Positions 1 through 34,929 of a stretch of DNA of 34,929 bases are shown piece by piece. The first letter of the stretch is position 1; the number at the start of each line of letters is the position of its first letter. Location: assembly GCA_029260655.1 (NCBI GenBank), contig JAJDCU010000029.1:1-34929 (forward strand). Reading direction: 5' to 3'. Source of the DNA: Phycisphaeraceae bacterium. Its GTDB lineage: Bacteria > Planctomycetota > Phycisphaerae > Phycisphaerales > Phycisphaeraceae. The position numbers and the translations under genes are program-made. Under the pieces are notes generated by a model that did no database searches, had not been told where the DNA came from, and saw nothing but the letters and a program-made list of their open reading frames with translations.

Positions 1-455
1 CGCCTTTTGAGCGTGGCTTTTTGTGGGGGCAGCCCGCGAGTCCAGGTCCTTTTAATCTTTGGATGCTCAGGGGAGTCGGTTAACCGCCATCGTGAGGTTG
101 TCGGCAGACGCGATTCAAAAAGTCACGCCTCCACTAAGGGATGGAAAGTCGGGTTTGCGCGCACCGACCTGTCGCGGCGGGTGGTTCAACGGGGCGTAAG
201 TTGTGGTGTCAGAATGAAATGAAAAAATGTGATCGGTGACCACTTTTCGTGTCTGACAGTACAGATCCGTGCGCACACAAGCGTCTGGGTGTGAACCACG
301 AAGGCGCGAAGACGAACGCGAAGAGCGCGAAGCAGAATGCGTTGCAGGCAGCATGCGCAGGGCTGGTTGGATGGGGCAATGAATGATCCCCACGAAGCGC
401 CGGGACTTGTCGCGTCATGGATGGACGCCGGTGGTGCTGGGGCCTGAGTTTGGCG
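1..455. other. Intergenic region without recognised gene
   Basis: Short open frames exist on both strands here, but none has a convincing ribosome binding site, a recognisable domain or a plausible composition, so none is called. No tRNA, rRNA or other structured RNA was recognised. The only structure is an iterated GCGAAG-type repeat at 295-332, annotated separately. The region lies downstream of the esterase-like gene that ends at 456 on the minus strand. Confidence 0.5.
295..332. repeat. Iterated CGCGAAG-type repeat
   Basis: The core CGAAG recurs four times (CACGAAG, GCGCGAAGA, then CGCGAAGA, GCGCGAAG) with spacing of about 7 to 12 nt, giving a purine-rich degenerate array. It is intergenic. 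It resembles in style, but not in sequence or strict period, the 7-nt arrays found elsewhere in this window. Confidence 0.5.
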
Positions 456-1691
456 TTACTTCCCGTAGAGGAAGATCAGGGCCTGGTCGAAGCGTTTGGC
501 CCAGGCGGCTTCGAAGGTTTCCTCGGCGTCGACGGCGAGTGTCTGGAAGTCCTGGCCGCGTGTCAGGCCTGCGGATTCGAGCGTGGCGGCGAGTGACTGG
601 AGGTGGGGGATGGCTTCGCCGGTGGGGTAGTCCTCGGTTTCGCCTTCGCCCATGTCGATCCAGAAGCGTGTGCCGTTCATCCAGTCGTGGTCGCGGGTCC
701 ATTGGCTGATCAATTCGCCCTCGGCCGACCACAGCGACGGCGAGATCGCGGCGCAGGCGCCGAAGACGTCGTTGTGCGCCCTGGCGGTATCCAGCGCGAT
801 CAGCCCGCCCAGCGCCGAGCCGGCGATCGTGGTGTTTTCACGGCCCGGGAGCGTGCGGTAGGTCTTGTCGATGAAGCGTTTGGCCTCGTAGGCGGCGAAC
901 CACCCGTAGTACACGCCCCGCGCCACAGGGTCGTCTTCGCTTGCCTGCCAGGGGGTGTATTCCTCGGTCCGGTCGGGGGTGTTGTAGATACCGACGATGA
1001 TGACCGGGTTGATCTTGCCTTCGCTGATAAGTTTCTCGGCGGTCTCGTCGGCGCCCCACTCGACGCCGGCAAAGGTGTTGGCCGCGTCGAAAAGGTTCTG
1101 TCCGTCCTGCATGTACAGCACGGGGTATCGCTGGTCGGGGTTCTGGTCGTACCCCGGGGGGAGGTAGACGGCAAGGGTGCGTTCGTTGTCCAGAAGCGTG
1201 GAGTGGAAACCCAGATGGATGCGGACGTCTCCGGTGATGGTGGACTCGCCCGGGGTCGCCTTGCCGGAATCGACCCAGGTGGCGACTTCGAACTTGACGG
1301 CCTCGGTCTTGATGGGGTCGAGCGTGCGGTTTTCTATCTCGACGCCGTCAACTCCGCGCTCGACGGAGTTCCAGGACCCGCGTGTGACTTTGTATTCAAC
1401 CGGGACGCCCCCGGCCAGTTGCACGATCGCGTGGTACTTGCCGTCGTCCTGCTTCTCCAGTTCCAGCCCCTCGGCGCGCCAGGAACCGAGCTCCGTGACG
1501 TTTCCCGAGAGATAGAGCTTCTGGTACCGCGGCGTCTCCGGCGGGACCGACACGGCGAAGTGGATCGTGACGTTTTCCGGCGGGGCGGTCGCGCGGAGGT
1601 TGGCCTGCTGCCCGGTGATCCGGTCGTATGCCAACATGCCGAACATACCGGCGACAACAATAACGAGGATGGGGTAAACCAGTTTTCGCAT
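456..1691 (-). CDS. Exported CBM20-like / esterase-fold protein, probably inactive
   Basis: 411 aa starting at MRKLVYP; an AAGGGA ribosome binding site precedes this ATG, whereas an upstream in-frame start has none. Residues about 5-25 form a signal anchor. Residues about 40-150 look like a starch-binding CBM20-type beta-sandwich (KLYLSGNVTELGSW). Residues about 170-410 match the putative esterase family (PF00756; enterochelin esterase-like alpha/beta hydrolase): LPPGYDQ, YPVLYMQDGQNLFD, ALIFLYG. Such enzymes normally use Ser in G-x-S-x-G and His in an HxExxW-type C-terminal motif. Here the nucleophile elbow reads G-S-A-L-G (residues 291-295), with Ala293 at the Ser position, and the C-terminal motif reads TFEAAW with Thr392 at the His position. 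I infer a carbohydrate- or ligand-binding protein without hydrolase activity. It is a single gene on the minus strand, about 270 nt downstream of dnaE. Confidence 0.8.
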   Translation of the reverse strand: MRKLVYPILVIVVAGMFGMLAYDRITGQQANLRATAPPENVTIHFAVSVPPETPRYQKLYLSGNVTELGSWRAEGLELEKQDDGKYHAIVQLAGGVPVEYKVTRGSWNSVERGVDGVEIENRTLDPIKTEAVKFEVATWVDSGKATPGESTITGDVRIHLGFHSTLLDNERTLAVYLPPGYDQNPDQRYPVLYMQDGQNLFDAANTFAGVEWGADETAEKLISEGKINPVIIVGIYNTPDRTEEYTPWQASEDDPVARGVYYGWFAAYEAKRFIDKTYRTLPGRENTTIAGSALGGLIALDTARAHNDVFGACAAISPSLWSAEGELISQWTRDHDWMNGTRFWIDMGEGETEDYPTGEAIPHLQSLAATLESAGLTRGQDFQTLAVDAEETFEAAWAKRFDQALIFLYGK

Positions 1692-1837
1692 GACGGCGTC
1701 CCTTGTGCTGATACGGATGTTCAACCGGACAGTGGAGGGCAAGATTATATCTGACTTCGCGGTCAGTGGTAGGGCGGTTGTCGGTATTCTGGTTTTTCGT
1801 TGAGCAGTAAGGCACGCTGTGCCCGGATGGTGCCCGG

Positions 1838-1852
1838 GTTAACGCTGTTAAC
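1838..1852. repeat. GTTAAC inverted repeat
   Basis: GTTAACGCTGTTAAC is a short inverted repeat with 6-bp arms and a 3-nt centre, in the gap between dnaE and the esterase-like gene. It could be a protein-binding site upstream of the esterase-like gene, but no promoter hexamers could be placed beside it with confidence. Confidence 0.3.
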
Positions 1853-1961
1853 TTGGATGTGCGGGGGCTTATTTTTTAATTGCGCCGGTGTTGTCGGGGG
1901 CACGTCTGCGGTCCCACGACCGGAGGCCGTGGGCTTGGTGGGTGAGAGGGAGAGTTGATGA

Positions 1962-5912
<3,951 letters not shown>

Positions 5913-6127
5913 CCCTGGCGGGCCCTTGGCTGGATGATGGAGGAAACGGGCGTGGCTGCACAGCTAAACTACATGACGGAACGCTTCACGGCGGACGACC
6001 CTCCAAAGGTAACGCCGGGGATCGGCCGCGTCTAGGTCTTATTTTGTAGGCTGATGAGGGACACCGATCCGCTAACTTTCCATTTGGTCATGGATTGGAT
6101 GTGCCCACCCGGGGTGAGAAATTGAGG

Positions 6128-7033
6128 CTAGATTTTTTCCGGGTTGTGAGGCGAATACCCGCGCATGACCCACCGCATCGGCAGGGCCCGGGGCCGATGC
6201 ACCACCTGATCCGTCTGAAACCGGACGACCCGATCGCCTCCAGGCGGGTCCTCGTCCGGGTCGCGGTCCCATCGGATCACCGCCCGGCCGGAAAGTTGCA
6301 GGGTCGAGCCGGTGTCGAAGTCGATGAATGCCAGCCCGGCGCGGGGGTCGGCCGTGAGGTTGCCCAGGGTCTGGAACATGTTGTTTCCCGCGTAGTCCGG
6401 GAAGGCCAGGGTACGGTCATCCGCCACGGTCACGAACCCGGGCATCCCCCCGCGGTGGGAGACGTCCGCCCCCCGGCCCGGTGCGTGGCTGGCGATGAAG
6501 AACGTGTCCGCCCGCCGGATCATCCGGCGCTGCTCATCGGTCAACCGCGAGCCGGTGACAGCTTCGGTTTGGGTCGAGGGCGGGTCGTATCCAATGACTT
6601 CGCGCTGCTGGATGTACTTAGGGCAGTTGCCAAACGCCTCGCGGATGTGGACGACAAGGCCGGCGCTGTCTTCCGTCACTTCGCCGTTGAAACGCAGCCG
6701 CCCGCGCGTGTTCAGGTCGATCGCCAGGAAACCGGCCGATGCACCTGGCACGAGCCCACCGCTTACCGGGTCGTTTTGTGCGGGATGCTTGTTGATCTGG
6801 ACCGTTTGTAGGCCCGGTGCGCGCACGAAACCCGGCTCGTCAGCTAGGACCGTCGCCCACATGTTTCCCTTGGCGTCCGCGGCCCCTGCGATAAGCAACG
6901 GCAACTGCGCCAGGTACTCATCTGCGCCGTTTGGTAATGCCGGGCTGATGATCCGGCCGACCTGCTGGGCCTGCGCACCGACCCCGGCCCGCTGCTGCAC
7001 AGCCAATTCGCCTTCGTGGAAAACGTCATCCAT
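6128..7033 (-). CDS. PNPOx-like FMN split-barrel protein
   Basis: 301 aa. The C-terminal half (about 190-290: FFIASHAPGRGADVSHRGG, FPDYAGNNMFQTLGNL, AGLAFIDFDTGSTLQLSG) has the pattern of the pyridoxamine 5'-phosphate oxidase-like FMN-binding split barrel, in the branch of flavin-nucleotide-binding proteins related to PNPOx. The N-terminal half (LPLLIAGAADAKGNMWATVLADEPGFV) reads as a second, related barrel repeat. CGGAGA precedes the ATG. It has no signal peptide, so it is cytoplasmic. It lies 128 nt downstream of trxA with a hairpin between, so it may be a separate transcript or an attenuated end of the redox operon. The substrate is unknown; members of this fold bind flavin, F420 or heme. 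Confidence 0.85.
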   Translation of the reverse strand: MDDVFHEGELAVQQRAGVGAQAQQVGRIISPALPNGADEYLAQLPLLIAGAADAKGNMWATVLADEPGFVRAPGLQTVQINKHPAQNDPVSGGLVPGASAGFLAIDLNTRGRLRFNGEVTEDSAGLVVHIREAFGNCPKYIQQREVIGYDPPSTQTEAVTGSRLTDEQRRMIRRADTFFIASHAPGRGADVSHRGGMPGFVTVADDRTLAFPDYAGNNMFQTLGNLTADPRAGLAFIDFDTGSTLQLSGRAVIRWDRDPDEDPPGGDRVVRFQTDQVVHRPRALPMRWVMRGYSPHNPEKI

Positions 7034-7115
7034 GGTCGTCTCCGAAAGTTTCGCCCAGGATCGGGTCCGCCTCGCAACGATTCTCTGATGATCCTATCGG
7101 TTTGGATGCGACGAA

Positions 7116-7151
7116 ACACCCGGGGCGGCGCGGTACGCCGGCCCCGGGTGT
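7116..7151 (-). terminator. Hairpin terminator after trxA
   Basis: Arms ACACCCGGGGC (7116-7126) and GCCCCGGGTGT (7141-7151) are perfectly complementary, and GGCG/CGCC extends the stem inward. On the minus strand it lies 10 nt after the trxA stop codon and is followed by TTTCGTC, a weak T-run. It probably ends or attenuates transcription before the PNPOx-like gene. Confidence 0.55.
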
Positions 7152-7161
7152 AGGAGGGTGT

Positions 7162-7506
7162 TCAGGCTGTCTTTACATCGTTTGAGGCTTCGATCGCCTC
7201 TGCCAGGGCTTCCTTGGACTGGTACCCGGCTAACTGCTTAACGACCTGGCCATCTCGAAAGATCACCAACGCCGGGATCGACCGGATGTCATAACGCTTG
7301 GCGAGCGCGGGGTTCGCATCGACATCGACCTTCCCGATCACCGCGCGGCCGGCGTAGTCGTCGGCCAACTGATCGATCACCGGCCCGATCGCCTTACACG
7401 GCGGGCACCAGTCGGCCCAGAAGTCGACCAGCACCGGGCCGGTCTGGTCCAGGACCTTCTCCTGGAAGTTGGATTCCGTCAGCTCAAGTGTGTTCTTGTC
7501 TGCCAT
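7162..7506 (-). CDS. trxA: Thioredoxin with CPPC active site
   Basis: 114 aa cytoplasmic thioredoxin. The start is the ATG giving MADKNTLEL, because AAAGGAG lies 8 nt upstream; the frame is open further upstream without a site. Fold landmarks are VLVDFWADW (buried Asp28), the redox motif W33-C-P-P-C37-K and the cis-proline Pro78 in RSIPALVIF. The usual WCGPC is replaced by WCPPC. It lies fourth in the minus-strand cluster AhpD-like, DUF6503-like, SDR, trx, 160 nt after the SDR gene with a paired palindrome in the gap. It could supply reducing equivalents to the CxxC of the AhpD-like protein, which is inference from the neighbourhood. It may not be the main housekeeping thioredoxin. Confidence 0.93.
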   Translation of the reverse strand: MADKNTLELTESNFQEKVLDQTGPVLVDFWADWCPPCKAIGPVIDQLADDYAGRAVIGKVDVDANPALAKRYDIRSIPALVIFRDGQVVKQLAGYQSKEALAEAIEASNDVKTA

Positions 7507-7558
7507 CGTGATGCTCCTTTCGTTGTGTGTGATTCGGTTAGGGGGTGATTTCATCCGT

Positions 7559-7636
7559 CCCTCAGCCCTCGGCTATGCCGGGGTATTCCGTGCGCTGTCC
7601 GTTCACCGATCCCCCGGCATAGCCGGGGGCTGAGGG
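7559..7636. repeat. REP-like paired palindromes, copy 1
   Basis: Two GC-rich units in opposite orientation. The left (7559-7583) reads CCCTCAG then CCCTCGGCTATGCCGGGG; the right (7611-7636) is CCCCCGGCATAGCCGGGGG then CTGAGGG. Each unit is itself palindromic around TAT/ATA and the two pair with each other, as in bacterial REP/BIME elements. It lies between the SDR and trxA genes. A second copy is at 8512-8585. Confidence 0.75.
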
Positions 7637-7650
7637 GGCAGAGGTCTAGG

Positions 7651-7677
7651 CCGCGGCGCTTCGTAGCTACGCCGCGG
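7651..7677. repeat. GC-rich hairpin spanning the SDR stop codon
   Basis: Arms CCGCGGCG (7651-7658) and CGCCGCGG (7670-7677) flank an 11-nt loop that contains the stop codon of the SDR gene (7667-7669, minus strand). The same arm sequence recurs at 32446-32466. It may be a REP-related element or a transcript-stabilising hairpin; no T-run follows. Confidence 0.5.
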
Positions 7678-8464
7678 ATGTCGCTTTCACTTCGCGCACG
7701 ATGCGAGAGACCCCGTCGCCGCCGGCGTCGACCCCGCCGTCGACCGGCAGGACCACCCCGGTGACCCAGTTGGCGCCCGCCAGGTACATCACCGCATCGG
7801 CGATGTCCTTGGGCACGCCGTATCGGCCAAGCGGCTGCATGTGGTTCAGCGAATCGAGTTGCTCGTCGGTCAGATCGCCATAGAGAGGCGTCGGCACCAC
7901 GCCCGGGGCGACCGCGTTGATGCGGATGTTTTCCGACGCGAGTTCTGACGACAGGTTCTTGGTCAGCGCGGTGATCCCGCCCTTGGCGGCGATCGGGGCG
8001 CTGGAGGGGACCCCCGCCACGCCGTTGAGCGTGAGGATCGTCCCGATGTTCACGATCGACCCGCCCCCGCCTTGTTTGCGGAATTGCCGGACGGCCGATT
8101 GGGACAGCACGAACGTCCCACGCAGGTAGCCCAGGAAACCGTCCAGTTCCTCGACCGTGTAGTCGGTGAACGGCTTCATGCTGAAGGTCCCCGCGTTATT
8201 GACCAGCAGGTCGACCCGGCCGAACCGCTTCACGGCGGCGTCGACGAGCTTGTCCGAGGTCTGCGCCTGGGTGATATCGCCCGCCACGATCTCGATCCGG
8301 TCGGGGTGTCCCAGTTGCTTCGCGGCGTTCTGTAGCTTCGATTCGGTCCGCCCGTTGAGGACGACGTTACCACCGGCGTCAAGAAAGGCCTGGGCGACGG
8401 CGAATCCGATCCCCGTCCCGGCGCCGGTGATGACGGCGGTCTGTGTGTTTGTGTGGGTGGTCAT
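7667..8464 (-). CDS. SDR-family protein lacking the catalytic tyrosine
   Basis: 265 aa classical-type short-chain dehydrogenase/reductase. Start MTTHTNTQ is chosen because AAGGA precedes it and the longer frame upstream runs into a repeat element. The nucleotide-binding motif TGAGTGIG is at 13-20, NNAG follows LLV near residue 92, and DGG is near the C-terminus (LPVDGGVDAGGD). The catalytic YxxxK motif reads P157-I-A-A-K161: Lys is kept but Tyr is Pro, and the preceding Ser region reads NIGTILT with no Ser. Classical SDR chemistry needs Tyr as acid/base, so I infer either a non-catalytic NAD(P)-binding protein or an unusual mechanism. It is third in the TetR-divergent cluster; its stop codon lies in a hairpin loop. 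Confidence 0.9.
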   Translation of the reverse strand: MTTHTNTQTAVITGAGTGIGFAVAQAFLDAGGNVVLNGRTESKLQNAAKQLGHPDRIEIVAGDITQAQTSDKLVDAAVKRFGRVDLLVNNAGTFSMKPFTDYTVEELDGFLGYLRGTFVLSQSAVRQFRKQGGGGSIVNIGTILTLNGVAGVPSSAPIAAKGGITALTKNLSSELASENIRINAVAPGVVPTPLYGDLTDEQLDSLNHMQPLGRYGVPKDIADAVMYLAGANWVTGVVLPVDGGVDAGGDGVSRIVREVKATSAA

Positions 8465-8511
8465 GGTAGGGGTCCTTGTGATTTTTTTTGTGGTGGTGTG
8501 TTCGGACTTTT

Positions 8512-8585
8512 CCCTCAGCCCCCGGCTCTGCCGGGGGATCATGTCCGCAGTTCATCGAACCCCCGGCAGAGCCGGGGGCTGAGGG
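8512..8585. repeat. REP-like paired palindromes, copy 2
   Basis: Left unit 8512-8537 contains CCCCCGGCTCTGCCGGGGG after CCCTCAG; right unit 8560-8585 is its inverted copy ending CTGAGGG, with a 22-nt spacer. It belongs to the same family as 7559-7636, with TCT/AGA instead of TAT/ATA at the unit centre, a compensated change. It lies between the DUF6503-like gene and the SDR gene. Confidence 0.8.
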
Positions 8586-8598
8586 TAGAGTGGAGGGG

Positions 8599-9420
8599 TT
8601 AATCCGCGTGCTTGGTTCCGTGGATCACCGGCTTGCCGGGGGCGGCGAAGATCGACGCGTCCGGGACGGCCTGGGAGAACGTCACGTCCTTGACGTAATA
8701 GGTGTTGCCATCGCCTTGGAGCTCGCCGTCGGCCCAGCCGTAGAACGTCAGTTTGCTCGGCACCAGCAGGCCGCCGGCGTCCTGCCATTGATTAAACACC
8801 AGTGCCTTGCGCGGCAGTTCCTCGATCGGGGTGTCGCCGTTGACTTCGGCGCTGGTCGGGACGAAGTCGATCATGTGCAGGCGGTGGGTCTCGGCATCGA
8901 TGTAGAGGATATAGTCGTCCTCGGGGGTATCGCCGATGCCTTGGGGATAGCTGATCGCCACGAGGTCGTACGCACGTCCCTGAAATGTCTTGTTGCCCAG
9001 GTCGCGTGACTGCACGCCGGGGTCGGCGAAGACGAACGGCATGGCGATAAAGTAGAAGTTGCCGGATTCGAAGAACCGCGGCGGGATGCCAAGCGTTTCG
9101 ACGTTCGGGACAGCCCAGGCGTCTTCACCGTTAAGCCCGGAGGTAAAATCCTTGCCGTGCGTCAGGTGCCGACGGTTTTGCAGATCGGTGGACTGGGTGA
9201 AGTCAAACGGGGCCTTTGCGCCAAGCGGGAAGTCCCTGGTCGCGTAGTCCAGCCGGCCGTAGGATTGCCATGTCTCCAGCCCGCCGTGTGCTTCGATAGC
9301 CTGGGCAAGCGCCTCGGATCGGGGCGCCGTGTCCGCGGTGGCGGGGGTCGTGAGCAGGTTCAAGAACGCCATCTGCAGCAGTGACGCCAGCACCAGCTTG
9401 TTAAGTCCGTTCGTGTTCAT
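8599..9420 (-). CDS. Secreted DUF6503-like protein
   Basis: 273 aa with an N-terminal signal peptide (hydrophobic residues about 8-25, cleavage near ATADT). The mature protein starts with ALAQAIEAHGGLETWQSYGRLDY, a pattern typical of LolA-like or DUF6503-type secreted proteins. Further resemblance is in FYFIAMPFVFADPGV, EDDYILYIDAETHRLHMIDF and LVPSKLTFYGW. The fold is expected to be a curved beta-sheet carrier for lipids or other hydrophobic molecules in the periplasm; this is inference from the family pattern. A good AAAGGA lies upstream of the ATG. It follows the AhpD-like gene after 46 nt, so the two are probably co-transcribed from the TetR-controlled promoter. Its function is unknown. 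Confidence 0.75.
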   Translation of the reverse strand: MNTNGLNKLVLASLLQMAFLNLLTTPATADTAPRSEALAQAIEAHGGLETWQSYGRLDYATRDFPLGAKAPFDFTQSTDLQNRRHLTHGKDFTSGLNGEDAWAVPNVETLGIPPRFFESGNFYFIAMPFVFADPGVQSRDLGNKTFQGRAYDLVAISYPQGIGDTPEDDYILYIDAETHRLHMIDFVPTSAEVNGDTPIEELPRKALVFNQWQDAGGLLVPSKLTFYGWADGELQGDGNTYYVKDVTFSQAVPDASIFAAPGKPVIHGTKHAD

Positions 9421-9466
9421 GATTGTTTCCTTTATTGAGGGTTTGCCTGTGGTGGTTCTTGTCGGG

Positions 9467-10018
9467 TTAGGCGTTCACGGCCTGAGCGCTTGGGACAAAG
9501 GGGAAGTCGACCTCGGTCTGGGCGACGTGGTTGAAGTAGTTCGTGAAGATGTTCTTGAGCGTCTCGGCGAAGACCTCGACGACCTGTTCGTCGGTATACC
9601 CGGCATCTCTCACGGCCTGGAGCTGCTCGTCCGTGACGAACCCTTCGCGTGAGTTGATCGCCAGGGCGAAGTTAAGTGCGGCTTGCGTGGCGGGGTCGGC
9701 GGATTGTCCGCGTAGGTTGGCGGCGAGTTCGTCATCGGGCAGGCCGTGCTTAGCGCCGATGGCGGTGTGCGCCGAGGAGCAGTAGTCACAGTTGTTTGCT
9801 CCCGCCAGCGCCACGGCGATCTGCTCCCTAAGCGAAGCGGGGAGTGTGCCGGCGCCCAAGGCTTTGCCGAGCCCCAGGAAGCCTTCGAGCACGGCCGGGG
9901 AGACGGCGAGGGTTTTATAGATGTTCGGCGCGAAGCCGACGGCCTTCTGGACGCCTTCAAGGATCTGCTTGCTTTTGCCTGGCGCCTGATCGATTTCGAC
10001 GGGTTGGATGCGTGGCAT
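9467..10018 (-). CDS. Carboxymuconolactone decarboxylase / AhpD-like protein
   Basis: 183 aa all-helical protein of the CMD/AhpD family. The active-site pattern is complete: Glu65 (REQIAVAL), Cys77-x2-Cys80-x3-His84 (NCDYCSSAH), as in peroxidase-related AhpD-like proteins that relay reducing power or reduce hydroperoxides. The C-terminal part (SREGFVTDEQLQAVRDAGYTDEQVVEVFAET) is the usual helical pair. AGAGAG precedes the ATG. It is the first gene of the minus-strand cluster and sits directly downstream of the promoter carrying the TetR-type palindrome, so it is probably the main regulated gene. A true carboxymuconolactone decarboxylase is unlikely because of the CxxC. Confidence 0.92.
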   Translation of the reverse strand: MPRIQPVEIDQAPGKSKQILEGVQKAVGFAPNIYKTLAVSPAVLEGFLGLGKALGAGTLPASLREQIAVALAGANNCDYCSSAHTAIGAKHGLPDDELAANLRGQSADPATQAALNFALAINSREGFVTDEQLQAVRDAGYTDEQVVEVFAETLKNIFTNYFNHVAQTEVDFPFVPSAQAVNA

Positions 10019-10098
10019 GGTTTGCTCTCTTTTGCTTATGACCCGTAGGTCGGTTTCGTGGTGCTGGCGGGACGTCCCCGTTCACTGCCATGACAACA

Positions 10099-10126
10099 AC
10101 TATACAGATCTGTCTATTCTAGTCAA
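10099..10126 (-). promoter_or_regulatory. Sigma70-type promoter of the redox operon
   Basis: Read on the minus strand: -35 TTGACT (10126-10121), a 16-nt spacer, and -10 TATAGT (10104-10099). It is upstream of the AhpD-like gene, giving a leader of about 75 nt. The spacer and the -10 element are covered by the palindrome at 10101-10116. Confidence 0.7.
10101..10116. promoter_or_regulatory. Predicted TetR-family operator
   Basis: TATACAGATCTGTCTA is a 16-bp palindrome with one mismatched pair, of the TAGAC-N6-GTCTA style typical of TetR-family operators. It overlaps the -10 element of the minus-strand operon and lies in the region divergent to a tetR-like gene, so binding would block that promoter. 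Confidence 0.7.
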
Positions 10127-10257
10127 CCCCTATTTCTCGAAAATTAGAGATAAATACGAAAAATAGATTGAAAAAATCCAAAAATGGACGATATTGGCCT
10201 TTTAATGGCCATACAATGTCGTATACTATCCCGTGGGCTTCCCCAAGAGGGCCTTTT

Positions 10258-10839
10258 ATGTCCAAGAAACGCGATCAACTCGTTGAGACGGCGTTGGAGC
10301 TGTTCAGCCAGCACGGCTATCACGCCACCGGGATCGACAAGATCCTGGAGGCCGCGGGCGTTGCCAAGATGACCATGTACAAGCACTTCCGCTCGAAGGA
10401 GGAGCTGATCCTCGCGGCCTTGCGGCTTCGTGATGAGCGGTGGCGTAACCAGTTCATGCGCAGCGTCGAGCAGCAGGCCAAAGACCCCCGGGGCAGGCTC
10501 ATGGCGATATTCGACCTGCTTGGGCAGTGGTTTGCCAGCGCGGATTTCTGCGGCTGCCTGTTCATCAACGCCTCGGCCGAGTTCGGCGACCTGGCGGATC
10601 CGATCCACGCCGCCAGCGCCGAGCACAAACGGCTGGTCATGAAGTACGTCCGTGACTTGGCTGAGCAGGCGGGGGCTCCGGAGCCGGGCGTCCTGGCGGA
10701 ACAGATCACGCTTCTGATGGAGGGCGCGATCGTCCACACCCAGATATGCGGGCACGACAACAAGGCCTGCGCCGCGCTCGCCGCCAAGCGTGCCGCCAAG
10801 GTACTGATCGACCACGCGCTCGCCGCCGCGGTGCGCTGA
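10258..10839 (+). CDS. TetR-family transcriptional regulator
   Basis: 193 aa. The ATG giving MSKKRDQLVETALELF is preferred because AAGAGG lies just upstream; an earlier in-frame ATG at 10168 has none. Residues about 5-55 are a standard TetR helix-turn-helix domain (FSQHGYHATGIDKILEAAGVAKMTMYKHFRSKEELI). The C-terminal ligand domain resembles regulators of the AcrR/NemR type (CGCLFINASAEF, ITLLMEGAIV). It is divergent from the AhpD-like operon; the 239-nt intergenic region holds the operator-like palindrome and a TATACT -10-like hexamer at 10222-10227 for this gene. The Cys pair in DFCGCLF (CxC) could in principle sense electrophiles, but this is speculation. Confidence 0.93.
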   Translation: MSKKRDQLVETALELFSQHGYHATGIDKILEAAGVAKMTMYKHFRSKEELILAALRLRDERWRNQFMRSVEQQAKDPRGRLMAIFDLLGQWFASADFCGCLFINASAEFGDLADPIHAASAEHKRLVMKYVRDLAEQAGAPEPGVLAEQITLLMEGAIVHTQICGHDNKACAALAAKRAAKVLIDHALAAAVR

Positions 10840-10917
10840 CTGGCTCGTGCAATGTAAATGTGTTACATGAGGGAATCGGCTTGCCGAGGGGGCAGGTCGT
10901 GGCTAACTTGATTGCCC

Positions 10918-10957
10918 CCCGGATGTACCCCCCGGATGTACCCCCCGGATATTCCCC
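10918..10957. repeat. Tandem 13-nt repeat
   Basis: GGATGTACCCCCC occurs twice head to tail, preceded by a partial C-run unit and followed by a variant GGATATTCCCCCCC. It lies in the leader between the tetR gene and the isomerase-like gene, about 45 nt upstream of the latter's ATG. It could arise from slippage at the C-runs. Confidence 0.7.
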
Positions 10958-11003
10958 CCCGGTTTCCCGCCGGTTATTACCCTTGCTTTCCCCGGAGAAT
11001 CCC

Positions 11004-11747
11004 ATGCCCCTGCCCATCGGTCTGCAACTTTACACCGTCCGCGATGCGCTCGCTAAGGACGCCGACGCGGCGCTGGCGCAGGTCGCGTCCATCGGGTACC
11101 GATACGTCGAGCTCGCCGGGCTGTACGGCAAGTCGCCCGAGCAGATCAAGGCCCTGCTGGATAAGCACGGCCTGACCGCCATCTCGGCGCACGAGCCGGT
11201 CGATTGCCTGCTGAACGACCTGACCGACGTGATCGTGCGTGCCAAGCTCTTTGGTTACCGGTACGTCACCTGCCCGTATCTCGACGAGGCTCAGCGCGAC
11301 GCGGGCTACCGCCAGCTCTCCCGCCAGCTCGGCGAGATCGCCAGCGAACTGTTATCCGCGGGTCTTACCCTGTGCTACCACAACCACGACTTCGAATGGC
11401 TCCCCGCCGAGGACGGCCATCGCGGTATCGACATCCTCTTCGATGGCACGGACCTCAACTGTGAACTCGACGTCTACTGGGCCGCCAAGGCCGGCGACGA
11501 CCCGCTTGACTGGATGCAGAAACTCTCCGGCCGGCTGCCGATCCTGCACATGAAGGACATGCACGACACCCCGGAGCGCGGCTTCGCCGAGGTCGGCACC
11601 GGGATGATCGATTTCCCCGCGATCCTCGACGCCGCCGAAAAAGTTGGCGTGAAGTACCTCGTCGTCGAGCAGGACAGCAACTGGAAAGACAGCCCGATGG
11701 AGTCGGCGCGGGTGGGCTTAGAGAATCTCGGCGGGATGCTGGTGTGA
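11004..11747 (+). CDS. Sugar phosphate isomerase/epimerase-like TIM barrel
   Basis: 247 aa. Start MPLPIGLQLYTVRDAL is chosen because GGAG sits 7 nt upstream; the frame is open much further upstream but that part overlaps tetR. It belongs to the xylose isomerase-like TIM-barrel superfamily (AP endonuclease 2 fold). Recognisable strands and metal ligands: YVELAGLYG (Glu), LCYHNHDFEW (His), NCELDVYWAA (Glu/Asp), LPILHMKDMHD (His/Asp), EVGTGMIDFPAIL, YLVVEQDSN (Glu). Members isomerise or epimerise free sugars or inositols using a divalent cation. No Tat or Sec signal, so cytoplasmic. A decayed relative of its 3' end lies at 12310-12531, beyond a small membrane-protein gene on the other strand. 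Confidence 0.9.
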   Translation: MPLPIGLQLYTVRDALAKDADAALAQVASIGYRYVELAGLYGKSPEQIKALLDKHGLTAISAHEPVDCLLNDLTDVIVRAKLFGYRYVTCPYLDEAQRDAGYRQLSRQLGEIASELLSAGLTLCYHNHDFEWLPAEDGHRGIDILFDGTDLNCELDVYWAAKAGDDPLDWMQKLSGRLPILHMKDMHDTPERGFAEVGTGMIDFPAILDAAEKVGVKYLVVEQDSNWKDSPMESARVGLENLGGMLV

Positions 11748-11768
11748 ACCGCGGGTGTTTCGCCGACT

Positions 11769-12197
11769 TCAAAGACCGCCGTCGGCGAACAGCGCGTACG
11801 CCAGGACAAGAGCCAGCATCACGATCAGGGCGAGCAGCGCGATCTCCCAGACAATGGATGCGACCGAGATAGCCAGGCTGATCCGTAGGAGTTTTCCGGC
11901 CAGCGACCGCCTGCCTCTTCGGTTGCGGTATCGGTGGTGGATCAGGGACAGATAGGCAAACGCCATCAGGCCCATGACCCCGCCGAGGATCCGAACGGCC
12001 CAGCCAAACCCGGTGTAGTCAGGCGGCAGCGCCAGCCACCCGCCGTCCGCTCCCATCCCGAACAACGTCGCCAGCAGGCACAGAAGTAGCGCCAGGCATG
12101 AAGCGATCAGCGCCGCGGTGATTGCGGGCGGCGCCCCCTCTTTGTGTCCGGGAAGTCGCAAGTTCCCGGATACCCGATTGACGTGAAGCTCGTTCAC
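11769..12197 (-). CDS. Small membrane protein, unknown function
   Basis: 142 aa from a GTG start (VNELHVN), chosen because GGAGG lies 8 nt upstream; the same frame is open up to 12278 with an ATG but no ribosome site. Three hydrophobic segments are visible: about 22-45 (ITAALIASCLALLLCLLATLFG), about 62-82 (AVRILGGVMGLMAFAYLSLI) and about 104-135 (ISLAISVASIVWEIALLALIVMLALVLAYALF). A basic loop (HHRYRNRRGRR) lies between the second and third. No family recognised. The gene separates the isomerase gene from its degenerate duplicate and lies tail-to-tail with the former (21 nt between stops). A 8-bp hairpin TCCGGGAA/TTCCCGGA lies within its first codons. Confidence 0.65.
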   Translation of the reverse strand: MNELHVNRVSGNLRLPGHKEGAPPAITAALIASCLALLLCLLATLFGMGADGGWLALPPDYTGFGWAVRILGGVMGLMAFAYLSLIHHRYRNRRGRRSLAGKLLRISLAISVASIVWEIALLALIVMLALVLAYALFADGGL

Positions 12198-12309
12198 TTC
12201 CGGCCCCTCCACCAACCCGCAAATGAAACCGACCCGTAGACGTGTGACCGTGCAAGATACCCCAGAAAACACGATCAATCAAGAATTTTTTGGCCATTGA
12301 GCAGCCCCG

Positions 12310-12531
12310 ATAGGTGTCCCGCCGGCTGCCGCTTCCTTGCCCCAAACCACCTATCCTTCCCGGCTTCACATCAATCGGAGCCGGTCCGATCGACGTCTCC
12401 GCGATCGTTGACGCCGCCAAGAAGCGCACAGTGTGAAGTACCTCATCGTCAAGCAGGACAGCAACGGGAAAGAAAGCCCGGTGGCGTCGGCGCGGGTGGG
12501 GAATGAGAATCTGAGTGGGATGCTGGTGTGA
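12310..12531 (+). pseudogene. Frameshifted remnant of an isomerase/epimerase gene
   Basis: From CCGGCTGCCG near 12318 to the TGA at 12529-12531 this stretch aligns with the 3' end of the isomerase gene (about 11520-11747). Nearly identical blocks include GAAGTACCTC, AGCAGGACAGCAAC, GTCGGCGCGGGTGGG and GGGATGCTGGTGTGA. Translated pieces match as GFTSIGAGPIDVSAIVDAAKK versus GFAEVGTGMIDFPAILDAAEK. A net +2 shift near 12425-12433 breaks the frame and produces an in-frame stop, a 9-nt deletion lies near 12330-12360, and no 5' part or start codon remains. It is therefore a non-coding remnant of a duplicate or of a related gene. Confidence 0.85.
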
Positions 12532-12598
12532 TCACGACACCCAACCCCGCCCCCAAACCCGGTCATAGCCCGCAGGGCCTTGGCCTGGGTGTCACTGT

Positions 12599-13957
12599 TT
12601 ACGGCTGCCGTACCACTTCCACGTCTTCGATTACAAACTCATGGTCGAGGATACGGTAGATATCAACCGTGTTGCGCGCAGCGTCCGTGTCGGGGCGGAA
12701 GAGGAGGTCGACGTGGTCGGCGGTCAGCTCTGAAGGCCAATCACCGTCGGTGCCGTGGCTGTGATTATTCATCGGCCCGTTATAGGCGATCCAGCCCAGA
12801 TCTACTTCATGATCACCGGACTGCGCGATGACCCGGTACGCAAACGGGGCGGTCGTCCCGTGAAGATTCACGACGACATCGGCGATGAATCGCTCGGGAT
12901 TGTTCCGCCGCGGGCGTACCTTGATCCGTTTTTGCCGGATCGAAATACCGGTCTCCATCGACGCCGCGGCCTGGGGGTCTTTGAACAGCTCGATGTCATC
13001 GGTGTCCGCCGAAGCAATCTTGAACGTATCGGATTCAAGCAGCTCGAATCGGCCGATCAACGGCCCCGTTTCTCCCCCGAGCCGGATTTCGATCGGTTGT
13101 ACCAGCCGCAGTTCGTGTGAGCCGATGGCGAGTTGGTTGAAGGGGGGGCGATCGGTATGCAGGCTGGTTCTGGAGCTTCCCTCGCCCATCATGGCGCCCG
13201 ATGTCGATACGCCTAGTTGGTAGGATAGCTCCCCGATCGTGACGCGTCCCCGTGGCTGGACTCGGTAGTACCTCGCCTGATCGCCGTGGCCCCGGTTATA
13301 ACGGTAGGGGGTGCGGATGCTGATCCGCTCGCCCAGCCGGACGCGCGGGCGGATGATCATTTCGAAGCGGTACACCCCTTTGGCAAACTTCTCGTGCTGC
13401 GCGGGCGCTCCGACGCCTTGAGTGAACAACTCCGCGAACACGTCGCCCCATGTTTCGTCCCACGGGATCGACGCATCGGCCTGGACCTGCAACACCGCGC
13501 TCATCAATGAGTCCAGTTGTGACGTCGATAGTGAACTGCTCTGTGTGCGCGTCAGTAATTCATTCAACGCCCCGCCTTTTGAGCCCATCGCCGGTGTTGT
13601 CGCTTCCAGCCGCAGCAGCCAAAAGGGCTTGTAAGGGTCGAGATTCGTCCCCAAAAGTTGAACACATAACAGCCCGACCGACAGGGTGATCAGAAGCGTC
13701 CCCATCACAACCGGCAGGGGCTGTTTGTGGCGGTTGCCGACTCGGACGGCGTGGTCGCCTAGAAGGCCAGCGCCGCATTCCGGGCATCGCTCTCGCGGGT
13801 TAGGCGAACCGACCAGGTCGTACCCGCACCGCCGGCAGACCGGGTGGTAGTCCAGCCGCTTACCGCGCAAGCCCAACACGAGCATGACCAGCCCTAGGAT
13901 GGGTGGGGATAGACTAAGAATCGCAAGCATCACACTGTAAGACGTAGCCCCGGACAT
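12599..13957 (-). CDS. Zinc-ribbon membrane protein, unknown function
   Basis: 452 aa from MSGATSYSVM; GGAAGG is upstream. A first transmembrane helix (about 8-30, MLAILSLSPPILGLVMLVLGL) is followed by a zinc ribbon, CRRCGYDLVGSPNPRERCPECG (two CxxC knuckles, about residues 41-62), then a second helix (about 82-104). The rest (about 110-452) is a large, probably extracytoplasmic domain rich in beta-strand patterns and ending VDIYRILDHEFVIEDVEVVRQP. The CxxCGYDL/CPECG ribbon next to a helix is a recurrent arrangement in planctomycete membrane proteins of unknown role. The start is 4 nt after the methyltransferase stop, so the two are probably co-transcribed and translationally coupled, although a functional link is not obvious. 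Confidence 0.75.
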   Translation of the reverse strand: MSGATSYSVMLAILSLSPPILGLVMLVLGLRGKRLDYHPVCRRCGYDLVGSPNPRERCPECGAGLLGDHAVRVGNRHKQPLPVVMGTLLITLSVGLLCVQLLGTNLDPYKPFWLLRLEATTPAMGSKGGALNELLTRTQSSSLSTSQLDSLMSAVLQVQADASIPWDETWGDVFAELFTQGVGAPAQHEKFAKGVYRFEMIIRPRVRLGERISIRTPYRYNRGHGDQARYYRVQPRGRVTIGELSYQLGVSTSGAMMGEGSSRTSLHTDRPPFNQLAIGSHELRLVQPIEIRLGGETGPLIGRFELLESDTFKIASADTDDIELFKDPQAAASMETGISIRQKRIKVRPRRNNPERFIADVVVNLHGTTAPFAYRVIAQSGDHEVDLGWIAYNGPMNNHSHGTDGDWPSELTADHVDLLFRPDTDAARNTVDIYRILDHEFVIEDVEVVRQP

Positions 13958-13961
13958 TACG

Positions 13962-14966
13962 TTACACCTTCCCGCTCCACACCAGCTTGCCATCCGCGCC
14001 CTTCTTTGAGCGGTGCGGCTCGGCCTTTTTCTTGGGCTTGCCGCGCTGGATGCCTTTGTCGATGCAGTCGACCTTCATCGTCTTGCCGGTCTTGGCGACG
14101 TGTTTGATGCGCTGCAGCGCGCGCTTGGCGTAGTCTTTGCTCAGTTCGCAACCCAGCCAGTCGCGGTTGAGTTTGGCGGCGGCGGCGAGGGTTGTGCCGC
14201 TGCCGGCGAAGGGGTCGAAGACCAGGTCGCCCTCGTTGGAGCTGACCTTGATGATGCGTTCGAGCAGGGCTTCGGGGAGTTGGCAGGGGTGCCAGCCCTG
14301 GCGCTCCTTGAACGTGCCGGCCAGGCGCGACTGGTACCAGGTGTCTTCGCCCTCGCGGAAGTAGTCGCCTTCGGCGGTCTGGGGGCGCAGGTACCAGGTA
14401 TCGTCGGGGAGCTTGCCCTTAGGGTTGGCGCGGGCGTCGTTGTAGGTGGTTTGCCGGGCGCTTGGGACGACGACGCTGTCGCGGTTGAACGTGAAAGGGG
14501 GGTTCTTCGTGATCTTGTCGGCGGCTTTGATTTTCGTGGCCGCCGAGCCTACGCAGTAGAAGAGGTGCGCGTGGGACCGGTTGAATTTTAGTTTGCAGTT
14601 TTGGCCGAAGGTGTAGTGCCAGATGATCCAGTTTCGGAAGACGAGTTGTTTTTCATCCTGGAGTTTGCGCAGGTGCAGGCGTGTCTCGGCGGCGTACTCA
14701 TCTCCGATCAGGATGTAGAGGCTGCCGGACGGTTTGAGCAGGCGTGCGCAGGCGTCGATCCAGTTGTTGGTCCACTTGACGTAGTCTTCGTGTTCGCGGT
14801 TGTCGTCGTACTTGTCGTACTTGAACCCGATGTTGTAAGGCGGGTCGGCAAAGATCAGGTCGGCGGAATCTTTGGGCCAGGCCGCCATTTTTTTGAGGCA
14901 ATCACCGGACACAATGGTCCTGGAAGGGGGCTTTTTGACGGGTTTAGTCGCGGTTTTTCGGGCCAT
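13962..14966 (-). CDS. Adenine-specific DNA methyltransferase (beta-type, orphan)
   Basis: 334 aa. The catalytic motif IV DPPY (41-44, in LIFADPPYNIGF) comes before the S-adenosylmethionine motif DPFAGSG (251-257), the order of beta-class amino methyltransferases such as CcrM and HinfI; DPPY indicates N6-adenine. Residues about 290-334 form a basic Lys-rich tail. No restriction endonuclease or specificity gene lies next to it, so it is probably a solitary methylase with a regulatory or epigenetic role; this is inference. The ATG has no Shine-Dalgarno sequence and lies 9 nt after a TACAAT box, which suggests a leaderless mRNA. A zinc-ribbon membrane-protein gene follows after 4 nt. The recognition sequence cannot be predicted from sequence by eye. 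Confidence 0.92.
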   Translation of the reverse strand: MARKTATKPVKKPPSRTIVSGDCLKKMAAWPKDSADLIFADPPYNIGFKYDKYDDNREHEDYVKWTNNWIDACARLLKPSGSLYILIGDEYAAETRLHLRKLQDEKQLVFRNWIIWHYTFGQNCKLKFNRSHAHLFYCVGSAATKIKAADKITKNPPFTFNRDSVVVPSARQTTYNDARANPKGKLPDDTWYLRPQTAEGDYFREGEDTWYQSRLAGTFKERQGWHPCQLPEALLERIIKVSSNEGDLVFDPFAGSGTTLAAAAKLNRDWLGCELSKDYAKRALQRIKHVAKTGKTMKVDCIDKGIQRGKPKKKAEPHRSKKGADGKLVWSGKV

Positions 14967-14975
14967 AGGCAGGCG

Positions 14976-15003
14976 ATTGTATCAGGCCGGGGCGCGGGCG
15001 CAA
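14976..15003 (-). promoter_or_regulatory. Promoter for leaderless methyltransferase transcript
   Basis: Minus strand: -35 TTGCGC (15003-14998), 16-nt spacer, -10 TACAAT (14981-14976). The ATG begins 9 nt after the -10 box, so the expected start of transcription is within about 0-3 nt of the A of the start codon. Confidence 0.55.
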
Positions 15004-15252
15004 CTCAGTCGCCTCTACCCACAGTGAAAGGGCGATGGCGTTAACTTGGGTTGCCTGTGGTGAATGAAGGTTGTCTTTTTGATGGCAACACCGATGCGCC
15101 GCAACGTGAAATACTTTTTCTTGGACAATTGAATCAGTTAGGGCTTGGATTTCTGAAAGATGACGATACACTACTGCGTCATATTACTGACGGTGTCGTT
15201 GGGGATGCACCACTCGTAAAGTATTCGTCAAGAAAAGAGAGGGGTGTCCGTT

Positions 15253-16608
15253 TTGAATCATACACACGTGCAGCGGGCGGTCTGGATCGTCCTGCCGGCC
15301 TGTGGTCTGGTCTTCACCGCCGACGTCGCTGGCGAGTCCCTTACCGCGCTGCAAGCGACCAGCGCGCACAACTATTTCCATTCAGCGATTGCGCCGGGTG
15401 ATCCTGGGTTCAGCGCCCCCCAGACGATCCTCCAGGACGTGCCCCGCTTTGACAGCGGCCTTGGCGTCCTGCGACGGGTCGTGAATCGCACCGACATCAT
15501 CATCCAGGACATCAACGACGTGACGGTTACGGCCTTCGGCGTGCCGCTAGGATCGTCCAACTACAACATCGACATGCGGTCCTGGGGCACCGCCTACCCG
15601 GTACACCTGGGCTACAGCGGCGGGCTGTCAAAAACCACCATGATCAACACCGGCGTGGAAAATCTCGGCCCCGGCGGGCTGCGTCAACACCACATCGACT
15701 TTAACCTGCCCAACCCGGTCCCGACTCCCGTCCGCAACTTCGAAGCCAATCGCATGTTCATCGCCGACACCGTGCCAGCGATCGACATGAGCACGTTCAC
15801 CACCAACCACGCGGCCGGCCCGTGGAGCTATGAGCTGGACTTCAACCCCGGCGTTAGCGTTGGGTTCACCCTTGGCCAGCAGTTCAGTGTGCACACCGCC
15901 TACGAGCAGCAGACCACGATCAGCTACGCGTTCGATCGCGTCGGGTCCAGCACGCTGACCGCGCCAGTTGGGGCGGACTTAAGCGATTCGCAGCCGTCGA
16001 TCGTCACCAGCGCCGCCGCCAATGCGACCCGCGCCGCGATACTTGACTCTGACCCCCTCGCTGTCAGTACGCCGATCGGCCTGGACATGACCGCACTGGG
16101 GTCCGTCACCGGCGGGCTGGCCGCGGCCGACGGGTTCGGCAACGTCGTCAGCGATGTCCTGAGCGTCACCGGGCTAAGCGGCACTCTGCACGTCATCGAG
16201 ATGACCTACGACGATACCGGGTTCGCCAGCACCCAGGAAGAAATCGATCAGGCGGCGCTGAATTGGTACGACGCCTCCGCCGGCATCTGGCGAAACGCCG
16301 TACTCGGCAATTCCAACATCGGCGCACTGGACCTGAATGACCCTGTTGCCGTCCAGGCCTACCTAGACGCCCGTCGATTCGTCGGCAACTACCAGTTCAA
16401 CTACCTGAACTCCCTTGCCCCGGGCGCCGGCCCCGAGCTGGGCGCATTCGGTGTGGACTTCAGCCAGAACAAGGTCTGGGCCGTCATCGATCACAACTCC
16501 AGCTTCGCCGCCGCCAACAACGCGGTCGTCCCTGAGCCGGCATCACTGATGCTCCTGCTCGCCGGGGGGGCGGTACTGTTCGCACGCCGCGGTCGGACCG
16601 GGCCGTAG
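15253..16608 (+). CDS. PEP-CTERM protein, unknown function
   Basis: 451 aa from TTG (LNHTHVQRAVW), preferred because GAGAGG lies about 10 nt upstream; an in-frame GTG at 15244 sits directly on that site. A signal peptide covers about 1-27 (AVWIVLPACGLVFTADVAGES). The C-terminus reads VVPEPASLMLLLAGGAVLFARRGR: PEP motif, membrane helix and basic tail, the sorting signal for exosortase processing. The body (about 30-420) is Asn/Asp/Ser/Gly-rich with no family I recognise; it contains YFHSAIAPGDPGFSAP, NYNIDMRSWGTAYPVHLGYSGG and EEIDQAALNWYD. It is expected to be an exported surface or extracellular protein. The organism must have an exosortase elsewhere, as none is in the window. Neighbours give no functional clue. 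Confidence 0.85.
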   Translation: MNHTHVQRAVWIVLPACGLVFTADVAGESLTALQATSAHNYFHSAIAPGDPGFSAPQTILQDVPRFDSGLGVLRRVVNRTDIIIQDINDVTVTAFGVPLGSSNYNIDMRSWGTAYPVHLGYSGGLSKTTMINTGVENLGPGGLRQHHIDFNLPNPVPTPVRNFEANRMFIADTVPAIDMSTFTTNHAAGPWSYELDFNPGVSVGFTLGQQFSVHTAYEQQTTISYAFDRVGSSTLTAPVGADLSDSQPSIVTSAAANATRAAILDSDPLAVSTPIGLDMTALGSVTGGLAAADGFGNVVSDVLSVTGLSGTLHVIEMTYDDTGFASTQEEIDQAALNWYDASAGIWRNAVLGNSNIGALDLNDPVAVQAYLDARRFVGNYQFNYLNSLAPGAGPELGAFGVDFSQNKVWAVIDHNSSFAAANNAVVPEPASLMLLLAGGAVLFARRGRTGP

Positions 16609-16675
16609 GACAGGCTGCTTGGGCGAGGGTATGGTGAATGAAGGGGATCCGGTGTTTTCGTGGCCGCGGGCCGGT

Positions 16676-17992
16676 CTAGCGAACTCCCGATCTACGCCGT
16701 ATCAGTGCCGGCACAGTAGCCAGGACCATGAGCCCCGCGCTCGCCGGCTCGGGGATGGTCACGAGGTACGTGGCGGCCCCCACCTCGTCCGCAGTCACGC
16801 TTACGGTGAGCGCCGTGATGAGGACCTGGTCGCCACTGATCGCCTGGCCGGTGATACCGGTCAATGTGAAGACGGGTGAGAACCCGTCGATGACACTGTC
16901 CGATGTCAGCAGTGGTGTGATCGTTCCTTCTTCATGGAGGTAGATACCATTGTCCCCCCTAAAGACAATCCTGCCGTTGTCTAGTGCATAGCCAGACTTG
17001 TCTACGCCGCCGGCATTTAGATTGGTGAATGTGCTCCCGCCGCCGCCCGGGATCGGTGTGCCTTCGTCGGCGACCAATGTAAGCGTGCCGCCAAGTATGG
17101 CATAGTCGGCCAGGCCGGCGGAAAACGTTGATGCCCCGAAGGCTAGATCGTTTCCGTCAATGACAGGCCTGTCGAATCTGTTGGCTGTGCTGTCTCCGTG
17201 GCTTGTCGTGGGCAACGGGGTATCGGTCGTGACGACCGGGACCGGCGCCTCACCTGGGCGAACGGTGTAAACGCCTGAGCCCCCGTCGAACTCGCCGACA
17301 AATGCGATCTTGTCTCCGTTATATCCACCCGGGCCCATTCTTACGTTCGTGAAAGTCTTGCCGGGCTCGCCGGGCACGGCCGTCGTAATATCGATCGCGG
17401 TGGTAGAGGCGCCGCCGGCGACAGGAACGGTGAAGATCCCGAAATCTTCGGGCGTTGAATCGACCTGTCCCCGGTAGGCAACGGTCGATCCGGCGATAGC
17501 GAAATCAGTGAGATTCGGGACGAATGCCGAGGCGCGGTTGGCGGTGACACCTAGCGGTCCGCCGGGGGTGAGTTGGTTGTACAGGCCGCTGAAGGTCGTT
17601 TCGGCGGCGTCTTTGGTGATGCCTGTGAACACCACGTTGTCGCCGCTGATGACATTGGCCAAGGGCAATATGATCGTGCCGCCGCTGTCGGGGAACGGGG
17701 TTGTGACATCGAAGACCGTGGACAGGCCCCCGCCGATCGTGCCTCTGAAAGTACCTAGAACCGGGAAGGGTGCAGGGCCGCCTACCCCCACAGCATACCT
17801 GCCGTTGTCTATCACCGCCGCTTGGAACAGGCCGTTTATACCGGTCGGGTCAAAGCCGGGTAGATCGGAGTTCTGATCGAGCAGCACCTCGACGGTGATG
17901 CCCTTTACCTGCATCGGGCAAGCCAATACGATCGCGGTGATAAGGACGAGACCCAAGCGCGCACCGATAAACTTCACTAATGTACTTTTCAT
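16676..17992 (-). CDS. PEP-CTERM protein with propeller-like repeats
   Basis: 438 aa from MKSTLVKFIGARLGLVLI; AGGGAG lies 9 nt upstream, and the longer open frame has no site. A signal peptide covers about 1-33 (LGLVLITAIVLACPMQVKG). The body has about five repeats of 55-65 residues with the pattern PG..TFT/N....G...G..IAF.G......GVY (for example GKTFTNVRMGPGGYNGDKI, GSTFTNLNAGGVDKSGYAL), suggesting a beta-propeller or similar fold. The C-terminus IPEPASAGLMVLATVPALIRRR is a PEP-CTERM sorting signal. A TTGACA-type promoter is about 180 nt upstream, leaving a long leader. It is expected to be exported; no enzymatic motif is visible. It lies tail-to-tail with another PEP-CTERM gene ending at 16608. 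Confidence 0.85.
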   Translation of the reverse strand: MKSTLVKFIGARLGLVLITAIVLACPMQVKGITVEVLLDQNSDLPGFDPTGINGLFQAAVIDNGRYAVGVGGPAPFPVLGTFRGTIGGGLSTVFDVTTPFPDSGGTIILPLANVISGDNVVFTGITKDAAETTFSGLYNQLTPGGPLGVTANRASAFVPNLTDFAIAGSTVAYRGQVDSTPEDFGIFTVPVAGGASTTAIDITTAVPGEPGKTFTNVRMGPGGYNGDKIAFVGEFDGGSGVYTVRPGEAPVPVVTTDTPLPTTSHGDSTANRFDRPVIDGNDLAFGASTFSAGLADYAILGGTLTLVADEGTPIPGGGGSTFTNLNAGGVDKSGYALDNGRIVFRGDNGIYLHEEGTITPLLTSDSVIDGFSPVFTLTGITGQAISGDQVLITALTVSVTADEVGAATYLVTIPEPASAGLMVLATVPALIRRRSGVR

Positions 17993-18178
17993 CTCTCGTG
18001 CTCCCTGGAAATAAGGAAAACTCATTAAGGCGATCACTCCGGGCGAACGGTCTTTGACCGAGCGCCCAAACATCAAGACGAAAGCCTTGGCCCGTCGTTT
18101 TACTGCGCAATTTGTGAGGGGTACTTGGAAGAAGGACGCGTCCCACAGCGCAGTCTTTCTCCCCATAATTGAACTGCC

Positions 18179-18206
18179 AATGTACCGCACCTGGCATGTA
18201 TGTCAA
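18179..18206 (-). promoter_or_regulatory. Promoter of the propeller-like PEP-CTERM gene
   Basis: Minus strand: perfect -35 TTGACA (18206-18201), 16-nt spacer, -10 TACATT (18184-18179). The predicted leader to the ATG at 17992 is about 180 nt. Confidence 0.55.
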
Positions 18207-18336
18207 GCAAACATCGTGCGGTTTTCAATTATAAATTGTCGGGCCTCACGGGCGGGTGAAGCTGGGTAATACCGTCCCTGCCCCAGTGCAAGATATTGCC
18301 CCGGGCGGCGTGGCGCAAGTGGGGCCTTAATTTGGC

Positions 18337-18365
18337 TTTGCAGAAAGCGGGGGGGCGTTTATACT
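18337..18365 (+). promoter_or_regulatory. Promoter of the 7Fe ferredoxin gene
   Basis: -35 TTTGCA (18337-18342), 17-nt spacer containing a run of G, -10 TATACT (18360-18365). The leader to the ATG at 18418 is about 45 nt. Confidence 0.5.
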
Positions 18366-18417
18366 CTTGGGAACCCTGCGGGGAGCGTCCCCGCATCGAC
18401 GATATTGGAGCCTTGCA

Positions 18418-18678
18418 ATGCCTCACATCATCACCGAACCCTGCATCGGGACCAAAGACACGGCCTGCGTGGACGTCTGCCCGGTGGACTGCATCCACCC
18501 GACCAAGGACGAAGCGGAGTTCGAGTCCGCCCAGATGCTGTTTATTGACAACGACACCTGCATCGACTGCGGCCTGTGCGTGGACGAGTGCCCGGTGAAG
18601 GCGATCTTCCCCGAAGAGGACCTGCCCGAAGAGTGGCAGGACTACATCGAGAAGAACGCGGCTTATTTCGCTGAATAG
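18418..18678 (+). CDS. fdxA: 7Fe-type ferredoxin ([3Fe-4S][4Fe-4S])
   Basis: 86 aa small electron carrier, cytoplasmic. GGAG lies 8 nt upstream of the ATG. Cysteines are Cys9, Cys17, Cys21, Cys25 (C-x7-C-x3-C-PVD-C) and Cys48, Cys51, Cys54, Cys58 (C-x2-C-x2-C-x3-CP). In Azotobacter-type 7Fe ferredoxins Cys9/Cys17/Cys58 equivalents hold a [3Fe-4S] cluster and Cys21/48/51/54 a [4Fe-4S] cluster; the usual extra Cys at position 12 is Thr here, in keeping with that assignment. The C-terminal tail (PEEWQDYIEKNAAYFAE) is short. The TAG stop codon lies inside the first unit of a 7-nt repeat array (18674-18708), so the repeat may define the protein's end. No partner oxidoreductase lies adjacent. Confidence 0.93.
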   Translation: MPHIITEPCIGTKDTACVDVCPVDCIHPTKDEAEFESAQMLFIDNDTCIDCGLCVDECPVKAIFPEEDLPEEWQDYIEKNAAYFAE

Positions 18679-18708
18679 CCATTAGCCATTAGCTATTAGC
18701 CTTTGGCC
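18674..18708. repeat. Heptanucleotide array at the ferredoxin stop codon (ATTAGCC type)
   Basis: Five consecutive 7-nt units: AATAGCC, ATTAGCC, ATTAGCT, ATTAGCC, TTTGGCC. The first unit contains the TAG stop of the ferredoxin gene. The rest lies between that gene and the 2-hydroxyacid dehydrogenase gene. Confidence 0.8.
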
Positions 18709-18765
18709 CAGGCTATCAGCGGTTCTCTCGAACGCTGATCCCTGTTCCCCGAACCCCGGCACCCC

Positions 18766-19725
18766 ATGCCCCCGTGCGTGCTGATCACCGAGGCGCTAGC
18801 TAAGCCGGCGGACGTCTGGCTGGCCCAGCACGCCGATGTTTTGCGCTGCGCTTATGACGACCCGGGGCTTGCCGAGCAACTCGCCTTGGCGGACGGGCTT
18901 GTCGTGCGGACGTACACGATCGTGGATGAAGCGTTTCTCGATCGCGCACCCGGGTTGAAGGTGATCGGCCGGGCGGGCGTGGGGCTTGACAACATCGACC
19001 TGGATGCGTGCAAACGGCGGGGGGTCCGGGTCGTCCACACGCCGGACGCCAACACCCAAGCCGTGGTCGAGTATGTGCTCGCGCTGATGCTGGATCACTA
19101 TCGGCCTCGCACGGACCTGCCGCCGGAGACAGGCGGGGGCGACTCCGGGGACACGTTCCACCGCCTGCGCAAGACCGAGGTCGGCCGGCAACTTGATCAA
19201 CTGACCCTCGGGATCGTCGGGTTCGGGCGGATCGGTAAACGCTTAGGAAAAGCCGCACACGCGATCGGGATGAAACTCCTGGTCTGCGATCTTCTGCCCG
19301 AGGTCCAGCTCCGCAAGGCGGTGGACTACCCGTTCGACTTCGTGGATCACGAAACGCTCTACGCCAAGAGCGACATCGTCACCCTCCACGCCGACGGCCG
19401 GCCGAGCAACCGTCACATGCTCAATGCCCAGTTGCTCAATCACCTGCGCGACGACTGCCTGTTCATCAACGCCGCACGGGGCATGCTCGTCGACAGCGCC
19501 GCGCTCGCGGCATGGGCCAAGGCGCATCGCGATGCACAGGTCATCCTAGACGTCCACGACCCCGAGCCGCCGCCGGCGGACTACCCGCTCTATGACCTGC
19601 CCAACGTTCGCCTGCTCCCACACATCGCGTCACGCACCGAGCAGGCGCTAAGCAACATGAGCTGGGTCGTGAAAGACGTCGTCGCCGTGCTGGACGGCCA
19701 AGAGCCCACGCACCCGGCGGGGTGA
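18766..19725 (+). CDS. D-2-hydroxyacid dehydrogenase (PGDH-like)
   Basis: 319 aa NAD-dependent D-isomer-specific 2-hydroxyacid dehydrogenase, most like phosphoglycerate dehydrogenase. Substrate-domain motifs are VVRTYTIVDEAFL and LKVIGRAGVGLDNIDLDAC; the Rossmann motif G152-F-G154-R-I-G157 follows LTLGIV; the catalytic triad is Arg238 (NAARGMLVD), Glu267 (DVHDPEPP) and His286 (LLPHIASR). A short Gly/Asp-rich insertion (ETGGGDSGD, about 121-129) precedes the Rossmann domain. There is no C-terminal ACT domain, unlike full-length serine-pathway SerA enzymes. No strong ribosome site precedes the ATG. It lies 87 nt after the ferredoxin gene with a repeat array between. The substrate is not determined by sequence alone. 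Confidence 0.9.
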   Translation: MPPCVLITEALAKPADVWLAQHADVLRCAYDDPGLAEQLALADGLVVRTYTIVDEAFLDRAPGLKVIGRAGVGLDNIDLDACKRRGVRVVHTPDANTQAVVEYVLALMLDHYRPRTDLPPETGGGDSGDTFHRLRKTEVGRQLDQLTLGIVGFGRIGKRLGKAAHAIGMKLLVCDLLPEVQLRKAVDYPFDFVDHETLYAKSDIVTLHADGRPSNRHMLNAQLLNHLRDDCLFINAARGMLVDSAALAAWAKAHRDAQVILDVHDPEPPPADYPLYDLPNVRLLPHIASRTEQALSNMSWVVKDVVAVLDGQEPTHPAG

Positions 19726-20043
19726 CCGGGTTGGGGCGCTCGCAGACACCATGAGCGCGGGGCGCGATTTGCTTGCGCGGTGCGGGCTCAAGCATACGAG
19801 CTGATCACCGCTTGACATAAAAAAACCCCGCCTTGGGGATGACGGGGTTCCGGGGCCTGCACGGATAGTAGAAAGATCAGGTCCCTGTTGGGTGTTGACC
19901 GGGCCGTGGCGGGGAGGCCAGGTACCTGCGGGACATCATCTCTTTTTGGGAGATCCCGCAACGGGCTGACGGCAACGTTTCCTTCTCCTTCTCTGAACAC
20001 CCCCAAGCTCAAGGTCTGGTCGCTGATCCGTACGGAGGTTGTT
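19726..20043. other. Intergenic region with terminator and hairpin
   Basis: Convergent gap between the 2-hydroxyacid dehydrogenase and the PEP-CTERM gene ending at 20044. It contains a minus-strand terminator (19818-19849) and an imperfect hairpin at 19928-19959 (GCGGGA/TCCCGC plus TCTC/GAGA with a bulge). No gene recognised. Confidence 0.5.
19818..19849 (-). terminator. Rho-independent terminator
   Basis: Stem AACCCCG (19824-19830) with CGGGGTT (19843-19849). On the minus strand the stem is followed by a run of seven or eight T, so it terminates transcription of the PEP-CTERM gene at 20044-20757; on the plus strand it may also slow read-through from the dehydrogenase gene. Confidence 0.75.
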
Positions 20044-20757
20044 TCACCGTTTCACGCCGGTCTTTTTCCGCCGACGGATCAGCACCATTCCTGCGCCGAG
20101 CATGAGCGCAGCGCTGGTGGGTTCGGGGACGACGAAGAACGTGCTGTTGGCCGTGGCTGAATCACCCGGGCTCAGGACGATCGAATGGGTGATCCCCAGG
20201 GTGCCGACCAGGTTCCGGCTCGTTGTGCCAGCATCCCCCGCGGCGTTGACGGCGGTTCCGCCGACCGCGCCCACCAGCAGGCTAAAGGGGTCGTTGTAAA
20301 GGGTCGACTCAACGGCCCCATCAATCAGCCCGGCGAATACGGACGAACCGGTCGGCGCAGCCAGCAGGGCGGTGCCGTTGAAATTCGCGTCGGCCAGCGT
20401 CAGCGCTGAGGAACTGTTGAACTGAGCCCCGGCGGGAACTGAAACGGAGACGGGGGTTGCGACGTTGAAGACGAACGACTGCTGCATCCCGGAGGTGTTC
20501 GTGATCGCGAAGACGCCACTGACACCGGGGTCGGTATCGATCAGCAGGTCCCACTGCGCCTGCCACATGCCCACCATCATCATGCTGCCTTCCCAGTCGA
20601 AGGTGCCATCGAGGTTGTCTTGAAACAGGGTGGTCCCTGGCATCGTTGGCGAGATCATCATGGCGTTGCCGACCGGACCGATCTGCAGGCTCGGCTGCGC
20701 CTGGGCAACCGACGCTGTGATGAAAATGCTTGCGATGAGTATGCGAATAACCGGCAT
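20044..20757 (-). CDS. PEP-CTERM protein, small
   Basis: 237 aa. GGAGAGGG precedes the ATG. A signal peptide covers about 1-21 (RILIASIFITASVAQAQ). The C-terminus VVPEPTSAALMLGAGMVLIRRRKK is a PEP-CTERM sorting signal with the characteristic basic tail. The body (about 25-205) is a beta-rich Ser/Thr/Asn/Gly domain (WDLLIDTDPGVSGVFAITNTSG, FVFNVATPVSVSVPAG, HSIVLSPGDSATANSTFFV) resembling exported choice-of-anchor style proteins; no precise family is claimed. The last residues overlap the long antisense frames but codon usage and signal support this strand. A clear terminator lies about 195 nt downstream. Confidence 0.85.
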   Translation of the reverse strand: MPVIRILIASIFITASVAQAQPSLQIGPVGNAMMISPTMPGTTLFQDNLDGTFDWEGSMMMVGMWQAQWDLLIDTDPGVSGVFAITNTSGMQQSFVFNVATPVSVSVPAGAQFNSSSALTLADANFNGTALLAAPTGSSVFAGLIDGAVESTLYNDPFSLLVGAVGGTAVNAAGDAGTTSRNLVGTLGITHSIVLSPGDSATANSTFFVVPEPTSAALMLGAGMVLIRRRKKTGVKR

Positions 20758-20974
20758 CTTTGTTCCCTCTCCAGATGAGCCCGTGCAAGCTGCGCGGAAC
20801 CGCGCCGACCTGCGACCGTTGTTAAAACGCGGGCCGGTTGGTTTGGCCGTCTTGAAAGCAAGGGGCGGCGGCCGAGAGGCCTGTCCTCCCCTCCTTACAT
20901 ATGTTTTGACGCCCCCCGAGGCATCCTGCCTGCGGATGATTTCTCAAAAAAATGAAAAATACCGCAGCAGGCCT

Positions 20975-21448
20975 TCAACGGGCTTTGTTGCCCTGCTCAG
21001 GGGTGATGTGGTCCCCGGCGTTGTCGCGCAGACCGGTGGCGATCGCGTCCACCAGCCGTTGGCGTTGGGCGGAGTTCAATCGGTGCCGTGCGACCAGGAC
21101 GAATTGCGCAACCCGTTTTTCCAGCTTGACTTCCACGTCGATCACCCGGTCCAGCTGCTGGATAATCTGCTCGTCCGTGGAGGCGGTTTCGGTGATCAGG
21201 TCAGCCAGCGTGGCCCGGTGATCCCCCAGTTGCTTGGCAAGGTCGGCGCTTTGCTCAAAGAACGTCGGATCGTCCTGGTCGATCTCGGCCCGCTGGGCGG
21301 GGCTCAGTTCCAACCAGTCGTAGAGCGCCAGGCGGCGCACATCGGTGAGGTCCCCGTCGGCTCCCACCGCCGCGGTGGCGAGGTAGGCCAGCAGCGCGCA
21401 TCCCAGGCAGCAGAGGGTCAGGGTCAGGTATCGGGTCCAGGATTTCAT
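20975..21448 (-). CDS. Spy/CnrX-like periplasmic protein
   Basis: 157 aa with an N-terminal membrane segment (about 6-26) and a helical periplasmic domain. Two LTxxQ-like motifs (LSPAQRAEI near 48-56 and LNSAQRQRL near 126-134) and long amphipathic helices point to the Spy/CpxP/heavy-metal-resistance (CnrX-type) family, whose members sense or bind metals or misfolded proteins and signal to anti-sigma factors. The start overlaps the anti-sigma stop by 4 nt (ATGA), so translation is coupled. Together with the sigma and anti-sigma genes upstream it makes a three-gene signalling operon. No His/Met metal cluster is visible, so metal sensing is not assured. Confidence 0.75.
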   Translation of the reverse strand: MKSWTRYLTLTLCCLGCALLAYLATAAVGADGDLTDVRRLALYDWLELSPAQRAEIDQDDPTFFEQSADLAKQLGDHRATLADLITETASTDEQIIQQLDRVIDVEVKLEKRVAQFVLVARHRLNSAQRQRLVDAIATGLRDNAGDHITPEQGNKAR

Positions 21449-21951
21449 GGCGTCTCTCCAGGTGCTTGCTGATCGGGTGTTGGCTGGTCGTGACGGCCTA
21501 AGATCACCTCCGAGAACATCCCCGGCGAACCGTTCTGGAACACCGTCAGGAGCAGGGCTTGGTCCGGGATGGGGGCGGATGCTGACAGGCTAAAGTCTGG
21601 TGCAGAACCCGTTCGTTGGATCGTCCCGGCTACCACGCCCAACAGCCCCGACACGGCTAGTGCCGCCGCGATGCGTGACAGCCTCGGCAACGCCGACGGC
21701 CTCACCGGCCCCGCAGCAGCCGATTCCGTGGTGACCTGCGCGAGCACACGCTCGGTTACGTCAGGGGTGGGCGACGGCACATCCCAATCACCTAGTTGGT
21801 CCCATGTCTGGCGCATCGATTCCATCCGTTTGGAACAGTCGTCACACCCGCGCATGTGCTCTTGGGCATCTTCCTGTTGTGGCTTATCCATATGCCCGCT
21901 CAACATCGAGACCAGCTCTGAATCCGTGATGTGGTTCGACTTATCAACCAT
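21445..21951 (-). CDS. Anti-sigma factor with zinc-binding ZAS domain
   Basis: 168 aa single-pass membrane protein. The N-terminal cytoplasmic domain (1-70) carries the ZAS motif His32-x3-Cys36-x2-Cys39 (HMRGCDDC), which coordinates zinc and clamps the sigma factor. The transmembrane helix is about 93-110 (IAAALAVSGLLGVVAGTI). The C-terminal part (about 111-168, ALLLTVFQNGSPGMFSEVILG) is outside. It starts 29 nt after the sigma gene and overlaps the Spy/CnrX-like gene, as expected for a cognate regulator. Signal and release mechanism are unknown. Confidence 0.85.
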   Translation of the reverse strand: MVDKSNHITDSELVSMLSGHMDKPQQEDAQEHMRGCDDCSKRMESMRQTWDQLGDWDVPSPTPDVTERVLAQVTTESAAAGPVRPSALPRLSRIAAALAVSGLLGVVAGTIQRTGSAPDFSLSASAPIPDQALLLTVFQNGSPGMFSEVILGRHDQPTPDQQAPGETP

Positions 21952-21980
21952 TAGACGTACCTGACAGCCCGATCCGGCGA

Positions 21981-22538
21981 TTACTTGCCGTATTCATTGT
22001 AAACCGTGGTCAATTTCTTCCTCAGGTTCGCTAAGGCCCGCACGATCAGCGATTCCACCGCCGACTCAGTCCAGCCCGTGATCTCCGCGATCTGGCGGTG
22101 ACGCATGCCGTGATACCGCTGGAGCACCAGGGCCGTCCGCTGACGGTCCGGCAGGTCGGCAACCGCGCCGCGGATCAGCTCGATCAGTTCGTGTTGAACA
22201 AGCGGGTCCTGCTGCGAATCTTTCCGGTCGGGGTAGGCCTTATCTACCGCCGACATCTGAAGCACGTGCCGTCTCTGCTCGTCGATGCACAGATTCACCA
22301 GGATCCGGTAGAACCAGGTCCGGAACCGGGCATCGGCCCGAAAACCGCCGGCCCCCCGATACACACGGATAAACGCCTCCTGGACCACGTCCTCGGCCAG
22401 GTCCCACCGCTGAAGCAGCCGGTACGCCAGACGCAGCGCCTCGTCCTGATGCCGATGGATCAATGCCGCCAGCGCATCAATCTGGCCCCTCGCCAATTCG
22501 GTCATCAGTTCGGTATCGGTGGGGGTCGGCTGATTCAT
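21981..22538 (-). CDS. ECF RNA polymerase sigma factor
   Basis: 185 aa extracytoplasmic-function (RpoE-like) sigma factor. Region 2 spans about 14-85 (HQDEALRLAYRLLQRWDLAEDVVQEAFIRVYRG, FRTWFYRILVNLCIDEQRR), and region 4 spans about 118-175 (LPDRQRTALVLQRYHGMRHRQIAEITGWTESAVESLIVRALANLRKK). Region 1 and region 3 are absent, as usual. It is followed by its probable anti-sigma factor (29 nt) and a periplasmic Spy/CnrX-like protein. The ATG has only a weak ribosome site. No convincing autoregulatory ECF promoter could be placed in the 134-nt upstream gap. Confidence 0.93.
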   Translation of the reverse strand: MNQPTPTDTELMTELARGQIDALAALIHRHQDEALRLAYRLLQRWDLAEDVVQEAFIRVYRGAGGFRADARFRTWFYRILVNLCIDEQRRHVLQMSAVDKAYPDRKDSQQDPLVQHELIELIRGAVADLPDRQRTALVLQRYHGMRHRQIAEITGWTESAVESLIVRALANLRKKLTTVYNEYGK

Positions 22539-22672
22539 ACGCCATCAAGGCAAAGCTCGAAGTACATAAGCCCGGTCACGATCACCGCCCACGCTATGGT
22601 AGGAACTCCACGCCACGCTGTCACGGACCAACCTTCAAAGCCATCACCGGTCAAGCATGCGGTGACGGCAGA

Positions 22673-24085
22673 TCAGGATCCGGTGTTGGTGTCTAAAGCC
22701 CGCTCGACCGTTCTTCTTAGCCTTACAAACCCGACCTCCGCGATCAGGGCCAGGGCGGTGGTGATCAGGAAGATGTGCACGCCGATGCCGGCGAAGGCGG
22801 GGACCTGCGTGGTGATGCCGGGAATCGCGATGGGGTTCCAGCCGTAGAGGAGTGTGACGGCGAGGTAGGGCGCGAGGAAACCGCGGACGCCGGTGAGTGT
22901 GACGTGGATGCCCATGTATAAGGGGACCATGCGTCGGTCGGCGAAGTCGTTGTGGCCGAGGTTCCAGGCGAGCATCCCGCCGCCTCGTGATGCGCCGTCG
23001 ATGATGCGGGGCAGGGCGAACAGGCCGACGAGCCCGGTGATGCCCGCGAGCCAGTTGCCAAACTGCGCGGCGATCCAGAACAGGCCCTGTCGAGTGCGGA
23101 AGCGGGTGATGTGGACCTTGTCTAGGTAGCGTGCCCAGGCCGGGACGGTCATCATCGCCACCGCCATCGGTATCGTCGTGGTCAACAAAATACTCACGGC
23201 GTATTCGTACTTGATTTCGGAGGTGAGCTGGATGACCAGGCGTATGAGTGCGAAGTTTCCGATGAGGTTGGCCATCCCGCCGACGAACTGCCAGATCATG
23301 TACCAGCGGTAGTCGTGGTCTTCGCGGAGGATGGTCCAGACCGAGTGCCGTTGGCGGGGTTGCGCGTCGGGCTCGAAGGCGTAGACGTGTCCCGGTTCGC
23401 CGTGGGGTTGCGGCTTGGCGGTGGGCAGGCGTTCGAACGCGAGCAGGTGCTTCTCACCGCGCAGACGGATGCGTGAAAACGAAATCACCCCCACCGCTGA
23501 AAACAGCGCGACCGCCCGGTAGAGCCATCGGAAGCTGTCGGGCGAAATGTCCTGGATAAAGAACCCGGCCAACGGCCCCATCGCGATGACCAGGCTCGCC
23601 AGCACGGTGAATCGTCCGGTGATCTGGGCGCGGCTGGCCTCCGGGTAATTCTGACGCCAGACCGTGCTGCGCAGGGTGACCATCCCCGCCAGGGCGCATC
23701 GAGAGAGGATGACCACCGCCACCAGCAGCGACGGGCCGGGCCTGACCGTCGGCAGAAACGAGATGGCGGCGAGCAGCAGCAGCACCGACGCCTGAAGCGC
23801 CGCGATGAACGGAATCTTCCGCCTGCCACGCGCGAGCATCGCCCACATGAAGCTGGTGAGGTTGGCGAAGATCGGCGCGGCCATGATCGTCGCCAGCTCG
23901 AACTCAGAGACGTGAAATGTCTTTTTCGCCAACACGCCGATCACCCCGGACTCGAGCATGGCGACCGCGGCGGGGAAGGTCGAGGCGGTGACCAGCTCGC
24001 GCGCGTAGCTTGGCCTGGCCATCAGGGGCTTGCTGGCGGGGCGGAAGTTATCCAGGGATCGAAACAGCATGAGAATCCCCATCAT
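22673..24085 (-). CDS. MFS transporter
   Basis: 470 aa polytopic membrane protein, about 10-12 predicted helices, of major facilitator type. Helices are recognisable at TIMAAPIFANLTSFMWAML, ALQASVLLLLAAISFL, LLVAVVILSRCALAGMV, FTVLASLVIAMGPLAGF, LLTTTIPMAVAMMTVPAW, NWLAGITGLVGLFALPRI and GIGVHIFLITTALALIAEV. A charged central loop (about 212-250, RGEKHLLAFERLPTAKPQPHGEPGHVYAF) joins the halves. The start is placed at the ATG-ATG pair (24085 or 24082); a longer frame exists but would overlap the divergent gamma-glutamyltranspeptidase promoter. The substrate is unknown; the neighbour suggests peptides or amino acids only by association. Confidence 0.8.
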   Translation of the reverse strand: MMGILMLFRSLDNFRPASKPLMARPSYARELVTASTFPAAVAMLESGVIGVLAKKTFHVSEFELATIMAAPIFANLTSFMWAMLARGRRKIPFIAALQASVLLLLAAISFLPTVRPGPSLLVAVVILSRCALAGMVTLRSTVWRQNYPEASRAQITGRFTVLASLVIAMGPLAGFFIQDISPDSFRWLYRAVALFSAVGVISFSRIRLRGEKHLLAFERLPTAKPQPHGEPGHVYAFEPDAQPRQRHSVWTILREDHDYRWYMIWQFVGGMANLIGNFALIRLVIQLTSEIKYEYAVSILLTTTIPMAVAMMTVPAWARYLDKVHITRFRTRQGLFWIAAQFGNWLAGITGLVGLFALPRIIDGASRGGGMLAWNLGHNDFADRRMVPLYMGIHVTLTGVRGFLAPYLAVTLLYGWNPIAIPGITTQVPAFAGIGVHIFLITTALALIAEVGFVRLRRTVERALDTNTGS

Positions 24086-24175
24086 GCCGGGCCGGGGCGT
24101 GCGTGTCGAGCCGGGAGACGGCCGGCTGTTAGAATACGTGACCCCAGAAACAGGCCTGGGCAAGAAAGGTCAGAC

Positions 24176-25879
24176 ATGAAACGTATTGGCATGCGGGCGT
24201 TGGCGGTCGGGTTGATAGCGGTCCTTTGCTGCGTCGGTCAGGCAAGCGCGGGACCGGCAACGGCAAAGGACGGGATGGTGGCGACGGTCCACCCGCTGGC
24301 GACGCAGGCGGGGATCGATGCGTTTAAGCGCGGGGGCAACGCGATCGATGCGGCGGTGGCGGCGGCGCTGACGTTGGGCGTCGTCGACACGCACAACTCA
24401 GGGATCGGCGGCGGTTGCTTTGCGCTGATCCGGTTGGCGGACGGGACGGTCCTTGCGCTGGACGGGCGTGAGATGGCGCCGGGCAAAGCGACCCGCGACA
24501 TGTTCATCCGTGACGGCAAGGCCGATCCGAAGCTCAGCCAGACCGGCGCGTTGGCGATCGGTGTGCCGGGGTCGCTGGCGGTGTACGACTACGCGCTGAA
24601 GCACGGCGGCAAACTCACGCTTGCAGACCTGATCGACCCGGCGGCCTTGATCGCCGAGCAGGGCTTTGAGATCGACGCGGCGTTCGCTTCACGGCTTGGC
24701 GGGGTCGCTGAGCTACTTGCGCAGTTCCCGGGATCCGCGGCGCTGATGCTCGATGCGGACGGCAACCCTTGGCCGGTGGGACACATCCACAAACAGCCGG
24801 ACCTGGCAGCGACCTACCGGGCGATCGCGCGCGACGGGATCGGGCACTACTACCGGGGCCCATTCGCGCAGGCGGTTGAAAAGTGGATGTCACAAAACGG
24901 CGGGCTCGTCACGGCAAAGGACTTCGCCAACTACCGGATAGCGCAAAGAGAGCCGGTTGTCAGCGAGTACCGCGGCTACGAGGTGATCGGGTTCAGCCCG
25001 CCAAGCTCCGGGGGGGTTCATGTTGCGCAGATACTCAACATCCTCGAACAGTTCGATCTGGCGGAGATGGATGAGGTCGGGCGAGCTCATGTGCTGGCCG
25101 AGGCGATGAAGCTGGCGTTCGCCGACCGTGCACACTGGCTGGGCGACCCGGACTTCGCGGAGGTGCCCCGTGGCCTGGCCGACGCCGGCTACGCCCAGGG
25201 CCTGGCACAAAAAATCGACGTGAAAAAAACTATCTCCGTCGAGACACACGGCACACCGCCGGGCGCTTCCGACAACCTGTTTGGCCGGCATACCACGCAC
25301 ATCGCCGCCGCCGACAGCGAGGGCAACTGGGTCGCCATCACCGCGACGCTGAACACGTCCTACGGCTCGAAGGTGCTGATCCCCGGGACGGGCGTGTTTA
25401 TGAATAACCAGATGGACGATTTTTCCGCCCAGCCGGGTGTGCCTAACTACTTCGGTCTGCTGGGCGCGGAGGCCAACAGTGTTGAGGCCGGCAAGCGTCC
25501 CTTATCGAGCATGAGCCCGACGATCGTCCTTAAGGATGGCAAACCCGTGCTCACACTCGGAGCGGCCGGCGGGCCTAAGATCATCACGCAGGTCGTGCAG
25601 GCGATTGTCAATCGCGTCGACCTTGGGATGGCTCTACCCGACGCGGTGGGGGCTCCACGTATCCACCACCAGTGGCGGCCGGACCAAGTGGCGGTGGAGC
25701 GGGCGGTTGCCCCGGCGCTGATCGAGGCACTCAAAGAGCTTGGCCACGAGGTAGACACGCGCGATTCGATGGGCGTGACCCAGGCGATCGGCGTGACCGA
25801 TGACGGTGATTTGATCGGTGTGCATGATCCGCGCGCCAGCAACGGCGCCGCCGGCGGGTACGACCGGGAGACCCCATAG
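24176..25879 (+). CDS. ggt: Gamma-glutamyltranspeptidase
   Basis: 567 aa exported enzyme that cleaves gamma-glutamyl bonds, for example in glutathione, and matures by self-cleavage at a catalytic Thr. AAAGGT precedes the ATG; a signal peptide covers about 1-23 (AVGLIAVLCCVGQASA). Recognisable motifs: GGNAIDAAVAAALTLGVVDTHNSGIGGG, DGREMAP (the Arg that binds the gamma-glutamyl carboxylate), GHYYRGPFAQ, the autocatalytic site with Thr373 in HTTH, GTGVFMNNQMDDFS, SSMSPT (oxyanion-hole serines) and GAAGGPKI. A large subunit of about 350 aa and a small subunit of about 195 aa are expected. Periplasmic. It is divergent from the MFS gene with a 90-nt gap and has no downstream partner. Confidence 0.96.
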   Translation: MKRIGMRALAVGLIAVLCCVGQASAGPATAKDGMVATVHPLATQAGIDAFKRGGNAIDAAVAAALTLGVVDTHNSGIGGGCFALIRLADGTVLALDGREMAPGKATRDMFIRDGKADPKLSQTGALAIGVPGSLAVYDYALKHGGKLTLADLIDPAALIAEQGFEIDAAFASRLGGVAELLAQFPGSAALMLDADGNPWPVGHIHKQPDLAATYRAIARDGIGHYYRGPFAQAVEKWMSQNGGLVTAKDFANYRIAQREPVVSEYRGYEVIGFSPPSSGGVHVAQILNILEQFDLAEMDEVGRAHVLAEAMKLAFADRAHWLGDPDFAEVPRGLADAGYAQGLAQKIDVKKTISVETHGTPPGASDNLFGRHTTHIAAADSEGNWVAITATLNTSYGSKVLIPGTGVFMNNQMDDFSAQPGVPNYFGLLGAEANSVEAGKRPLSSMSPTIVLKDGKPVLTLGAAGGPKIITQVVQAIVNRVDLGMALPDAVGAPRIHHQWRPDQVAVERAVAPALIEALKELGHEVDTRDSMGVTQAIGVTDDGDLIGVHDPRASNGAAGGYDRETP

Positions 25880-25936
25880 CCCGGCCGGCTTCGTCCCGCG
25901 CTTGGTCGACCGGGCGTTGATGCACGGGCGGCCCGC

Positions 25937-25988
25937 TAGATCGCCTGCACAGTCGGCATGATCCAACTCGGAAACCCGAGGCGATCTA
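25937..25988. repeat. Perfect 10-bp inverted repeat
   Basis: TAGATCGCCT and AGGCGATCTA are exact reverse complements separated by 32 nt, about 60 nt downstream of the ggt stop codon. No T-run follows on either strand, so it is not a canonical terminator. Confidence 0.6.
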
Positions 25989-26189
25989 TCCGTAGTAATA
26001 CGTATCGCGACAATTACTCATGCATCACCGACGCCCGCGTTCGGAAAACATGGTTTTGTCTTTTGGGTGAGCGCGCACGGATTCATCGGGATGTGTAAAG
26101 CCAAGTGTGGCTTCATTGTCCGGCCCCTTATCGGCAGCCCGTTGAACCGTTTCCGTCAGGAACGTCCTAATCGATGCGTGCGCCGGAGG

Positions 26190-26220
26190 ACTTTTTTTGG
26201 CTGTGATTGCGCCAAAAAGT
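26190..26220. terminator. Possible bidirectional hairpin terminator
   Basis: A stem formed by ACTTTTTTTGGC and GCCAAAAAGT with a 9-nt loop. The GC part is short and the T/A runs lie within the stem, so termination is possible but not certain. Confidence 0.3.
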
Positions 26221-26338
26221 AGCCATACGATCCTCTAACAGAACCTCTTAATATCTATCCGGTTTGACCCGAAAACAAAAGTGGAGGCTCCGGTACCCCT
26301 AACGTTACTAGTTGCCACAAAAAGGATAAGACCGCCCG

Positions 26339-27067
26339 ATGTGCTGTCCTCGCCTGCTCAAAATCTGGACTGTCTGTGCGTTGTTTTGTGGCTGTTGTGG
26401 GATGCTGGTCGGCTGCGATCCGAGTTCTGCGGACGCGGGGTCCGGCGGTGAGTCCGGGGGTGGGCCCGGGGGTGGGTCGGGGGGGCATGACACTGCGCTT
26501 GCCGCATCCGAGCACGCGTCCTGGCCGATCGACGAGCAGACCGGGCTCGTGCGACAGGTGACCAAGTTTGTGCAGGCGGCCGAGGCCGACCCTTCGTTGG
26601 TCCTGATGGGCGAACTGCCAGGTTCCCAGATGCCCCCGTGGGACATCGATCCGATCGGCGTCAAGCGGGTATCGGTGTCGCAGGTCGAGGCGATGATCGA
26701 CTCGGGGCGTTGGGCCGCGGTGGACGTCCGCAAGGACCGCGATGTGGTTGATAAGGGAACCATCCCTGGCGCATACCACATGGAGTATAAGTATCGAGGC
26801 GCCAAGTACGATGGCGAGACGCGCTTGACCCAGGCCGGGGTCGACGCCTTGTTGCAAGCCTATGACGGGATCATCCTGTTTTGTAACGGCTCGAAGTGCC
26901 CGCGCAGCTTTAACAGCAGTGTGCATGTGGTGCAGGATCTGGGCGTGCCCAGCTCGCGCGTCTGGTGGTTCCGTGCGGGGGTGCCGAGCTGGACCCGCTC
27001 GCCTCTGATCCCGATTGCGAATGAAATAACGATCAATCCAGATGCAAGCGACGGGCAAGAAAAATAG
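26339..27067 (+). CDS. Rhodanese-domain lipoprotein
   Basis: 242 aa. The N-terminus is a lipoprotein signal: hydrophobic segment (about 8-25) ending L-V-G-C26. A Gly/Ser-rich linker (about 30-50) leads to a rhodanese-like domain, about residues 110-225 (VSVSQVEAMIDSGRWAAVDVRKDRDVVDKGTIPGAYHM). The active-site loop reads Cys182-N-G-S-K-Cys187-P-R, within ILFCNGSKCPRS, so the catalytic Cys is present plus a second Cys. It is expected to be anchored in the membrane facing the periplasm. Its stop codon is immediately followed by the GTG start of a PAS-GGDEF-EAL sensor, so they form an operon. I infer that sulfur or redox state could be sensed by this pair; the sequence alone does not prove it. 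Confidence 0.85.
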   Translation: MCCPRLLKIWTVCALFCGCCGMLVGCDPSSADAGSGGESGGGPGGGSGGHDTALAASEHASWPIDEQTGLVRQVTKFVQAAEADPSLVLMGELPGSQMPPWDIDPIGVKRVSVSQVEAMIDSGRWAAVDVRKDRDVVDKGTIPGAYHMEYKYRGAKYDGETRLTQAGVDALLQAYDGIILFCNGSKCPRSFNSSVHVVQDLGVPSSRVWWFRAGVPSWTRSPLIPIANEITINPDASDGQEK

Positions 27068-29845
27068 GTGTCTGATACGAAGCCCCGAAAACCCGGCTTC
27101 GGCCTGGTCCCACGCATCATGTTTGGGACCGTCCTGTTGATGTGCGCCTCGACGGGGGTGATGGTCGGCGGGCTGAACTGGCTGAACCATGAGTCGGCCG
27201 AAGCGCAGCAAGAGATGCTCCGGTCGATGTTTTCGACTCTATGGCAACAGACCGTCGACGAGTGGGGGCGCGAGGCCTCCGAGCTGCTCTCTCAAACGCT
27301 TCTCAACCGCGACGGGCTTGAGGCGATCGAGTCCGGCGACCGGCTGGCCCTGCAAGATGCGTTCGGGACGATCTACAATTATTCGGCCGACATCAACCAG
27401 CTCGGCGATTGGTTGTTCCTGGACGCCAAGGGACGGGTGCTCGTTTCTCTGAACGATCCCTCGCGCAAGCACACGGGCCGGGTCGAGATGTTCGGGGATC
27501 AACCAGTCACCCGGTTTCGAAGGTCCAAGACGGCCTTTAGCTCTCAATCGGTGTTGTCGTACGTCAGCCCGGTATATCTTGCTAACGGTCAGATCGCCGG
27601 TTGGATCGTCCTGGAGTCGGATACCCGGGCGCTGCTCAAGCGGTACAGTTCGATGGTCGGTAGCTGCACCGAGTTGATCAGTTCTGAGGGGGCCGTACAC
27701 CGCTTCGGCTGCGAGAGGCACCAGCCCGCCAGCCAGACGGGTCCGGCCGCTTCACACGACAGGGCGGAAGAACTCGACCAACCGCGTCCCGAGCCGATCA
27801 CCGTCACGACCCGGTATGGAAGCACGTTGTCCATCCTCCACGACCCACCCCAGGTTGATTCATCGGGCCGACGTCCCATGCGCACGGCCGGGATCACGGC
27901 CACCTTGTTGCTCACGGCCATGCTGCTTGTCTGGCTGCTTGTGCTCCGCAGGCAGTTGAGCCCGATACGTCATCTCAGCGAGGCGATGACCCAGGCCAAG
28001 ATCACCGGCGACCTGCACACCCGCATCACCGTCCCCGGCGGGACCGAGCTCAGCGACATGGCCGAGGCGTTTAACGCCATGACCCAGCGGATCGCGGGCA
28101 CGGTCAAGGACCTTGAGCACAGCGAGCGCAACGCCAACCGGACACTGGCGGCTTTGGAGCACCAGAAGGTCGCCCTGGACGAGCACCTGATCGTCAGTAC
28201 CGCGGACCTCCGGGGCAATATCGTCTACGCCAACGACAAGTTTGTGAAAATCAGCGGGTACTCCCGAGAGGAATTGCAGGGCCAGAGCCACCGGATCATC
28301 AGGAGCGACGAGCACCCGCGTGAATTCTTTCGGGACATGTGGAGGACGGTTTCCAAAGGCCGGGTCTGGCACGGCGAGGTCAAGAACCGGGCCAAGGACG
28401 GCCGGACGTATTGGGTCGACGCCACCATCGTCCCGATCAAGGACGAGACGGGCAAGACCTATCAGTACCAGGCGATCCGGACCGACATCACCGAGACCAA
28501 GTTCGCCCAGGAGAGGCTGCGCCAGACCGCTGAGCACGACCGCCTGACCGGGCTGCCCAACCGTGAGCAGTTCCACTTACGGCTCGAGGAGGCGATATAC
28601 CAGGCACAGCGGGACTCGCGGTATAAGTTTGCCGTGCTCTTTTTCGACTTCGACCGGTTCAAGGTGGTCAACGATAGTTTGGGGCACAGCACCGGTGACG
28701 CGCTGCTGGTGAATGTCGCCTCGCGGTTCCGGCGGGTGCTTCGAAAAACAGACACCGCGGCGCGGTTCGGGGGGGACGAGTTCTGCGTGCTCCTGACCAA
28801 TCTGAACGATTACCAAGAGGCCCATACGACCACCGACCGCCTCCTGAAGGCGTTCAACAAGCCGCACGACCTGGGAGGGGGTGGCAGGATCACCTCTACC
28901 GCCAGCATCGGGCTGGTCACCAACGCCCAGAGGTATACCCGCGCGGAGGACATGCTGCGGGACGCCGACGCCGCCATGTATCAGGCCAAGGAGATGGGCA
29001 GGGCCCGCGTGGTCGAATTTGATAAGGCCATGCACCTGGCAGCGGTCGATCGTCTTCAGATGGAGGCCGACCTCCGTTTGGCCGTTGAGCGGGATGAAAT
29101 GAGGCTGGTTTATCAGCCCATCGTCAGCCTGAGGTCTTCTGAACTGGAGGGGTTCGAGGCGCTGGTGCGTTGGCACCACCCCAAGCGGGGGGTCGTCTCC
29201 CCGGCCGACTTTATCCCGATCGCCGAGGACTCCGGCCTGATTGTCCCGCTGGGCCAGTGGACCATCCGCGAAGCGTGCAGGCAACTGAAGACCTGGAACA
29301 CGAGGGTCCGTCCCGAAAAGCCGATCTGTGTCAACGTCAACCTCTCCATGAGGCAGATCAACCACCCCGACACCGTCGAGATGATCCAGCATGAGATCAG
29401 CGACTCGGGGATCGATCCGAACTGGCTCAAGCTGGAGATCACCGAGTCCGCCATCGCCGACGAACGCAACGACATCATGGAGAGGCTCAACGGGATCAAG
29501 CGGCTGGGCGTGCAACTGGCGATGGACGACTTCGGGACCGGGCACTCGTCGCTGAGCAACCTGCACCGGCTCCCCGTCGACGTGCTCAAGATCGACCAGA
29601 GCTTCGTGAAAAGTATGAGTGCCAACCGGGAACTCGCGGCCGTGATGCAGACGATCATCACACTCGCGCAGCACCTGGGCATGACCACCGTCGCGGAGGG
29701 CATCGAGACCGCCGAGCAGTTGGTGATGCTCCAGGCCCTGGATTGCGACTTCGGTCAGGGATATTACTTCAAGAAGCCGATGCCTCTCGAGGATGCGACG
29801 GACTACCTGCTGGGGCTGGACGAGAACGCCGCGGCCTCCGCCTGA
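27068..29845 (+). CDS. Membrane sensor with HAMP-PAS-GGDEF-EAL domains
   Basis: 925 aa cyclic-di-GMP signalling protein. The GTG start directly follows the rhodanese-gene stop. TM1 is about 13-38, a periplasmic sensor domain about 40-270 of Cache-like character (FGTIYNYSADINQLGDWLFLDAKGRVLVSL), TM2 about 277-297, then HAMP (about 300-350), PAS/PAC (about 370-480), GGDEF (about 490-650) and EAL (about 675-915). The diguanylate cyclase signature GGDEF (568-572) and the RxxD inhibitory site (RKTD) are intact. The phosphodiesterase residues are intact as well: EAL (697-699), VNVNLS, ITESAI, DDFGTG, KIDQSF and EGIET. Both activities may exist, the output depending on the periplasmic signal. It is co-transcribed with the rhodanese lipoprotein, which may be its sensory partner; this is inference. 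Confidence 0.96.
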   Translation: MSDTKPRKPGFGLVPRIMFGTVLLMCASTGVMVGGLNWLNHESAEAQQEMLRSMFSTLWQQTVDEWGREASELLSQTLLNRDGLEAIESGDRLALQDAFGTIYNYSADINQLGDWLFLDAKGRVLVSLNDPSRKHTGRVEMFGDQPVTRFRRSKTAFSSQSVLSYVSPVYLANGQIAGWIVLESDTRALLKRYSSMVGSCTELISSEGAVHRFGCERHQPASQTGPAASHDRAEELDQPRPEPITVTTRYGSTLSILHDPPQVDSSGRRPMRTAGITATLLLTAMLLVWLLVLRRQLSPIRHLSEAMTQAKITGDLHTRITVPGGTELSDMAEAFNAMTQRIAGTVKDLEHSERNANRTLAALEHQKVALDEHLIVSTADLRGNIVYANDKFVKISGYSREELQGQSHRIIRSDEHPREFFRDMWRTVSKGRVWHGEVKNRAKDGRTYWVDATIVPIKDETGKTYQYQAIRTDITETKFAQERLRQTAEHDRLTGLPNREQFHLRLEEAIYQAQRDSRYKFAVLFFDFDRFKVVNDSLGHSTGDALLVNVASRFRRVLRKTDTAARFGGDEFCVLLTNLNDYQEAHTTTDRLLKAFNKPHDLGGGGRITSTASIGLVTNAQRYTRAEDMLRDADAAMYQAKEMGRARVVEFDKAMHLAAVDRLQMEADLRLAVERDEMRLVYQPIVSLRSSELEGFEALVRWHHPKRGVVSPADFIPIAEDSGLIVPLGQWTIREACRQLKTWNTRVRPEKPICVNVNLSMRQINHPDTVEMIQHEISDSGIDPNWLKLEITESAIADERNDIMERLNGIKRLGVQLAMDDFGTGHSSLSNLHRLPVDVLKIDQSFVKSMSANRELAAVMQTIITLAQHLGMTTVAEGIETAEQLVMLQALDCDFGQGYYFKKPMPLEDATDYLLGLDENAAASA

Positions 29846-30007
29846 TCTGACAGGCAGACCTCCACTCTCAAAACGAACGTGGGGTCGCCGCCTGTGGCTA
29901 CATAGCACACACCGGCCACACCGCCGATCGAAACGCTAGGGCACGATCAGCGGACCACGAACGGCGTTGAAAACTCCCCTTGCATGCACAGACCCGGCCG
30001 CCAAGAC

Positions 30008-31843
30008 TCACGCAAATACCACCACGGTCAACGTCCAGGCGATCCCCGCCAGGGTTGCGGCGGCGGTGGCGGGGACGAGTTGGGTTTTGACGTGATCCAT
30101 CAGGTCCGAACCGGTGGTCATGGCGCTTAGGACGGTGGTGTCGGAGATCGGCGAGCACTGGTCGCCGTAGACGCTGCCGTTAAGGATCGTGGCGAAGCAG
30201 ACCATCATGAAGAGCATCGGGTTATCCAGGCCCTGGCTCTGCGCGACGGCCCAGGCCAGGGGCATGCCAAGCGGGAAGGCGACGGCGTAGGTGCCCCAGC
30301 TTGTTCCGGTCGAGACTGATATGACCATCGTCAGGACCAGCAGCGTGACCGGCATCGCCCAGTAGGGAAGCGAGTCGCCGAGCTGATCGACCAGGAACAG
30401 CCCGCCGCCGGTTTGCTTGCTGATCGAGCCGAGCGTGATCGCCAGCATCAGGATCACCGAAGCGACAACGACGCCCTTGAGCCCCTCGCCGAGCCCTTCA
30501 ATAAGGTCCACGAGTTTCATGCCGCGCCACAACGCCATCAACGCGGACAGCAGCAGCGCCGCGCCAAACGCCCAGCGGACATTCGGCGAACCAGATTCCG
30601 TAAACATGAACGTGCCGACCGCGACACCGATCAATAGCGCCAGCGGCAGGAAGAACTCGACGACGCGCGGGGTGTAGCCACTGGGGACGTGACTGGCCTG
30701 CAGCTCCTTGGCGCTAAGTGGCGCGGCGTCGGGCGCGTCCAACTCGCCGGTCTCGCGTGCCCGGCGGATCGCGGCGCGGAACCGGCTACCTAAGAACGGC
30801 GCCTTGTCGCACGCCAGCAGCAGCGTCCCGATGACCGCGAAGATCCCGTAGAAGCTAAGCGGGATGCTCTTGAAGAAGAACGCCATCCTGTCCGACTCGG
30901 TCGCCAGGAACGCCACGCCGGGGACGTAGATCAGCGCCTGCACGTAGCCCGGCCAGGCGTTGAACGCGATCACCGAAGCGATCGGGCTGGCGGTCGAGTC
31001 GACGATGTAGGAAAGCTCTTCGTGGCTGACCTTCTCCTGGTCGGCGATCGGCTTGACGGTTGTGCCGACGAGGACGGTGCTGACGGTCCCGCCTTGGAAG
31101 AAGATCACGCCAAGCGACCAGGCGACGAGTTTCGCCGTCCGAGGCCCGCGAACGAAGTGCTTGGTCATCAGCTCGGCGAACGCCTGGGCCGCGCCGGTCC
31201 GTGACCACACGCCCATCAACCCGCCGAGCAGCCAGAGGTAGAGGATCAACACCCCGGCCGAGCTTTCCGTCGCCAGGCTTGGCACAAACACGTCACCGGT
31301 CAGGTCATACTTCTGAAGCATCAGCGCCCCGACGACGATCCCGCCGAATAGCGCGGTCAACGGCTCCTTGGTCAGCAGGCAAAGCGCGATCGCCACCGCC
31401 GCGGGCAGCAGCGACCAGAGCCCCCAGTGCCGCGCCGCGGTGATGCGCTCGTAGACCGTGACCGGCTGACCATCGACCGTCCGTTTGGAGACGACGATCT
31501 CCTCCGACACCTCCGGCAACTTGCCGGGCTCAAGCGCCGCGAGTTTTTCGAGCCTGAGCTGAGCTTCCGACGCTAACGTCACTTCGCCGAGTTTCGTTTC
31601 CTTTTTCTGGACGGTGTAGACCAACTCACCGGCGTCGTTTGCGTACACGTCCAGCGCTGTCCGTTGCAGGCTCCAGGTCGGCTTGACGTAGAGCCCGACC
31701 ATCACCGCCGCGACCAGCGCCGCCGATGTCACCATCATCGCCGCCTTGCTGGGGTGGAACAGCCGCCACAGCGCCGTGGCCTTGGTCTGGGTCATGGTTT
31801 CGTCGATGTCGCCGTGAGGTGCGTCGGGTTTGGGTTTAGCCAT
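30008..31843 (-). CDS. NhaC-family Na+/H+ antiporter
   Basis: 611 aa polytopic membrane protein. The family is shown by the C-terminal motif [47 protein letters not shown] and [24 protein letters not shown], as in NhaC-like sodium:proton antiporters. Eleven or more hydrophobic helices are visible. The N-terminus is extended: TM1 at about 35-52 is followed by about 80 hydrophilic residues ([29 protein letters not shown] to [11 protein letters not shown]) before the transport core, which NhaC proteins usually lack. The ATG at 31843 has a weak GGGAGG far upstream; an ATG at residue 17 is an alternative. It is a single gene on the minus strand and divergent from the [2Fe-2S] ferredoxin gene. Confidence 0.88.
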
Positions 31844-31923
31844 AGGGCCAGCTTATCGCCTCCCGAGACGCCGCACCATGCGCCGGGCCCCGCCTGGCCC
31901 ACGGGACCCGCACATAGGAGCAC

Positions 31924-31952
31924 TTACCCCCATATCACTCAGCGCCTACAAT
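31924..31952 (+). promoter_or_regulatory. Promoter of the [2Fe-2S] ferredoxin gene
   Basis: -35 TTACCC (31924-31929), 17-nt spacer, -10 TACAAT (31947-31952), giving a leader of about 36 nt before the ATG at 31995. Confidence 0.45.
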
Positions 31953-31994
31953 GACCCATGAACAAGAATCCAGCCGCCCAGGAACCGACCGCTC

Positions 31995-32393
31995 ATGCAC
32001 ATGAAAGCCAGTGATAAAGACCTTGGGCCGGAGATCGTGCCCGTCAAATTTGTCCTCGAAGACCCCGAGCCCCTGACCGGCAAGCACGAGAAGGAGATCG
32101 AGCTCAAGGCCGCGATCGGCGAATCCATCCTCGAACTCGCGCTGGACCACGGGATCAACATCGAGCACGCCTGCGGCGGCGTCTGCGCCTGCTCGACCTG
32201 CCACGTCTATATAGATAAGGGCGAGGACTGCTTCGACGAGGCCGAGGACGAGGAGCTGGACCGGGTTGACGAGGCCCCGGGCGTCGAACTCAGCAGCCGG
32301 CTGGCGTGTCAGGCTATCGTCAAACGCGAAGGCGAGATCGAGGTCCGCATCCCGCAGTGGAACCGCAACGCGGTGAAGGAAGTCCCGCATTAG
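31995..32393 (+). CDS. Adrenodoxin-type [2Fe-2S] ferredoxin
   Basis: 132 aa. Cluster ligands are Cys60-x5-Cys66-x2-Cys69 (HACGGVCACSTCH) and Cys105 (RLACQAIV), the arrangement of ISC-type or adrenodoxin-like ferredoxins; an extra Cys64 lies inside the loop. The acidic segment EDEELDR (about 85-91) is the usual partner-docking helix. The first 15 residues (MHMKASDKDLGPEIVP) are an extension; ATG at 31995 or 32001 are both possible, with AGGA upstream. It may function in Fe-S assembly or as a carrier for a P450 or other oxygenase, but no isc genes lie alongside. The TAG stop is the first base triplet of a 7-nt repeat array (32391-32411). Confidence 0.9.
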   Translation: MHMKASDKDLGPEIVPVKFVLEDPEPLTGKHEKEIELKAAIGESILELALDHGINIEHACGGVCACSTCHVYIDKGEDCFDEAEDEELDRVDEAPGVELSSRLACQAIVKREGEIEVRIPQWNRNAVKEVPH

Positions 32394-32411
32394 GGGCTAG
32401 GGATTGGGGGT
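32391..32411. repeat. Heptanucleotide array at the second ferredoxin stop (TAGGGGC type)
   Basis: Three 7-nt units TAGGGGC, TAGGGAT and TGGGGGT, starting at the TAG stop codon of the [2Fe-2S] ferredoxin gene. It resembles the AGGGTCT array at 34074-34115 in sequence and in period. Confidence 0.55.
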
Positions 32412-32445
32412 CGTGGTGTAGACCGAGCGTCTCATACCTTGATAG

Positions 32446-32490
32446 CCGCGGCGTTACACGCCGCGGGGCCCGCCGGTTGTCACCCGGCGG
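32446..32490. repeat. Two adjacent GC-rich palindromes between convergent genes
   Basis: The first has arms CCGCGGCG (32446-32453) and CGCCGCGG (32459-32466) around a 5-nt loop; the second has arms CCGCCGG (32470-32476) and CCGGCGG (32484-32490) around a 7-nt loop. TAG-CCG begins the first and CGG-CTA ends the second, so the pair is arranged as inverted REP-like units. It lies between the convergent ferredoxin and ALDH7-type genes and may stop read-through, although no T-run follows on the expected side. Confidence 0.65.
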
Positions 32491-32516
32491 CTAGAAAAAA
32501 AACCGCAACCGCTGCC

Positions 32517-34058
32517 TCACACATCAAACTTGATCCCCTGCGCCAGCGGCAGGGCGGTGGAGTAGTTGGTGGTCTGTGTGCTTCGGCGCATGTAGGCTTT
32601 CCAGGCATCCGACCCTGACTCCCGGCCGCCGCCGGTTTCTTTTTCGCCGCCGAAGGCCCCGCCGATTTCCGCGCCGCTGGTGCCGATGTTGACGTTGGCG
32701 ATGCCGCAGTCACTCCCGGCCGGGCCGCAGAACAGCTCGGCCTCGCGGACGTTGTCTGTGAACACCGCGCTGGACAACCCCTGTGGGACGTCGTTGTGGA
32801 TCGCGATCGCCTGGTCGAAGTCATCATACGTCATGACATAGAGGATCGGTGCAAACGTCTCGGTCTGGATAACCTCGGCGTCGTGTGGGATCTCGACGAT
32901 CGCGGGCCTGACGTAGACGCCGCCCTCGGGGACGCCCTCGCCCCCGGAGACGCGCCCACCGCCGGTGATGAGCTTGCCGCCCTGGGTCTGCGCCTTCTTG
33001 AGGGTCGCATCCATCGCGTCGGCGGCGGCCTCGTCGATCAGCGGGCCGATGAGCGTGCCGTCTTCGACCGGGCTGCCGATCTTCAGTTGTTCGTAGACCT
33101 TAACGAGCCGCTTGACGATGGTGTCTTTGACGGAGGTGTGCACGATCAGGCGTCGCATGCTTGTACAGCGTTGCCCGCATGTGCCGACGGCGGCGAAGGT
33201 GATCGCGGGCAGCACCAGGTCGAGGTTGGCGTTTGGCGTGAGGATCATCGCGTTGTTGCCGCCCAGCTCGAGTAGCGACCGTCCTAAACGTGCGCCGACC
33301 GCTTTGCCGACCGCCTTGCCCATCGGGATCGACCCGGTCGCGGAAACCAGCGGCAGCTTGCCGGAGCCTGAGATCACTTCGCCGGTGTCGCGCAGCCCGA
33401 TGACCACGGCGCTGATCCCAGCAGGCGCTTCGTCCATCTCGGCGACGACCTCGTTGAACAGGTTCTGACACGCAAGCGCGCAGAACGGCGCTTTCTCCGA
33501 CGGCTTCCAGACCACGGCATCGCCGCAGACCAGCGCCAGCGCCAGGTTCCACGCCCACACGGCGACGGGGAAGTTAAACGCGCTGATTACGCCGATCGGA
33601 CCGATCGGGTGCCACTGCTCGGTCAAACGGTGCTCGGGGCGTTCGCTGGCGATCGTCAGGCCATAGAGTTGCCGGCTCAAGCCCACGGCGAAGTCGCAGA
33701 TGTCGATCATCTCCTGCACCTCGCCCTCGGCCTCGGCGGTGATCTTGCCGACTTCCCAGGCGACCAGTGCGCCCAGGGTTTGCTTGTGTTCACGCAGCTT
33801 CACGCCGAACCGCCGGACCAGCTCGCCCCGCACGGGCGCGGGGACGGTGCGCCACTGCTTGAACGCCTCGGCGGCGCTGTCGATGGCTTTTTGCGTGTCC
33901 CCCGGGGTAGCGAGTTTGACCGACCCGAGCTTGCGGCCGTCGATCGGGCTGTGGATGTCCAGCGCGTCTCCGCCTGCGCTTTGAGTTTTGCCGGCGTAGA
34001 AAAGCCCGGACATGTCTTGGGTCAGGCCGAGCTTGGGCATGAAATCGCTGGGTTGCAT
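32517..34058 (-). CDS. ALDH7-type aldehyde dehydrogenase (aminoadipate semialdehyde)
   Basis: 513 aa from MQPSDFMPKL; a TTG four codons upstream is also possible. It is an NAD(P)-dependent aldehyde dehydrogenase of the antiquitin/ALDH7 class: catalytic Cys298 in GQRCTS, general base Glu264 in LLELGGNN, cofactor site FNFPVAVWAWN, WKPSEKAP. The C-terminal stretch NVNIGTSGAEIGGAFGGEKETGGGRESGSDAWKAYMRR and the ending PLAQGIKFDV are hallmarks of alpha-aminoadipate semialdehyde (piperideine-6-carboxylate) dehydrogenases. It lies 80 nt downstream of a saccharopine dehydrogenase-like gene on the same strand, which would make the aldehyde substrate, so a lysine-degradation operon is likely. A 7-nt repeat array lies in the gap. 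Confidence 0.93.
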   Translation of the reverse strand: MQPSDFMPKLGLTQDMSGLFYAGKTQSAGGDALDIHSPIDGRKLGSVKLATPGDTQKAIDSAAEAFKQWRTVPAPVRGELVRRFGVKLREHKQTLGALVAWEVGKITAEAEGEVQEMIDICDFAVGLSRQLYGLTIASERPEHRLTEQWHPIGPIGVISAFNFPVAVWAWNLALALVCGDAVVWKPSEKAPFCALACQNLFNEVVAEMDEAPAGISAVVIGLRDTGEVISGSGKLPLVSATGSIPMGKAVGKAVGARLGRSLLELGGNNAMILTPNANLDLVLPAITFAAVGTCGQRCTSMRRLIVHTSVKDTIVKRLVKVYEQLKIGSPVEDGTLIGPLIDEAAADAMDATLKKAQTQGGKLITGGGRVSGGEGVPEGGVYVRPAIVEIPHDAEVIQTETFAPILYVMTYDDFDQAIAIHNDVPQGLSSAVFTDNVREAELFCGPAGSDCGIANVNIGTSGAEIGGAFGGEKETGGGRESGSDAWKAYMRRSTQTTNYSTALPLAQGIKFDV

Positions 34059-34073
34059 GGCGTGTCTCAATTT

Positions 34074-34115
34074 AGGGTCTAGGGTTCAGGGTCGAGGGTC
34101 TAGTGGTTAGTGCGT
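34074..34115. repeat. Heptanucleotide array (AGGGTCT type, telomere-like)
   Basis: Six consecutive 7-nt units: AGGGTCT, AGGGTTC, AGGGTCG, AGGGTCT, AGTGGTT, AGTGCGT. It lies in the 80-nt gap between the saccharopine dehydrogenase-like gene and the ALDH7 gene, so it is probably in their common transcript. Confidence 0.8.
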
Positions 34116-34138
34116 AGACATCAATGGCGTGTGTTTGT

Positions 34139-34929
34139 CTATGCCGAGACGGGCCCGTCGGGTCCGGCGGGGTCGTACTCGGGGGGCTCGATCAGGACGT
34201 GATCATCTCCGGCGTAGTGTCGGCCGAAGCGGTTGGCGAGGAAGTCCGTGAGCGACACCTCTTCCTGACGCACGAAGCCCTGGCTGGTGAGCTTGCCTTG
34301 TGCGTGCATATCCAGCACGGCGCAGATGCCCATCGCGGTGGTGATCTGGATCGCGCTCCACTCCCGGCCGTTGACCTTGTTGTGGTAGACCTTGCGGGCG
34401 TCGGTGATCTGCAAGAGCCGGCCGTCTTTTTGCCCGGTCACGGCGCAGAAGACAATCACCACGTCCTGGTCGGTCATCGGGACGGCGTGTTCGAGGATGT
34501 CCTTGAAGATATCCCGGCGGTGGCTGAGCTTCAGCTCGTTGACCAGGAACGCCGCGAGGTCGCGGTGCCCCTGGTAGCGGACGGTCTTGTAATTGAGCGA
34601 GCGGACCTTGCCTTCGAGGGTTTCGCAGAGCGTGCCCAGCCCGCCGGAGGTGTTAAACGCCTCGTACCGCACGCCGTCGACGGAGAAGTGTTCGAGCCCC
34701 TCCAGCGGCAGGACGTTGGTCAGCTCGCCGTTGTGGATGGCTTCGCAGTCGTTGCAGTACTCGTTGATGAGCCCGTCGGTGCTCCATGTCAGGTTGTACT
34801 TTAGCGCGTTGGACGGGTACAGCGGCAATGCGCCGACGCGCATGGTGACGGCGTCGAGCGTGTCCATCCGCGTGGCCAGGTCGTGCGCGACGATGCTGAC
34901 GAACCCCGGCGCCAGGCCGCACTGAGGCA
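34139..34929 (-). CDS. Saccharopine dehydrogenase-like protein (partial)
   Basis: Open at the window edge: the frame continues upstream of the first internal Met without a stop, and the visible part starts QCGLAPGFVSIVAHDLATR, so the N-terminal Rossmann domain lies outside. About 260 residues are visible. The catalytic-domain pattern (TMRVGALP, YNLTWSTDGLINEYCNDCEAI, VLPLEGLEHFSVDGVRYEAFNTSGGLGTLCET, VKSL-like RSLNYKTVRYQGH) matches saccharopine dehydrogenase and lysine 6-dehydrogenase-type enzymes that act on lysine or saccharopine to give aminoadipate semialdehyde. Its neighbour downstream is an ALDH7-type enzyme that oxidises that product. Which of the two reactions it catalyses cannot be decided from the part seen. 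Confidence 0.85.
   Translation of the reverse strand, partial: PQCGLAPGFVSIVAHDLATRMDTLDAVTMRVGALPLYPSNALKYNLTWSTDGLINEYCNDCEAIHNGELTNVLPLEGLEHFSVDGVRYEAFNTSGGLGTLCETLEGKVRSLNYKTVRYQGHRDLAAFLVNELKLSHRRDIFKDILEHAVPMTDQDVVIVFCAVTGQKDGRLLQITDARKVYHNKVNGREWSAIQITTAMGICAVLDMHAQGKLTSQGFVRQEEVSLTDFLANRFGRHYAGDDHVLIEPPEYDPAGPDGPVSA

Follow-up and report, generated by a model that had tools for sequence, protein, structure and literature searches.

Related thiol-responsive clusters and gene content of the locus

The thiosulfinate-tolerance (TTG or alt) clusters of Pseudomonas fluorescens PfAR-1, Pantoea and Burkholderia are modular and variable in gene order, and combine a TetR-family regulator with Cys100 and an inverted-repeat operator with an AhpD/CMD protein, an SDR and a thioredoxin (PMC7119367, PMC13178969, PMC12306174). 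Cys100 of AltR is essential for the thiosulfinate response (PMC13178969), and insertions in ahpD and trx raise the allicin sensitivity of PfAR-1 clones (PMC7119367). A TetR repressor with a cysteine at the Cys106 position is likewise found in nemR-nemA-gloA of Escherichia coli (PMC7464077; 4yze). The alt clusters and nemRA are the nearest known kinds to a locus in the 34,929-nucleotide stretch of planctomycete DNA that we analysed (the window), with the classes TetR, AhpD, SDR and thioredoxin in common, but not DsbA. The first-pass annotation, which described the combination as not one it could name, had overlooked the alt/TTG clusters. Its five minus-strand genes divergent from a TetR gene were all verified as to open reading frames, strands and coordinates, and its AhpD-like, thioredoxin, SDR and TetR assignments were each borne out by a profile match. 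The features of the locus are as follows.

6128..7033, minus strand: PNPOx-like protein of 301 aa, two tandem split barrels (PF01243, 4.1e-12; predicted model)
7116..7151, minus strand: 16-bp hairpin 3' of the thioredoxin gene, terminator-like, with a short T run
7162..7506, minus strand: thioredoxin, CPPC active site (PF00085, 1.5e-32; TIGR01068 over cut-off)
7559..7636, no strand assigned: REP-like dispersed element, inverted pair, in the SDR/thioredoxin gap
7667..8464, minus strand: SDR without the catalytic Tyr (PIAAK), Lys161 retained, ATG start at 8464 (SDR profile, 1.7e-47)
8506..8591, no strand assigned: REP-like element, second inverted pair, in the gap between the LolA/LolB-fold gene and the SDR
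8599..9420, minus strand: LolA/LolB-like-fold protein, probably secreted (predicted model; hydrophobic N-terminus in the sequence)
9467..10018, minus strand: AhpD-like (CMD family) protein with E65, C77-D-Y-C80 and H84 (PF02627, 3.6e-15)
10099..10126, minus strand: sigma-70-like promoter of the AhpD gene, TTGACT-16-TATAGT
10101..10116, no strand assigned: candidate palindromic operator TAGACAGATCTGTATA, between the -35 and -10 and overlapping the -10
10258..10839, plus strand: TetR-family regulator, Cys100, TetR_C_13 domain (TetR profile, 6.7e-19)
11004..11747, plus strand: sugar-phosphate isomerase-like TIM barrel, 3' of the TetR gene (PF01261)

At the family level only, the locus resembles the alt/TTG clusters in its AhpD/CMD protein (altE), SDR (altB) and thioredoxin, and its regulator is AltR-like in possessing Cys100, a trait common to the wider TetR type. 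In contrast, no DsbA family protein (altC), old yellow enzyme (altA), KefC/KefF, Gor or OsmC was found among the seven proteins of 6128–11747, which include a probably secreted LolA/LolB-fold protein and a PNPOx-like protein instead, and the altR box given in PMC13178969 is distinct from the operator here. Both differences speak against a true thiosulfinate-tolerance cluster, directed specifically at allicin-like compounds, which we regard as highly improbable despite the shared classes tetR, ahpD/altE, sdr/altB and trx (PMC7119367; PMC8417944). The AhpD–SDR–Trx–TetR module was not present at any of the 14 Pseudomonas AhpD loci that we fetched (L293–L305 and L310). Unlike nemR-nemA-gloA, the locus has neither NemA nor GloA among the same seven proteins, and its regulator and targets are divergent and not co-transcribed; a NemA-like reductase, an old yellow enzyme, adjoins AhpD in two relatives only, L200 and L201.

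The gene set recurs as a modular neighbourhood

The neighbourhood conservation that the first-pass annotation had proposed to look for is present: the set recurs in relatives, with its combinations reshuffled among them. Across 68 places in the order that carry an AhpD homologue, a TetR of the same type lies within 4 kb in 38 and is missing from 30; within the same distance, a thioredoxin is near 25, an alpha/beta hydrolase near 16, the same SDR (≥60% identity) near ten and a PNPOx protein near six. TetR matches numbered 37 in 200 kb adjoining AhpD and 1 in 379 kb farther off, and the linkage of TetR to AhpD is thus above chance. Two genomes have between them three loci with the order AhpD–SDR–PNPOx–Trx, the PNPOx protein there belonging to a different subfamily. 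Within the genus, the TetR gene, LolA/LolB-fold gene and thioredoxin occur together in five of six genomes, and the isomerase-like gene adjoins TetR in five of six; of the five genomes that have the locus, three lack AhpD there. The complete five-gene combination was observed in the window alone. Farther afield, a CMD-trxB-trxA-CMD cluster adjoins TetR and a YceI gene in Deinococcus. We found no literature on such a gene set in planctomycetes.

Several neighbours could also suit a catabolic operon, in which the CMD protein, the SDR and, in relatives, the alpha/beta hydrolase would break down some organic compound from the environment, with TetR as the sensor of this substrate. The hydrolase, whose best NCBIfam models are haloalkane dehalogenases (below cut-off), agrees with this, as do isochorismatase-like and YHS proteins near a few AhpD places and the presence of the debrominase Bmp8 (6ohi) among the sequence relatives of the AhpD-like protein. 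We nevertheless consider a catabolic role unlikely, given that the AhpD-type Glu, both Cys of the CxxC and His are invariant in 68/68 homologues, that a thioredoxin lies near 25 of the 68 places and that the SDR lacks its catalytic Tyr. The recurring neighbours that could be named also point away from it, being TetR, thioredoxin, hydrolase, SDR, PNPOx, YHS/isochorismatase-like, LolA/LolB-fold and isomerase-like proteins and TruB; the unlabelled neighbour clusters, annotated in part, are mostly reading frames antisense to named ones.

A conserved cysteine in the TetR regulator and a candidate operator

Cys100 is present in 46/46 aligned TetR homologues and aligns with the redox-sensing Cys106 of NemR (4yze). 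The regulator has a TetR_N and a C-terminal domain with the Cys106 equivalent, as expected of a NemR-type repressor, although the similarity to NemR is weak (E 1.3e-10, residues 5–131). Cys100 is probably a thiol sensor; it may instead be structural, since more distant TetR proteins, 3g7r and 3jsj among them, also retain the equivalent Cys.

A palindrome of the operator type occurs in 29 of 32 held-out intergenic regions between TetR and the neighbouring gene (p ≤0.05 against shuffles). It stands 5' of AhpD in 31/37 places with a TetR nearby, as against 9/31 without one, and was found before neither gene of the two-gene Trx–AhpD locus L022. We also scanned for a wider regulon genome-wide, allowing one mismatch; the pattern (162+167 matches) was no commoner than a backwards control (184+187), and for this reason no further TetR targets are named.

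Within the window, the operator is confined to the AhpD promoter, with none before the LolA/LolB-fold, SDR, thioredoxin or PNPOx genes, and hairpins of -72, -66 and -33 kcal/mol lie in the LolA/LolB-fold/SDR, SDR/Trx and Trx/PNPOx gaps respectively. The single TetR-controlled five-gene unit that had been proposed is therefore not borne out. These strong hairpins could end transcription ahead of the SDR, thioredoxin or PNPOx genes, in which case TetR would govern AhpD and the LolA/LolB-fold gene only, and the other three would be separately transcribed neighbours. The thioredoxin would fit such an arrangement: no other canonical thioredoxin turned up in the assembly, which is 95% complete, and it may accordingly be the housekeeping one. 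However, a second thioredoxin is encoded elsewhere in four genomes of the genus, the same classes co-occur, in differing orders, in other families, and two of the three hairpins belong to a REP-like element present in approx. 50 genome copies and are not dedicated terminators, so that we hold separate transcription to be doubtful. The third hairpin (7116..7151; -33.1 kcal/mol, z -4.8) was not among the matches of a terminator search.

AhpD, thioredoxin and the proposed thiol-stress response

Glu, CxxC and His constitute the catalytic relay of AhpD, and all are retained in the window protein, as in the peroxidase-related CMD proteins (TIGR01926, 6e8l), with which it shares the CMD family. It differs from these in having Tyr79 between the two Cys and in scoring 76 bits against TIGR01926, under the cut-off of 81.8, whereas the AhpD core-domain model TIGR00778 was passed (50.8 over 27.8). 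Selenocysteine in AhpD was considered and rejected: TGA codons were flagged in a few homologues, and that of L237 lies at the C-terminal end and not in the CxxC.

AhpD of M. tuberculosis uses a lipoyl-type reductant, which is not indicated here, thioredoxin being linked instead. The earlier suggestion that thioredoxin reduces the AhpD-like protein agrees with this linkage and with the Deinococcus trxB-trxA beside CMD genes, and from gene context thioredoxin probably recycles AhpD; this cannot be the whole function of the set, because three genomes of the genus have the set without AhpD.

On the whole, we think it somewhat more likely than not that the locus is a modular TetR thiol-switch defence against thiol/electrophile or disulfide stress. 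A TetR dimer would occupy the operator and block the AhpD promoter until a thiol-reactive chemical (an electrophile, or a thiosulfinate-type or hypohalous oxidant) modified Cys100 and released the repressor. AhpD could then reduce the oxidant or a damaged product through its CxxC and Glu/His relay, with thioredoxin reducing AhpD and the cell's thioredoxin reductase feeding thioredoxin. Outside the cytoplasm, the exported LolA/LolB-fold protein might bind some hydrophobic compound; the Tyr-less SDR may be an accessory redox or binding partner, as may the PNPOx-like protein. In this scheme we infer the inducer, the repression, the flow of electrons from thioredoxin to AhpD and every enzymatic activity. 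Of the electrophile or peroxide detoxification read by the first-pass annotation, electrophile (or thiol) stress fits the NemR/AltR-type Cys100 (PMC13178969), the NemA-like reductases of L200 and L201 and the likeness to alt clusters (PMC7119367); its joint control of five genes is not borne out. Several observations count against a thiol-stress role: the genus loci that lack AhpD, the AhpD places that lack TetR, the single occurrence of the five-gene set, the confinement of the operator to the AhpD promoter, the strong hairpins, the possibly structural Cys100, the possibly housekeeping thioredoxin and the 14 Pseudomonas loci that have no such module. If this role is correct, AltR/NemR-like thiol-switch loci, described mainly in proteobacteria by the papers cited, would extend to a planctomycete order, in a locus whose operator and sensor Cys could both be put to the test.

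Accessory proteins of the locus

In the SDR, Pro157 replaces the Tyr of YxxxK that a classical SDR dehydrogenase possesses, Lys161 is kept and Thr142 occupies the Ser site. The description of this protein as a degenerate SDR was well founded. The Tyr is also lost in 79/79 relatives (79 of 80 loci, L088 being excluded as it has no SDR open reading frame). A Tyr-less SDR of solved structure, 3un1 (Probable oxidoreductase), likewise retains the Lys, but has Ala at the Tyr site.

For the 8599..9420 protein, previously called DUF6503-like, Pfam gave no match with E ≤10, in a search that can filter out weak matches. Its predicted model (pLDDT 82) has a putative LolA/LolB superfamily fold, with Z scores, ranked among Foldseek matches, of 13.5 to 4z48 (DUF1329) and 13.4 to 3buu over 194 and 196 residues respectively. 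This predicted fold is what speaks for the earlier view of a secreted protein of hydrophobic-ligand type. More tentatively, we suggest that the Tyr-less SDR might serve as an NAD(P)H-binding partner or sensor and not as a dehydrogenase, and the exported LolA/LolB-fold carrier might remove a hydrophobic toxic product, within a reshufflable TetR-switch system for disulfide/electrophile stress with a cross-family operator in this planctomycete order. If so, a widespread Tyr-less SDR subfamily and the LolA/LolB-fold protein would gain a functional setting.

The gene listed before as an FMN protein does match PNPOx_N, and its model (pLDDT 83) has two barrel domains of split-barrel fold; flavin binding is putative, the Foldseek matches comprising flavin, F420 and heme split-barrel proteins.

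Gene content and predicted folds

The first-pass annotation had described a TetR-controlled redox module at 6128-10839, made up of five genes on a single strand and a TetR gene diverging from them, and all six genes are present there, as follows.

6128-7033, minus strand: PNPOx_N protein (Pfam)
7162-7506, minus strand: thioredoxin (Trx), CPPC (Pfam)
7667-8464, minus strand: SDR (Pfam); a longer ORF extends to 8542, with an in-frame ATG at 8464
8599-9420, minus strand: LolA/LolB-like protein (no Pfam family; predicted fold)
9467-10018, minus strand: CMD protein, AhpD (Pfam)
10258-10839, plus strand: TetR_N + TetR_C_13 regulator (Pfam)

The module is real and partly understood. The 8599-9420 protein, labelled 'DUF6503-like' in the first-pass annotation, gave no Pfam match at E values up to 10; its AlphaFold model (12 homologues, pLDDT 82) resembles LolA/LolB-like proteins, namely 4z48 (DUF1329; Z 13.5 over 194 residues) and 3buu (Z 13.4 over 196 residues; Foldseek E 5.9e-07). 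The PNPOx protein is predicted to form two tandem split barrels and, as its Foldseek matches are flavin, F420 and heme proteins, its cofactor could be any of these.

Conservation within the order and genus

AhpD was found at E 1e-40 or better in 60 of 301 genomes of the order, and the fetched neighbourhoods gave 68 AhpD places, for which partners were counted within 4 kb. The neighbourhood search proposed in the first-pass annotation shows that the set does recur in the order, in modular combinations: TetR accompanies AhpD at 38 of the 68 places, Trx at 25, an alpha/beta hydrolase at 16, the same SDR (at least 60% identity) at 10, PNPOx at six, YHS at five, an isochorismatase-like gene at three and the LolA/LolB-fold gene at two. 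As an internal control, 37 TetR matches lay at most 1.5 kb from AhpD (200,186 bp) versus one beyond 3.5 kb (379,402 bp). Five of six genomes of the genus carry a TetR gene divergent from a set containing the LolA/LolB-fold gene and Trx; these five loci include AhpD in two cases, the SDR in three and PNPOx in four, the PNPOx-less locus stopping at a contig end. Among the neighbourhoods fetched, the full five-gene set occurs in the window only. Three loci from two genomes (L195, L199 and L204) have the order AhpD-SDR-PNPOx-Trx, with PNPOx of a different subfamily, and locus L201 reads TetR, AhpD, old yellow enzyme, SDR, hydrolase, PNPOx. This old yellow enzyme, 98% identical with a copy at L200, scores 359.6 bits against the N-ethylmaleimide reductase model NF007899, under its cut-off of 403.

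Redox residues and a probable sensor cysteine

Glu65, Cys77, Cys80 and His84 of AhpD are kept in all 68 homologues. TetR Cys100 is kept in 46/46 homologues, window included, and aligns with NemR Cys106 in 4yze (read with chain numbering shifted by two); Cys98 is variable. The window Trx is the sole match above 100 bits, and the only canonical thioredoxin found, in this 95%-complete assembly, in which a thioredoxin reductase is encoded on a different contig; four genomes of the genus (G002-G005) have two thioredoxins each above 100 bits.

Pro replaces the catalytic Tyr of the SDR in 12/12 members of the order, counting the window itself. Among 79 relatives, drawn from 80 loci (L041-L120) that were kept out of 581 confirmed candidates, 53 have Ala at this position, 21 Pro, three Ser and two Gln, and the Lys is present in all 79. 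Since FabG lacking its triad is reported to be still active (PMC7973133), the Tyr loss is no proof of lost activity. A solved structure, 3un1, is of this Tyr-less kind, and the subfamily, in which Ala or Pro usually takes the place of the Tyr, is found across several phyla.

Predicted operator and transcription

The predicted operator is a palindrome at 10101-10116, which sits in the AhpD promoter between the two hexamers and overlaps the -10. Scanned with a matrix of six sites, 29 of a further 32 regions between TetR and its divergent gene contain a comparable site (p<=0.05 against Markov shuffles), the exceptions being L226, L227 and L231; these regions are related and hence not independent. 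The palindrome lies upstream of AhpD at 31/37 places with TetR near versus 9/31 without. In the window it was not found upstream of the LolA/LolB-fold, SDR, Trx or PNPOx genes, and predicted hairpins occupy the gaps from the LolA/LolB-fold gene to the SDR (-72 kcal/mol) and from the SDR to Trx (-66 kcal/mol), both formed by a REP-like element, with another downstream of Trx (-33 kcal/mol). With an operator before AhpD alone and hairpins in the gaps, joint transcription of the five genes is only a possibility.

Inverted pairs of this GC-rich element, CCCCCGGCNNNGCCGGGGGCTGAGGG, flank the SDR gene at 7559-7636 and 8506-8591; a genome scan (<=3 mismatches) gave 50 matches versus zero in the backwards control. 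Y1 transposase-family genes occur at three places in the genome.

Relationship to known thiol-switch loci

Published studies describe Pantoea alt clusters encoding an alkene reductase (altA), SDR (altB), DsbA family protein (altC), CMD protein (altE) and TetR (altR) (PMC8417944), relief of AltR by thiosulfinates via Cys100 (PMC13178969), and NemR responses to HOCl via Cys106 and to electrophiles via Cys21/Cys116 (PMC7464077). In PfAR-1 clones, insertions into ahpD had the greatest impact, and those into trx likewise made the cells more sensitive to allicin (PMC7119367). Diverse bacteria are reported to carry alt-like clusters (PMC12306174), in the main text of which the word Planctomycet is absent. 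The window shares four gene classes with these clusters (TetR, AhpD/CMD, SDR and Trx) and the probable sensor Cys; however, DsbA and old yellow enzyme are absent from the seven proteins scanned (6128-11747). The module is not classed here as an alt cluster. At most, by analogy, it may work like alt/NemR-type systems. The locus is most likely a modular TetR thiol-switch neighbourhood with a role against electrophile or disulfide stress.

Occurrence in further records and minor features

One Planctomycetota record (L044) carries TetR, SDR, Trx and AhpD on one strand, and the SDR relatives include named Phycisphaerales and Planctomycetota records, which together with the gene set suggest that the order studied belongs to the planctomycetes. 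Six annotated plasmid regions were examined, four anchored on AhpD and two on TetR. Plain module partners adjoin AhpD in two of the four, both from outside the phylum: in Deinococcus, TetR is transcribed away from a series of YceI, a hypothetical gene, CMD, trxB, trxA and CMD, and in Novosphingobium a LysR gene is divergent from AhpD, PNPOx and NTF2-like genes. The Rhizobium AhpD is adjoined by a PNPOx-family protein, and the Methylorubrum region has no such partners. Of the TetR-anchored regions, that of Sinorhizobium contains no genes of the set, and in that of Ruegeria the regulator is transcribed divergently from NTF2-like and PNPOx genes.

A sugar-phosphate isomerase-like gene (11004-11747) lies downstream of TetR in 5/6 genus genomes, separated from it in the window by 3.5 copies of a 13-bp tandem repeat, CCCCCCGGATGTA (10915-10959). 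Two heptamer arrays, (TGTTCGA)4.4 and (ACATCGC)4, lie at 4951-5017 within a dnaE-like reading frame (1962-5912).
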